From Diplonema papillatum (Eukaryota > Euglenozoa > Diplonemea > Diplonemida > Diplonemidae): DNA of 64,000 nt. The stretch spans positions 115,778 through 179,777 of the forward strand of contig JAPJBO010000454.1 in the NCBI GenBank assembly GCA_030068145.1. The letters are read 5' to 3'. Made by a program: the position numbers and the translations under genes. Below the pieces are notes generated by a model, which saw only the letters and a program-made list of their open reading frames with translations, was not told the origin of the DNA and did no database searches. Each line of letters opens with the position of its first letter. The first letter of the stretch is position 1. Below are positions 1 through 64,000 of the stretch, one piece after another.

Positions 1-295
1 CTCCATCTTTCGTCAGGTCGAACGGAGGGGGAAACGCGGCGGAATGGGCGAAAACATGTTGAAAACGGCTCACTACGCCTTGTTGCTCTTGCTCCTCGGC
101 TGGCTGTGGGGCGTCGAAGGGGTCTGCCCGGTGTTGTCGAGCCTGTCCGACCCGGCGGCGCTGTGCGCCGCGATGCGGGCGGCGCCGTGCCTGTCGTGGG
201 CGGGCGGCGCGGGGCCCCGGATCGACTACAACATCAGCTGCACGATTCCCGGCGACTCGCAGTTCGAGCTGACGTGCGCCGTCGAGGCGGCATGA
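1..295 (+). pseudogene. 5'-end fragment of the secreted beta-helix gene
   Basis: From base 1 this segment nearly repeats bases 802-1082, which hold the leader and first codons of the intact gene at 846. It encodes the same signal peptide (MLKTAHYALLLLLLGW) and about 80 residues, then leaves the homology at about 283 and stops at 293-295 (TGA). The start is cut by the window edge only upstream of the ATG at 44. It is a truncated tandem copy; a short secreted product is possible but unsupported. Confidence 0.75.
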
Positions 296-640
296 TGTGT
301 CGAACAGCAGCAGGGTCAAACATTCATCGTGTTTTCTGACAGCCAGGCGTGCGTCAAAATAGTTCACGCTGCCCTAGCCACTGGAAAAACAGTGTAGTGA
401 CTATACAACATCAGCTGCACGATTCCCGGCGACTCGCAGTTCGAGCTGACGTGCGCCGGCGCCGCGCCGCTGCCGCTCTGGGCGCTCGACGTCCTCGTCG
501 AGGCGGCATGATGTGTCGATCAGCAGCGGGGTCAAAATCAAGTATTGATAGTGTTCTCTGACAGCCAGGCGCGTGTCAAAATAACTCACGGTGCCCTAGC
601 CATTGGAAAAACAGTGTAGTGACTAGTCATCTTGCTGGTG
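279..640 (+). repeat. Tandem partial copies of a beta-helix coding segment and spacer
   Basis: Bases 405-505 repeat coding bases about 1030-1125 of the intact gene (the segment encoding NISCTIPGDSQFELTC). A following AT-rich spacer beginning GGCGGCATGATGTGTCGA occurs twice, at about 286 and 504. Spacer-like sequence (GGAAAAACAGTGTAGTGAC and onward) has a diverged relative near 47590-47990. The segment records two rounds of local duplication. Confidence 0.7.
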
Positions 641-845
641 AAAATGGAGCAGTTGCATTAGTCATATGACCTAGGAAGACCAGTAGTAAATGACTAGTGA
701 ATGGCATGACTAGTGTACCGTGGTGTTCCCTCCCCCCTCCCCTTTACGACTTTACGACTAAAATGCAAGGGACCCTCTCAAACCTATCCTCTGCACCTCT
801 TTATCCATCTTTCGTCAGGTCGAACGGAGGGGGAAACGCGGCGGA

Positions 846-2618
846 ATGGGCGAGAACATGTTGAAAACGGCTCACTACGCCTTGTTGCTCTTGGTCCTCG
901 GCTGGCTGTGGGGCGTCGAAGGGGTCTGCCCGGTGTTGTCGAGCCTGTCCGACCCGGCGGCGCTGTGCGCCGCGATGCGGGCGGCGCCGTGCCTGTCGTG
1001 GGCGGGCGGCGCGGGGCCCCGGATCGACTACAACATCAGCTGCACGATTCCCGGCGACTCGCAGTTCGAGCTGACGTGCGCCGGCGCAGCGCCGCTGCCG
1101 CTCTGGGCGCTCGACGTCCTCGTCGAAGCCGGTGCGAATTTCACGGTGAAGCGGTGCGCAATTACCCAGTTCGTCCGAATCCACGGCAGCGGCCGCCTTC
1201 TGCTGGAAGACGTCACCGTGCGCGGTGGCCTGTATCTCTCCGGCCTGCCAAACGCGACGCTGGACAGACTCGTCGTCGAAGTCGAACCCGGAGGGCAGTT
1301 TTCCGCAGCCGACGCAACCGTCCACGCGACTTCGCTGATAGTACGCGGGGTGGGGCAGTCCACGCAGAACTCCGAGGCATGCTTCACCGTCACCAACGCG
1401 TCGCTCACCGCCGACACGCTGAACGTGTCGGACTGCGCCGCGAGCAACCGGAACCTGCTCGTGCGGGACGGCGCGTTGGAGGTTGCAACCTTCGATCTCC
1501 GCAACTGCAACGCGCAATACATGACCGCTTTGTTCATGCGGTCGGCGTTGCATTTCACCGAGTGGATTGTTGAAGACATGCGCTCCGCGGGGTTCGCGGT
1601 AGCGCAGACCCAGGACTGCCGCATCGTCGCCGAAACAGCGTCGTTCAGCCGCTGTTCGGGGTCGATGACGGTGCTTTCGCTGACGGGAAAGAGCTCGGTT
1701 TCGTCCTTCGGGATTCTGCTGCTCGCAGGGAACATCGTTTTCGGCACCGTGCTGGAGATTTCGGCGGGGCATGTCGGCGTGCATGCGCTCGTGTCCCGGT
1801 GCAGCGTTCGCGATCGGTCGTCACCGTACACGTCGAAGGCGCTGGAAGTGCACTGCCGCAGCGCGAGGATCACGGTTGGGGAGTGGGCAGTGGACCTGAA
1901 TGACGGAGGCCCCAGCGTTGCGCTCACCGACTGCCCGGAGCTCCACGAAAACCGCAGCGTCGTCCACGCAGACGCGCCGCATTCCTTCACGGACGCGTTT
2001 GCCAACCCCGTCGAGCCTTCGCGGGGGTTCTGCGGGCACGCCTGCGATGCGAACTACCCAGCAGGGTTCGCGGTCCGCATCGCCTACAGCGTTGATCCCG
2101 TCGTGTCCGAGCGTCTCGACTCTACCGGCGCGTTTGCTGATGCAGGGTTTCCGCTGTCCCTCGTTAACATCCCGCGGAGTCTGTCGGACGGTGCTGTCGT
2201 GCACCAGACCCCGATGGGCAACCTACTAGGCGGGCAGCGCGTTGAATTCGAATGCTGCCCAGGCAGCCAGCCGTGCGAGTTCTTCGTCAGCCTGTACAGC
2301 TGCGCCGGGTGCGCGGAAGCGAGCGACGGGGGGCTGTGGCCCGGGTTGCTCGAGAACGAAGCTGACTGGCAGAGGGGGCCCTGCGCGCCGTCGTTCAGAT
2401 ACCTCGACGAGGACGTGCTGCACCCGATGGCCACGTTCCGGGCCCAGGTCGAGGCTGGGGACAGTCTGGCGCTCGCTGCGGCGACGGACGGACTGCCTTT
2501 CGCAGCTTTCGCCCGGAGGATGCCGCCTGGCAGCTCCCCCCCCAGCTGGTGCCCAAGGACTGTGGCATTCGGGCCTCACATGCCTTCCACGTGCTCCGAC
2601 CACTGCTTCGTCTATTAG
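846..2618 (+). CDS. Secreted beta-helix-like Cys-rich protein, copy 1
   Basis: A 590-residue single ORF. Residues about 5-26 form a clear signal peptide (MLKTAHYALLLLVLGWLWG) with probable cleavage before VCP; ATG 861 is an alternative start. Residues about 90-330 are a run of short strands with regularly spaced L-x-V-x turns and N-x-S/T sites, as expected of a right-handed parallel beta-helix (pectin-lyase-like fold; fold inferred). Residues about 390-590 are a Cys-rich module with FCGHACDANYP, a CCPGSQPCEFF motif and a terminal PSTCSDHCFVY. I see no transmembrane segment or catalytic motif. The closest relative in the window is the gene at 33077, colinear over its whole length. Extracellular or cell-surface location is inferred; function is unknown. 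Confidence 0.85.
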   Translation: MGENMLKTAHYALLLLVLGWLWGVEGVCPVLSSLSDPAALCAAMRAAPCLSWAGGAGPRIDYNISCTIPGDSQFELTCAGAAPLPLWALDVLVEAGANFTVKRCAITQFVRIHGSGRLLLEDVTVRGGLYLSGLPNATLDRLVVEVEPGGQFSAADATVHATSLIVRGVGQSTQNSEACFTVTNASLTADTLNVSDCAASNRNLLVRDGALEVATFDLRNCNAQYMTALFMRSALHFTEWIVEDMRSAGFAVAQTQDCRIVAETASFSRCSGSMTVLSLTGKSSVSSFGILLLAGNIVFGTVLEISAGHVGVHALVSRCSVRDRSSPYTSKALEVHCRSARITVGEWAVDLNDGGPSVALTDCPELHENRSVVHADAPHSFTDAFANPVEPSRGFCGHACDANYPAGFAVRIAYSVDPVVSERLDSTGAFADAGFPLSLVNIPRSLSDGAVVHQTPMGNLLGGQRVEFECCPGSQPCEFFVSLYSCAGCAEASDGGLWPGLLENEADWQRGPCAPSFRYLDEDVLHPMATFRAQVEAGDSLALAAATDGLPFAAFARRMPPGSSPPSWCPRTVAFGPHMPSTCSDHCFVY

Positions 2619-3243
2619 CCGGATCGGCTTTGGACTGGTAGACGAAGGACGACCGCCGCATTGCGGGTCTTTAACCGGCCGGTAGATTCGGCCTTTGTAG
2701 TTTGCCTGCGAATGCTGCGTGGCAATTCGGCATATTCCTTTTGGAAACGCATCTGCTTCGTGGAGGCAATCCTTGAGGGGACAGCCGGTTGCGAAATCTC
2801 AAAGGGGCTAGTGTGGTACTCATCGGCATGCCGATGAGTACTCCCCACTATCGCAACAGCATTCCGATCTCAAGGTCGCTCAAAGTGCTGTAACTACCGA
2901 ACCACGTGTTGAACGGACGTAAGGCCATGCGGGTCTACCCCTACACGACACGAAACCCAAACACAGTAGATCAAAAAGTCCTGAGTCAGAAGACAGGAAT
3001 TGGAGCTGGCGTCTTCTGGCCTCTCGCACTGGCTTGGCTACCTGGGGCTTGTGCTGACCCCTTCCTCCGGTCGGCTCGTGCATCTCCATCTGAAAACAAA
3101 GGGTGAAACCAACCGACCACTGCTTCGTCTATTAGCCGGATCGGCTTTGGACTGGTAGACGAAGGACGACCGCCGCATTGCGGGTCTTTAACCGGCCGGT
3201 AGATTCGGCCTTTGTAGTTTGCCTGCGAATGCTGCGTGGCAAT
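2596..3243 (+). repeat. Duplicated 3' end of beta-helix gene copy 1
   Basis: Bases 2596-2726 (last codons, stop and 3' flank) recur almost unchanged at 3112-3243. Between them lie a fragment of repeat B (about 2722-2850) and a fragment of repeat A (2884-3000). The same arrangement, gene 3' end followed by repeat A and another gene 3' end, is expanded five-fold at the second paralogue (34.9-36.9 kb). Confidence 0.8.
2884..3000 (+). repeat. Repeat A fragment (inner part)
   Basis: Carries the internal repeat A sequence (GTGCTGTAACTACCGAACCA through GGTCTACCCCTACACGAC and the later GTCCTGAGT block), matching the full copy at 58952-59195. Both termini are missing. Confidence 0.7.
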
Positions 3244-3258
3244 CCAGCGTATTTCTTT

Positions 3259-3385
3259 TACATAAGCGCCAGCTCGAAAGGAAATGCTCGCCGATGCTGC
3301 CCGACGAAGAACAGAAGGGATCCCAAGTGCTGTAACTACCGAACCGCGTGTTGAACGGACGTGGTCTGCCCCTACACGACAAGAC
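3259..3385 (+). repeat. Repeat A fragment (5' half)
   Basis: Starts ACATAAGCGCCAGCTCG and contains GGAAATGCTCGCCGATGCTG, then runs through the shared core to CTACACGACAAGAC. The 3' terminus is absent. Confidence 0.75.
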
Positions 3386-3863
3386 GTCGTAACCTGGCGG
3401 AATTCTTGAAGGGAACACGTCTGCACATGTTTGCGGAAACCGAACCACCAAAACGAGAATAGGTGAGTTGCAGCTCTTGACAAAAGATAGATGGAAAAAA
3501 GAAGGTGTTTTTATTCTTCGCTTTTTCTCACGAACGAGGGGGTCGGTCCTGCTTTTGGCTTTGTAGGTTCTCCCGACTCCCCAATCCGTGGTTAGCACAA
3601 AATCGAGAGGTCTAGTCAACTATTCCCTGCAGTATTAACATACTTTCAAGAAAGAAACGGACTCGCACCACCTTCGGTGGGCGAGTGGCGAAGCTTGGAA
3701 TGCAGCACTTCACAACAACCAATCCGTCCCGCGCCATCGAACAGCGACAATTACCGAAAGGAAATCGCGAAATAATGCGACGTAAAAGCAAACGGGCAGA
3801 GGAAACCACTGACCCGGAGCCAAAGCCGCGAGCGAAGCGAACTCAATCAAAAATTCAAAATGC

Positions 3864-3901
<38 letters not shown>

Positions 3902-4171
3902 AATCTGTACGTCCATTCGGAATCGTCGGAAACACAAAAAAGGCAAGAACGCTAACCAAACAACATCCGCCGGTAGAGAAACCTTGCCTAAAGAAATCAT
4001 CTGCCTTCGGGTAGGCTAGTCTGACACTAGTGGTCGTCGGGGGAAAAAAAGACAGACGCTTCGTTTTGTTTCGTGCGTGCCGGTTGGTCGTTTCCCACTT
4101 GTATTTACCCCGCACGGTCGAACTGCAGCAATTTGCTCGAGCTGAAGTCCGGCATCAACTGCGGGTGTGAC
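3386..4171. other. Non-genic stretch with poly(A) run
   Basis: No supported gene. It holds an uninterrupted run of 35 A at 3865-3899 and, at about 3971-4050, one copy of a dispersed repeat (GCCGGTAGAG...GCCTTCGGGTAGGCT, with a small hairpin) that recurs at 28211-28300 and 45732-45805. Confidence 0.6.
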
Positions 4172-4430
4172 CACACCCGGAAATAGGGTGTGAAATAGGG
4201 TGTGCACAACCGGAAATAGGTGTGAAATAGGGTGTGCACAACCGGAAATAGGGTGTGAAATAGGGTGTGCACAACCGGAAATAGGGTGTGAAATAGGGTG
4301 TGCACAACCGGAAATAGGGTGTGAAAGAGGGTGTGCACAACCGGAAATAGGGTGTGAAATAGGGTGTGCACAACCGGAAATAGGGTGTGCACACCCTATT
4401 TCACATTCTATTTCCGGGTGTGGCACACCC
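4172..4430. repeat. 33-bp minisatellite ending in an inverted unit
   Basis: About six tandem units containing CCGGAAATAGGGTGTG and GAAATAGGGTGTGCAC. The last units, about 4375-4430, are inverted relative to the array (GGGTGTGCACACCC followed by CTATTTCC), so the end can fold into a hairpin. Reading frames across it are by-products of the repeat. Confidence 0.9.
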
Positions 4431-4512
4431 GCTCTTTGGAGAGTCTGGTTTCACTCGAGCAAAAGTTGCTGGCGTTCACCGGAACGTGTCAGTTAGACTT
4501 TGGCGGACAATG

Positions 4513-6091
4513 TCCGGCATGGGGTCTCGAGCCTCATGGGGTCTCGAGCCTTATGGGGTCTCGAGCCTTAAGGGGTCTCGAGCCTTAAGGGTCTCGAGCC
4601 TTAGAGCCTTATGGGGTCTTATGGGGTCTCGAGCCTTATGGGGTCTCGAGCCTTATGGGGTCTCGAGCCTTATGGGGTCTTATGGGGTCTCGAGCCTTAT
4701 GGGGTCTCGAGCCTTATGGGGTCTCGAGCCTTATGGGGTCTCGAGCCTTATGGGGTCTCGAGCCTTATGGGGTCTCGAGCCTTATGGGGTCTCGAGCCTT
4801 ATGGGGTCTCGAGCCTTATGGGGTCTCGAGCCTTATGGGGTCTCGAGCCTTATGGGGTCTCGAGCCTTATGGGGTCTTTATGGGGTCTCGAGCCTTATGG
4901 GGTCTCGAGCCTTATGGGGTCTCGAGCCTTATGGGGTCTCGAGCCTTATGGGGTCTCGAGCCTTATGGGGTCTCGAGCCTTATGGGGTCTTATGGGGTCT
5001 CGAGCCTTATGGGGTCTCGAGCCTTATGGGGTCTTATGGGGTCTCGAGCCTTATGGGGTTTTGAGCCTTATGGGGTCTTATGGGGTCTCGAGCCTTATGG
5101 GGTCTCGAGCCTTATGGGGTCTTATGGGGTCTCGAGCCTTATGGGGTCTCGAGCCTTATGGGGTCTTATGGGGTCTCGAGCCTTATGGGGTCTCGAGCCT
5201 TATGGGGTCTCGAGCCTTATGGGGTCTCGAGCCTTATGGGGTCTCGAGCCTTATGGGGTCTTATGGGGTCTCGAGCCTTATGGGGTCTCGAGCCTTATGG
5301 GGTCTCGAGCCTTATGGGGTCTCGAGCCTTATGGGGTCTCGAGCCTTATGGGGTCTCGAGCCTTATGGGGTCTCGAGCCTTATGGGGTCTTATGGGGTCT
5401 CGAGCCTTATGGGGTCTCGAGCCTTATGGGGTCTCGGGCCTTAGCCTGGGGTCTCGAGCCTTATGGGGTCTCGAGCCTTATGGGGTCTCGAGCCTTATGG
5501 GGTCTTATGGGGTCTCGAGCCTTATGGGGTCTCGAGCCTTATGGGGTCTCGAGCCTTATGGGGTCTCGAGCCTTATGGGGTCTTATGGGGTCTCGAGCCT
5601 TATGGGGTCTTATGGGCCTTATGGGGTCTCGAGCTTATGGGCCTTATGGGGTCTCGAGCCTTATGGGGTCTTATGGGGTCTCGAGCCTTATGGGGTCTCG
5701 AGCCTTATGGGGTCTCGAGCCTTATGGGGTCTTATGGGGTCTCGAGCCTTATGGGGTCTTATGGGGTCTCGAGCCTTATGGGGTCTTATGGGGTCTCGAG
5801 CCTTATGGGGTCTCGAGCCTTATGGGGTCTCGAGCCTTATGGGGTCTCGAGCCTTATGGGGTCTTATGGGGTCTCGAGCCTTATGGGGTCTCGAGCCTTA
5901 TGGGGTCTTCGAGCCTCGAGCCTTATGGGGTCTCGAGCCTTATGGGGTCTTAGTGGGGTCTCGAGCCTTATGGGGTCTCGAGCCTTATGGGGTCTTATGG
6001 GGTCTCGAGCCTTATGGGGTCTTATGGGGTCTCGAGCCTTATGGGGTCTTATGGGGTCTTATGGGGTCTCGAGCCTTATGGGGTCTTATGC
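4513..6091. repeat. Mixed 17-bp/10-bp tandem array
   Basis: About 1.58 kb built of two units: a long one, GGGGTCTCGAGCCTTAT (17 bp), and a short one, GGGGTCTTAT (10 bp). The short unit is the long one minus CGAGCCT, a deletion between two CT dinucleotides. Runs of long units are interrupted irregularly by single short units. Neither unit creates a plus-strand stop, so frames of up to 432 codons stay open; this is not evidence of coding. Confidence 0.95.
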
Positions 6092-6120
6092 AAGGAAGAT
6101 AAAATACACTGACTCAGCCT

Positions 6121-6298
6121 GAATAAAATAGAATAAAATAAAATACAATAAAATACACTAAAATACAATAAAATACAATAAAATACAATAAAATACAATA
6201 AAATACAATAAAATACACTAAAATACAATAAAATACAATAAAATACAATAAAATACAGTAAAATACAATAAAATACAATAAAATACAATAAAATACAA
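6121..6298. repeat. 10-bp A-rich tandem array
   Basis: Units of AAAATACAAT with variants ending CACT or CAGT, preceded by a few GAATAAAATA units. Confidence 0.95.
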
Positions 6299-7178
6299 GC
6301 ACCCGGTAACAGTAGCAGTTCTTCAGGTTTGCACCCTGGGCCAAAAGTCTCGCTACATTTTGTTACCGTTTTGTAGACTTCCTTTGCTGCTGTTGGTTTT
6401 AGGGTGCCACAGCATTCTACTCGTACCTAATTGTTGAAAATGCTCAGGAAAATTAGGCGTCGTTTCACACCTGGGTCCAGCAACAGCATCTTGTTATGAC
6501 TTTTTGCGCTTTGCTTTACCTACAGGACAGTGCTCGCAAGTGCAAAAAGTACTTTGCGTGAATGTAACATGATTCCTATGCGTTCTGCTGGATGTTCTGC
6601 TGGAATGTACAGACTGGCTAATTTACCGGTTTGTTTTGGGTTAACCCCTAAAAATGTGTGAACTTGCACTCTAAAAAAAATTTCCCCTGTTGAAGTTGCT
6701 TAAACTGTGGGTAGACAGTGCCCATCAAAATTGAACCATACCACGTGTATATTATTTTTCAAATTTTCGGGTAGCCACTTGACCCGTAGGCCCGTGGCTC
6801 TGCAGTACCGCCGAACACGTGAAGCTTGGCTCCCGTGTAGCAGGCTTTCCCTGGTACCTGTCGTCGGGGGGGAAAAAAAAAGGCTTAATACTCACCCTGC
6901 ATTAGTAAGCCGGCCCACCCCCTATTTCTTGGAACTGCATCGCGAATGTGTTCGTGGTGTCGGCCCCAGGAGTCTTTTTTGGCTAGCCAAAGAGAGTAAA
7001 AGAGTGAAAGAGTACGCACAGCAGTGAGCAGAGAAGAGAACGAGTGTAAAAGAACGGAGGTAGGCCTTTTCCTTATCCCTCAAAACCAGCACCAATAACA
7101 ACGACCCACCCCCTATTTCTTGGAACTGCATCGAATTTCCTGCCGCAGTGAATCGCAGTCCACCCCATACGTGTTTCA
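6299..7178. other. Non-genic stretch with an inverted repeat-H fragment
   Basis: No gene seen. Bases about 6767-6862 are the reverse complement of 13725-13790 (repeat H). The block CCACCCCCTATTTCTTGGAACTGCATCG occurs twice, at about 6916 and 7107, flanking a purine-rich segment. Confidence 0.5.
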
Positions 7179-7292
7179 CATAAGCGCCAGCTTGAAAGGA
7201 AATGCTCGACGATGCTGCCCGACAAAGAACAGAAGGGATCCCAAGTGCAGTAACTACCGCACCACGTGTTGAACGGACGTGAGGTCATGCAG
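7179..7292 (+). repeat. Repeat A fragment abutting the 13-bp satellite
   Basis: Runs from ACATAAGCGCCAGCTTG to GAGGTCATGC. It breaks off at the point where the other copies continue into GGGTCTACCCC, and the 13-mer satellite starts at once. Confidence 0.75.
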
Positions 7293-9450
7293 TAGACCCT
7301 GCAGCTAGACCCTGCAGCTAGACCCTGCAGCTAGACCCTGCAGCTAGACCCTGCAGCTAGACCCTGCAGCTAGACCCTGCAGCTAGACCCTGCAGCTAGA
7401 CCCTGCAGCTAGACCCTGCAGCTAGACCCTGCAGCTAGACCCTGCAGCTAGACCCTGCAGCTAGACCCTGCAGCTAGACCCTGCAGCTAGACCCTGCAGC
7501 TAGACCCTGCAGCTAGACCCTGCAGCTAGACCCTGCAGCTAGACCCTGCAGCTAGACCCTGCAGCTAGACCCTGCAGCTAGACCCTGCAGCTAGACCCTG
7601 CAGCTAGACCCTGCAGCTAGACCCTGCAGCTAGACCCTGCAGCTAGACCCTGCAGCTAGACCCTGCAGCTAGACCCTGCAGCTAGACCCTGCAGCTAGAC
7701 CCTGCAGCTAGACCCTGCAGCTAGACCCTGCAGCTAGACCCTGCAGCTAGACCCTGCAGCTAGACCCTGCAGCTAGACCCTGCAGCTAGACCCTGCAGCT
7801 AGACCCTGCAGCTAGACCCTGCAGCTAGACCCTGCAGCTAGACCCTGCAGCTAGACCCTGCAGCTAGACCCTGCAGCTAGACCCTGCAGCTAGACCCTGC
7901 AGCTAGACCCTGCAGCTAGACCCTGCAGCTAGACCCTGCAGCTAGACCCTGCAGCTAGACCCTGCAGCTAGACCCTGCAGCTAGACCCTGCAGCTAGACC
8001 CTGCAGCTAGACCCTGCAGCTAGACCCTGCAGCTAGACCCTGCAGCTAGACCCTGCAGCTAGACCCTGCAGCTAGACCCTGCAGCTAGACCCTGCAGCTA
8101 GACCCTGCAGCTAGACCCTGCAGCTAGACCCTGCAGCTAGACCCTGCAGCTAGACCCTGCAGCTAGACCCTGCAGCTAGACCCTGCAGCTAGACCCTGCA
8201 GCTAGACCCTGCAGCTAGACCCTGCAGCTAGACCCTGCAGCTAGACCCTGCAGCTAGACCCTGCAGCTAGACCCTGCAGCTAGACCCTGCAGCTAGACCC
8301 TGCAGCTAGACCCTGCAGCTAGACCCTGCAGCTAGACCCTGCAGCTAGACCCTGCAGCTAGACCCTGCAGCTAGACCCTGCAGCTAGACCCTGCAGCTAG
8401 ACCCTGCAGCTAGACCCTGCAGCTAGACCCTGCAGCTAGACCCTGCAGCTAGACCCTGCAGCTAGACCCTGCAGCTAGACCCTGCAGCTAGACCCTGCAG
8501 CTAGACCCTGCAGCTAGACCCTGCAGCTAGACCCTGCAGCTAGACCCTGCAGCTAGACCCTGCAGCTAGACCCTGCAGCTAGACCCTGCAGCTAGACCCT
8601 GCAGCTAGACCCTGCAGCTAGACCCTGCAGCTAGACCCTGCAGCTAGACCCTGCAGCTAGACCCTGCAGCTAGACCCTGCAGCTAGACCCTGCAGCTAGA
8701 CCCTGCAGCTAGACCCTGCAGCTAGACCCTGCAGCTAGACCCTGCAGCTAGACCCTGCAGCTAGACCCTGCAGCTAGACCCTGCAGCTAGACCCTGCAGC
8801 TAGACCCTGCAGCTAGACCCTGCAGCTAGACCCTGCAGCTAGACCCTGCAGCTAGACCCTGCAGCTAGACCCTGCAGCTAGACCCTGCAGCTAGACCCTG
8901 CAGCTAGACCCTGCAGCTAGACCCTGCAGCTAGACCCTGCAGCTAGACCCTGCAGCTAGACCCTGCAGCTAGACCCTGCAGCTAGACCCTGCAGCTAGAC
9001 CCTGCAGCTAGACCCTGCAGCTAGACCCTGCAGCTAGACCCTGCAGCTAGACCCTGCAGCTAGACCCTGCAGCTAGACCCTGCAGCTAGACCCTGCAGCT
9101 AGACCCTGCAGCTAGACCCTGCAGCTAGACCCTGCAGCTAGACCCTGCAGCTAGACCCTGCAGCTAGACCCTGCAGCTAGACCCTGCAGCTAGACCCTGC
9201 AGCTAGACCCTGCAGCTAGACCCTGCAGCTAGACCCTGCAGCTAGACCCTGCAGCTAGACCCTGCAGCTAGACCCTGCAGCTAGACCCTGCAGCTAGACC
9301 CTGCAGCTAGACCCTGCAGCTAGACCCTGCAGCTAGACCCTGCAGCTAGACCCTGCAGCTAGACCCTGCAGCTAGACCCTGCAGCTAGACCCTGCAGCTA
9401 GACCCTGCAGCTAGACCCTGCAGCTAGACCCTGCAGCTAGACCCTGCAGC
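7293..9450. repeat. 13-bp satellite, 166 tandem copies
   Basis: 2158 bp, exactly 166 x 13, of TAGACCCTGCAGC. Comparing rows 780 bp apart shows no substitution or phase slip that I can see. Each unit holds CTGCAG, and junctions create CAGCTAG. Every plus frame contains stops, so it does not code. Confidence 0.97.
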
Positions 9451-9684
9451 GGCGGTGCGTCGCCCGGTCGTGTCTTGCCCGTGCCTTCGACTTCTCGCCG
9501 CTGCGTTGCCACCCCCCCCGTGGGTAGTGGGTCTGGGGTCGGAAGCTGCTGGTCAGGACACCCGCCTTCTCCCAGTGGCCGCGCTCTGGTCGCCCCATCC
9601 TTTGTTCGCCATCTTTTGGGCACGTGTGCCGTACGGCGGGCGATTTCGAACGCCCGCATCACCGCTTCGAAGGCCGTACTGGCA

Positions 9685-9975
9685 CGAGAGTTGTAGAATA
9701 GGTGGGAGGCCGCAACAATGAAATACCACTACTCTTGTTGTCGCTTTACTTATCCAATGCTGGGAAGACGGCAGCTGCTCCCTTGTGGGGTTAGGGTCTT
9801 GGGATCCGTAGCTTATCCGTTTCCAGCGACAAACGGGCTTCGGCACGCGAATCCTCGTTTGGAGACACCAGTCAGGTGGGGAGTTTGGCAGGGGCGGCAC
9901 ATGTGTTACACATTAACGCAGGTGTCCAAAGGCAAGCTCAGCGGGAACAGTAATCTCGCGTAGAGCATAAGGGCG
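9685..9975 (+). rRNA. LSU (28S) rRNA fragment, domains IV-V, pseudogene
   Basis: Sense-strand match to conserved eukaryotic LSU: GTAGAATAGGTGGGAGGCC, GAAATACCACTACTCTTG, GGTGGGGAGTTTGGC, ACGCAGGTGTCC and CTCGCGTAGAGCATAAG. Both ends are abrupt. About 50 bp (CGTAGCTTATCCG...) is re-duplicated at 9974-10015. Small changes from the copies at 46 and 55 kb (CCAAAGGC for CCTAAGGC) fit a decaying fragment. Confidence 0.85.
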
Positions 9976-10156
9976 TAGCTTATCCGTTTCCAGCGACAAA
10001 CGGGCTTCGGCTCGCGCAACTGCCGCAGGGACTGAAGGCTTACTCGAAATGTCCAGCATGCACCCGTCAAATTGCCCGCAACTGCCGGCATAGCTATCTG
10101 GCACCCCCAAGCACTTCATGTAGCCATGCCGCCTGCTGCTTTTTTTTTTTTTTTTT

Positions 10157-10425
10157 TGCATAAGCGCCAGCTTGGAAATAAATGCTCGACAAAGCTGCCA
10201 GACAAAGAGTCGAAGGGTATAAACTACCTAACAGGACGTGAGGCCACGCGGGTCTACCCCTACACGACAAGACACACAAACACAACACGGGGAAAAATAC
10301 TGAATGAAGTAACAACACAGCGAAGAACAAAACAGATCGTGTTTGTATCGCATTAGCCCCTCTACTCCTATTTTGTCTCCCTTCCATTCAGAGTCAAAGC
10401 AGCTTCGTCGAGTGTTTTCGAAAAC
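10157..10425 (+). mobile_element. Repeat A, near-complete inverted-repeat element
   Basis: Begins GCATAAGCGCCAGCTTGG with 5' terminus AAATGCTCGACAAAGCTGCC and ends in AAGCAGCTTCGTCGAGTGTT, an imperfect inverse. About 245-265 bp, non-coding. It sits beside a T-run at 10140-10157. Confidence 0.7.
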
Positions 10426-11104
10426 GAGAGGAAGTCTGAGCGAAGCCTTCTTCGAGAAAAATGAGATGGAGAAGAAGAAGGACCCTTTCCCCCCAGTGTT
10501 AGTGTCGGCTAGCTGCGGCAACCTTCCAAATGCCGCACGTCAAGCAGGGGAAGAAATCCTATGCCGTTTAACATCGCTTCTGTCCTCCGTCCAGCTGCAA
10601 AACGTGGACGATGTGTGAATCCCGGCATTGAGGCTGCCGAGCAGAAGGCACAACGGCAGCGTGTCGATGGCTTCCTGCAGCAGCTCGCACCATTCCTCGT
10701 CTCTGAAGGAGCATCGGGTCCAGACGACCGCGTGCGAAAGAGACTTGCCAGGCACGTCATGGCTGGCTTGTCCAACCGGTTGCCGCTGACGTCGAGATCT
10801 CCGAGGCCTTGTCCTGCAGGTCCGTGCATGAACGTGAATTTTCAATCTGTGTTGCCGAAATCGCCAAAATGACACTTTCTCCTCCTTCTCCTTTACTTCG
10901 AGACAGATGCATGGTCTTAGCCATGCATGATAAAACATTAACCTCGAATTCCCTCCCCTTTCCGTCTGCATGTGGCTCGTCTCTTTTCCATTCTTGCATA
11001 TCGGGCCTGCATGTCCCATCAAAAGCAATCGAAAATAAAACAAAAGAGCGTTTTACCACCTTGCGCGGTGCCACGGGTTGTTTGGCAGCCGCTGCTAAAC
11101 ATCC
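10426..11104 (-). other. Possible decayed LRR-type exon; otherwise unassigned
   Basis: On the minus strand, about 10510-10830, GDLDVSGNRLDKPAMTCLA resembles a leucine-rich-repeat turn, and another minus frame continues with WCELLQEAIDTLPL. The two frames would need a frameshift to join, so at best this is a remnant. Nothing else recognised here. Confidence 0.2.
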
Positions 11105-11215
11105 GCAAACAGTGCATGCTAATCCATGTGGTTCATGTACTTAAAATAACTCAATGCCAAGTAAGATACCGTGGGCGGCGCCGAAGCTTTACCAGCTTCA
11201 GCTGACACCATTTGC
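11105..11215. repeat. rDNA 3'-flank fragment
   Basis: CAGTGCATGCTAATCCATGT through AACTCAATGCC matches the retrotransposon's 3' flank at 23627-23680 and, with changes, 55276-55325. It then diverges through GTGGGCGGC. Confidence 0.6.
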
Positions 11216-11579
11216 GCACTTAACCATGGTTAAGAAGACGACTGAAAGCACAGACACAAAGATAGCTCAAAGCATCTGCAAAATAACACGAAAAGCCTCC
11301 AGGCAAAAAACCCGTTTTCACATTTCTTATTGTCGTAGAAGACGCTGGTCTTTGAAGATTCATATTAACCTACACCTACGCATAATATGGCTGCGGTGCT
11401 GGACTTCTCTCTCCTCACACAACTGCCCACGAAATACGCAATAGCCAAAGCTTGCACTGTTGAAAATCGGCTGATTTTGTACGAGTCTGCCGGTACAATA
11501 AGGGCTCGAAATTTAATCAGCCGTCAAGCCGATCGCGCGCACGCCGACAACGTCTAACAAAAATTCTTTGCTACACATT

Positions 11580-11818
11580 AATTGTAGCACCCCACCCGTA
11601 TTGTAGTTACGGGCACGCAAACCGCAAGCAGCACCACAAATTCACGAAAAGAGACGGTCATACGGTACCAAGAAGACAGACAGTCGCCAACTGCGGCACC
11701 ATACTGAGGAGGGTCTATTTTAAGTAAGGTTTGTGGATATTGGCTGAAACTACCAATGTCCAACAACCAAGGTACCCACCGATCCTCTTACCTCGTGTAA
11801 CCACCACTCTTACGACAC
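11580..11818. repeat. Repeat E, copy 1
   Basis: About 240 bp from TTGTAGCACCCCACCCG to CACTCTTACGA, recurring at 38086-38336 with about 90% similarity by eye. No ORF is common to both. Identity unknown. Confidence 0.75.
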
Positions 11819-12175
11819 TCAGAGCACAACGGAAACGCTTCCGGCGGAAGCTGTAGAATCGCGCTCAAGCGTTCTATGCCTCCACTGCGGGAACCTGGGG
11901 CTCGGTGGAAAGGGTTTGTAGCAAATCTATCCACAGCAGCAAAATATGTGATAGCTTTCGACGTGTCTCCACTTTTGTGGTTGCAGTGCCCGAACTCCCG
12001 GTTCCGCCCTTTTCGACATGAATATATCAGTGAAAAGCTAAGAAAAACATGGCTAGCCGTAGTTAAAGTGTATAAGCATACCTACTACCCTCATACCACC
12101 CGCCTCACAGCCTCAATGGTCAACCGGAGACCCTAAAACACCGAACCTCTAAACCACAATAAACGCTAAAAACTC
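11819..12175. other. Unassigned spacer
   Basis: No supported gene. A short C-type motif (GGTCAACCGGAGACCCTAAA, about 12119) resembles 53501-53520 and the core of repeat C. Confidence 0.4.
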
Positions 12176-12389
12176 AACTTGTAGAACGTGGGGGACACCC
12201 CACGAAGGAATAGTACTTGGTGTAGGTCACAAACAGTCCCGGACATGCGCTAGCCATAACCCATAACGAAAGCGTGCACCAAATACACAACCCGAAACCA
12301 CATAGCTCTTTCTTGCTCTAAGAGAACCCATTCATGAACGGTCACACGGAGACCCGGAATTTCAAGCGAACTTTAACTCTAAAAAACGT
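12176..12389 (+). repeat. Repeat C, full-length copy
   Basis: Runs from CTTGTAGAACGTGGG through CACAAACAGTCCCGGACATG and GAACGGTCACACGGAGACCC to the 3' end CAAGCGAACTTTAACTCTAA followed by A's. Other copies: 26627-26802 (+), 45003-45216 (-), 53178-53310 (+). Shorter 3'-anchored copies are at 44176-44256, 53560-53621 and about 38565. A common 3' end with variable A tail and ragged 5' ends suggests a retroposon. Confidence 0.75.
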
Positions 12390-12488
12390 CGACCTCGTCC
12401 TGGGCATAAACTGTGGGTCAACTGTTTGATCAACTCCGGATGCATTGGAAAGGTGAGTGGTTACACTGTGGTCGATACGTCAGAATTG

Positions 12489-12713
12489 TATTTTTTGTAT
12501 AAGCACCTGCTTTGTAGGAAATGCTTGAGGAGACTGCCAGTTGCGATAGATCAAAGGAGGTAAATGTGCTGTAGCCCACACGAAACACAGGTAAGTCTGG
12601 GTTTAGTGGCGGGCGTAAGCGTTCAACAAAAAAGACCCACTTTGTAGTTGTATTGTTTTCTCCCGCTCTAGCCTCCTTCGAAATGAGCACAAGGCAGTCC
12701 CTCGAGTATTTTC
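12489..12713 (-). mobile_element. Repeat B, inverted-repeat element
   Basis: One end reads GGAAATGCTTGAGGAGACTG and the other CCCTCGAGTATTTTCC, imperfect inverse copies. Non-coding, about 220 bp. Same family as 27699-27906, 49090-49305 and 57669-57890. Confidence 0.75.
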
Positions 12714-12715
12714 CA

Positions 12716-12795
12716 TAAGCGCCAGCTTGGAAGGAAATGCTCGACGATTGCTGCCAGACAAAGAACCGAAGGGAGCCGTGCAGGACATTCGTCGG
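12716..12795 (+). repeat. Repeat A fragment adjoining repeat B
   Basis: CATAAGCGCCAGCTTGGAAG followed by AAATGCTCGACGATTGCTGC and the start of the repeat A core. It directly follows repeat B's end. Confidence 0.65.
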
Positions 12796-13009
12796 GAGAA
12801 CCCTTTCGTAACCGACTCGCAGCATACTGCCGTGTGCGGAACTTCTCTCTCGCTCTTAGACATTTGCTCACGCTCTCCTGCTTGCTTGCCATGGCGAACG
12901 CACGCAAATCATGGCCGATCGATTCTTTCTAGCAGCCCTTTCATCAGCGACGTGGAAACTGCCGGCCGCAGAGCATGCCGCAAAGGGGGGAAAATCTTAG
13001 TTTAATGTT

Positions 13010-13247
13010 TAGGCAGAGCACTGCCTCTCATGCATGGTTGATGCCAGCAAGTCTTCCTCGAGGAAGATGTTGTCTAGGAAAGGGATGCAAACGTAGAAAA
13101 ATGTAAAAAGGGGAGTGTACGGCTCCCACAGTGGGGTGTGAAACCTTGAGGGACTAGCCCCCTGCATGTATACACCGCGTGTTGTGTGCCTCGTTTTTCG
13201 TCTCAGGCTTCGCTCTTGGACGCAGGCCAATCCAAAGTCAAGGGGGG
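13010..13247 (-). repeat. Repeat G, reverse-oriented copy
   Basis: Reverse complement of 52205-52462: it shares GAGTGTACGGCTCCCACAGT, GGGACTAGCCCCCTG and GTCTTCCTCGAGGAAGATG. Partial copies lie at 39148-39235, 48088-48171 and 48336-48421. Confidence 0.75.
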
Positions 13248-14007
13248 GGAGCACTGTCGTGGGGGTCCAGTGAGGCGTGGGTTGGGCCGCTGTGCCAGGA
13301 AGCTGGCTGGGTCAGGGGCTGGGCTGGCGGTGGCATCGTCGGGCATGGTAGCTGGCTGGTGTCCGCATCCTACTCGTACGAATGATTTACCAGCACGCAG
13401 CATCTGAGTGATGGATGAATTGGGAATGGATTGTTGCCTTCAGGAATGTGCACCTGAAGGAGCGGGGCGAGGGTGATACAGGTGGGCCGCCAGTATCTTG
13501 GTCAACATGTTTAACGCAACAAACGGACTGAGAAGTGCAAACTCTTTCTTCACCTGAATGTACCGTACCGTTCTCCGGGGGCCCTACGGTACATTATCTG
13601 GGGAGGAAACTGGTGTCACATCCTCTAGTCCACCTTGGAACACGGAAAAATCCAAAAGAAATATGCGTTTTTTCGGGAACCCTGGTGGTGGGTGGTGGTG
13701 GGGAAAGGTACCAGGGAAAGCCTGCTACACGGGAGCCAAGCTTCACGTGTTCGGCGGTACTGCAGAGCCACGGGGCTACGGGTCAAGTGGCTACCGATTT
13801 CCCAGACTAAAGCATCAAGGCTTGGCGCACCTTGGGGCTTGGCGCTCGCGCTGAAAGCAAGCTCGTCGAGACGGTCAGCCGCAGGGCAGAGCGGACGGGG
13901 TTGCGGCACTGTGCTGCCTCCGACTCAAGCTTCGCAAGCTGTGGTGGTTGACCGTCACGTTCCTGGACCAGGAGCGGCCTTTTTTCTTGAGGCTGTTCCG
14001 GTCCGTC
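13248..14007. repeat. Spacer containing repeat H, copy 1
   Basis: Bases 13710-13985 (GGTACCAGGGAAAGCCTGCT to CCAGGAGCGGCCTTTTT) recur at 14990-15262, and a 90-bp part recurs inverted at 6767-6862. No convincing gene at 13248-13709. Confidence 0.65.
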
Positions 14008-14625
14008 GTACTCGACCGTGTGGTTGTTGAAACGGGGGTTGGGTCGATGTTCTTCATGTCCCACGATGTCCAAGCACGGGCCACTTCGTTGACGGTTCGC
14101 CGTATTTCTGACCCCAACGAGACAGGTGCCCCATGCCTCGTCCTTCAATCTAACGTAAATTTCACCGCCGATGACTTGAGTGTTTCCGGCTGTGATTCAG
14201 GCTCATGGAACGTGCTGATCGAAGATAGCGAGTTCAACGTGCAAAAATTCGAAATTCGGAACAGCACTTCGAAAGCTATCAATTTGGAGTTCACCAACTC
14301 AAATGTGGCGATCGGAGAATGGGTAGTGCGCGAGCTGCAAACAAGTGGTTCCTCGATCGCGGCGGTAGGCGGCACCAGCAACGTAACTGTGGACACAGCC
14401 GTATTCAGCAACAACTCAGGGCTTCCCGAACACGTGATGACTCTCGGGAGGGAGTGCACGTTTGCGTCGTTCAACAGTCTCACCCTGGAGTTCAACACGG
14501 TCCTCGATACTGTGTTGCACTTTCTGACGGCCTATGTTACCGTATCCGAGCTGGTCTCTCGGTGTAACGCCCCGACAGCAAATCTCGAAGTATCCTGCGA
14601 GCCGAATCCTGCGCACTCCTTATAG
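14008..14625 (+). pseudogene. Truncated central part of a beta-helix gene
   Basis: From CCGTCGTACTCGACCGTGTG the sequence is colinear with bases about 33451-34090 of the intact gene at 33077: VVLDRVVVE, SLTVR, FTADDLSVSGCDSG, NVAIGEWVVRELQ and TFASFNSLTLEFNTV all have direct counterparts. The signal peptide and N-terminal module are replaced by repeat H, and a stop at 14623-14625 removes the whole Cys-rich C-terminal module. It is an internal fragment without its own start; the in-frame ATG at 13948 lies in repeat H. Confidence 0.8.
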
Positions 14626-14989
14626 CTGGGGTCCCGACTGTGGAACTGTACGAACCCCACACCCAAGCTTCGCACGCTGATAGACCTTCCTGTCGCGCGA
14701 GCTTCTTATTTTCCTTCTTCTTCTTTTTGAAACAATGCAACTACAAACCGTCTTTATTACCGAACCTACCGGTCAAATACGTGGGGTCGGGATTGAAAAT
14801 CCACGCTTTTTAATATGATTTACCCAAATTTATTGCAGATGCAAGGACATCTCTTTCTTCGGTTTTTGTCCTCCGCTCTACTTGGTGCCAGTGCAACTCG
14901 AGTGCAGAAAAGTAGGGTGGTGTGGTAGAAAACCTCTCTCATTCACTCGAAAAAGATCTTTGACCGGAAAGCCAGAGAAGAGAACAAGG

Positions 14990-15262
14990 TACCAGGGAAA
15001 GCCTGCTACACGGGAGCCAAGCTTCACGTGTTCGGCGGTACTGCAGAGCCACGGGCCTACGGTACCGATTTCCCAAACTAAAGCATCAAGGCTTGGCGCA
15101 CCTTGGGGCTTGGCGCTCGCGCTGAACACACTGAACACAAGCTCGTCGAGACGGTCAGCCACAGGGCGGGTTGTGGCACTGTGCTGCCTCCGACTCAAGC
15201 TTTGCAAGCTGTGGTTGACCGTCACGTTCCTGGACCAGGAGCGGCCTTTTTCTTCCAACCCG
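14990..15262. repeat. Repeat H, copy 2
   Basis: Second copy of 13710-13985, lacking a few short segments. It ends at the same CCAGGAGCGGCCTTTTT point at which copy 1 passes into beta-helix sequence. Confidence 0.75.
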
Positions 15263-15420
15263 TTTTCACACTTCTTCTTCTCTTCTTCTGACCGGAAAGT
15301 GGACAGGTTGGGCCATCAGACAACGCAACACCGGACCAAATTCGCTGGCGTGCGCGCGGTAACATACCCAGTTTCACTGGAGTGCCCGTTCCCGGCGAGC
15401 TACGAGGGAACGAACCTGTA

Positions 15421-15497
15421 AGAGTGCCAACGCTACTCTTTCAATAACGTACATATAAAAGGTGTCACGGGATAAGCCGTCAGCCGCTGCTTAACGG
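15421..15497. other. rDNA 3'-flank, left side of the filled target site
   Basis: AGAGTGCCAACGCTACTCTT through CATATAAAAGGTGTC to GCCGCTGCTTAACGG matches 55172-55275 apart from a short internal deletion. At 55 kb it continues into CTGAGTGCATGC and then the 28S 3' end. Here it is interrupted by the retrotransposon. It carries a TATA-like CATATAAAAGG at about 15451. Confidence 0.85.
15487..15497 (+). repeat. Target-site copy 1 (CTGCTTAACGG)
   Basis: Eleven bases repeated exactly at 22759-22769 and 23616-23626. They occur once at 55265-55275, where no element is inserted. Confidence 0.85.
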
Positions 15498-15593
15498 CAA
15501 AGGAAGCACACCAAGAGAGTACAGAAAGAAACGACAAGAGGAGAAGAGAACCAGACGGAGAGAAAACACGTCAGAAAACCGGGCCCGACCGCA

Positions 15594-17477
15594 ATGGAGG
15601 AGATACAGCAGTATCTCGCAAAGGCACAGCTCCTCGCGGAGACAGCCGAAGACGAAGCGCAGTACTGCACTGTGTTCGGGATCGTCAAGATCCTACTGAT
15701 CCTGTCAGAAAGGATGGGACGAAAACATCCCACGGTAAGGGCAGAGAAGGCGCCGAAGAAGGAAGCGAAAGCGGAAGTGAAGGCCGAACCGCGAAAGACG
15801 CAGGCCAACTGGAAGGCGGACGCACCGGCAGTGCGGCGAGAAGGCGCGTGGACGACGGTGCCGCCGAAAGGAGGCCCGAAGAGCGCAGAGGCGAAGCCGA
15901 AGCAGGAGATGAAGAGCGGCTGGCTGAAGGTCGCGACCGCCGGGAAGGAAGCGCGGCGAACGACGACTGCAGATTGTGGTAAGAAGCCCGATGGCGAGAA
16001 GAAGCCCGTTAGCAGAGGAAAACCTGCTCTCAGAGCGAAGGATTGGGAGCTACCGCTGATCGATGCGAAGCTGCTCCTCGACGAATCCGAGAAGAAGGCG
16101 AAGCCAGAAGGCGTAATCGAAGCAACGATGGGCGAAGGGAGGCGCGTGCTCCAGTACGCCGACGAGCTGACGCAACTGGAGACGGAAGGGGTACGTTTGG
16201 TGATCGTCACCCCGCGATCCATAGCCGAAGACTCGACGCGCGAGCTAGTGTTCCGGGAAGACGGGTCAGTGGAGTACGCGCACGTGACACTGCGCGGAGC
16301 CAAAACGGCGAAGCCATCTGGAGGACAGGTGACGCTGGATGGGGACGCCTCGGCAACACGCGTGCTCGTGTTCACGGCACTCCATCGCGAACTGACAGAC
16401 GAGAAGGTCGAGATTCTGCGGAGTGAGACGAAGGGGGCCGGGGCCACCGACACGCTGTGCGCGAGATCGGCAAAGGGGGCAGCCGTCACCATCGAGAGGC
16501 GACACCGTTGGCGCCACGCTAGGATGTCCGATCGTAGCACGTGCATGGTCCGGGTGCCGCAAGCACACGCAGCCAGCCTCCTCGGGGCAAGCGGACACGA
16601 AGGGCTGTTCTGGTCGGCTCCGAGGTTCGTAGAAGGTGGGGAGTCCCACAAAGTTCAATGGCTTGCAGAGGACGCGACCTTGGAAGAGGCCCTGGCTCTT
16701 ACAGCCTTACCGGGGACACACGGTCTGGTGCCGGCGAGAGCACGATTGGGTGTACGTTACAGCGCGGAAGGGGAGCAGCTCGAGGCGTTGCGAGAGGCGG
16801 CAGGCATGCTGCTCGCTCCGGAGCTGCCGGACGAAGGAGTTGCGTACTTTGTCACGGGCGGCCGGAACGAGCACGCCGAAGACATCGTGCAGGCGCTCGT
16901 GCGCGCGGGCTGGGTCGGCAGGACGCGGAAGACGTTCTCGAAGAAAGGGAGGACGCGGATGGTCGTGACGGCGCAAAGCCCGCCCCCAGCGGAGGTGCTC
17001 AGGCGCGCCGGACGGGACCCACTGCACATCCGCGAGCTCGCCCACGGTGACGAGAGAAGGGCGGAAGCCAAAATCTGGCACGGGAAGGTCCCCAGAGTAA
17101 CCGTACCTGGAGAACCACAGGCCGACGAAGCGGTAAAAGAAGAGCACTGCCACGAATGGCAGGAAGCAGCGCGCAACAAGAGCGAAACTGTATGCTCGGT
17201 ATGCGACACCACCCGCCAGAAGGGAACGATGATGAGGGCGTGCGCATGCGAGTCGAAGATCTGCGTACCTGGAGAACCACAGGCCGACGAAGCGGTAAAA
17301 GAAGAGCACTGCCACGAATGGCAGGAAGCAGCGCGCAACAAGAGCGAAACTGTATGCTCGGTATGCGACACCACCCGCCAGAAGGGAACGATGATGAGGG
17401 CGTGCGCATGCGAGTCGAAGATCTGCGCCCCTTGCTTCGCGGCGAGGAAGAAGGCGACGCAGGACGAGGCGGTCTGA
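15594..17477 (+). CDS. Retrotransposon ORF1 (gag-like, zinc-binding)
   Basis: 627 residues from the first ATG after the 5' junction. Residues about 50-170 are Lys/Glu/Ala-rich and basic, fitting an RNA-binding region. Residues about 195-500 look globular but unrecognised. The C-terminus is Cys/His-rich (EEHCHEW, VCSVC, RACACES, ICAPCF). A 54-residue module is tandemly duplicated without a change (period 162 bp, starting at 17103 and 17265); only the second copy keeps the final C-x2-C (ICAPC). By position and composition it should be the nucleic-acid-binding partner of ORF2 in the RNP (family knowledge). It ends at TGA 17475-17477, directly followed by CTA, with ORF2 continuing in frame. Confidence 0.85.
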   Translation: MEEIQQYLAKAQLLAETAEDEAQYCTVFGIVKILLILSERMGRKHPTVRAEKAPKKEAKAEVKAEPRKTQANWKADAPAVRREGAWTTVPPKGGPKSAEAKPKQEMKSGWLKVATAGKEARRTTTADCGKKPDGEKKPVSRGKPALRAKDWELPLIDAKLLLDESEKKAKPEGVIEATMGEGRRVLQYADELTQLETEGVRLVIVTPRSIAEDSTRELVFREDGSVEYAHVTLRGAKTAKPSGGQVTLDGDASATRVLVFTALHRELTDEKVEILRSETKGAGATDTLCARSAKGAAVTIERRHRWRHARMSDRSTCMVRVPQAHAASLLGASGHEGLFWSAPRFVEGGESHKVQWLAEDATLEEALALTALPGTHGLVPARARLGVRYSAEGEQLEALREAAGMLLAPELPDEGVAYFVTGGRNEHAEDIVQALVRAGWVGRTRKTFSKKGRTRMVVTAQSPPPAEVLRRAGRDPLHIRELAHGDERRAEAKIWHGKVPRVTVPGEPQADEAVKEEHCHEWQEAARNKSETVCSVCDTTRQKGTMMRACACESKICVPGEPQADEAVKEEHCHEWQEAARNKSETVCSVCDTTRQKGTMMRACACESKICAPCFAARKKATQDEAV

Positions 17478-17483
17478 CTACGA
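17475..17483 (+). promoter_or_regulatory. Candidate stop-codon readthrough site UGA-CUA
   Basis: The ORF1 stop TGA is followed by CTA CGA, and the same frame then stays open through ORF2. The first downstream in-frame ATG is at 17583, 105 bases later. UGA followed by CUA is an established leaky context in eukaryotes and their viruses. Readthrough here is inferred. Confidence 0.5.
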
Positions 17484-18300
17484 CGCCACTACGGTGAGAC
17501 GACGAAGGCGGCACCGGCAGAGGCCTCCTCCCATCAACCCGAACGCGTCCTGTCGGCGAGCCTCGTACGACCACGACAATCGATGCCCTGGGCCTATTGC
17601 CGTACTCGGCAGGTCCGCCAGTTCTCCCGACCGACAACGCGCACGACGAGCCGACACAGACGATCCGGAGGACGATGCCACCGCCGACCCACGCTCTTCT
17701 GTCGAAGCCCGCCGGAGCAGGTCAGACGGACGAAGTTATCAGTTGCGGAGGCACGCCGAAAGCACCTGCTGCTAGGAGGGGACATCGAAGAGAATCCCGG
17801 CCCCCGATGCTGGAGCGTCGCCACACTCAACGTGTCCTCGCTCTTGCGGTACATCCCGGCAGTGAAAGGGGTGTGTACCGACGTCCTCTGCTGTCAGGAG
17901 GTGACACTCCTAGAGACGAGAAGGCCGGAAGCGGAGATGCATCTCGAAGACTGGAAGTGTCACTGGGGGAGTGAACCGATGGGGAGGAGCTGTCGATCGT
18001 CCGGAGTCAGGTCCGAGACGAGCGCGAGGAACGGGGGAGTTTGCACCTTGGTCCAGAAGCCCGTGCCGGCGTTCTCTCCCACGGCGCTGCACCAGATGAT
18101 TGGCAGTGCGTACACTGATGCCCGCTTTCTGCACACGGCGGTCGCCACGGGAACGGGCAGCACGTTCGTGCACGTGATCAACCTGTACTGCCCGTCAGGA
18201 AACGACAGGTCGGTAGTCGACGACAGGGAAGCATTGTTGGAGAGGGTCCTCTTCGCCGCAGCGGACAGCCTCGGCGACGTTCCAATCATAGTCGCCCCCG
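17478..18300 (+). pseudogene. Retrotransposon ORF2 N-terminus: 2A-like peptide and truncated APE endonuclease
   Basis: In frame with ORF1. After a basic leader comes LLLGGDIEENPGP (17766-17804), then SVATLNV (Asn codon 17829) and DVLCCQE (Glu codon 17898), the first two conserved blocks of APE-type endonucleases. A central region with NGGVCTLV and FVHVINLYCPSG follows. At DVPIIVA, where the family continues with its GDFN catalytic block, sequence is missing and the frame changes from 0 to +1 at about 18295-18301. The original frame runs on only to a stop at 18398. The catalytic Asp-x-Asn is therefore lost, and this copy should be unable to nick DNA. Confidence 0.8.
17766..17804 (+). other. 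2A-like ribosome-skipping peptide LLLGGDIEENPGP
   Basis: Fits the D-(V/I)-E-x-N-P-G-P consensus exactly, preceded by a Leu-rich stretch as in characterised 2A sequences. It lies just upstream of the endonuclease, as in some trypanosome and animal non-LTR elements. Skipping would release a mature ORF2 protein starting at the final Pro. Confidence 0.8.
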
Positions 18301-21300
18301 ACACTCCGGAAGGCTCTGCGGAACGGGTGGTCCGACGCAGCGCGACTACAAGAAGTCAGCACAGGGCAGGCCCCCGACGCCACCTTCGCCACCTGTAGCA
18401 CCCCGGGCACGCGCATCGACCGCCTGATGATGAATCGGGTCGCGGCGCAAGCGTTCTCGAGCTGCACTACGACGATCGTGGACGTACCTGGACACCGACT
18501 CGTGACTGCCACTTTCGATCTCGAGGCGTTCGACCAGACGGTTTGGCGGTACCGGTTGCCGCGGCCGATTCAGGTCAGACCGCTCCAACAGCAATTGGCC
18601 ACGGTGGAAGAAGACTCAGCGCGGGCACGTCAACTCCTAGAGCAGTCGAGGTTTGCCCAGGCAGTGGGGAACAGCGACGTCGACGAGGCGTGGCGAGAAT
18701 GGTCTGCAACGGCGGAAAGGCACCTGCTGGACTTGTGCCAAGTTCAGACGTCAGAACGTCGGCGTTTCACAGGACGAGGTCGTCTGCTGGCACCAACGCG
18801 TGCGAGGGCGACAGCGAGAAGTTCCAGTGACGGCACAGGAGCAGCCTCGGGTGTTCAACTCCGACTGCGCAACACCATCCATCGCCTAGAGCAGCTACAC
18901 CGGCACCTTACGAACCGAGGGGGACCACAGTCGACGCCGAGTCAGATGCAGAACTGCTGGAAGAACTGTAGGAAGCTCGCGAGTGAGTGCGCAGCACTAC
19001 GCGGAAAGCCGATGACGGCATGGGACGAATTGCCCAGTCTCCAGGAGTGCAGCAGTCTGTTGCAGGCAGTCCGGGAGAGGAACGGAGCGATCGGAAAGGC
19101 CAGCATGGAGGCTCGACGTGCAAAATACTTCACCGGAGCGACAAAGCGAGCGGACGAAAACAGGCGGAGTGTCGTAGCGTGGTGCCGACGGCAACACAGG
19201 CAGGAAGCGACCACGCTGGAAGGTGAGCGGACCACGGCAAACGCAGAGGAAATGGACGCAGTGCTTCAGGACGCATGGGATCCGGTCTTCCGCGCCTACA
19301 AGGACGGTCCCGAGCCGCCCTACACACCTTTTGCTGGCCGGTACCAGCGCTACATCGATGGACACCCTCAGGAAGTAGGCGAGATCACGGGGACAGAGCT
19401 ACGCGCGCTGCTAACGAAGAAAGGCGTCAAGGGTGCTTGCGGGATCGACGGCTGGAGGATGGCTGAGCTGAAGGCACTCCCCGACCTGTACCTTGAATCC
19501 CTGGCCACGCTGTTGAACCTGGTCGAGAGAACGGGGATCTGGCCGCAGGCAATGCGAACAGCTCTCGTGAGTATGATTCCGAAGGGCGACGACGGGCAAC
19601 CGCTCAACATGCGACCGATAACGGTGACATCCTGCGTGTACCGCCTCTGGGCCTGCCGGCGTCTGAAGGATGTTGCGGTGTGGCAGGAGAGTTGGGTCGA
19701 GGAGGGTCAACACGGTTTCCGACCTGGCCACCGGGGAGAGGACCCGTTGTTTACAATGACGCTCGAGATCGAACGCGCCTTGCTGAGCGGCGAGCCACTG
19801 TGCGGGCTATCTCTGGATTTCTCGAAGTGCTTTGACCGCGTCCCGCGGGAAATCGCACTCCGCCTCATGCAGGACCTCGGGCTCCACTCCCGGATTCTGA
19901 AACCGCTGAAGTCCATCTACGACACCCTCGTCAGGCGGTTCAAGCTCCCCCTCGGGGTCGGAAAGGAGTTTCAGGTGACGAACGGCATTCTGCAAGGGTG
20001 CCCTATCTCGGTCATCCTGATCAACGCGCTGCTGTCAGTGTTGATGAAGGCGGTAAAAGTCGAGGCACCAGGCGTGTCGACGCAGTCGTACGCAGACGAT
20101 GCGAATTTGTTGGCGAAGCACTCCGAGGCAGATCTGCAACGGGGCGCGGACTTAGTCGATGAGTTCTGCGCGCTGACCGGCATGTCGCTGAACATGGAGA
20201 AGACGGTAACGTTCGCGACGGGGCTGGGCCGTAGGACGAAGATCTTCCGCAGCAGCACGGGCGAGCAGTTCGCACAGAAGGAATCGCTGAAGTGCCTGGG
20301 GGCTAAGGTGAGCACCTCACGCAGCGGCCGCGACCACTTTGACTCTTCCCGGTTTGAAGCAGCAGCAACCACAGCTCGGAACCTACGGCACGTCCCAATT
20401 CCGAGGCAGCAGAAAACCCTCATCGTTCAATCAGCCATCCTGCCCGCCGCTCTCGCGAGAATATCGTTCGCGCCCCCTACGACTGAAGCCGTGGAGAAGC
20501 TGGCGACAGCGTTAACGTTAGCGATCTGGGGGCCGAAGAATCCGAAGCGCTCCTCGGAAGTAGTCTTGGGAGTCCTCGAAAAAGCCCACTTGACGCACCC
20601 TGCGACGGCGACGGCGTACCGAATAACCGCGGATTTCTACAGCGCCTGTGGGAGACTGCCGCACCTGATGCCGCTGATGACGGAAGTCCGGCGCCTATAC
20701 GGCGAACGAGTGACCGCAGCCCTTGGCCCGGTGGGAACCGCGGTAAGGCACGGCCTGCAACCCTGCGGCCACACGTGGAACGGCGGCCCGCCGTCGTCCG
20801 TCAACCTGGACGGAGCTGCACTCCGACCCCTGGCAATGTCCGCCTCCTCGCGAAATCACATCATCCGCGACAACCTGCGGAACCGACTGTGGAAGCGGTT
20901 GGAAACACGACGGCCAAGCTTCTCCGGCATCACCAACATCGCGATCGAGTCCACCAACGCTCTATGGACAACGCGCCACTGTCCGCCCCAGAACGCGCTG
21001 CTGATCAGGGTTGCCCTCGCAGGTGGCGTGAACACCGCCGAATACACGTCGAGATTTCGCCAAGGCGGAAGCCCCGCCTGTACGTTGTGTGGCTCGGGAG
21101 CATTGGAAGACGAGCACCACGTCTACTGGGATTGCACGGCCTTCGAGAACATACGCACGAAGCCCGAGTACGCGGGGATCGCACAGTCCGACAGGAGGCT
21201 CTGGCCGAGCTGCCTGCGGGAGCACGGAATCGTGACGCCGGCGACACGGGAATTTGCCGGGCCGGTACAAGCGCTGATGGCAGAGATCCTGGCGGAGCGG

Positions 21301-22701
21301 GCGCGCCGGATCAGCGTTAGATGGCTAGAACGTAAGGCGGCGACCCCCTGGGAGCGCTGCGCGCAGATGCCAACGGCGAAACGCGAGTTCCCGTTCCGGC
21401 GCATCGCCCCGGCCTGGGCGTGGCTACGCTACTGGGACGAAAGGACATTCCTGGCAGCGATCGACTGGCTCTCGGGCCTCGAATGGTCATCGGATGGCGA
21501 CATGGCAGCGGTAGAGGCAGCTATCGACTTCGAGCTGTTCTCGGGCCTCGACATCAAGGCACCTAGCAAGGCGGCCAAGACGCATCGGGAGAAGGCCAAC
21601 GGGATGCGCTGCATGTTGAGCGCAATCAACAAGCTGGCCGTGCAACAACAACTCGGCAAGTGCCTCCCTGGCGACTTCAAGTCGAAAACGACAGCCTTGT
21701 CGTTCATAGGCCTGAGCAGCGTACCCGGCTTCCAGCCCCGGCCCCGCCACCGCATGCCCGAAACCGGGCCGACCATCATGCAGCAGGTGAAAACCGGCTA
21801 CGGCACAGCGCCGGCGTACCCGCCCGAGCGGACGGACAGAGCGCGGCGATGGGTAATCCCCAGAGCGCCACTGGCCAACCCGGATCCCCTGCACCTCCCA
21901 CACGCAGTGCCGGAGGCGACGAAGAATGCCCCCAAGTGCGCTACCCATCACAAAGGGAAGTGCGCAGTCTGTCGCGCACTCGGACACCACCACGGCCCTA
22001 CGGTGGAGGCATGTTGCCGACACCACCACGCCGACAACGACGGCTTACCTCCGGCCGTCTGCGACCGGCACCGCATGACGAGATGCGTGGAGTGCAACAC
22101 GCCAACAGCGTGCTGCAAGGCCGGCCACCATGACTGCCGCGAACACGCCCGCGGTCCGTGTGACGACTGCCGCGGCTTACCGACGCTAGCGGAACGGCGG
22201 CCGTCAGCCTGCTGCAAAAAGGGCCACCACGTGCCAGCGCCCCCGAAGCCAGCCCCCGCTAAGCCGAAGCCAACAACGCCGCGGAAGAAGGGCCGACAGA
22301 AGCCGACGACACCACCGCGCATGAAGAGGACGCGTCAAGCGTCCCCAAAGGCGGCCAAGATGGCGAAAAAGCACGCTCCGACCGAGCCGGCCCGAGCGAC
22401 ACCACCAAGAAAGGGGCAGAAAAGAGCCCGACTCCCGACACCACCGAATGACCCGGCGGGAAAACCCGGAAAAAAGCACGCGGCGCGAAAGCGCAACATT
22501 TCGAGAATGGAGCTGGATATCACCAGCCCTGCCACCTCGACTTCATCCTCATCCATGTCAGGATCGCCCCCTCGAGCGACTGCTTCGGCAGGACAGCCGG
22601 CGCGAAAGCGCAACAAACGAAGAATGGAGCTGGATATCACCAGCCTAGTATCACCGTCCTCGTCGGCTTTGAGATCGTCCTCGGACGACGTATTCAAATA
22701 A
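18301..22701 (+). CDS. Retrotransposon ORF2: endonuclease C-terminus, reverse transcriptase, zinc fingers
   Basis: Open from the frameshift (TLRKALRNGWSDAARL, then GTRIDRLMMNR as the endonuclease C-terminus) to TAA 22699-22701. The first ATG is at 18424, but this is the interior of ORF2, not a natural start. RT blocks in order: GVKGACGIDGW; MIPKGDDGQPLNMRPI; GQHGFRPG; LCGLSLDFSKCFDRVP; GILQGCPIS; SYADDANLL (catalytic YADD at 20089-20100). A CTLCGSG...HHVYWDC finger follows at about 21090-21140. Near 21940-22175 are three C-x2-H-x4-C-x2-C units (CATHHKGKCAVC, CDRHRMTRCVEC, CREHARGPCDDC). The tail is Lys/Pro-rich with RMELDITS twice, ending DDVFK. It reverse-transcribes element RNA at the nicked target (family knowledge). 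Confidence 0.9.
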   Translation, partial: TLRKALRNGWSDAARLQEVSTGQAPDATFATCSTPGTRIDRLMMNRVAAQAFSSCTTTIVDVPGHRLVTATFDLEAFDQTVWRYRLPRPIQVRPLQQQLATVEEDSARARQLLEQSRFAQAVGNSDVDEAWREWSATAERHLLDLCQVQTSERRRFTGRGRLLAPTRARATARSSSDGTGAASGVQLRLRNTIHRLEQLHRHLTNRGGPQSTPSQMQNCWKNCRKLASECAALRGKPMTAWDELPSLQECSSLLQAVRERNGAIGKASMEARRAKYFTGATKRADENRRSVVAWCRRQHRQEATTLEGERTTANAEEMDAVLQDAWDPVFRAYKDGPEPPYTPFAGRYQRYIDGHPQEVGEITGTELRALLTKKGVKGACGIDGWRMAELKALPDLYLESLATLLNLVERTGIWPQAMRTALVSMIPKGDDGQPLNMRPITVTSCVYRLWACRRLKDVAVWQESWVEEGQHGFRPGHRGEDPLFTMTLEIERALLSGEPLCGLSLDFSKCFDRVPREIALRLMQDLGLHSRILKPLKSIYDTLVRRFKLPLGVGKEFQVTNGILQGCPISVILINALLSVLMKAVKVEAPGVSTQSYADDANLLAKHSEADLQRGADLVDEFCALTGMSLNMEKTVTFATGLGRRTKIFRSSTGEQFAQKESLKCLGAKVSTSRSGRDHFDSSRFEAAATTARNLRHVPIPRQQKTLIVQSAILPAALARISFAPPTTEAVEKLATALTLAIWGPKNPKRSSEVVLGVLEKAHLTHPATATAYRITADFYSACGRLPHLMPLMTEVRRLYGERVTAALGPVGTAVRHGLQPCGHTWNGGPPSSVNLDGAALRPLAMSASSRNHIIRDNLRNRLWKRLETRRPSFSGITNIAIESTNALWTTRHCPPQNALLIRVALAGGVNTAEYTSRFRQGGSPACTLCGSGALEDEHHVYWDCTAFENIRTKPEYAGIAQSDRRLWPSCLREHGIVTPATREFAGPVQALMAEILAERARRISVRWLERKAATPWERCAQMPTAKREFPFRRIAPAWAWLRYWDERTFLAAIDWLSGLEWSSDGDMAAVEAAIDFELFSGLDIKAPSKAAKTHREKANGMRCMLSAINKLAVQQQLGKCLPGDFKSKTTALSFIGLSSVPGFQPRPRHRMPETGPTIMQQVKTGYGTAPAYPPERTDRARRWVIPRAPLANPDPLHLPHAVPEATKNAPKCATHHKGKCAVCRALGHHHGPTVEACCRHHHADNDGLPPAVCDRHRMTRCVECNTPTACCKAGHHDCREHARGPCDDCRGLPTLAERRPSACCKKGHHVPAPPKPAPAKPKPTTPRKKGRQKPTTPPRMKRTRQASPKAAKMAKKHAPTEPARATPPRKGQKRARLPTPPNDPAGKPGKKHAARKRNISRMELDITSPATSTSSSSMSGSPPRATASAGQPARKRNKRRMELDITSLVSPSSSALRSSSDDVFK

Positions 22702-22758
22702 CCCTAGCCTATGACAAATGCAAGCTCACCCCTGTGGTACCTGCATTTCAAGTTCACA

Positions 22759-22769
22759 CTGCTTAACGG
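22759..22769 (+). repeat. Target-site copy 2 (CTGCTTAACGG)
   Basis: Separates the full-length element from the 5'-truncated copy. Confidence 0.85.
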
Positions 22770-23615
22770 AGGGCGACGAAGAATGCCCCCAAGTGCGCTA
22801 CCCATCACAAAGGGAAGTGCGCAGTCTGTCGCGCACTCGGACACCACCACGGCCCTACGGTGGAGGCATGTTGCCGACACCACCACGCCGACAACGACGG
22901 CTTACCTCCGGCCGTCTGCGACCGGCACCGCATGACGAGATGCGTGGAGTGCAACACGCCAACAGCGTGCTGCAAGGCCGGCCACCATGACTGCCGCGAA
23001 CACGCCCGCGGTCCGTGTGACGACTGCCGCGGCTTACCGACGCTAGCGGAACGGCGGCCGTCAGCCTGCTGCAAAAAGGGCCACCACGTGCCAGCGCCCC
23101 CGAAGCCAGCCCCCGCTAAGCCGAAGCCAACAACGCCGCGGAAGAAGGGCCGACAGAAGCCGACGACACCACCGCGCATGAAGAGGACGCGTCAAGCGTC
23201 CCCAAAGGCGGCCAAGATGGCGAAAAAGCACGCTCCGACCGAGCCGGCCCGAGCGACACCACCAAGAAAGGGGCAGAAAAGAGCCCGACTCCCGACACCA
23301 CCGAATGACCCGGCGGGAAAACCCGGAAAAAAGCACGCGGCGCGAAAGCGCAACATTTCGAGAATGGAGCTGGATATCACCAGCCCTGCCACCTCGACTT
23401 CATCCTCATCCATGTCAGGATCGCCCCTTCGAGCGACTGCTTCGGCAGGACAGCCGGCGCGAAAGCGCAACAAACGAAGAATGGAGCTGGATATCACCAG
23501 CCTATTATCACCGTCCTCGTCCGCTTTGAGATCGTCCTCGGACGACGTATTCAAATAACCCTAGCCTATGACAAATGCAAGCTTACCCCTGTGGTACCTG
23601 CATTTCAAGTTCACA
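22770..23615 (+). mobile_element. 5'-truncated second copy of the same retrotransposon
   Basis: Starts AGGGCGACGAAGAATGCC, equivalent to about base 21913 of the full element, and is nearly identical to its last 846 bp; I count only a handful of substitutions (for example CCCTCGAG to CCTTCGAG and AGCTC to AGCTT). It is bounded on both sides by CTGCTTAACGG. Its ORF remnant (22860-23558, 232 residues) covers the C-x2-H-x4-C-x2-C fingers and the ELDITS tail. Either a second insertion into the regenerated site or an unequal-crossover duplicate. Confidence 0.85.
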
Positions 23616-23626
23616 CTGCTTAACGG
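23616..23626 (+). repeat. Target-site copy 3 (CTGCTTAACGG)
   Basis: Right-hand boundary of the truncated copy, followed by TACAGTGCATGCTAATCC, the right side of the empty site. Confidence 0.85.
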
Positions 23627-23760
23627 TACAGTGCATGCTAATCCATGTGGTTCATGTACTTAAAAGAACTCAATGCTTAACGGCTTATCACGTGGGCGGC
23701 CCTGAGATTACCCCCTCAGGTGACACCACTTTATCTTTAGCCATACTTCAACGCTCTTGT
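23627..23760. other. rDNA 3'-flank, right side of the filled target site
   Basis: TACAGTGCATGCTAATCC through GTGGGCGGCCCTGAG to CCCTCAGGTGACACCACTTT matches 55276-55375, which runs directly into the antisense 28S 3' end. In this copy about 20 bp around the 28S end is missing (TTTATCTTTAGCCATA). Confidence 0.8.
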
Positions 23761-25240
<1,480 letters not shown>

Positions 25241-25580
25241 TGGGTCCTTACTCCGTTCTATGGACTTGTCGACGTCTCTGGAGGTCTCAGCTCCACTGGC
25301 CACGACACTGGCCGGTTGCTTCGCGCTGGCGTTCTCCAGCGGGTGCACGTCCTCGCAGCAACTGCGGGATGCAGGGCAACAAAAGGAAACGGAAACAGGC
25401 AAGCTAGAAAGGGCCGAAAATGGCACAAGAAGAGAGAGGGAGGGGAACCCAACCAAGGGGGCCAACACCCAGCTTGCGACGTGTGTTGGATTGTGATCCC
25501 TCCCTTCCAACCTCGTAACGAGTGTATGTGAAAAACTGGGGATGCATTGCCTATCCACAGAACGTAGTGGATCCCACTAG

Positions 25581-25611
25581 ACGCGCCTTCGGCGCTCAAG
25601 CAAGCTTGCTA

Positions 25612-25705
<94 letters not shown>

Positions 25706-25740
25706 TTCGCCACGCGCCTTCGGCGCTCAAGCAAGCTTGC
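25581..25740. repeat. (GT)n microsatellite 2 between 29-bp direct repeats
   Basis: A GT run at 25614-25701 lies between two exact 29-bp copies (25581-25609 and 25712-25740) beginning ACGCGCCTTCGGCGCTCAAG. Confidence 0.95.
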
Positions 25741-26626
25741 CATTATGTGTGTGAGGGAGGCAAGTCTTGCCCGCAGCACGCCATTCCATCGGTATCGATG
25801 GAACCGTGGCAAACGCGCGAAGGCGATTGTCGTTTTTACTTATCGTCTTCTGGAGCTGTTCCCGGATTAGGACGACACATACTACCATACTACATACTTC
25901 TGTAGAGGGCACTGAGACCAGGACCATTCGCAGCACAAAACGCCCGACTAAAGAGAAGAAAGACGATGGCGACCAGAATGCAAAACTGCGAAAGCACGAA
26001 AGTGCACAAAAGAAATTCCCGCCTCCCCAAGTGTTGCGTGCCCCGTTGCTGTTCAGTTCCAGGGCAGTTGTTGCCAACAAACAGAGTGATACCGGATGTC
26101 AAACGCACGTATGAGGAATGTCGATCAACCGGCATGTCGTTCGTCTTCGTTTCAGCCGACGCGACAGAGGAAGTGTAGATAAGATCCCAGCGAAGATAAG
26201 TCATTCTTCTGGGAGCCGGAATCCCTAAAAAAAACCACTTCGAGATTTCTTTGATCCCCACCGCACTGTGTGCTCGTTCCTCGCGTACAAACGACATGGG
26301 CGTAATCAGTGCAAGCTGATGACTTGCGCCTACTAGGCATTCCTCATTCAAGGAGAATAATTGCAACCACCGATCGCGTTCTCCCTACAGAAGAACAGGA
26401 AGTCAGCGTAGTAGCGATGACGATGCGAACATGTGAGGTGGGTAGATACCCTGGAGCTAGGGCGTGACTACCCTGGTAACCCGCTAATACACCCACATCC
26501 TTTGGCATGTTTCTTATGGTAACAAGCTTGCTTGTCTACATCAAAAAGTGTCGAATGGCAGCGTGCTGTGTTAAATCACTCAAAACAGGGTTTATACACG
26601 TACGCACGTATGCACAAACAAAAACT
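25741..26626. other. Unassigned stretch
   Basis: No supported gene. At about 25858-25880, GTTCCCGGATTAGGACGACA matches the end of the Cys-rich ORF at 43518-43847 and a copy at 32122. Confidence 0.4.
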
Positions 26627-26802
26627 TGGTGTTGGTCACAAACAGTCCCGGACATGGCTAGCCATAACCCATACGAAAGCGTGCACCAAATATACAACCC
26701 ATAACCATATAACCCTTTCTTGCTCTAAGAGAACCCATTCATGAACGGTCACACGGAGACCCTAAAACCCCGGAATTTCAAGCGAACTTTAACTCTAAAA
26801 AA
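26627..26802 (+). repeat. Repeat C copy
   Basis: AACTTGGTGTTGGTCACAAA to AACTTTAACTCTAAAAAA. 5'-shortened relative to the 12176 copy. Confidence 0.75.
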
Positions 26803-27698
26803 TATGCCGGCTGTGCCCTCTCTCTCTCTTTCTCTTTATTTAGTACATCCAAACCTGCGGGTTGCTCCCTAACGTAGACAGCTTATTTTGGAGGTGATCC
26901 ACCTGAAAAAGAAAAAACGACGGCCACGTACAGAGAAAGTTTCCGGGGAACTAGTGACAGAGATCTGCGTTGGGAATACCCAGATACGCATAGGCAACCA
27001 TCCAAAGCCAGGGAGTTCGGTTAGTCCTGATATGGTTTGAACCAGGGGGCTTCTTAGACCGTTAGGACACAGGACAATCCTTCTGCGTTCAGCGAACAAG
27101 AATAGCCCCGGGACAAAACTCGATCCGCGGCGGAAGAGGAGCACCCCTCAGCCAATGGACGCATCTCTGTCTACCCGGATTTCTCATTTCAGAGCGTACC
27201 AGATGCATATCTAACACGAAAGGCTCTGTGTATCGCCCGAGCTTTCCCATCGCAGACGAGCAGTCCTAAGCCGGAGACTCTCGAACGGACGAACCGCTTA
27301 CAATGTGCAGCTTAGTGATTCCAACCTGAGGAGCTCAATCACGCCCCTCAAGTACGTAGAGTTGACCACGATAATAAACTGAAGAAAGCAAGTGGAAACG
27401 ATCAACCGGCTTTGGTGGTCGATCAGAGTTCCTGACGTAGAGAAAGCAGGGTGAGACGCGAGTGGGAAGTCGCGGAGCACAAACAAGAAACGAAGATGGA
27501 GGGGTTACCAGCCATATCTTCGTTCAACTTTCCTTATCGCGAACACCTGCTTCACTCGCACTTCTATTGTCACCGTCGTGGGTCACCCCAGAAGAGCCTG
27601 TCTTCTCAAACAATCCAAACCGTTGACCAACGATCAGGATTAGCTTCCTGTTACAGATTTGAACCAAGATCCAAATCTGCAAACCGCCGAGGCGGGAA
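26803..27698. other. Unassigned stretch
   Basis: Contains a short pyrimidine (TC) run at about 26818-26832. No convincing gene or recurring repeat seen. Confidence 0.4.
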
Positions 27699-27906
27699 AG
27701 AAATACTCGAGGGGCTGCCTTGTGCTTACTTCGAAGGAGGCTTGAGGGGGAGATACAATACAACTACAAAGGGGGTCTTTTTGGTTGAACGCTTACGCCC
27801 GCCACTGAACCCAGGTTCACCTGTGTTTTGTGTGGGCTACAGCACATTTACCCCCTTTGATCTTTTTGCAGCTGGCAGCTTCCTCAAGTATTTCCTACAA
27901 AGCAGG
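27699..27906 (+). mobile_element. Repeat B, complete inverted-repeat element
   Basis: Left terminus GAAATACTCGAGGGGCTGCC and right terminus GGCAGCTTCCTCAAGTATTT are near-perfect inverses. The interior of about 170 bp has no ORF common to the other copies. The structure fits a non-autonomous DNA transposon (MITE). Confidence 0.8.
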
Positions 27907-29021
27907 TCTCAAATAAAATAATAAAACATCCTTTTACGAGGCTTGTAGGCCGGGAAGATACCAGTCCCAATGAAGAGGAGTGGTCTGCTGGCCAAACAAT
28001 GACTGGTTGCCAAGAAGGCGACGCCGAATAGAGGTTGGACGAATTTATAGACTCCAAAAAGCTACCAGGCCCGTGTCACAGAGGGCACGGGTCTGGCTGA
28101 CCGCGTAAAGCTGAATACACTGCGGTCCAAATCTGCAAGCCCCTCGCAGGTCCAAGCTAATACACTGGTTGTCAACGTACCGAACGAAAAGAAAAAAAAC
28201 GCCAACCCAAACAACCTCCGCCGGTAGAGTAAACCTGCCTAAAGAAATCAACTGCCTTCGGGTAGGCTGATCTGGCAGTTGCTGTCGTCGGGGGAAAAAG
28301 AAAACAAAGTCGCCCCCCTTAAAAGAGCGTGTACACGTACTGATTCAGCATGTGTACAAAAATAAACTAAGAAAATTAACGTGCTGAAAACAGTACGTTC
28401 AGCATGCTGAACGTAAGGCCCGCAGAGCGTAACCCTCGGATTTTCCGAGGGAATCCGTGAGGCTTGACGAATCTACGTCCAGGGGTGTCTGTTCTTCGGG
28501 GGAAACACTTGCGCGACTTAGTCGTAGCCTCGTGGTCGGTGTTCTTCCCCTTCGTTTGTTTGTAAGTATCCGCTTTGGTTTCACCATTTGTTTTCAATGG
28601 AGATGCATGAGCCGGGCCGGAGGCAGGGGTCAGCAAAAGCCCCCGAACCCTAGTGCGAGAGGCCAGAAGACGCCGTCAAGACCTGTGCTCTATGAGCGGT
28701 GATAATGGTGCCTTGCAAGTAATCTCTTCATCGGGATGAAAGCGCTTACGCGTCCACCATACGCATACGGGTCGACCACCGATGTTGCTGTGAACAAACC
28801 AGCGTGTCCAAAGCAGGCGTTCGCCGTGAATGATAAGTAGCATGGAATAACAAGGGATCGATTCTCTCGACTCTTTTTGTTGGTCTCCTAACCCGAGAAG
28901 GAAGAATCAAAACGAAGTTCTTAGCGGTTCTCTTTTGAGTTTCGTCTAAGGCCTCGTTGCGTGAAATCCCCCGAAGAACCCATTCCAAAAGTATCCTTGG
29001 GGTATCATGCGTGGTACGTAT
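27907..29021. other. Unassigned stretch with two dispersed repeats
   Basis: Bases 28211-28300 repeat 3971-4050 and 45732-45805. Bases about 28577-28680 are an inverted, diverged copy of about 3000-3110. A short hairpin (CCCTCGGATTTTCCGAGGG) lies at 28430-28448. No supported gene. Confidence 0.5.
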
Positions 29022-29393
29022 CACGTATCGCGATTTCGAAAACTGCATCTGATACGCGTATCAAACCACCTTCGCGGCCGAAGGGAAGGGGATGGCCAAG
29101 TGGTTAATGAAGTCTCACCTTTTGGGGCGAGTTTACTCCTGGCAGCCTATCAAACCTGCCATCATGCGCATGAGGTCTACCTATGATGGACTAAACGGCA
29201 GTGCGCGCGGCCGGATGTACACGAAGCAGCGTTCGCTTTGAGTCCGTGGTACCGCAAGTATGATTGATGAAGAAGCAAAGGAGGATCTGCAGCGGATCCT
29301 ACTGAGGTGGTACCGCGGAGACACAGACCGACGCGCCGCAGGACGCCTGACAAATGTAACGGACGCGCTTGCTGACTGGAGAACAGCAATTGG
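29022..29393. repeat. Repeat J, copy 1
   Basis: From CGTATCGCGATTTCGAAAAC, through the 14-bp palindrome TGATACGCGTATCA (29050-29063), to GGTGGTACCGCGGAGACACA. Other copies: 30244-30606, 30738-31095 and a truncated one at 31778-31965. Confidence 0.8.
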
Positions 29394-29395
29394 TC

Positions 29396-29420
29396 CATTC
29401 ATGCGCGTCTTTAATTAGAA

Positions 29421-29480
<60 letters not shown>

Positions 29481-29535
29481 ACCTGATCTCTCAGCGTTGA
29501 CATTCAGGGCACTGGGCAGAAGTCACATTCCACTC
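29396..29535 (-). rRNA. LSU rRNA fragment, start of domain IV, pseudogene
   Basis: Antisense match to one of the most conserved LSU stretches: GACGAGGCATTTGGCTACCT, TAAGAGAGTCATAGTTACTC, CCGCCGTTTACCCGCGCTTG and GCACTGGGCAGAAGTCACAT. About 140 bp, ends abrupt. Confidence 0.85.
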
Positions 29536-29557
29536 GCCACCGCTGTGATGAAGCGAA

Positions 29558-29957
29558 ATGCTGTGGTTTAATTAACCAGTTGGATTCATCTTGTTCGTAA
29601 CAGTTCCAAGCTGACACTTCATTGCGGGCACAACATGCAAGAAGGCCTGGAAGAAATCAGGAGCCGCGGGTAGCACCCGAGAGCGCCACTCACAGCACCT
29701 TCATTCTGAGCCCAGACCTGACCCGCACTGACAATCCCGCATGTGTCCTCAGAGCCAATCCTTTTCCCGAAGTTACGGATCCAGTTTGCCGACTTCCCTT
29801 ACCTTCATTGTTCTGTCGGCCAGAGGCTTTTAGCCTAGGAGACCTATTGCGGTTAACGGTACGGCCCGATGCAAGAGAATTGCTGTGGTTTAATTAACCA
29901 GTTGGATTCCTCTTGTTCGTAACAGTTCCAAGCTGACACTTCATTGCGGGCACACCA
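29558..29957. repeat. Repeat K pair
   Basis: GCTGTGGTTTAATTAACCAG through ACTTCATTGCGGGCACA occurs at 29558-29635 and 29880-29953. About 240 bp of unassigned sequence lies between. Confidence 0.75.
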
Positions 29958-29984
29958 ATTTCTTCTCACCCACGGCCCTTCAGC

Positions 29985-31325
29985 GCTGAGGGACGGGAGC
30001 TGATGGAGTAGTGGGAATTGGTGGGCCTTTTGGCAGCGGCTGGCCGAAGCTGCAGTCGCTCGGGGTGCTGCTGAACCAGCAGCCTGCGAACGTCGCGCGC
30101 GAGTGCTTCGAGCGGGTAGACGCGTGCTCAACAAGCGCAACAGCAACACTCCCATCGCGGCACAGCTTAGCTACCTGAACCTCAGCAGCTCAGACATCCC
30201 TCAGATCAACCCACGGCTTACTCTGTCTTGCCAATCATACTGACGCGTGATACGTATCGCGTATCACGATTTCGAAAACTGCATCTGATACGCGTATCAA
30301 ACGACCTTCGCGGCCTAAGGGGAAGTTCGTCCGGAAGTGGTTAATGAAGTCTCACCTTTTTGAGCGAGTTTACCCCTGGCGGCCTATCAAACCTGCCATC
30401 TTGCGCATGAGGTCTACTAGACGGCAGTGCGCGCGGCCGGATGTACACGAAGCAGCGTTCGCTTTGAGTCCGCGGTACCGCAAGTCTGATTGACGAAGAA
30501 GCAAAGGAGGGTCTGCAGCGGATCCTACTGAGGTGGTACCGCGGAGACACAGACGCCGCAGGACGCCCTGACAAATGTAATGGACGCGCTTGCAGACTGG
30601 AGCACAGCACTCTTCTCGCCCACGGCCGCTTCAGCGCTGAGGGACGGGAGCTGATGGAGTAAACCAATCGTACTGGCTGACTGCAGGCGCCGTATCACAG
30701 CCGTATTGCCGTAACACGCGCGACACGCACCACGTATCACGATTTCGAAAACTGCATCTGATACGCGTATCAAACCACCTTCGCGGCCGAAGGGAAGGGG
30801 ATGGCCAAGTGGTTAGTGAAGTCTCACCTTTTTGGGCGAGTTTACTCCTGGCAGCCTATCAAACCTGCCATCATGCGCATGAGGTCTACCTATGATGGAC
30901 TAAACGGCAGTGCGCGCGGCCGGATGTACACGAAGCAGCGTTCGCTTTGAGTCCGCGGTACCGCAAGTATGATTGACGAAGAAGCAAAGGAGGATCTGCA
31001 GCGGATCCTACTGAGGTGGTACCGCGGAGACACAGACGCCGCAGGACGCCCTGACAACTGTAGTGGACGCGCTTGCAGACTGGAGCACCGCACTCTTCTC
31101 GCCCACGGCCGCTTCAGCGCTGAGGGACGGGAGCTGATGGAGTAGTGGGAATTGGTGGGCCTTTTGGCAGCGGCTGGCCGAAGCTGCAGTCGCTCGGGGT
31201 GCTGCTGAACCAGCAGCCTGCGAACGTCGCGCGCGAGTGCTTCGAGCGGGTAGACGCGTGCTCAACAAGCGCAACAGCAACACTCCCATCGCGGCACAGC
31301 TTAGCTACCTGAACCTCAACAGCTC
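29985..31325. repeat. Repeat L pair with nested repeat J copies
   Basis: A segment of about 200 bp (from about GAGGGACGGGAGCTGATGGA to GCTACCTGAACCTC) occurs at 29985-30183 and 31123-31318, nearly identical. Repeat J copies 30244-30606 and 30738-31095 lie between. One plus frame of repeat L reads GNWWAFWQRLAEAAVARG... and is open for about 65 codons, so it could derive from a gene; I do not recognise it. Confidence 0.65.
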
Positions 31326-31381
31326 AGACAGATCAACCCACGGCTTACTCTGTCTTGCCAATCATACTGGCTGACTGCAGG

Positions 31382-31762
31382 CGCCTGAACTTCGAAAAGT
31401 ACTCCAGCACCGACCTCAGCGACCTCGACGCGGACTATGCCGACGTCTCGGACAGCAAGCTGTCGGAGCTGCCCACGCACTTTGAAGAGTACTCCACGGT
31501 GCTGCAGGAGGAGAGCACACTGCGGTCGCCGCCGGGCGGGAAGAAGAGTGCGCCCGGGTGGCACCGCCAGCCGCTGATCTCCGCCTGCACCTGCGTGCGG
31601 GAGGACGGCGGCGAGACGGACACGCTGTGCTCGGCGTGCGCCGTGTCGAAGAACACCTCGGGACAACGGTCCCCCAGGTCCTCCCGAGGAGCCGAGAGCA
31701 CACTGCGGTCGTCTCGGAAAGCAAGCTGTCAGAGCTGCCGTATCACAGCCGTATTGCCGTAA
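31382..31762 (+). CDS. Unrecognised Cys-containing exon-like ORF
   Basis: Open from a plausible 3' splice site (CTGACTGCAG at 31372-31381) to a stop at 31760-31762, about 126 residues. It begins RLNFEKYSSTDLSDLDADYA, is acidic and Ser/Leu-rich, then has ACTCVREDGGETDTLCSACA, a C-x-C ... C-x2-C set that could bind zinc. The last part re-uses GAESTLRS and repeat sequence shared with 30685-30745. No upstream exon identified; may be a gene remnant. Confidence 0.35.
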   Translation, partial: RLNFEKYSSTDLSDLDADYADVSDSKLSELPTHFEEYSTVLQEESTLRSPPGGKKSAPGWHRQPLISACTCVREDGGETDTLCSACAVSKNTSGQRSPRSSRGAESTLRSSRKASCQSCRITAVLP

Positions 31763-31777
31763 CACGCGCGACACGCA

Positions 31778-31965
31778 CCACGTATCACGATTTCGAAAAC
31801 TGCATCTGATACGCGTATCAAACCACCTTCACGGCCTAAGGGGAGGGATGGCCAGGGCCCCGCCCCTAGATCGTCCGGAAGTGGTTAATCTCACCTTTTT
31901 GGGCGAGTTTACCCCTGGCAGCCTGTCAAACCTGCCATCATGCGCATGAGGTCTACCCCTACAGG
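31778..31965. repeat. Repeat J, truncated copy 4
   Basis: CACGTATCACGATTTCGAAA, palindrome at 31807-31820, then the first half of repeat J ending at ATGCGCATGAGGTCTACC. Confidence 0.75.
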
Positions 31966-31998
31966 TGGAGGATAGGGTCACTCTCGCGAGCTTCCAAT

Positions 31999-32988
31999 GT
32001 GATGCAACTCGTACCGGTTGCAACTGGTTGCTGGGAGTTAGCGGATTGGCGCCGCTCAAGTGGCCACCTTATGTTCATTCGTTTGTTTGTAAAGATTGCT
32101 CTGTTCTTCTCCCTGACTTGTTCCCGGATTAGGATGGCACATACTACTACTGGACGACGACGAGCAAGTGGGAGCGCCCGCAAGCCGAAGCCGCAGCAGC
32201 CGCCTCTGAACGAGAAGCGCACCCCAAAAGTGGACAGCCCACAAACCCAACCGAAGCGGAGCCGCGACGACGAGCAAGCAGGTGGGTGCGCCCGCAAGAA
32301 GCAGAAGCCGCCTCTTAACGAGAAGCGCACAAAAGTGGACAGCCCACAAACCCAACCAAAGCGAAGCCGCGAAGACGAGCAAGCAGGTGGGTGCGCCCGC
32401 AAGAAGCCGAAACCGCAGCAGCCGCCTCTGAACGAGAAGCGCACCCCAAAAGTGGACAGCCCACAAACCCAACCGAAGCGGAGCCGCGACGACGAGCATG
32501 CAGGTGGGTGCGCCCGCAAGAAGCAGAAGCCGCCTCTGAACGAGAAGCGCACCCCAAATGTGGACAGCCCACAAACCCAACCAAAGCGAAGCCGCGAAGA
32601 CGAGCAAACAGGTGGGAGCGCCCGCAAGAAGCCGAAACCGCAGCAGCCGCCTCTGAACGAGAAGCGCACCCCAAAAGTGGACAGCCCACAAACCCAACCA
32701 AAGCGAAGCCGCGAAGACGAGCAAGCAGGTGGGTGCGCCCGCAAGAAGCCGAAACCGCAGCAGCCGCCTCTGAACGAGAAGCGCACCCCAAAAGTGGACA
32801 GCCCACAAACCCAACCGAAGCGGAGCCGCGACGACGAGCAAGCAGGTGGGTGCGCCCGCAAGAAGCCGAAGGAGTCGAGATCTCGGCCGCGATTGTTGCT
32901 ACATAACAAGTTCAAACTACTACTACTGCTACTACTACTATTTTGCAAACTGGCAGCCCTCGTGTATTTCCTACAAAACAGGTGCTGA
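31999..32988 (+). CDS. Lys/Arg/Pro-rich hexa-repeat ORF
   Basis: 329 codons; the ATG at 32134 (MAHTTTGRRRASGS) is an equally good start. Six tandem repeats of 35-39 residues, each with PPLNEKRTPKVDSPQTQPKR, an SR(D/E)DE acidic patch and GGCARK. All unit-length differences are multiples of three, and several differences between units are silent third-position changes in this frame (AAG/AAA, CTG/CTT, CGG/CGA), which favours coding in this frame although others are also open. The basic clusters could act as nuclear localisation signals. A Leu-run tail (LLLLLLLL) near 32920 follows. The 5' part (32041-32140) is a dispersed repeat also present at 43757-43858. Function unknown. Confidence 0.45.
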   Translation: MMQLVPVATGCWELADWRRSSGHLMFIRLFVKIALFFSLTCSRIRMAHTTTGRRRASGSARKPKPQQPPLNEKRTPKVDSPQTQPKRSRDDEQAGGCARKKQKPPLNEKRTKVDSPQTQPKRSREDEQAGGCARKKPKPQQPPLNEKRTPKVDSPQTQPKRSRDDEHAGGCARKKQKPPLNEKRTPNVDSPQTQPKRSREDEQTGGSARKKPKPQQPPLNEKRTPKVDSPQTQPKRSREDEQAGGCARKKPKPQQPPLNEKRTPKVDSPQTQPKRSRDDEQAGGCARKKPKESRSRPRLLLHNKFKLLLLLLLLFCKLAALVYFLQNRC

Positions 32989-33076
32989 TTCAAAGAAAAA
33001 AAAGAAGACTCGCCGGAAACACAAAGAAACAAGAAGGAAGACCCTGTCCGTATCAAAAGGGCGCAGCGGGGCTACG

Positions 33077-34831
33077 ATGTTGCGATCGGCTTGTTATGCT
33101 TTCTTGCTTCTCGGCTGTCTCTGGGGTGTTGAAGGAGCTTGTCCACAGTTGAGCGACCCTGCAGAATTGTGTAACGCGATGGCGTCGGAGACCTGCGTTT
33201 TGTGGACCGGTGGCGGCGGGCCGCGCATTGACGACGCAGTCGGCTGCCTGCTGAACGGCGGGATCGATTTCGAGCTGACATGCGCTCCCGGAGCTACGCT
33301 GCCGTTCTGGAGCTTTTCCGTTTCCGTACGACCGGGGGCCAAGCTATCCGTGAAGCAATGCAACGTGACCGAATACGTGTATTTTCAGGGGGACGGCAGC
33401 CTCGTGCTGGAAGAGGTAACCGTGACCGGCAGCCTCATCCTGTTGGGGCTCCCGTCCGTTGTACTCGACCGTGTGGTTGTTGAAGCGGTGTTGGGGAATA
33501 GCTTGCTCATGTCCTCCGTCAGCGTCGAGGCCACTTCTTTGACGGTTCGCGGTGTCGCCCACGAACCGAGTACTAAGTGCCTCATCGTTTTGTCTTCAAA
33601 TTTCACCGTCGATGACCTCAGTGTTTACGACTGTGCTGCACTTGATCACAACGTGGAGGTCACAGCAAGCGAGTTCATCGTGCGGCACAAATTTGAAATT
33701 TGGAATTGCACTTCCGGCCACAGCAATTTGGTGTACACTGACACAAATGTGGCGATCGGACAATGGGTAGTGCGTGAGCTGGAAGCAAAAAAACTTGCGG
33801 TCGCGATTGCAGGGGGCACCGGCAACATGACTGTGGACACAGCCACATTCAGTGGCAACTCAGGGCCTCCAGCATATGTGCTGACTTTGGGGGGGAACCG
33901 CATGTTTGCGTCGTTCAACAGTCTCACCATGGAATCCAACGTGGTCTTCGATACTGCGTTGCACTTTTTGGCGGCCTTTGTCACCATCGACAAATTGGTA
34001 TCTCGGTGTAACGTGCGCCACCCCGTATCTCCGTTTCCAAGTCTGAGTCTCGAGGTACACTGCGAGCCGAGTCCCGCACACACCCTATCCGTCAACAGTT
34101 GGGAGCTCGACACGACCGGCGCTAACCCAAGCACCCACGTCACCAACTGCCCCGAACTTTACGACATTGGGGTCGTCTACACTGACTCGCCCTTCAATTT
34201 CGCTGATCCCTTCGTCCAACCTATTCTACCGTCCCGTGGCGTCTGCCCACACACGTGCAACGCGCTGTATCCATCAGGCTACGGTGTCCTCAGGAACGGA
34301 GGGAAGGAGCTTCTGTCCCACCCTCTAGATGGCTCCAGTTCGTCCTTCAGCTCTCACAAGTTCCCGCTGTCCCTCGCGCACATTCCACCGAGACTCTCCG
34401 ACGGCACCACCGTGCACCAGTCGGAAATTGTGGGCATGCGCCAGGGGGAAAAACTCGATTTCGACTGCTGCCCAGGGGACAAGGCGTGCGAGTTCTTTGT
34501 CAGTGTGTACGGCTGCTTGGGATGCGCGGGGCTGAGCAGCCGAGGGCTGTGGCCCAGCTTGCTCGACAGCGACGACTGGGAGAGGGGACCGTGCGCCCCG
34601 TCTTTCCAGTTCCTCCTGCAGGGGGACCAGCAGCATCCGATGATCACGTTCCGGGCAGAGGTCCAGCCTGGAGACAGACTGTCCCTCCCTGTGGTCAACG
34701 GGGACAGCTTTGCCGTCGCCGTCTTCGCTCGGCAGTTGTCTGATTCCGCCACCAGCGACTGGTGCCCGAGAAAGATATCCTTCGGGCCGCACATGCCGTC
34801 CACGTGCTCCGCAAATTGCTTCACACTTTAA
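33077..34831 (+). CDS. Secreted beta-helix-like Cys-rich protein, copy 2
   Basis: 584 residues. The start is chosen at ATG 33077 because it begins the signal peptide MLRSACYAFLLLGCLWGVEG, homologous to copy 1; upstream in-frame codons belong to other sequence. It has the same architecture as the 846-2618 protein: short N-terminal Cys module (ACPQLSDPAELC), beta-helix-like repeats with N-x-S/T sites at about 70-340, then the Cys-rich module with VCPHTCNALYPSGYG, CCPGDKACEFF, GCLGCAG, MITFRAEVQPGD and final CSANCFTL. No membrane anchor. It lies about 90 bp downstream of the hexa-repeat ORF on the same strand. Function unknown; extracellular location inferred. Confidence 0.85.
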   Translation: MLRSACYAFLLLGCLWGVEGACPQLSDPAELCNAMASETCVLWTGGGGPRIDDAVGCLLNGGIDFELTCAPGATLPFWSFSVSVRPGAKLSVKQCNVTEYVYFQGDGSLVLEEVTVTGSLILLGLPSVVLDRVVVEAVLGNSLLMSSVSVEATSLTVRGVAHEPSTKCLIVLSSNFTVDDLSVYDCAALDHNVEVTASEFIVRHKFEIWNCTSGHSNLVYTDTNVAIGQWVVRELEAKKLAVAIAGGTGNMTVDTATFSGNSGPPAYVLTLGGNRMFASFNSLTMESNVVFDTALHFLAAFVTIDKLVSRCNVRHPVSPFPSLSLEVHCEPSPAHTLSVNSWELDTTGANPSTHVTNCPELYDIGVVYTDSPFNFADPFVQPILPSRGVCPHTCNALYPSGYGVLRNGGKELLSHPLDGSSSSFSSHKFPLSLAHIPPRLSDGTTVHQSEIVGMRQGEKLDFDCCPGDKACEFFVSVYGCLGCAGLSSRGLWPSLLDSDDWERGPCAPSFQFLLQGDQQHPMITFRAEVQPGDRLSLPVVNGDSFAVAVFARQLSDSATSDWCPRKISFGPHMPSTCSANCFTL

Positions 34832-36906
34832 TAGTCAGACGCTTATCCGGTCTTAAGCCACCTTCCAACAGCCTCCGACGGCCAGATTCGCTAAAAAGAG
34901 AAAATGCACGGACTGTTCTTTTTTACATGGAAGGAAATGCTCGACAAAAAGCTGCCAGAAAAAGAACAGAAGGGATCCCAGGTGCTGTGTATCTACTGTT
35001 CCCCCCGCAGGAGGGGAACCAGCAGCATCCGATGATCACGTTCCGGGCAGAGGTCCAGCCTGGAGACAGACTGTCCCTCCCTGCGGTCGACGGAGACAGC
35101 TCAGTCATCGCCCGGCGGTTGCCTGATTCCGCCACCAGCGACTGGTGCTCAAGAACGGTATCCTTCGGGCCGCACATGCCGTCCACGTGTCTCCGCAGAT
35201 TGCTTCACACTTTAATAGTCAGACGCTTTATCCGGTCTCAGGCCACCTTCCATCACGCAGCCTCCGACGGCCAGATTCGCTAAAAAGAGAAAATGCACGG
35301 ACTGTTCTTTTTTACATGGAAGGAAATGCTCGACAAAAAGCTGCCAGAAAAAGAACAGAAGGGATCCCAGGTGCTGTGTATCTACTGTTCCCCCCGCAGG
35401 AGGGGAACCAGCAGCATCCGATGATCACGTTCCGGGCAGAGGTCCAGCCTGGAGACAGACTGTCCCTCCCTGCGGTCGACGGAGACAGCTCAGTCATCGC
35501 CCGGCGGTTGCCTGATTCCGCCACCAGCGACTGGTGCTCAAGAACGGTATCCTTCGGGCCGCACATGCCGTCCACGTGTCTCCGCAGATTGCTTCACACT
35601 TTAATAGTCAGACGCTTTATCCGGTCTCAGGCCACCTTCCATCACGCAGCCTCCGACGGCCAGATTCGCTAAAAAGAGAAAATTCACGGACTTCTTTTTT
35701 ACATGGAAGGAAATGCTCGACAAAAAGCTGCCAGACAAAGAACCGAAGGGATCCCAAGTGCTGTGTAACTACTGTTCCTCCCGCAGGGAGACCGGCAAGC
35801 AACCGATGATCACGTTCCGGGCAGAGGTCCAGCCTGGTGACAGACTGTCCCTCCCTGCGGTCGACGGAGACAGCTCAGTCATCGCCCGGCGGTTGCCTGA
35901 TTCCGCCACCAGCGACTGGTGCTCAAGAACGATATCCTTCGGTCCGCACATGCCGTCCCGTGCTCCGCAAATTGCTTCACACTTTACGAGTCAGACGCTT
36001 ATCCGGTCTCAGGCCACCTTCCATCACGCAGCCTCCGACGGCCAGATTCGCTAAAAAGAGAAAATTCACGGACTTCTTTTTTACATGGAAGGAAATGCTC
36101 GACAAAAAGCTGCCAGACAAAGAACCGAAGGGATCCCAAGTGCTGTGTAACTACTGTTCCTCCCGCAGGGAGACCGGCAAGCAACCGATGATCACGTTCC
36201 GGGCAGAGGTCCAGCCTGGAGACAGACTGTCCCTCCCTGCGGTTGACGGAGACAGCTCAGCCTTCGCCGTCGTCGCCCGGCGGTTGCCTGATTCCGCCAC
36301 CAGCGACTGGTGCCCGAGAACGATATCCTTCGGGCCGCACATGCCGTCCACGTGCTCCCCAAATTGCTTCACACTTTAATAGTCAGACGCTTTATCCGGT
36401 CTTAAGCCTCCTTCCATCACGCAGCCTCCGACGGCCAGATTCGCTAAAAAAAGAAAATGTACAAGCCGACGAGTCGGAGTACGGAGCTTTTTTTTTATGG
36501 AAGGAAGTGCTCGACAAAAAGCTGCCAGACAAGGAACCGAAGGGATCCCAAGTGCTGTGTAACTACTGTTCCTCCCGCTGGGGGACTAGCAGCATCCGAT
36601 GATCACGTTCCGGGCAGAGGTCCAGCCTGGAGACAGACTGTCCCTCCCTGCGGTCAACGGGGACAGCTTTGCCTTCGCCGTCGTCGCCCGGCGGTTGCCT
36701 GATTCCGCCACCAGCGACTGGTGCCCGAGAACGATATCCTTCGGTCCGCACATGCCGTCCCGTGCTCCGCAAATTGCTTCACACTTTACGAGTCAGACGC
36801 TTATCCGGTCTCAGGCCACCTTCCATCACGCAGCCTCCGATGGCCAGATTCGCTAAAGAGAGAAAATGCGCAAGCCAACGAGTCGGAGTACGGACTCTTT
36901 TTTTTT
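34832..36906 (+). repeat. Tandem array of beta-helix 3'-end cassettes
   Basis: Five cassettes, period about 382-415 bp (repeat A starts at about 34924, 35313, 35702, 36083, 36498, and 36908 for the following repeat A). Each holds a 3' flank, a T-rich run, the 5' half of repeat A, a CTACTGTTCC...CCGCAG acceptor-like tract, then about 200 bp homologous to the last 65 codons of the gene (MITFRAEVQPGDRLSLPAV... to the stop). Cassettes 1 and 2 carry a 1-base insertion (ACGTGTCTCCGC) and 3 and 5 a deletion (CCGTCCCGTGCTCC), each shifting the end frame. Cassette 4 is intact. Confidence 0.85.
36165..36379 (+). pseudogene. Cassette 4: intact C-terminal coding segment
   Basis: After TCCCGCAG the frame reads MITFRAEVQPGDRLSLPAVD ... 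PSTCSPNCFTL and stops at 36377-36379, matching the end of the gene at 33077 without indels; only the final CSANCFTL differs (CSPNCFTL). It has no upstream coding region of its own. It could be a spare terminal exon or simply the least decayed duplicate. Confidence 0.5.
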
Positions 36907-37055
36907 ATGGAAGGAAATGCTCGACAAGAAGCTGCCAGAACCGGCTGCAAAGGACCGAAGGGATCCCGAGTGCTGTGTAACTACTGTCCCCCCCGCACGG
37001 GAGTTTCGCGTTTGCGGCACTTTTCCAAAAAGCAGCTACGTCGAGTATTTATCCT
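36907..37055 (+). mobile_element. Short repeat A with both termini
   Basis: GGAAATGCTCGACAAGAAGC at the left and AGCAGCTACGTCGAGTATTT at the right are inverse copies. Only about 145 bp, an internally deleted element closing the cassette array. Confidence 0.7.
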
Positions 37056-37537
37056 TGCCGCCAATTGCGATGATCGGACTGTAGGTCCGTGGCTGAGTGC
37101 CGCATTCCACGTTCTATCCCGCAGTTGTCTTGAATTGCCCAGCTTCAAACACACGCCTCTCTGCTGTGCGGATCTTCCTCTTCTTTTTGTCTACCTTTTC
37201 TTCGAGCATTTTTTGAAACAATGCAACTACAAAACGTTCTTATTGTTTAACGCTTACACTCGGCACTAAACCCACCATTACCTGTGTGTTTTGTGTGGGT
37301 TGTGGGTTGCAGCACATCTCCTCCGTTCGTGATTCTTCGGACTACACCACTTCTTTTACTCTCCCTCCTTCTTTTCGGGGTGCTTCCGGAGTTCTTGGAG
37401 TTTTTTTCTCTAAAGAAGGGTGTCTGTTACAACAGGAATCTATGTGGAAATCTGAGTCCTGTGTATTCTTTCACATCACGTAGGGGTGATTGATGTTGCC
37501 AGCAGGAATTCTGCCTGCGCCTTGTGTTCGCTGACAT
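37056..37537. other. Unassigned stretch
   Basis: No gene recognised. Distant similarity to 23985-24160 as noted there. Confidence 0.4.
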
Positions 37538-37915
37538 AAGCAGGACTGGCGACGCGGGATGAACCGAGAGCTGACTTAAGGTGTCCGAGTGATCGCTCAT
37601 CAGATCCCACAAATGGTGTCGGTTCGGGGTTACTTCATTGAACCCTGACGTAGAATCCTGGTTCTAAGGGGGCCACTTCTGGTAAGCAGGACTGGCGACG
37701 CGGGATGAACCGAGAGCTGACTTAAGGTGTCCGAGTGATCGCTCATCAGATCCCACAAATGGTGTCGGTTCATCCTGACGGCAGGACGGTGGCCATGGAA
37801 ATCGGCATCCGATAATGAGTGTGTAACAACTCACCTGCCGAATGCACCGGTCCCGAAAATGGATGATGCTCAAACGATCCACGATCCACCCATAGCTGGC
37901 CGCGTACTGGTATCA
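37538..37915 (+). rRNA. LSU rRNA fragment, domains II-III, with internal tandem duplication, pseudogene
   Basis: Sense match to eukaryotic LSU: CAGGACTGGCGACGCGGGAT, GACGGTGGCCATGGAAATCG, GTGTGTAACAACTCACCTGC and CCGAAAATGGATGATGCTCA. A segment of about 85 bp (37538-37623) is repeated at 37685-37772, joined through GGTTACTTCATTGAACCCTG, which is itself LSU sequence (compare 58297-58561). Similarity fades after about 37885. Confidence 0.8.
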
Positions 37916-38085
37916 CAAAGCCAGGCGTGCGTAGAAGTGCGTGATCCACGCCGCGAGCGGGGTACTTGACTGCAACAGGGGAACTTTAGAACGTTTCCCG
38001 GTTTCAGACACCGGGGTTTTCCGGTTTCGGGGTTTCAAAAAAAGTGAAAAAAATTTATAAATCTCGATTTCAAAAAGAAATAATT

Positions 38086-38336
38086 GTAGCACCCCACCCG
38101 AATTGCAATACGATGTAGTTACGGATATTCAACCCGCGCAAACCGAAAGCAGCACCACAATTACACGAAAAGAGACGGTCAGACGGTACAAAGAAGACAG
38201 ACAGTCACCTACTGCGGCACCATACTGAGGAGGGCCTACCGTAAGTAAGGTATGTGGACAATGGCCGAAACCACCAATGACCAACGACCAAGGTACCCAC
38301 CGATCCTCTTACCTCGTGTAACCACCACTCTTACGA
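38086..38336. repeat. Repeat E, copy 2
   Basis: Second copy of 11580-11818, with a short insertion (GATATTCAACCCGCG). It is fused directly to a retrotransposon tail fragment. Confidence 0.75.
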
Positions 38337-38545
38337 TGGGGAAGAAGTCAGGCATTCCATTTCGTGATCGAGCGTAGAGTTGTTCGTGGCCTGCGGCGAT
38401 CGTTTCGATCTTCGTGGCTTCCCTGTCGGGGATGCGATCTTCGAGGACTCCTGCAGGGGTCGCTTCCCCCCCTCACTAATAAACCCATTTACGGTATTAT
38501 AGACAACCTGCTTCACAAATTCAATCACACCTGCTATTGTCACCG
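38331..38545 (-). pseudogene. 3'-tail fragment of a related retrotransposon ORF2
   Basis: Minus-strand frame IEFVKQVVYNTVNGFI ... STLDHEMECLTSSPS is nearly identical to the longer copy at 45282-45640, which ends in a DDVIK tail like the main element's DDVFK. Truncated at the repeat E junction. Confidence 0.6.
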
Positions 38546-38674
38546 TGGGTACACTCAGAGTTTCAAGCGAACTTTCACTCTAAAAAAAGTGGCCCTGTAC
38601 CTGTACTGTACAGTACTGCAGTTAAGTGGCGCGTCACGGTGTGTCACTGCTATTCGAAGCTTTTCACTCACCAT

Positions 38675-38790
38675 GCCCATGACCAGCAAGCGGCACCAGA
38701 ATGACTGTCGATGACCAGCAAGCGGCGCCAGAATGACTGCCAATGACCAGCAAGCGGCACCAGAATGACTGCCAATGACCAGCAAGCGGC
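38675..38790. repeat. Short tandem repeat, about 33-bp period
   Basis: About four copies of GACCAGCAAGCGGC(A/G)CCAGAATGACTG(C/T)C(A/G)AT. Confidence 0.9.
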
Positions 38791-40727
38791 ACACCGCCAC
38801 CGCAAGCCTATATCCCACCCCCCTCCGTTCCCTTGTTTGCGTGCACGGGGCGACGGTTCCAGGCACTCAGACACCCACAGGCACCGCAGCCCAAAACCGG
38901 GGTTTTGGCTGAAACCCGCTTTTTTGCTCGGTCAGACAAAGTGCTAAAGTCCCCTGGACTGCAAGAGAGAACGAAGAGAAATCTAACCATCCAGGGTAAA
39001 CCTATCACATACATTGCGTAGGGGCACGATGAAAATACCCGTCCAGGGGGCTTTCGGAAAAAAGCTTGTCTGGACAAGGTCACAGGGGGAAGAGAGGGTG
39101 GAGTTTCTTCCCGTCCAACGACACCCCCCCCCCCACACAACACACACCACCGCGGTGAAAAAACACAGGGGACTAGTCCCTAAAGGTTTCGTACCCCACT
39201 TTGGGAGCCGTACACTCCCCTTTTTACCCCTTATCACCCGCAGCATCAAGTAGAGACACTCCACAGCAGCTGTACTCAGAGGACCCCAGGGGGGCCCTTC
39301 CATTTCCTCGACAGATTCTTACTTTCGAAAAGAATAAAAGAACCCCATGCATTGCTTTTTTGTAGGACAATAAACTTGTTTCTTTGAAGACTAATAATCC
39401 GAACGACAGGTTTGCCGCTCCATCCGTCCAGATAAACAAAGCAGCTTGCTGATCTTGCTCCTGACCACATGAAGCATTACTTCATGTGATCAGCAGCTTT
39501 CTGGCTTAACCTTTTACTCCAACCATACAGCAGGACAGGAGCGGTGGACGAGAGTGACAGACACAAGCATAGGAGTGAGGATTTTATTGCACATAAAACG
39601 CCAGCTTGGAAGGAAATGCTCGACAAAAGCTACCGCCAGACAAAGATCTTGCCGATTTTCCCAAGTTTCGACCATTTTTGGCCACTTTTTGCCGATTGTT
39701 CCGATTTTGGCCATTTCTGGTCATTTGGATCAAATCTTCCCAGAGTCCTCGAGCCAAAAAAGTCAAGAATGGCTGGCCGGCGTTCCTAACGACACAAAAA
39801 TGTAACTGTTATGGTTGAAAAGTGTGACAACCCCCTGTGGTAGCCCCGCTAAAGCTCTTTTGACTTGTTTTGTTATGTCTCTTCTCCCCTTCTCTTCCTC
39901 TATTTTTTTTTTTTTGGTACATCCAAACCTGCGGGTTTGCCCCCTATAATGTATTGTAATGGGTAAAAAAGACGCCGCTGACAACGAAACAGGGGGAAAA
40001 ATCAAACAAAGGTCGCAAGACACCAAGCCGATCGTCCTTCGGGATCGACGGTAACAACACAAAAGCAAGTGGGAAAATGATTAACCGGCACACACAAGCA
40101 AAATTAAAGCGCTTGTCCTTTTCTTCGGTAGTGAGCAGAGTTCTTTACCCGTAAAGGAAGGCAGCCGGTGCACAAGCAAGAAACGAAGATGGGGGGTTAC
40201 CCGCCAGACCTTTTGTTAACCCCTTACGGAGGGAGGGGGGAGGGAGGTCCCGCGCGCAGAATGCCTTTTACGACTCCAAAAATGGGAAACCTGGTGCTCC
40301 TCGGAAAGGTTTTGGGGCACATCACTTCACAGCAGCAAACATTGATCCTTTTTTTTTGTGTTAACAACGCATTGTTGGTACTAAAAATTAGTAGTTGGCA
40401 GCGTACTACATGAAACTTACCAAAGCAGGTGAGCTCCGCTAGTGCGCACAACAACAACAAACAAAAGAAAGCGCCATTGGTGTGGTCGGTATAGCCAAGG
40501 GGAACTACGGGGGAACTACGGGGAACTGACCTTGGGGTGTCCTTTTTTTTTTGTAGGGGAATTTTTTCAAACGCCACGCACCGGCGCAAAACCCGGAGCT
40601 TTGGAGTGACCAAAACGGTTCCTCTTGCTTGGGCCTTCCACAAAAGGCCCAAGCCTTTTGAAAAATGGAGCCTTCGGGGTGTCGGTGGACAGGGGGTGTC
40701 GGGGGTGGTGCTTTCGTGCCGCCGTGG
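38791..40727. other. Unassigned stretch
   Basis: Holds a partial repeat G at 39148-39235 (CACCGCGGTGAAAAAACACA, CCGTACACTCCCC), a repeat A start at 39600-39640 (CCAGCTTGGAAGGAAATGCT) and GGGGAACTACGGGG repeats near 40497-40525, shared with 43224-43250. No supported gene. Confidence 0.45.
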
Positions 40728-41432
40728 AATGCGCATGAAGGATTTGTTGAAAAGTAGACTCGAACGCTATCGTAGGACTCGCAAAAGTCGGTTGGCTCAC
40801 GTTTGCAAGAACCTAAGCAAAGCTCGCTACCGGCCCTTCAACGTTCGCCAAGAGGACTGAAGGAAAAGCTCAGCTACGACCATTGCGTGCTTGTACAGAT
40901 CCTTGAAAATAATCGCGTTATCGTGACGGATGGCAGAGGCCGATCCTTGGACAGCCCACAGGTAAAATTGGCCGGCAGCACGCAATCAAGAGTCCCATGG
41001 TGATGTGATGTGGACAGTCACAGACGAAAGGATGTGTTTGCTCAGCAAGCTGAGTCCAACTTGTGTCTGCATGGAAGGGAAGCTGATAAGAAGTTACATC
41101 TTGATAAACTGCATGCCCTCACCCGAAGCATGCGATTCAAGGCCAATGTTGTTGTGGGCAAACTGCTCTACGATCTCTGGAACAGAAGGATGCAGTCCGG
41201 AGAGCTTCCGGTTTCTCCCAGAGTAGAGGAGCTGAAGCAAACGCCACCTGGGCCTCTGAACGTGATTGCGGATCACCTTCTTGCCCAAGAGGGATTGGAG
41301 TGTCGGAATGACGCGCAAGGAGAGGCTCTTGGCTTGTTTGCTTCTTTCGCTGGCGAGAGGGAGACTTTGGACACGGTACCTGCATTCCAACTCGTCCCTC
41401 TCCGGAAAGCAAGTGGGACTGCGAAGGCGTGA
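40728..41432 (+). pseudogene. Unrecognised ORF cluster in three frames
   Basis: Three consecutive plus-strand open stretches in different frames: RMKDLLKSRLERYRRTRKSR to a stop at 40858-40860; LKEKLSYDHCVLVQILENNR-VIVTDGRG to 41003; and the 140-codon ORF 41010-41432 (DKLHALTRSMRFKANVVVGK...). The Q-I-L-E-N-N-R-V-I-V stretch is reminiscent of a small beta-barrel such as a retroelement integrase C-terminus, but this is only an impression. Frame changes suggest a decayed gene or unseen introns. Function unknown. Confidence 0.3.
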
Positions 41433-41749
41433 CTACCCCACACAAGAAGGACTCGCTGTCTCTGTTCTGTCCCTGCCGCCATAGCCATCTTATCCTCGGC
41501 CAAGCACCAGTTTCTGCAACCTTGTCTTCAGCATGGCCATTCTGACTGTCATTCTGATTACCAACCTTACTCCTCGCTCGGGTTGCCGTCTTCGACCGCG
41601 ACCGCCTCTGATAGTTTGGGTTAGAATGCAAACAATCTGGGGCGATAATTTGCATCGCAGGTGTCGCGGTTATCTCTTCGTACGTGATGTGTCATGCTTT
41701 CGCCTCTTTAGCTCGTCTTGATCGTCGCGCTCAGGCGCGCGTTTGGTGC

Positions 41750-42840
41750 CTCGCTTCTTCTTCGTTTGCTCGTCCAGGTTCATCGCTTGCGCGTCGATTT
41801 CTGCTTCTTCAAGGCGCTAGGGCGATGACCGCGTTGCCTTCTGTGGGGTCGTCTGCCCGCTCGACTTCTTCGCTTGCGCTTTGATGCGTCCTTTGCGCCT
41901 TTTGATACCGGCTCCGCCGGAGTCCGATTGCCGCTTCTTCGCTCGCGTTGGCACCGTCTTCTCGACCTTCGCTCTCGGTGGCGATGAGGTTTCCCGCTCT
42001 TCGGTCCCAACTTCTCCCGCTGCTTCCGGGAGCACCAGCCCCTTCCGACAGCACAGTTTGGGCCTTCGACTTCGCAAGTCCGCAAGCCGGCTGCAGTGCG
42101 CACGTCGGCATGCCATGGTCAGGTGTTCGTTGCGGCTGCACTATGCTATCGTCTTACACGTCGCGCATTGCGTCATGCGGTGTTGCCGGCAGAATCACCG
42201 CTAGGCCGTCGTCATCCTTGTGGTGGGCCTCACAGCACCACGCCACCGACTTGCCCCGACGCTTTCACACGCCGCACTTCACTTTCTGGTGCTCGTGGCA
42301 CACCCGCTCACTCCACCTTTCGTGTTCCGTAGCGTCGTTGAACACCGTCCATCTCGCCGCACGCTTCGCCCTTCCATCTCCGTACGTCGGGAAAAGATCC
42401 ATCCCCCGCGCCTCGCCGCTGAACTCGTGCCGTCGTCAGCTGTGTCTCGAGCACTTCCATCGTCTCCGTACCACCACGGAAGATCGGCCTCATCTCGTAC
42501 CCCGTGAGGCTTCCACCGTTCTCAGCGACCCTATCTTCTCCAGTTTCCTGCCTGGCAGAAGCGGTCCGTCGCCGTTTCGCACCAGCGCATCACTGACGGT
42601 TTTTAAAAGTTTTGCGAGTACCCTCGCGCGCATGCTCAACAGTGTCCGGTCCGTCGTCGCTACGACACTGCCCGGAAGATCCAGTCCGGTGCACACTTCA
42701 AAGTCGACGGCGACCGATCAGCACTTCCCATCCAGCCAATACTGCAGCGCCCGGAACTACCTCTCTCCTCCGACCGCCGCGAAGGTCTCCGGTCCCGCGA
42801 TCACTTCGACCCGGCCGGCGCGGTGCCTCTGATAGAGCCG
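41750..42840 (-). pseudogene. Diverged relative of the retrotransposon, ORF2 3' part
   Basis: Read on the minus strand with frameshifts: SVAVDFEVCTGLDLPGS (about 42695-42645) parallels AAIDFELFSGLDIKAPS of the main element. Further on CHEHQKVKCGV (final Cys codon changed to TGA) and CRQHRMTQCATC fit the C-x2-H-x4-C-x2-C fingers. A Lys/Arg-rich tail (41817-42116) follows. Divergence is too great for a copy of the main element, so it is a second, broken family member. Confidence 0.7.
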
Positions 42841-43319
42841 TTCCTGCTCTCCTTTTTGCTGGTCACTACCTGTCAAACCGTGACTCCCAGTCTGTCCTTC
42901 CTTCTCATCCTATTCGTTCCTCTTCGGAGCTAGTGCTGCACCTTTGTGGCTCTTCCGTCCCACCTCCGCCAGGGCTGACTGCAGGGAAGTGGTCACCACA
43001 ACGGAATTCCCCCCCGAAATTCACCGATTCTGGCCTGGACCAGGTGGCTTGTCTCCTGGGGTTTCCGATCTTAAGACGCTCGAATTACCCAAAATTGTCC
43101 TGATTTTGTGACGAAAAAGTGCAAGGTAGCTTAGAAATGCTCTCCAGGACCCAAGGCTGCATCCCTGAAGCACTCAGCAAAAAAACAAGAAAAGAAAAAA
43201 AAAAAGACACCCCCCCCTCGTGTTGAACTACGGGGGAACTACGGGGAACTGGCCCACCGACCACACCAGCCATCCTTTTTTTTTTTTTGACGTGTCTTTA
43301 CCCTGCAGGCTCAGTGTCC

Positions 43320-43588
43320 GAAAGCAGAAACGTGGTCAACCTCCGCTTTCTTATCTCGATGTGCTCCAACGCGACCTCGGCATGTCGAACACGGAGGAGA
43401 TCCGGGAGCTGATGGCAGACAGGGTAGCGTGGGACGCGAAGGTCCAGCGGGTGGTGGAGGCCACTAGGCAGAGAACCGTGCGGCCGCCGCGGAAGACGCG
43501 GAAAGGCATGAAGGCACGTGGGACCGGATCCAGACGACCCCCGGAAGCGCGTGATCTCGCAGGCTGCGCGGCGCATGCGCAAGGTTAA
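43320..43588 (+). pseudogene. LINE-type RT C-terminal fragment
   Basis: QKRGQPPLSYLDVLQRDLGM ... MADRVAWDAKVQRVV has the pattern of the extreme C-terminus of many non-LTR reverse transcriptases (RGRP-x-W-x4-DL-...-DR-x2-W). No catalytic region is present. The frame shifts near 43520 into the next ORF. Confidence 0.55.
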
Positions 43589-43847
43589 TGCGCTGAAGTA
43601 CATCGACCAACTCATTTGTGCGGCACCGACCTGCCACGTTCAAGCTTGCTCCGACCACTGCACCCTCTGCCGACGCTCGCTAGCCGTCGACGCTCATGAC
43701 GGCAGCCCCATCCTGAAGTGCAAATACTGCCGACGCGTCACTGCTGCTGTGTGCGCTCGGATTGGCGCCGCTCAAGCGGCCACCTTATGTCACTCGTTCG
43801 TTTGTAAAGATTGCTCCGTTCTTCTCCCTGACTTGTTCCCGGATTAG
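43518..43847 (+). CDS. Cys-rich zinc-finger-like ORF (LINE tail?)
   Basis: 109 codons, overlapping the preceding fragment in another frame; a single frameshift would join them. CSDHCTLC, CKYC, VCARIG and CHSFVCKDC give eight or more ordered Cys/His, consistent with a PHD- or RING-like cross-brace (inference). The end, from HSFVCKDC to DLFPD and the 3' flank, recurs at 32070-32145, and the last 20 bases at 25858. This marks a dispersed element's 3' end. Confidence 0.4.
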   Translation: MGPDPDDPRKRVISQAARRMRKVNALKYIDQLICAAPTCHVQACSDHCTLCRRSLAVDAHDGSPILKCKYCRRVTAAVCARIGAAQAATLCHSFVCKDCSVLLPDLFPD

Positions 43848-43904
43848 GATGACACATACTGCTACTACTTGACGTGTCTTTACCCTGCAGGCTCAGTGTC
43901 CGAA

Positions 43905-44560
43905 CTTCAGATTGGGTTGTGGCCTTTCCGACACACGTATATGTCCCCGTCCGTAAAGGGTAAAACTACTTTAGTATACGGTAGGAACTGGAGCAAAGCG
44001 CATGGCAGGATGAGAACACCACCCGAGCCTTCAACAGGAGAATTCGGGTGGGTTGAGGTGGGTCTTCTGAGACTGAATTCTTCTAAATGGGTTTATTAGC
44101 GAAGGGTCAAATGTTCACTAACCCCAAATTCAAGCCAAAAACTTCACTTATTTGACCGTTCAGCAATAAAAAAAAACTCTCCAAGAGAACCCATCCGTCA
44201 ACGGTCGCACGGAGACCCCGAAACCCCGGAATTGCAAGCGAACTTTAACTCTAAAAGGCACTATTCCACGAGAAAGTACATATAAAAACGCGGACAACAG
44301 ACCGGTACGGGCTACAAGGCAACCCCTGCTCAACTTTACAGAACTCAATGCTCAACTCAACTGGCTCACCTCTCGCGCATGCATCAAGTTTTCTTCGAAG
44401 AAAATTAAAACAGAAAGGGGAAAGGGAAAGGGTCGTAAGGTGCGTCGCGTTCTTATCTCCATCCAGCCCCATAAATGAATACAGAACAACGCGCCGCGAT
44501 TCTTTCCCTCCGTTCGAACGTGCGAGGAGATGACTGGAAGAGAAGCAATTGTCCCCCCCC
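43905..44560. other. Unassigned stretch with repeat C fragment
   Basis: Bases 44080-44165 resemble 56453-56540 (TAGTGAAGGGTCAA and AAAAGCTTCACT blocks). Bases 44176-44256 are a 3'-end repeat C fragment. A TATA-like CATATAAAAAC is at about 44279. No supported gene. Confidence 0.45.
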
Positions 44561-44582
44561 CACCCCCTACGTTTCGTCTCGT

Positions 44583-44948
44583 TCCTGCTGGTGGCGGAGA
44601 TCCTGGCAGAACGTGCGAGGCACGTCAACCAAGAGTGGACGGACCGCAAAGCAAGGCCTCCGTGGGAGCTTTGCGGGCAGAATCCGGCGCGAAGGTACGA
44701 TTTCCCGTATCAGCGGGTCACCCATAGGGCTTGGGCGTGGTTTGCGGTACTGGGACGAGCGAACCTTCCTCGCCCTCGTGGACTGGCTCGTGGTCATCGA
44801 CCGACGACGTAGCATCGGTCGAGCTCTCGCTGGCGACTTTGAGCTGTACTCCGGCCTGGACGTGCGGCTGCCCCAGAAGGAGGCGAACACGCTTCGCGAG
44901 AAGGCGAACGGCATGCGCTGCATGATCAGCGCATGGGCAAGAAACTGA
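44583..44948 (+). pseudogene. Internal fragment of a related retrotransposon ORF2
   Basis: AEILAERARHVNQEWTDRKA ... HRAWAWF and, after a frameshift at about 44745, RYWDERTFLALVDWLVV ... DFELYSGLDVRLPQKEANTL, REKANGMRCMISA. These parallel AEILAERAR, RYWDERTFLAAIDWL, DFELFSGLDI and REKANGMRCMLSA of the main element. Truncated and frameshifted. Confidence 0.8.
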
Positions 44949-45002
44949 CAATGGAGCGGGAACGCTACGCCGCGACTAGCAAGAAGGCGATGCGGACCCC
45001 GT

Positions 45003-45216
45003 TTTTTTTTTAGAGTTAAAGTTTGCTTGAAATTCCGGGGTTTTAGGGTCTCCGTGTGACCGTTCATGAATGGGTTCTCTTAGAGCAAGAAAGGGCTATG
45101 TGGTTACGGGTTGTATATTTGGTGCGCGCTTTCGTTATGGCTAGCCATGTCCGGGACTGTTTGTGACCGACACAAAGTACATTTCTTCGTGGAGTGCAAT
45201 CCCACGTTCTATAAGT
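45003..45216 (-). repeat. Repeat C, reverse-oriented with A tail
   Basis: A T-run at 45003-45012 is the A tail of a minus-strand copy, then AGAGTTAAAGTTTGCTTG and onward to CCCACGTTCTATAAG. The plus strand of its 5' part reads VCDRHKVHFFVECNPT, like the finger VCDRHRMTRCVECNTP of the main retrotransposon. Confidence 0.7.
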
Positions 45217-45281
45217 TGAGCATTGAGTTCTTTAAAGTGCAAGTGCCATCAAGGCAGGAGAGCACCGTTCACGGGCTAGTG

Positions 45282-45640
45282 TTACTTTATGACGTCGTCC
45301 GTCGGGAGAGTCAACGATGATGAGGATGGGGTCAAACTGGTCATTTCCGAGTCAAGTTCTATTTCCGCTCGCTTTCGCGGTGTAGACTTTCCGGGCCGTT
45401 TTGGCTGTTTCCGGGTCGACAATGGGGAAGGAGTCAGGTATTCCATTTCGTGATCGAGCGTAGAGCTGTTCGTGGCCTGCCGCGATCGCTTCGATCTTCG
45501 TGGCTTCCCTGTCGGGGATGCGAGCTTCGAGGACTCCTGCAGGGGTCGCTTCCGCCCCTCTCTAATAAACCCATTTACGGTATTATACGACACCTGCTTC
45601 ACAAATTCAATCACACCTGCTATTGTCACCGTGGGTAACC
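45282..45640 (-). pseudogene. ORF2 3'-tail of a related retrotransposon family
   Basis: A minus-strand frame of at least 115 codons: basic, Ser/Thr-rich, with LDHEMEYLTPSP and ELDSEMTSLTPSSSS, ending LPTDDVIK. The main element ends ELDITSLVSPSSS ... DDVFK with the same doubled motif. Just downstream on this strand (45219-45233) lies AAAGAACTCAATGCT, also found in the rDNA flank at 23663-23677. Confidence 0.65.
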
Positions 45641-45731
45641 CCTGTCTTTTTTTTCAACCAACCTAAACTGCTGACAAACGGTCAAGTTAATGAGCAAGAA
45701 AAGAAAAGAGGTCACTAACCCAAACAACTTC

Positions 45732-45805
45732 TGCCGGTAGAGTAAACCTGCCTAAAGAAAACAACTGCCTTCGGGTGGGCTGACACTTGCTGTCGTCGGG
45801 GGGGA
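45732..45805. repeat. Dispersed repeat I, third copy
   Basis: TGCCGGTAGAGTAAACCTGC and CTTCGGGTGGGCTGACAC, as at 3971-4050 and 28211-28300. Confidence 0.7.
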
Positions 45806-46072
45806 AAATGCTTCATGGGTTTGAAGAGCGCGTGGTGCTTGCACCACTGAGGCCAGGTTATTTAACCGCGGATTTATTGGTCCACATGCAGGGGTGTCCA
45901 GGCCCACTAGTGGTCAAGGCCGCACAGCCAGGTGTCGCCAAGTCCAGTAGCGACGCTATTTCTTTTGCCGTCGCACATAAGGGGAAAGGTTTTTTTTTCC
46001 CTCGAACCTTAAGCGCCCACACGTGGACCACACGTATTTTCTCTGAGACCGAAAACGGAGCGTAAGCCCTGC

Positions 46073-46402
46073 CCTTATGCTCTACGCGAGATTTCTGTTC
46101 CCGCTGAGCTTGCCTTAGGACACCTGCGTTAATGTGTAACAGATGTGCCGCCCCAGCCAAACTCCCCACCTGACTGGTGTCTCCAAACGAGGATTCGCGA
46201 GCCGAAGCCCGTTTGTCGCTGGAAACGGATAAGCTACGGATCCGAAGACCCTAACCCCACAAGGGAGCAGCTGCCGTCTTCCCATCATTGGATGGGTAAA
46301 GCGACAACAAGAGTAGTGGTATTTCATTGTTGCGGCCTCCCCACCTATTCTACACCTCTCGTGTCACTGCACAAAGTCAGACTAGAGTCAAACTCAACAG
46401 GA
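46073..46402 (-). rRNA. LSU rRNA fragment, domains IV-V, pseudogene
   Basis: Antisense: CTCTACGCGAGATTTCTGTT, TAGGACACCTGCGTTA, CACCTGACTGGTGTCTCC, TGGTATTTCATTGTTGCGGC and AGACTAGAGTCAAACTCAAC. It overlaps the fragments at 9685 and 55384 in LSU coordinates and extends further towards the LSU 5' end. Confidence 0.85.
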
Positions 46403-48599
46403 TGCTGATTTCGGCGTGGGCACGTTCGTCGGCCCCCCTGTTCCCCGGACCGAGCCGAAAGGCATTTCCCCCCAAATCTCGCCGCTGCAGGGATTATCCT
46501 GTGTGGTTCAAAAAAATATTTTCAAAACAGGCCGGTTGAAAAAGGTTTTCTTAACCACGGGAGTTTCTGGTGAAAACTTTTTGTGCTTGCAAGGCCAGTG
46601 TCACGGAAGCTAGAGGACCCGCAAGACCCACACGTGGGGTCTACAACAAAGTGGCGAAGCAGCAACACGCCCCACGAAGGTCGCATACCAGGCTTACAGG
46701 TCATCAAAAAAACCTCGCTCAACGTGGAAAAAAAATCTTTCCGGCCATGCTACAGACTTTTTTAACCACAATTCTCCCGAATTTCGGGGATTAGAATAAT
46801 CCCTGCGCCGCTGCGGGAAAAAAAAAAAAAAGAACTTAATGAACGCCGTCACAGGCAACTGACTGAGCGAATATCGCCGGAAACACAAAAACACGCTCGG
46901 CGGGATCCGAACCCCGGATCCATGAGTCGGGAACGTCATGCACTGACAACTCGCGGAAAAAAAAAGGGTTTTGTGCGTGCCGGGTGATCGTTTTCCCACT
47001 TGTATTTACCCTGTGTGTATTCAGGTAAGGAATTCTGATCAACCACCAAAACACGCTGCCTACGTCTTTTTAGCCTGCACAATACATTGAAGGGCAACCC
47101 ACAAGATTGTTAGTACTAAAAAGTGACGTGGCTCTTATTATTTACGCACAGCCGGAGTACTAAAAAAAGTCCACCCTTATCGGTACGGTGGATCCTGTTC
47201 TCAGGCTAGTTCTTTGAGAACAAGGTGAGGTGGTTCCTTGTGCCTCCTCTTCGCCATCCTTGGCGATTGTTTGTTTTCGTGTTCAAAGGCAAAAAGCACT
47301 ACGTTTTTGGTAGAGGTATGTCCTGGATAGGGGTACCCTATGGTTTTCCCCGAAAAGTGGGATACCTCGCAAGAGAGCTAAATTTGAGATTTTCAAATTT
47401 TCCAAAACCTCTAGATTCGGATTATTAAACTCCCCAGTAGTCCCCTGGTGGTAGTGGGGTCATGCGTGTTTGAACTTGATATGCAGCAACAATCTGTGAC
47501 GATAGACTGCACAAGCCGCAGTAGGCATGCGTGTAGCTGTCTACGCTGCATCTTGCTGTCAGTTCGGTGTGGGGCGTCACATTTCTTTACGGTGCACTGG
47601 TCATTTGAAAAACAGCGTATTGTAAAGGGGGTCGAATATAAAAATCTATCTAAGAAAAGTTCCGGGTAGCTGAACAGTAGCAGCATCAAACCCCCTATAC
47701 TAATCATATTACTACTGAAAAAGTGCTTAGTAGTAAAATAATGACTGCTGCAGTAGTGATTCTTACTGATGGTCAAATATTCTTACCAGTGCAGTGGTCA
47801 TTCTTACAAGTGATTTTACTGTTTCTTACGAGTAACTACCGCATTTTGTGAAGGAAACCCTTTACAAAGCGTACTTTTTCTTCCCACAAAAGTGGGCCCA
47901 TTCACTTGTAAGAATGACTACTGCATATTAGTAGATCAGTAGTAAGTGACCAGTAAATGGCATGGCTAGTGCACCGTGTTGTTGCTCCACCCCCACCAGA
48001 AAGTCCAAAAAACCCATGGTAAAGAAAGTAGAAGGAGAAAAAAGAAGTTGTCGACAACGAAAGAAAGAAAAGAACAGAAAAGAAGACTCTGCATTCCGCG
48101 AAGAAGACTTGATGCTAGCATCAAACACATGAGAGGCAAGTAGCGCCTGAACACGAAACTAAGATTTTCCCCCACTCTCCACCCTACCACCCCCACACGA
48201 GGGGCTTTGCGAGCCTCGGTCTGGAAGTAGGGCAACCTGCCCGCCCCGTAAACGAGATTTCTTCCCTCCCCGCCCCGCTCTTTCCCTTCCTTTTGTTGCG
48301 ATCGTCCTGGTTACCCGAAGCCGAACCCCTCCCCCTCTGCATTCCGCGAAGAAGACTTGATGCTAGCATCAAACACATGAGAGGCAAGTAGCGCCTGAAC
48401 ACGAAACTAAGATTTTCCCCCGACCCCCCTCACGCCCTCAACTCAACTGTAACACCACGGATGGCATGAGAAGCACTGACATTCGTGTCCAACGCGCAGT
48501 ATGGCCGCATATTGTGCTTGTCATCGCGGTGTCCTTCAACCAACACTGCTAACGTGTCCACTGCGTCCCATAGTCATGTTGCAGGCTGTCGCCAAGGAG
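46403..48599. other. Unassigned stretch with repeat G fragments
   Basis: Two nearly identical 85-bp repeat G pieces, 48088-48171 and 48336-48421 (GCGAAGAAGACTTGATGCTA onward), flank about 165 bp. Bases 47590-47990 contain AT-rich sequence related to 590-735. No supported gene. Confidence 0.45.
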
Positions 48600-48629
48600 A
48601 ATGAAACACGTCGACACGAGTCGGTATCA

Positions 48630-48672
48630 AGCAGAATTGTCCAAGGGTTGGATTGGTACCCCACTATTAAAC

Positions 48673-48703
<31 letters not shown>

Positions 48704-48845
48704 TCGTCAGACACGTTGGATTAACCCTCCTGATGGAGAGAGAGAGAGCCCATCGGGTCTGCGCATTCCGACAGCAATGCGAGGTTGTACGGAAGGACCT
48801 CCCGTTTCTAGTCCCTGGTATAAGCACCAGCCGCGAATATTCTGC
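48630..48845 (+). rRNA. LSU rRNA fragment, domain VI, decayed pseudogene
   Basis: Sense: AAGCAGAATTGTCCAAGGGT, GGGAACGTGAGCTGGGTTTA, GACCGTCGTG and GAGAGAGCCCATCGGGTCTG. The sarcin-ricin loop position reads TGTACGGAAGGACC instead of AGTACGAGAGGAAC, so the copy is not functional. It retains a segment deleted in the 55-kb copy. Confidence 0.8.
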
Positions 48846-49089
48846 AAAGGACGCAGAGTCGCAAACCCCGAAAAAAAATGGGTACAACCTGGGACACCCA
48901 GCCCCATTTCGGGGGGTGTCCCAGGTTTTACCCGGTTCAACATTAATCCAATTACGGAAGCCACAACAGCAGGCGAGCTCTCGGGAGATGAAAGGGGACC
49001 GGCTTCACGTCCGCCCGTGGCTTGAAGCAGTGTTTTTCCTGTGGCTAAAAAATATCTTTTCGCCCAAAAACGAAAATGGGGTTGGCTCA

Positions 49090-49305
49090 AAAATACTCGA
49101 GGGGCTGCCTTGGTGCTTACTTCGAAGGAGGCTAGAGGGGGAGAAACGATACAACTACAAAATGGGTCTTTTTTGTTGAACGCTTACGCCCGCCACTGAA
49201 CCCAGATTCACCTGTGTTTCGTGTGGGCTACAGCACATTTACCTCCTTTGATCTTTTGCAGCTGGCAGCCTCCTCAAGTATTTCCTACAAAGCAGGTGCT
49301 TTTAT
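49090..49305 (+). mobile_element. Repeat B, inverted-repeat element
   Basis: AAATACTCGAGGGGCTGCC ... GGCAGCCTCCTCAAGTATTT, as at 27699-27906. Confidence 0.8.
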
Positions 49306-49679
49306 AAAAACTTTTTTTCGCCACAGGAATTCCATCTAAGCCAGAAACCACAACCTGCCGACCCTCCTAACACCACGCAAAAAGATCGGTCGAGAGAAAA
49401 ATGTTGACCTCTTTTTGTGAATCGTGAAATTTCTTAGCCAACCAATTTCATTTTGTTGGCTAAGCGGAAAACTACTGGCTCGAAGGATCAAAAAGACGAG
49501 TGTAGACACGGGGGGGGCACCGCCGTCGAGCAGAGCATATCATTCCAAACACACACGGTCCTTGCACTCTCCTCATCTTAACCCTTCCGCTCAACTAATT
49601 CACAACCGCCGCTTTGATAAAAATGGAGTTTCCGCCCGCCTTTTCTTTGCTTGTGCTACCCTTGTGGGCATCGTCGCCA

Positions 49680-51085
49680 GCGACACCTCGCGCTCGAAGT
49701 GCAATACGCAACAAGCCTGCGTGCAAAGACAGCACCCGAACGTGAAGTGCAAAGGCAACAGCAACGCGCCCCGGACGTGCCTAGCGCACACGCCTGGAGT
49801 GGAGAGAGAGGGAAAGTGCAACAAGCCGCAAGTGCAAAGCGTCGTAGCACGCCTGGAATGCAAAGTGTGACATGCCGGAGGCACAAACGCCGGAGTGCGT
49901 AGGCAACACCGAAAGTGCAAACCGCAATAGGCCTGAGGTGCAAAGTGCAACGAGCCAAGCGCAACACGCCTGGAGTGCAAAGTGCAACAAGCAGCAAGTG
50001 CAAAGCGTAACATGCCGGAACACAAACGCCGAAGTGCGTAGGCAACACCGGAAGTGCAAACCGTAATAGGCCTGAGGTACAAAGTGCAACAAGCCGCAAG
50101 TGTGAAGCGCAACACGCCTGGAGTGCACAGTGCAACAAGCCGCAAGTGTGAAGGCAACACCGGAAGTGCAAAGCGTAACACGCCTGGAGTGCAAAAATGC
50201 GACATGCCGGAAGCACAAACGCCGAAGTGCGTAGGCAACACCGGAAGCGCAAACCGCAATAGGCCTGAGAAAGTGCAACACGCCGCAAGTGTGAAGCGTA
50301 ACACGCCTGGGGTGCAAAATGCGACATGCCGGAAGCACAAACGCCGAAGTGTGTAGGCAACACCGGAAGTGCAAACCGCAATAGGCCTGAGGTGCAAAGT
50401 GCAACAAGCCGCAAGTGTGAAGCGCAACACGCCTGGAGTGCAAAGTGCAACAAGCCGCAAGTGCAAAGCGTAACATGCCGGTGCACAAACGCCGAAGTGC
50501 GTAGGCAACACCGGAAGTGCAAACCGCAATAGGCCTGAGGTGCAAAGTGCAACAAGCCGCAAGTGTGAAGCGCAACACGCCTGGAGTGCACAGTGCAACA
50601 AGCCGCAAGTGTGAAGGCAACACCGGAAGTGCAAAACGCAATAGGCCTGGAGTGCAAAGTGCAACAAGCCGCAAGTGCAAAGCGTAACACGCCTGGTGTG
50701 CAAAATGCGACATGCCGGAAGCACAAACGCCGAAGTGCGTAGGCAACACCGGAAGCGCAAACCGCAAGAGGCCTGAGAAAGTGCAACACGCCGCAAGTGT
50801 GAAGCGCAACACGCCTGGGGTGCAAAATGCGACATGCCGGAAGCACAAACGCCGAAGTGTGAAGGCAAACACCGGAAGTGCAAACCGCAATAGGCCTGAG
50901 GTGCAAAGTGCAACAAGCCGCAAGTGTGAAGTGCAACAAGCCGCAAGCGCAAAGCGTAACACGCCAGGAGTGCAAAGTGCGACATGCCGGAAGCACAAAC
51001 GCCGAAGTGCGTAGGCAACGCGAAGGCAACACCGGAGTGCAAGCCGCAAAAGGCCTGAGGTGTCAAGAAGTGCAACAAGCCTAGC
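49680..51085. repeat. Complex tandem array of GTGCAA-CAAGCC-type modules
   Basis: Imperfect higher-order repeats assembled from blocks such as AGTGCAACAAGCCGCAAGTG, GCAACACGCCTGGAGTGCAA, CGACATGCCGGAAGCACAAA and GCAATAGGCCTGAG. All three minus frames stay open for 420-500 codons because the blocks lack stops on that strand. No signal selects one frame. Confidence 0.85.
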
Positions 51086-51236
51086 AGGATCAAATAATGG
51101 CAGTGTTTTTAGACAACCAGACGCGTGCCAAATTACTGTTATTATTCGACCCCCCCTCCTTTAAAATTCCGGACCTTCAAACCTCAACAACAACACACTG
51201 ATCACCCGAGGAGATAGAAAGAAAAGGAGAGGCAAA

Positions 51237-54200
51237 ATGAACCCGTACACCCAACCGAACCAGGCCCCCGTGAACCCGCAGCTGATGGCGCAGCTGACGC
51301 AATGGTTCGGCTTCGTCGACAGAGACAGGTCCGGGCGAGTGGACACGAAGGAGTTGCAAGGCGCCTTGAAGCAGTCTGGCCTCAACTTCTCTCTGATGAG
51401 CTGCAACTTGCTGCTCCGCCTCTTCGACACCGATCGAACCGGGCAAGTAACGTTCCAAGGGTTCTGCTCTCTCTACCAGTGGATCCAGGCGAAACAAGCG
51501 GTATGCTATCTCTGTGGGGCGGCTATGATGGCAGGTGGTGGTGTGGATACAACATGACTCATTCGGCCTGACAGTCCGACGAAGTCATCGAGTCGTGCCA
51601 TTTCCTTTGTCTCTCCTTGTGTTCTCGAGAAACACGTGTCGATTCTCGTTTTCGTTTTTAGCCACATGCAATGTGTGATGAAACTGAACCGCCCAAGTAG
51701 GACCTTCTGATCATGATCATTTGCAAATTTGCCACCTGAAACCACGTCCAGGATTTGGGCTCAGGGTAGTGCGGTCAACGCAAACCGCCGCACATAGAGG
51801 GAAAGGTTTCTTTGCCCTCGAACCTTAAGCGCCCACAGTGTGGACCACGAACGAAAACTCTAGTTTCCCTTTCTACTTTCTCCTACTCTCGCGGTGTAAG
51901 GTTTCTGTAGGCTTCGTGCAAGGAAACCGTCAGTTCTTTTGTCAAGAGGCAGCTGCGTGTTCGTGCACGCGTGTCGCCCTGTGTGATGGTTACTTGTATA
52001 AGCACCTGCTTTGGAGGAAATGCTTGAGGAGACTGCCAGTCGCGAAAGATCAAAGGATAAGAATAGTTTGGTGCTCATCGGCATGCCGGTGACTCCCCAC
52101 TGTGCTGTAGCCCACACGAAACACAGGTAAATCTGGGTTTATTGGCGGGCGTAGGCGTTCAACAAAAAAGACCCACGTTGTAGTTGTATTGTTTTCTCCC
52201 CCCCCCTTTGGGATTGGTCTGCGTTCAAGAGCGAAACATGAGACGAAGAACGAGGTGCACACAACACCGCGGTGAAAAAAATACAGGGGGCTAGTCCCTC
52301 AAGGTTTCATTCCCCACTTTGGGAGCCGTACACTCCCCTCTTTACAACTTTCTATTTTGCATCCCTTTCCTAGACGACATCTTCCTCGAAGAAGACTTGA
52401 TGCTAGCATCAACCATGCATGAGAAGCAGTGCTCTGCCTAAACATTAAACTAAGATTTTCCCCCCCTCACACCCATTCCAAGCACGTTCTTGCAAACCCC
52501 CCCCCCCTCACACTCAAACAGTCGTTCTTTCACTTCGACCCCGACCAAAGGAGTCTGTCTTTTCTCGTGGTCAACTCCCCCCCGGTAAAATTACCCACAC
52601 CCACTCAAACAGTCGTTCTATCACTTCGATCGTGACCGATCAGGCAGTCTCGACATCGGCGAAGTGTTCCAAGCACTCACACACACCGGCCTAAACCTCG
52701 ACCAACACGCATTCTACGCAGCTGTCAAAGTATGTGCGGGGACGACGTGCCGCCAAAGCGAGCAAACAGTACTTGGCACCGACGAGAGTTCCTACAAAGT
52801 GTCCCGAAGATGCTGAGTCGGCATCGCTTGTCTGCCTTGATGCTTCAGTACGCAAAAAGTGCGCCCCAGTTTGGGTTTCTGATGTTTTTCCTCAAGGAAT
52901 TGCCTTGTGGAAGTGATTCTGCATCGTTTTTCCATTCTGCAGCCATTACCTTAGCCTAAACAAGCATCCGACCAGTTATCTTGGATTTCCTGAGCATTTT
53001 AGGACCACCTGAGTGGTAGGTTTCCAGTTTTGGGTTGCTGGGGGCTCCATAGCTTTGTTTGTACGTGCCGGGATAGTAGTGAGTGATGGTCGCTAGGCCA
53101 ATATTTCGTTCGTATCTGCTTTGAGGGGCGCGATCCGAGGGTCAGTGTCAAGTCCAGAACTTGAATCAGAAGCCCTCCACGAAGGAACGTACTTGGTGTC
53201 GGTCACAAACAGTCCCGGACCTGGCTAGCCATAACCCATAACGAACGCGTGCACCAAATATACAACCCGTAACCACATAGCCCTTTCTTGCTCTAAGAGA
53301 ACCTTAAACAAGAGTCGAAGATTAGCGTCGAAACTTCCTGGCTTTTCACGCCGTAGCAGAACGACCACACCCTACCCAATCCCAAGCACCCCCTAAACGC
53401 GTGAGGGGACTTCACAAGGTTTCACAACGGAGTGACACAACACCCGAAACGAGCTGCACCCTCTCACTTTTCTCAACCCCCCGCCATACTCAAGCCTCTA
53501 CGGTCAACCGGAGACTTTAAAATACCGACCTTCTATTCCACAAATAACGCTAGAACCCATTTAACAACGGTCACACGGAGACCCTGAACCCCCGGAATTT
53601 CAAGCGAACTTTAACTCTAAAAAGAGCGGTGACAATGCCGCAGCTCTTCTTGGCCTCGGCAAAACGAGATGGGCTGCGGAGAGGTCGACGTGCCGACGTA
53701 TCGACCGCTTGCAATATGCGGAGAGTTGGTGACGCACGGCGAGGGTCTTTCCGTTGTAGCAGCTGTCAGTCACAAAACAGGACTCGCCATTCCTCATGAT
53801 GAAAAGTGGACACCAAAAAAACAACCCACACCCGCACCAGCCCTCACTTAACGATGGTCGCCCGGTGGCCCTAACATACCGGAATCTCAAGCGAACTTCG
53901 CGGGAGATGCGTGTCCAAGTTCTTAAAAGGTCTCTCCAAGTTCACCACCTCGAAGCAGCAGTGTGTGGATGAAACAACCGAGTGATGGCACACGACTCAG
54001 TTCGGGGTAGAATGCAAATAATCTGTGGCGAGAATCTGCATCGCCCGCACGACTCAGGACTTGTATACCTGCTGTGTTTGTGCGTCGTGTCGTGTTGGGG
54101 TAGACCCGAGGTCCGTCGCTGCTAGCGGGCCCTGAGAGGAGGGAAATAAGATCTCTTTCATTTGAGTGATGTGCGTGTACTCGTTGCATTGGGGAAAGGC

Positions 54201-56225
54201 CGACAACTTTGAACGGTGGCTCTACTATTCGCAAACGAACAGGCTTACGATCCCGACCAAAGTGGCACGATGTCGATGACAGAGTACGTTGGCTTGTGCG
54301 CCTTCCTGCAGATTGCGACCAACACCTTCCAATCGTTTGACGCGCAGGTGTGGGGGCTCTTTTTTTTTGTCGTATAAGATCGCAGATCTTAGAAGATTAA
54401 TATATCCGACGAATACCTAACACTCGTTGCAGGTTGAATAAGCCCGTCGCTATCCCGAAAACATCGTAACTTCACCCCTCGCTTGCCCCCTTGTGACAAA
54501 CACACCGAATCACTGCCTGACCTTTCTACTTTCGATTTATGCATCACCCGCGACGGTGAAGACGAAGCAGCAGACGGAGCCAGTATACGCAGTAGGAGGA
54601 GGATGTATTGTAGTACGAACAATCTTGCGGGTTGCCCTTCAATGTATTGTGGGCAGGCTAAAAAGACGTAAGGCAGCGTGTTTTTGTGGTTGATCAGAAT
54701 TCTTTACCTGGATGTATACACAAGGGTAAATACAAGTGGGGAAAACAATCAACCGGCACGCACAAACACACAACCGCGGTTGTCATGATCAAAAAGTGAC
54801 GGTTGGCAGCGTTCTGTGGAAAGTACCATACAGGTGATACACATACGCACAAACACACAACCGCGGTTGTCATGATCAAAAAGTGACGGTTGGCAGCGTG
54901 TGGAAAGTACCAGAACAGGTGATGGCACATACGCGCAAATAAAATCCGCGGCAAGTGTTGCTTGGTGTGCTTCCACGTGTGGATCCACAGGTACCCCATG
55001 TGGATTCTGATGGATTTTCCCCCCCGTGTCCGCATTGGCTTGCCACAGGTTGGTCCACAGGCAGGGGGGTCTAGGCCCACAAGTTGCCAAGGCCGCACCG
55101 AATGTGAGAGTACGTTGGGTAGTCAACCGTACCGACACAGAAGAGGTGTCTCTGATCTCCTGAAGACTGGGCAGTAAGAGTGCCAACGCTACTCTTTCCA
55201 TAGTGCAGTCTATTCATGATAACCAAATACATATAAAAGGTGTCGCGGGATAAGCCGGCAGCCGCTGCTTAACGGCTGAGTGCATGCTGATCCGTGTGGT
55301 CCGTGTACTTCAAAGTTCCCAATGCTTGACGGCTTTATCACGGGGCGGCCCTGAGAGTACTCCCTCAGGTGCCACTTTATCTAGTTCTGGCTTAGAGGCG
55401 TTCAGCCATAATCCATCCAGTGGTAGCATCACGGCACTGTCCGATCGAACAACCGTAGATACCAGGGACTAGAAACGGGAGTTCCTCTCGTACTACCCCG
55501 TATTGCTGTCGGAATGCGCTGGCCCGATGGGCTCTCTCTCCATCAGTAGGTTAAAACCAACCTGTTCCCTGTCAGTGGGTGAACAATCCAACCCTTAGAC
55601 AATTCTGCTCAGCCAGTTATCCCTGTGGTAATTTTTCTGTCACCTCCGGCTTCATCCCTTGAACATGAAGCGAGACCAAAGGATCGTTAGGCCATGCTTT
55701 CACACCGAGGATCGGTGCTGAAGATCGTGTATCGAGCAAGCTTTTACGCTTATGCTCTACGCGAGACTTCTGTTCCCGCTGAGCTTGCCTTAGGACACCT
55801 GCGTTAATGTGTAACAGATGTGCCGCCCCAGCCAAACTCCCCACCTGACTGGTGTCTCCAAACGAGGATTCGCGAGCCGAAGCCCGTTTGTCGCTGGAAA
55901 CGGAGAAGCTACGGATCCGAAGACCCTAACCCCACAAGGGAGCAGCTGCCGTCTTCCCATCATTGGATAAGTAAAGCGACAACAAGAGTTGTGGGCGGCC
56001 CCCTCAGGTGACACCACTTTATCTTCAGCCATACTTCAACGTTCTTTGTAGCTCGCGAGTGGTGTCACAAGTTTTGCGTCCACATTTTTCTCTCAGACCG
56101 AAAACGGAGCGTAAGCGCTGCATGATGGATGGCCATTTTCAAAACCTTCCACCTCCCCACAGCGCACCGGCCAAGTGAGGTTCAACGTCAGCCAGTTCAT
56201 CTACGCCGTTTCGCAAACGAAGTGA
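51237..56225 (+). CDS. Penta-EF-hand calcium-binding protein, four exons
   Basis: Exons 51237-51500, 52613-52729, 54243-54347 and 56163-56225, all joined in phase 0 at GT-AG sites (donors GTATGC, GTATGT, GTGTGG; acceptors end CAG). The spliced product is 182 residues, the size of a penta-EF-hand core. Loops: EF1 28-39 (DRDRSGRVDTKE), EF2 64-75 (DTDRTGQVTFQG, Gly at the final position), EF3 94-105 (DRDRSGSLDIGE), EF4 130-141 (DPDQSGTMSMTE), EF5 160-171 across the last junction (DAQRTGQVRFNV). The layout matches ALG-2, peflin and sorcin, which bind Ca2+, dimerise through EF5 and act as adaptors in membrane traffic (family knowledge). The short N-terminus is Pro/Gln-rich. The introns hold repeats B and C and an antisense 28S fragment. 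Confidence 0.85.
51990..52200 (-). repeat. Repeat B copy, right terminus missing, in PEF intron 1
   Basis: GTATAAGCACCTGCTTTGGA and GCTTGAGGAGACTGCCAGTC at the left; the right end is replaced by repeat G at about 52205. Confidence 0.7.
52205..52462 (+). repeat. Repeat G, plus-oriented copy in PEF intron 1
   Basis: Longest copy: TTTGGGATTGGTCTGCGTTC through GAGCCGTACACTCCCCTCTT and GAAGAAGACTTGATGCTAGC to AACTAAGATTTTCCCC. Confidence 0.75.
52522..52562 (+). pseudogene. Decayed duplicate of PEF exon 2
   Basis: CACTCAAACAG followed by codons for SFFHFDPDQRSLS mirrors the true exon 2 start (CACTCAAACAG, SFYHFDRDRSGS) 91 bp downstream. Homology is lost after about 13 codons. Confidence 0.65.
53178..53310 (+). 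repeat. Repeat C, 5' part, in PEF intron 2
   Basis: GGAACGTACTTGGTGTCGGT through TTGCTCTAAGAGAACC; it then diverges. A 3'-end piece (GGTCACACGGAGACCC to CTCTAAAAA) is at 53560-53621. Confidence 0.7.
54765..54900. repeat. Short tandem duplication, about 82 bp, in PEF intron 3
   Basis: CACACAACCGCGGTTGTCAT and AAAAAGTGACGGTTGGCAGC occur at 54768-54814 and 54853-54899. Contains the palindrome AACCGCGGTT. Confidence 0.85.
55165..55383 (-). other. rDNA 3' flank with the unoccupied retrotransposon target
   Basis: Contiguous with the 28S 3' end on the minus strand. CTGCTTAACGG at 55265-55275 is followed directly by CTGAGTGCATGCTGATCC. In the occupied locus the same two sides are 8.1 kb apart. It carries CATATAAAAGG at about 55231 and AGAGTGCCAACGCTACTCTT at 55172. 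Confidence 0.8.
55384..55990 (-). rRNA. LSU (28S) rRNA 3' fragment, domains V-VI, pseudogene with deletions
   Basis: Antisense: CTTAGAGGCGTTCAGCCATA (3' end), the intact sarcin-ricin loop complement at 55481-55494 (GTTCCTCTCGTACT), TTATCCCTGTGGTAA and TAGGACACCTGCGTTA. Two conserved stretches are missing: about 28 bases at about 55565 (the GAGCTGGGTTTAGACCGTCG region) and about 70 bases at about 55610 (between GATAACTGGCT and AGCAGAATTG). The upstream end breaks off at 55990 and abuts another rDNA-flank piece. It lies in PEF intron 3, opposite the gene's strand. Confidence 0.9.
55992..56045. other. Second rDNA-flank fragment
   Basis: GTGGGCGGCCCCCTCAGGTG, ACACCACTTTATCTTCAGCC as at 23693-23755, fused to the interior of the 28S fragment. 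Confidence 0.65.
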
Positions 56226-57668
56226 TCACTGTCTGCACAGAACAAGAAAAAAAAGGCGAATCCGCTGGCAGAGATACCCTCTGCCAAAGAAACGTTCTCG
56301 GGAACATTGAAACGTTTAAAGAAAACGACTCACTGGTTATGACAATAACCGCTGATCTCACGCGTTATGTTAATACCATGTGACATAACCTGTAAATCAA
56401 GTCCGTATGGAGGCAGTCGACAAGGTTGTACCACAGTGGTATTTCCGACTCTACCGTAAATGGGCTTCTTAGTGAAGGGTCAAGTTCACTAACCCCAACA
56501 TCAGCCAAAAGCTTCACTAATCTGACCGTCCCGTAATGAAAACGGGATCCTCAGCGCCTTCGTGCTGGTCGGGGTAGCGTTCGCAGTCACTCGGTTGCCG
56601 GTTTCTTGTCGTCTTCTTTCATTACTGCACAACTCTAGTGGCTGTGAAGGATTCCAGTGTTTGCCCCCCAGGATGCCAAGCGCACTCGAGCAAGGCCCGT
56701 TTTAATTAGTGAACGGTCATAATGTTCACCCATTCTGAGCCAAGCATGTGTTTGTGTCTAACAAATGAAATTTTGCCAAGAACAAAAACCGATCGATGGC
56801 AGCCTACTATCCTCACTCCCGTCCCGTTAGATGAACAAAACAGGTTTGAAGGAAGTGCGCACAAACAAACACCCCGGGTAACTTCCCCCTTGAGGAACGA
56901 AACCTTGACGCACCGCGACCCTTGAACAAAGCCCAGGCACCTTGTATCAGTTTCCCGAACCTAAGCCAGTCTACCCCTATCCTCCGGAACTGCATCGCAT
57001 TGTCTGCCACTCACGGTAGTACCTTTGGCAGTGCACTACAGCCTGTCAGGTTCATCCCTATCCTCGGGGCTGCAGAAAGAATTGCCTGGTGCTGTAGTAT
57101 TTTCAAAACACCCCGTGCGCCCACACCGCTGTCCTGTCTGCAGACACTCCGGTTCTGCGCTGATGATGGTCCGCCAGCGCGCCCAGGCTCAAAGGACCGA
57201 AGCACGGCGCAGACGGGACCAGTGCGTGGTGTTGAGCACATATCCATCCAAGCACGTTCTTGCAATACCCCCCCGTGCGCCCACAGCGCTGTCCTGTCCG
57301 CAGACAGTCAGGTTCCGCGTCAGGTTCTGCGCTGATGGCGGCCCGCCTTATGTGTTCGTGGCTTAAAGGACCGAAGCACGGCGCAGACGGGACCAGTGGC
57401 GTGGTGTTGAGCACATATCCATCCAAGCACGTTCTTGCAATACCCCCCCCCCCCTCCTTGCGGACCTCTGTTCTTTGCGTGGCCTGTCCGAGGCATACCC
57501 TCTGGAAGTACGGCAACATTTTCGTAGTGATTCCCTTCGGCCTAGCATTGCGACGTGGAACCCCGAAACTTGAAACTTGAAATACCTGCCGGTCACCTGG
57601 TCCAATAGATCCAAGGTGTGCAGTTTCAAGGTTAGCCGGATTTGTGACCGGGGTCTTGCCAGGGCGGG
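56226..57668. other. Unassigned stretch with a tandem duplication
   Basis: Bases about 57107-57262 recur at about 57275-57440 (GCGCCCACA.CGCTGTCCTG and TCCATCCAAGCACGTTCTTG blocks). Bases 56453-56540 resemble 44080-44165. No supported gene. Confidence 0.5.
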
Positions 57669-57890
57669 GAAAATACTCGAGGGACTGCCTTGTGCTCATT
57701 TCGAAGGAGGCTAGAGGGGGAGAAAACAATACAACTACAAAGTGGGTCTTTTTTGTTGAACGCTTACGCCCGCCACTAAACCCAGATTTACCTGTGTTTC
57801 GTGTGGGGTACAGCACATTTACCTCCTTTGATCTATCGCAACGGGCAGTCTCCTCAAGCATTTCCTACAAAGCAGGTGCTTATACAACAA
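57669..57890 (+). mobile_element. Repeat B, inverted-repeat element
   Basis: AAAATACTCGAGGGACTGCC ... GGGCAGTCTCCTCAAGCATTTCC. Complete, like 27699-27906. Confidence 0.8.
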
Positions 57891-58002
57891 AAAAACGAAA
57901 TCTGCTGTGTGTGCGACGGACCTGTTTTGTATCTTTACATGGCAGGTTCCAACGCTGCCACCTTTCTTTTTTGTACTGACATGTCCAGCGTGTATGTTGT
58001 TC

Positions 58003-58003
<1 letters not shown>

Positions 58004-58036
<33 letters not shown>
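58004..58036. repeat. Poly(A) run
   Basis: 33 uninterrupted A. Confidence 0.97.
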
Positions 58037-58038
<2 letters not shown>

Positions 58039-58296
58039 AAACCGCGTGAAAGTATTCAGGGATTGGAGATTTCTACCCGGCCGCTTGACTAGCTTCTTAC
58101 TCGGTATTTGGTACCCCCGAAACCCCCCGTATTGCGTAGTTCGTGCGTAGCTCGTGCGTAATCGAACTTTGAGTGCGTGAGCCCCTCCGAAGAAAGGTCC
58201 ATCGCATTAGTGCGTAGTTCGTGCGGGGTTTGTGAAACGGCGAGAGCTACACTTTGTAAGTGTGCTGTATTTTTTTGCCGCGGTGGCAATTATATA

Positions 58297-58561
58297 CACC
58301 TTAAGTCAGCTCTCGGTTCATCCCGCGTCGCCAGTCCTGCTTACCAGAAGTGGCCCACTTAGAACCAGGATTCTACGTCAGGGTTCAATGATGTAACCCC
58401 GAGCTCACGCCCATTTAAAATTTTAGAATAGGTCGAGGAAGCGATTTCCCCAATGCCTCCAATCATTCGCTTTACCTGGCGGAACTCCTGTTTTGGTTCT
58501 AGCTATCCTGAGGGAAACTTCGGAGTGAACCTGCTACTAGATGGTTCGATGGCATTCACAC
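58297..58561 (-). rRNA. LSU rRNA fragment, domain II, pseudogene
   Basis: Antisense: GCTATCCTGAGGGAAACTTC, TGCTACTAGATGGTTCGATG, CCAATCATTCGCTTTACCTG and CGGTTCATCCCGCGTCGCCA. It overlaps the LSU region of the 37.6-kb fragment and extends further 5'. Confidence 0.85.
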
Positions 58562-58705
58562 TCGGTTAGCCACCAGCTACATATGGAGTGTCAACATGTA
58601 GCCCTACCCCGTACTGCGGAGTTCTTGCGTACTTCGCTGCATCGGTTTTCGGGGGGTACCAGCTGTTGTCCCTTGACCTCCTTTTTTTTTTTTTCTCTTT
58701 TTCAG

Positions 58706-59232
58706 CAGTGCTCCCGCTAACCTCACTTTTTGGTGAGGAATTCAAAACCCTGCTTTTGGGCTTTTTTTTTTTTTTTGCGCTCCAGCCCCTGTGACAGCCC
58801 CAGACTTCTGCCCGCCAGCCCACCATGCCCAGCAGAGAGTAGACCGTGATGCAGTGTTTTGGCTACACGATACCACCAACGGGAAAAAGGTGAGGAATTC
58901 CTCATGAGGAATTCCTCACCCTCTTTTTTTTACATAAGCGCCAGCTTGAATGGAAATGCTCGACGATGCTGCCCGACAAAGAACAGAAGGGATCCCAAGT
59001 GCTGTAACTACCGAACCACGTGTTTAACGGACATGAGGTCATGCGGGTCTACCCCTACACGACAAATCACACAAACACAACAGGACAAAGTCCTGAGTGA
59101 GAAAACAACACACGGTGGTGTAAGCGAAGAACAAATCAGATTGTGTTTGTATTGTATTTGCCCCGGAGTCGAAGCAGCTACGTCGAGTATTTTTGAGGAA
59201 TTCCTCGCACTTTTTCGTTAGCGGGAGCACTG
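58706..59232. mobile_element. hAT-like non-autonomous element with 8-bp target duplication
   Basis: Termini CAGTGCTCCCGCTAAC (58706-58721) and GTTAGCGGGAGCACTG (59217-59232) are perfect 16-bp inverses; the homology extends imperfectly to GAGGAATTC. Flanks are TTTTTCAG at 58698-58705 and TTTTTCAG at 59233-59240, an exact 8-bp duplication. CAG-type termini plus 8-bp duplications are hAT-superfamily hallmarks. There is no transposase ORF. A complete repeat A lies inside. Confidence 0.85.
58952..59195 (+). mobile_element. Repeat A, complete inverted-repeat element
   Basis: GGAAATGCTCGACGATGCTG ... AAGCAGCTACGTCGAGTATT are imperfect inverse termini. Flanked by GAGGAATTCCTC on both sides (58894-58917 region and 59195-59206). 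Non-coding. Confidence 0.75.
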
Positions 59233-59240
59233 TTTTTCAG

Positions 59241-60717
59241 AGTGAAAGTTTTCGTCTCTTGTTCTTCCCTACCGCCTACCCCCCCCGCGTTTGGCCAGTG
59301 TGGCCTTTCGTGTCCAACTTGTCCCGTCGCCGACACCTCTGGCTTCATGCGCGTTCTTTCTGCTGATGCAATCAAAACGGAGGTCGGATAAGAACAGTCA
59401 TTTGACACGCGTCTCGTAGTAGCAGTACTGCTGGTTTCCAGCTCAGTTGTGCGTTTTGATCAAAGCATCAGCAGCCCGATTACAGAGACCAGCCACAGCG
59501 GGCTTTTTGCTATTAATCATCATGTTTCAAACCCCCGATAGCGCGTAACCTGGAAGCACCCAGAGGGTGCCGGTGGTACAAAGGTGCAGTTGCCCGCGTG
59601 CTGCTGGCGCAAGCTTGTTGTCGTTTCGACGGCCGTCCTCGTGTGTCCGGCTGTGCGGCCCAGCCGCTGGAGAGGCTGCCTGTCCCGCTGGCAACCCCGA
59701 CACAAGGCGAAGGGGGCAAGTCGGATGTGCCGCCGCCACCTGATTTTACGTGGCCAGGCCCAACACAAGGCGCGGGCTGGAGCCCCCCTCTTATGTCTTC
59801 GGCATTGCTCTCAGGTCTTGGCTTGGGTAGTTGAGTTCACCATGCCATCCGAAGTAATTAAGTAGTTATCCATCATTGGAAAGGAAAGGAAGGAGAGAAG
59901 CCAGACAGAAACCTGATAATTTGCTCACAAGCGAATGGGATGAAGTGTGCTGTTGACGCGTCAGTACTGCTAGTATACAAGCTATGAATCTAAAAGGGGC
60001 AATCCCCCGGATTCTCAAGCGAACTTTCACTCCAAAGTCAAGGTCTCATAAACACTGTGTGGGGGCGGGTTGGGTGGGGCCGAATGCGGCGCCGCGTCGT
60101 GGCTTGTTGTTGTTTCGACGGCCGTCCTCGCGTGTCCGGCTGTGCAGGCCCAGCCGCTGGAGAAGCTGCCTGTACCGCTGGCAACCCCGACACAAGGCGA
60201 GGGGGTCAAGTCGGATGCGCCGCCGCCACCTGATATTACGTGGCCAGGCCCAACACAAGGCGCCGGGCTGGTGCCCCCCTCTTATGTCTTCGGTCATTGC
60301 TTTCTGGTCTTGGCTTGGGTAATTGAGTTCACCATGCCATCCGAAGTATTTAGTATTTTTCGAGGTAATTAAGTAATTATCCATTATCGAAAAGGAAAGG
60401 AAGGAGAGAAGCCAGACAGAAATCTGTTAATTTGCTCTCAAGCGAATGGGATGGAGTGTGCTGTTGACACGTCAGTACTGCCCGTGCTGGTGTGCAAGTT
60501 ATACAGTGGCTTATATATGGGTCTGGTGCTCGGACCAAGTCCGAGCAAGGGGAAAAAAAAAAAAGGCACTTGATGAGGGGCCAGTAGTAGTACTACATTA
60601 CTACAGTGTACCACACGAGCACTGCAGTACCGGTTACACAAATACAGTTGACTCGCATCAAATGTGTAGTGGGGCGACCGGATACTCCTCGGAGAGATTG
60701 TCCCTGCACTCTAACTC

Positions 60718-60718
<1 letters not shown>
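59241..60718. repeat. Spacer with a direct repeat of about 400 bp
   Basis: Bases about 59610-59980 and 60100-60480 are near-identical (TTGTTGTCGTTTCGACGG, CCAGGCCCAACACAAGGCGC, ACCATGCCATCCGAAGTA). One frame in both reads LPVPLATPTQGEG, PPPPD, TWPGPTQGAG, so a Pro-rich exon is possible. Outside the repeats I see no gene. Confidence 0.6.

Positions 60719-60753
<35 letters not shown>
60719..60753. repeat. (TC)n microsatellite
   Basis: About 17 CT units. Confidence 0.97.
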
Positions 60754-60754
<1 letters not shown>

Positions 60755-60952
60755 AGCAAACTTGTTTGAGCACCTTCGGTGCGTCTTGGGGGGTCGAGCT
60801 GAGGACCTATGGAACAAGGATATATGTTGTTGGGCGACAAGCCCTGAGTATTTGAGTCCACTTGCTCCAGGGCAAGGTTGGAAGGGGACGATTCGGAAAC
60901 TTAAGGATTCGGAATTAGCAAATAACGCAGGCAAATTCCTCCCTCCTCCCGC

Positions 60953-60981
60953 AGTCCCGAACTCGCTCCCCTCGATCGATT
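60953..60981 (+). repeat. 29-bp direct repeat, left copy
   Basis: AGTCCCGAACTCGCTCCCCT plus nine more bases, identical to 63894-63922. It follows a pyrimidine-rich CCTCCCGC. Confidence 0.9.
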
Positions 60982-60984
60982 AAA

Positions 60985-62313
60985 ATGGAAGACGCACTGT
61001 CTAAGTTCCGCGAACTACCCTATGGGTCGTTTCAGTTCACCCACAGCAAGGAGCTCGTTCTGATGCTGAAGGACGCACCGGATGAGGTGAAACGAGCGGT
61101 GAAGACGGGAAAGGTTCGCGGACACAGTGTCACACGAGTGATCGACTCCCTGTCGGTGGGAGGGCGTCCGATAACTGAGCCTGAGTTCCGGGATCTGACT
61201 GCGAGAGTCACGGGGACGGAGACGGAGGACTGGGAGAAAAAGCCTTTACAAAGACTCATACTGCTGCTGACGGTCATTCATGACCGAGTCGAGCTCGACG
61301 TGTTTCGCCAGCTCCTAGAGGAGCCGGAGAGGATGCCCCGGACCCCGGGAGTCGCCCCGCAGGAGGCCGCCGTCGACGAGCCCGAAGCATTGGTGGCCGA
61401 CACACCGAAGCAGCATCCGCGGGTCAGGATAGACCTGACTTCCCTGGCCCCTGAAGGTGGTCAACAGACACCAAGAGGAGGCCAGGACGGTCCCAAAGAC
61501 CTGAAGCCCCCGCATCTGGGTTTCGATGAGAGCGAGGGGGATGAGGAAAACGGTCCGGTGGACGAAGCGATAGTGAGATTCGTCTGGAGCACTCTAGGGT
61601 CAACGTCGCCTTTGACGGCGGCCACGTACATCGAACGCCTTTGCCGGGAGTTGCACAACAGGGGCGTACGTGGTCTGAGAACAGAACGTCTCATCAAGAC
61701 GAAGAAAGCCCTCAGGAGGATGGGTTCGCTTCTGAGACCTCAGCAGGCAGACGGTCTGAAGCCCGAAGACGCGAAAGAGCTCGTCCGACGTCTTTTGCGG
61801 GAGGGACAGGAAACAGCAGCGGCCCTTGCGGCGATTGCATGGATCTCGCGATGCCGAGTCTCCGATCTGAGGTTCATGACGGACGAAGACTGGCACGAAC
61901 TGGGTCCGGGAGACACCCCAGAGGAAGAGACCGAAGTCGAGTTTTTTGCGAAAGAGAAGAGCAGCAGGAAATGGCGACCACCCATTTTCCTACCCCACGG
62001 AAGCCTGACAGCAGTCGCCGTGCGTTTTTGGCGGCAGAGGAGAAAGCAGAAGAAGCTGGGTTTGCCGTTCGGGGGCGACACTGGAGTTTACGAGAAGTTG
62101 AAAAGGGAGGTGAAGAAAGGGATGCAAGGATCGAAATGGCTACACGCCTTCAGAAGGGGCTCCATTCAGGAGATCGAGAAGCAAGGGGTTCCCCGAACCG
62201 CTCTCCAGGAGCTGCTGCGGCATTCCAGTGCCGAAACGACGATCCGGTACCTGAACTCGACAAATGTGGCGAGGAGGAAGGCAGAAACGGAGATGTTGCG
62301 GACGCTGCAATGA
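60985..62313 (+). CDS. Tyrosine recombinase of a DIRS-like element
   Basis: 442 residues. Residues 1-190 are unrecognised, with an acidic linker (DESEGDEENGP). The catalytic half has the family's residues: Arg291 in CRVSDLR, basic FAKEKSSRKW for the beta-hairpin Lys at about 323-329, H387-x-x-R390 (WLHAFRRGS), H413 (LLRHSSAETT) and nucleophile Tyr422 (IRYLN), with the usual nine-residue H-Y spacing. In DIRS-class elements it inserts circular DNA without target duplication (family knowledge). ATG 60985 is four bases after the 29-bp repeat. The stop TGA 62311-62313 overlaps the next ORF's ATG in ATGA. It is intact and could be active. Confidence 0.9.
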   Translation: MEDALSKFRELPYGSFQFTHSKELVLMLKDAPDEVKRAVKTGKVRGHSVTRVIDSLSVGGRPITEPEFRDLTARVTGTETEDWEKKPLQRLILLLTVIHDRVELDVFRQLLEEPERMPRTPGVAPQEAAVDEPEALVADTPKQHPRVRIDLTSLAPEGGQQTPRGGQDGPKDLKPPHLGFDESEGDEENGPVDEAIVRFVWSTLGSTSPLTAATYIERLCRELHNRGVRGLRTERLIKTKKALRRMGSLLRPQQADGLKPEDAKELVRRLLREGQETAAALAAIAWISRCRVSDLRFMTDEDWHELGPGDTPEEETEVEFFAKEKSSRKWRPPIFLPHGSLTAVAVRFWRQRRKQKKLGLPFGGDTGVYEKLKREVKKGMQGSKWLHAFRRGSIQEIEKQGVPRTALQELLRHSSAETTIRYLNSTNVARRKAETEMLRTLQ

Positions 62314-64000
62314 GTGAGATATTAGAAGAATTGCTCTGGGCCTCGAGGTACCACGGACAGGAAGCCGGCGAGAGGGGTGAGGGCAAGGAGTATCCACCCT
62401 TTCTTCCTAAGGGAATTCCGACGGCGACACCGTTGTCAAGGTCAACCCGTTTGGACGATTTTCCGACAGGCCGGGTTAGGTTCGGAGTGATTCGAGAATT
62501 TGCTGCGGCGGAATCGCGTCCCGCTGATTTCCTCGACTGGTGTACGGAGGCAAACCTGTTCGAGCAGAACATGAAAGAGGCGTTTCCACTGCCGGGAAAG
62601 CCGTCGGACCTGCGGCCGAGTTTTTTAAAACAGTGCGAAGAGGCCGGAGTCATTCAGCGACTCAAGCGGTGTGACGTAAAGAAGGGTTCGGTCAGCGTTT
62701 TCGATATTCCGAAGGCGGATCCACTCGTTCGGCGGTTAATCGTTGACGGGCGCCCCATCAATTCAAGACTGCCAAAACCACCAAGCTTTAGTCTGGTGGG
62801 ACCTCACGAGCTCGGGCAGCGGCTGAAGGTACAAGGCGCGAAGTGGGCTCAAAAGATAGACATGAAGGGTTATTTCCATCAGTTCGAATTGTCAGAGGCC
62901 GTCGCCAATTTCTTCTGTTTGCGATGCGGGTCCACGTGGTACAAATGGAAGCGTCTGCCAATGGGATTCAGCTACGCGCCGTACATTGCGCAGAAGACAT
63001 CGGAAGCAATTCTCGGAGAACTTTTGCTGAAGGGGGCGGTCGTGTACCTAGACGACATCATAGTTTGGGGATCAACAAGGGAAGAAGTGCAGCAGAGGGT
63101 AGCGTATATCCTACGGCGATTGGGACGGGCCGGTATCGAAGTAAACTGGAAAAAATCTATGCCTAGGCCAGAACAGCAATTCGAGTACATCGGAGTTCGG
63201 TGGGATCTCCGGGAAAATCGGTTCACGCTCCCAGAGGAGTGGAGATTAAAGGCGATGGGAACAGCGACGGAGCGACTGGGTAGCTCAGAAAAGGCCGCAT
63301 TGAGGGAGTGGTGGTCGTTGCTGGGCCTCGTTTTTCGGGTGGCGTTCGTTTACGAGGTAAACCTATGTTTCTTGGAGAACGTGCTGTCATTTGCACGGAC
63401 TTGGGCAAAAGCGGTGACAGAGAATCGGGCAGACTGGAGTACGACGTGCAACATGGCCAAAACCCCTAGGGATGAAGCAGGGTCCTTCTTCAAAAAGTTC
63501 ACAGCGACCGAAAGGTGGGCCTACACGCGACCGGCTCCGCCTTCAGAGTTCGACATTGCAGTGTGGTCTGACGCCTCAACTACAGGGTGGGCGCATGTTT
63601 CTCAGATATGGAAGAGAGTCGGGGCTGTGGCGGTTTACGGGACATGGAGACGTAGGATGGAGTCGGGGGACATGTATGTCTTGGAGATGTTAGCGGCAGA
63701 AAAGGGGATTAATGCCGCAATACGAAGCGGGCACAAGCGCATCATGCTGTTCGTTGACAACGAGGCGACCATGATCTCTTTTCAGAAAGGCCACTCGAGG
63801 AGTAGACTCGCGAATTCTGTACTGCGGCGCGTGTACAAGATGCTTGAGACAGAACGCGCAGGCCTCGTGGTCAAGTGGATCCCGACTGCTTCGAGTCCCG
63901 AACTCGCTCCCCTCGATCGATTTTGCGTTAATCGCCCCGATGGCTTCACGTTTCTTACCGATGAAGAGAGTAAAGGTCCGAACGAGACCCCCCTCTCTCT
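62310..64000 (+). CDS. Reverse transcriptase-RNase H of a DIRS-like element, partial
   Basis: Open from ATG 62310 to the window end, 563 codons with no stop. RT: RRLIVDGRPIN, KIDMKGYFHQFEL, LPMGFSYAP, YLDDIIVWG (catalytic DD at residues 248-249), FEYIGVRWD. RNase H: VWSDASTTGWA (D421), VLEMLAAEKG (E459), LFVDNEAT (D483), then VKWIPTASSPELAPLDR, the usual end block. The MGFSYAP and YLDD blocks and the RNase H order resemble DIRS/Pao-type rather than LINE RTs. The ATGA overlap with the recombinase suggests termination-reinitiation. The C-terminus is cut by the window. Confidence 0.9.
   Translation, partial: MSEILEELLWASRYHGQEAGERGEGKEYPPFLPKGIPTATPLSRSTRLDDFPTGRVRFGVIREFAAAESRPADFLDWCTEANLFEQNMKEAFPLPGKPSDLRPSFLKQCEEAGVIQRLKRCDVKKGSVSVFDIPKADPLVRRLIVDGRPINSRLPKPPSFSLVGPHELGQRLKVQGAKWAQKIDMKGYFHQFELSEAVANFFCLRCGSTWYKWKRLPMGFSYAPYIAQKTSEAILGELLLKGAVVYLDDIIVWGSTREEVQQRVAYILRRLGRAGIEVNWKKSMPRPEQQFEYIGVRWDLRENRFTLPEEWRLKAMGTATERLGSSEKAALREWWSLLGLVFRVAFVYEVNLCFLENVLSFARTWAKAVTENRADWSTTCNMAKTPRDEAGSFFKKFTATERWAYTRPAPPSEFDIAVWSDASTTGWAHVSQIWKRVGAVAVYGTWRRRMESGDMYVLEMLAAEKGINAAIRSGHKRIMLFVDNEATMISFQKGHSRSRLANSVLRRVYKMLETERAGLVVKWIPTASSPELAPLDRFCVNRPDGFTFLTDEESKGPNETPLS
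63894..63922 (+). repeat. 29-bp direct repeat, right copy inside the RNase H ORF
   Basis: Identical to 60953-60981, 2941 bp downstream, here encoding the SSPELAPLDR segment. Confidence 0.9.

Follow-up and report, generated by a model that had tools for sequence, protein, structure and literature searches.

Several described systems resemble the LINE studied here. The target-specific LINE Tx1L is reportedly found within a Xenopus DNA transposon. R1 and R2 reside in arthropod rDNA, and target-adjacent sequence in their transcripts can guide the 5′ junction. L1Tc has a 2A-like sequence at the N-terminus of its enzyme ORF, and the L1Tc/ingi enzyme ORF has an RNase H domain. In dinoflagellates, genomic spliced leader (SL) exons, known as relic spliced leaders, are traces of reverse-transcribed mRNA. 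Transposons are a known target class of target-specific LINEs (PMC4640811). SLACS, CZAR, and CRE (CRE clade, trypanosomatids) are described as site-specific LINEs of Euglenozoa that are connected with the SL (PMC12278014). A Pr77 promoter, unspliced transcripts, and an HDV-like ribozyme are described for L1Tc (PMC8190864, PMC4035085).

We analyzed a 64,000-nucleotide stretch (the window) of the genome of Diplonema papillatum, a marine flagellate, and searched the 271-Mb assembly of this species. The window contains a LINE of a family here called A, which lies in a dispersed repeat (host-1) together with a remnant of a related LINE, B (Table 1). A literature search found no published diplonemid LINE study reporting this target, which is no proof that none exists.

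Table 1. Positions of the features discussed in the text (window coordinates)
Feature	Position	Strand	Remarks
Host-1 dispersed repeat, left part, carries A	15358..15497	+	Has in common with other copies the 113 nt that precede the GGATAAGC anchor
AG acting as SL acceptor (inferred from retrocopies)	15460..15461	+	SL exon joined here in L010-L016; L009 with one base changed
36-nt host leader, probable part of retrotransposed RNA	15462..15497	+	Between SL and element in L009-L016
Target-site duplication TGCTTAACGG, left copy	15488..15497	+
Element A, 5′-complete copy	15498..22759	+	Among 19 A 5′ ends; limits set by junctions
ORF1, 627 aa	15594..17477	+	Contains 162-bp tandem duplication (17102-17427)
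ORF2 first part: 2A-like motif GDIEENPGP and APE/EEP-like endonuclease (putative)	17583..18398	+	Frame broken downstream
ORF2 second part: reverse transcriptase, zinc-binding motif, Cys/His-rich C-terminus (predicted)	18427..22701	+
TGCTTAACGG separating two A copies	22760..22769	+
Second A copy, truncated at its 5′ end, in tail-to-head arrangement with the first	22770..23616	+	99.4% identity, 21911-22769 vs 22767-23626
TGCTTAACGG following second A copy	23617..23626	+
TACAG and ~42-bp remnant of related LINE B	23627..23673	+	Aligns to A 3′ end, score 40, reached in 0/1000 shuffles
TGCTTAACGG following B remnant	23674..23683	+
Host-1 right part	23684..23752	+	Ends in CATACTTCAAC
Second host-1 copy, left part with site (55265-55275)	55171..55275	+
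B-type remnant and its mutated duplication TGCTTGACGG	55276..55332	+
28S fragment within second host-1 copy	55384..55990	-	End approximate
Host-1 right end again, after 28S fragment	55991..56040	+

Family A and its insertion site

Judged by its predicted proteins, family A appears to be an APE-type LINE. The reverse transcriptase of ORF2 matched RVT_1 in Pfam (E = 6.2e-25) and LINE-1 ORF2p among PDB sequences (E = 3.6e-21). The endonuclease match (Exo_endo_phos, E = 2.5e-4) is sub-threshold in Pfam, scoring 21.3 bits where the cut-off is 24.5; ORF2 is interrupted in the window copy, and the interruption of the frame splits this domain. The translated ORF2 contains GDIEENPGP, which we take to be a 2A-like motif. 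A Pfam search gave no match for ORF1 (627 aa) and no RNase H match at E ≤ 1 in the 1424 aa of the enzyme ORF, and neither Pfam nor the ranking of PDB sequences placed A in a LINE clade.

A site-specific non-LTR insertion had been predicted from the 11-mer repeated at the element boundaries, and both points held. The 11-mer CTGCTTAACGG is found in the window at 15487, 22759, and 23616, and also at 55265; with one mismatch allowed there were 6 window matches against 1.15 expected, a number reached in 0 of 100 shuffles. As a sample of A 3′ ends we read the best 40 of 587 candidates, and older copies are under-sampled because these are the best-matching ones. Among these best 40, a TGCT-type site stood directly after the A 3′ end in 39, with TGCT[TAC]AAC in 34 and exactly TGCTTAACGG in 24; the motif was absent only at L126. 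Past the site, the 39 ends continued into a B remnant and then host-1 (15), directly into host-1 (7, L124 being partial), into a B remnant and then other sequence (5), into host-2 (5), or into other sequence (7, six of which encode A or a related LINE). No SL RNA gene sequence was shown after the A junctions among the 40 that were read, 39 of which are TGCT-type sites. The A 3′ end followed by the full 11-mer had 212 exact matches in the genome, and 260 exact junctions were followed by TGCATG within 20 nt (control 0). There were also 92 uninterrupted exact site junctions (control 0), a count of junction strings without their surroundings, so that some may hold an insertion further on. The 15-mer GCCGCTGCTTAACGG occurred 789 times, and its reversed control once. 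There is thus strong support for the view that A nearly always integrates at a single short site within dispersed repeats. A candidate for a truly empty site, position 794 of L075, was rejected, since its longer context shows it to be the left boundary of a truncated A insertion that has an extended target stretch. A relaxed-threshold Rfam search for known structured RNAs at the site returned only LSU and weak matches far below gathering scores.

The 10-mer on both sides of the insertions is a target-site duplication. Both ends were present in one locus in 24 rows, and after four with further sites between the ends had been set aside, 20 rows (18 loci) were compared. The flanking 10-mers were identical in 16 of these rows (14 of 18 loci), with insert lengths of 43–1254 bp, and unlike each other in 4 of the 18 loci. 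That the 11-mer is instead the element's own 3′ end was excluded, since the 10-mer on both sides changes with the host repeat, being TGCTAAACAT in L013/L132 and TGCTCAACAT in L010/L133. In L088, TGCTTAGCGG is present three times. A clean left duplication is absent in L009 and L012, and in L134, where we looked for the 3′ end of L011, the end is non-canonical.

A single A insertion in host-1 that was copied with its flanks by the host repeat machinery would mimic a site preference. The A-carrying host-1 copies do belong to one left-flank subfamily (CTTTCAATAACGTACATATAAAAGG), although this may partly reflect a search query drawn from that subfamily, and the 5′ truncations vary in length, as expected of a retroposed composite. 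However, the 5′-complete copies differ in their right-side context: the right side is known in five host-1 A copies and reads TACAG-B, no B, B directly, and TAG-B twice, and therefore they are not one copied composite. Moreover, truncated A inserts of 43–1254 bp lie at the same point, and A is also found in host-2 with a matching duplication. We consider the amplification of such a composite very unlikely and prefer site-specific insertion of A.

Host repeats and the 28S fragment

The locus of A and the region around 55172 had been read as a filled and an empty target site. The same repeat family is indeed present at both, as the window flanks of A match the region around 55165-55383, where antisense 28S comes next, but the second site is not empty. 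At 55265, the site is followed by CTGAG and a ~42-bp relative of the A 3′ end (55276-55322), a LINE B remnant, and then by a second copy of the repeat, which is mutated (TGCTTGACGG, 55323-55332). In the flank to the right of A (23627-23683) the layout is the same as at 55276-55332, a short remnant and then the repeat. Of 79 non-empty strings preceding the B remnant, 50 have C as their first base, matching the base that comes next in the target, and 76 have G as their last. Random additions were rejected on these counts, and most of the strings resemble an extended duplication followed by a few B bases.

The original prediction placed the target in the rDNA flank, at a fixed site about 100–130 bp downstream of 28S. 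In the window, the repeat flank at ~55172-55375 does run directly into the antisense 28S 3′ end. However, with 55270-55620 as the query, the join of repeat to 28S was spanned by 1 of 43 rows, that of the window itself, while the remaining 42 start at query position 114 or later, and thus contain 28S alone without the repeat. The right end of host-1 recurs at 55991-56040, beyond the 28S piece (55384 to ~55990), and therefore this piece sits inside the repeat. At gathering scores Rfam found only LSU within the window, and at the junction loci of A (best 40 of 587 candidates) Rfam, LSU included, gave a match in 0 of 40. A BLAST search with six LSU pieces had pointed to 28S at many junctions; the matches in 40 junction loci correspond to query 616-666, which is host repeat and not 28S, and Rfam finds nothing at these loci. 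These results refute the rDNA-flank target, and there is hardly any chance that A is an rDNA-flank-specific LINE.

Spliced leader remnants at the 5′ ends

We counted 19 A 5′ ends, leaving out one distant 5′ end (C21, 77%). Ten of the 19 5′-complete copies (L009-L018) start with 11–38 nt of the 3′ part of the SL exon. In eight of these ten, the SL is joined to the 36-nt leader at the AG of the target repeat, while L017 and L018 have the SL with a different leader. Since the SL precedes the leader in the retrocopies, we considered whether the leader is the intron of the SL RNA. The intron of the SL gene starts with GTACTTTAAC, not GTGTCACGGG, which rules this out; therefore, the SL–leader join is not gene sequence and fits a splice product. 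Trans-spliced RNA is thus the probable source of the SL-bearing copies, with the insertion site providing its acceptor, and transcription would have read through from the host repeat. Alternatively, the reverse transcriptase might have finished an unspliced A RNA and then switched to a second template, either SL RNA or an mRNA capped with the SL. LINE reverse transcriptases can switch templates, and the other leader of L017 and L018 would agree with this. However, random switching should give varied joins, whereas the SL is joined after the AG at one exact base in seven loci, and an eighth shows this join with a single altered base. Template switching therefore has only a slim chance of being the source, and we favor trans-splicing at the host AG.

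SL remnants are present in 10 of 11 A copies outside host-1 (L019 is the exception) and in 0 of 8 inside (hypergeometric 1.2e-4, a value that overstates independence because A copies have common ancestry). This distribution suggests that 5′ joining is guided by homology to the host-1 sequence upstream of the site. The SL exon remnants on A copies are new here, while LINEs with transposon targets were already known.

Proposed life cycle and comparison with known systems

We propose a life cycle that combines site-specific target-primed reverse transcription of A, SL trans-splicing in host-1, and a homology-guided 5′ end, and we regard it as a whole as quite probable. A would integrate by target-primed reverse transcription, with the APE domain nicking the target. 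The short site, typically CTGCTNAAC, occupies the loop and the 3′ side of a predicted hairpin present in several dispersed-repeat families (host-1, host-2, and others). Insertion duplicates ~8–10 bp or more of target, and A is often 5′-truncated. Since every insertion recreates the site, later A or B insertions are stacked on it tail to head. An AG usable as SL acceptor lies 36 nt upstream of the site in host-1, and read-through RNA trans-spliced at this AG would consist of the SL, the 36-nt host leader, and A. This template RNA, with the SL joined to GTGTCACGGGATAAGCC and continuing into A, would be copied back into the genome. At a new host-1 site, the cDNA leader would match what lies upstream of that site, and the SL would be lost in the homology join, while at a site outside host-1 the 5′ end would be joined without that homology and an SL remnant would be kept. 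A may have been active recently.

The stem letters differ between repeat families (GATAAGCCG/CGGCTTATC; CTACAAG/CTTGTAG; TACATG/CATGTA), and the loop is similar (GCARCCNCTGCTNAA). More speculatively, the host hairpin could be a common docking platform, such that more than one LINE family recognizes the loop as DNA, has given up its own 5′ control, and takes the SL acceptor and leader from the landing site. We think this rather unlikely; if true, a single life cycle would link the choice of target to trans-splicing.

Genes can be inserted in a targeted way by means of target-specific LINEs, and family A provides hundreds of natural insertions at a single short site, including variant targets and series of truncations. 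The SL exons on A copies would mark which RNA molecules served as template. Genome sequence can thus address the formation of LINE 5′ junctions, as well as whether trans-spliced capped mRNA is the template of retrotransposition in trans-splicing organisms.

Similar to Tx1L and other target-specific APE-type LINEs of the Tx1/R1 clades, A appears to be APE-type and has a strict target in multicopy sequence. A differs from them in that a predicted hairpin in a protist's dispersed repeats serves as its target, several LINE families are stacked in one site, and retrocopies carry the spliced leader. SLACS, CZAR, and CRE insert in SL RNA genes with a restriction-like endonuclease, whereas A inserts elsewhere and has the SL only as the likely 5′ end of the copied RNA. 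L1Tc/ingi of trypanosomatids are, like A, euglenozoan LINEs, and in L1Tc, as in A, a 2A-like motif starts the enzyme ORF, but unlike L1Tc, A seems to take its splice acceptor from the target and has no RNase H match in Pfam. A resembles R1 and R2 in that target-adjacent sequence in the transcript would guide the 5′ junction; however, its target is not rDNA, and its 5′ end is probably made by trans-splicing while theirs is made by a ribozyme. In contrast to the relic spliced leaders of dinoflagellates, the traces on A are those of a site-specific LINE, whose 5′ junctions they mark.

Element A and the repeats that hold it

ORF1 of A, a probable APE-type LINE, had no Pfam match, and ORF2 opens with the 2A-like motif GDIEENPGP. 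The early part of ORF2 matched APE weakly (E = 2.5e-4, under the Pfam cut-off). The reading frame of ORF2 is broken before 18427 in the window copy, and after the interruption it encodes a reverse transcriptase (RVT_1, 6.2e-25). The closest solved structures by sequence were LINE-1 ORF2p (3.6e-21) and then R2 (1.3e-11), which is a sequence ranking and not a phylogeny. Positions 22767-23626 were 99.4% identical to 21911-22769. Elsewhere in the window, 44587-44933 was 68% identical to 21273-21624 of A, and a 13-bp tandem repeat, TGCAGCTAGACCC, occupied 7288-9450 (166 copies, 99% match).

Features of A in the window
Feature	Position	Remark
A, first copy	15498-22759	
A, second copy	22770-23616	truncated; directly after the site of the first copy
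ORF1 of A	15594-17477	

The original prediction described A as specific for the flank of rDNA. Its 11-mer site sequence was indeed found at 15487, 22759, 23616, and 55265, and is commoner in the window than chance (six matches at one mismatch or fewer vs 1.15 expected). In the genome searched (271,365,524 bases, 2910 contigs), GCCGCTGCTTAACGG had 382 + 407 exact occurrences and the reversed control 1 + 0. A target beside rDNA is refuted: the site sits in the dispersed repeat host-1. When 55270-55620 was used as the query, the join between host-1 and 28S was spanned by the window row only, and the other 42 of the 43 rows started at query position 114 or beyond. The right end of host-1 recurs beyond the 28S fragment, at 55991-56040, and thus the fragment lies within the host-1 repeat. 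None of the 40 sampled loci holding A 3' ends had an Rfam match at gathering score. Three 28S fragments in the window (9680-9989, 46053-46366, and 55749-55994) are overlapping parts of one region with mutual identities of 94-98%, and they fit the ~3600 scattered 28S pieces of the published genome (available excerpt of PMC10161547).

With the unit at 55165-55400 as the query, 40 rows were obtained and 30 fetched, among which host-1 was a repeat with variable 5' ends. Its tails, 60 distinct across loci, terminate in CATACTTCAAC or a close variant. The two bases after CATACTTCAAC vary, and TCTT usually comes next (e.g., window 23753-23758); bases 3-6 were T in 46, C in 55, T in 56, and T in 54 of the 60 distinct tails. 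The TCTT may be an insertion preference of the host repeat itself, or a tail. A third host-type unit at 11070-11250 (GGTGCCACGG...GGCAGCCGCTGCTAAACAT) holds a remnant of B, a related LINE; its terminal hairpin differs (GAAGCTTTACCAGCTTC), with the same layout in other letters. In a unit of host-2, another dispersed repeat, at 44270-44420, the site seemingly holds just ~10 nt from the tail of B (CAGAACTCAA), which may be the smallest insertion observed.

Site specificity, duplication and hairpin

To prevent flank bias, only the last 123 bp of A, without flank, served as the 3'-end query, and the DNA beyond the best 40 of 587 candidates was fetched, read, and tallied; all of these 40 were 100% identical to the query. 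Among these 40, TGCT stood at the expected position in 39, TGCT[TAC]AAC in 34, and the exact TGCTTAACGG in 24; the motif was absent from one (L126). Beyond the site, the 39 of these best 40 that carry TGCT continued through a B remnant to host-1 (15), to host-1 directly (7, including L124, partial only), through a B remnant to some other sequence (5), to host-2 (5, including two through a B remnant), or to other sequence (7). Six of the last seven code for A or for a LINE related to it (43-100% identity by tblastn, E <= 1.6e-17), and L115 had no match to anything of A.

The supposed empty site at 55265 did not hold up, as both flanks in the window carry a ~42-bp sequence and another copy of the 10-mer that is duplicated on insertion. 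Since 23632-23673 aligns to the last 41 nt of A (score 40; 1000 shuffles, mean 13.6, maximum 29) and terminates at the same type of junction as A, it is read as the tail of B. The canonical 15-mer followed by TGCATG within 20 nt occurred 260 times in the genome (control 0; a few are A tails), and among 100 listed of these matches there were 51 distinct junction strings, and 21 of the 100 were empty. The host right end came immediately after the 15-mer 92 times (control 0). In L023 and L030 the final part of A stands alone (52 and 43 bp including junction bases) between CTGCTTAACGG and CTTATCACG.

From 24 rows in which a single locus held both ends, four with extra sites in between were excluded, leaving 20 rows from 18 loci (two counted twice). 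The 10-mers were identical on both sides in 16 of the 20 rows and unequal in L026, L080, L084, and L086; three of these differ at their final one or two positions, as expected of a shorter, ~8-bp duplication. In host-2 the site letters differ from host-1 yet agree on both sides of A, with TGCTAAACAT in both L013 and L132 and TGCTCAACAT in both L010 and L133; in a third pair (L011 and L134) the canonical 3' end was not found. B remnants in L109 and L118 are likewise flanked by matching target letters, and the variant TGCTTAGCGG occurs three times in L088. Inserts at one point range from 43 to 1254 bp, which shows repeated insertion with 5' truncation.

The arms of the host-1 site, GATAAGCCG and CGGCTTATC, form nine pairs in one subfamily and six before a bulge in the other. 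The host-2 arms (L023) form seven, and another host form six, with arms taken from two loci (L017, L120). The loci flanking one insertion (L013/L132) have arms TACATG and CATGTA. Arms swapped between families gave 1-2 pairs, except for the two host-1 subfamilies, which have a common left arm. The loops are similar (GCAGCCGCTGCTTAA and GCAACCCCTGCTCAA). The stem is likely to be conserved across the few host families compared.

Spliced leader on A copies

The 39-nt leader AACCAACGATTTAAAAGCTACAGTTTCTGTACTTTATTG, given as a Euglenozoan spliced leader (SL) in the text available from PMC3795323, had 300 exact genome copies (157 + 143; reversed control 0). This exceeds the 110 SL RNA gene copies stated in the accessible part of PMC10161547, which describes a ~280 Mb genome in which the SL genes are tandemly arranged with 5S and U2. 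On contig C1335 the leader recurs at ~1.24-kb intervals. Some exons are single on contigs, and these could be more retrocopies of trans-spliced mRNAs.

All 20 candidates of a 5'-end search were scored; 19 are those of L001-L019, and one (C21, 77% identity) is outside the tally. Ten of the 19 5' ends (L009-L018) start with 11-38 nt from the 3' portion of the SL exon. In L010-L016 the exon is fused exactly to GTGTCACGGG, which in host-1 stands after ...ATATAAAAG; this 20-nt join had seven exact genome matches, all in these loci (control 0). L009 has GAGTCACGGG at the join. In L017 and L018, SL is fused to another leader, GTGGCTTACC (GTGGCTTACCGTGGTCGCC...), and A has thus drawn on no fewer than two upstream acceptors. 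The SL gene continues with GTACTTTAACACATCC past the exon, so the retrocopy join is not SL-gene sequence. By its letters, the join matches the expected product of trans-splicing at the host-1 AG. Together these point to A RNA that was, in all likelihood, trans-spliced at the acceptor of its own target and then reverse transcribed.

SL was absent from all eight copies inside host-1 (L001-L008) and present in ten outside it (L009-L018; by visual assignment in host-2, a related host, or the tails of B or A), while L019, also outside, lacked it. The hypergeometric probability of this association was 1.2e-4, to be read with caution because the copies are related. A 17-nt internal duplication is common to L003-L005 and most SL-bearing copies, suggesting that sites inside and outside host-1 received RNA of the same kind. 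In the simplest reading, the cDNA leader would pair with the identical leader upstream of the host-1 site.

Comparison with known LINEs

LINEs that target transposons are a known class, according to the available portion of PMC4640811. In the accessible text of the literature searched, there was no report of LINE families stacked in a dispersed-repeat hairpin together with a target-supplied SL acceptor and SL-marked retrocopies.
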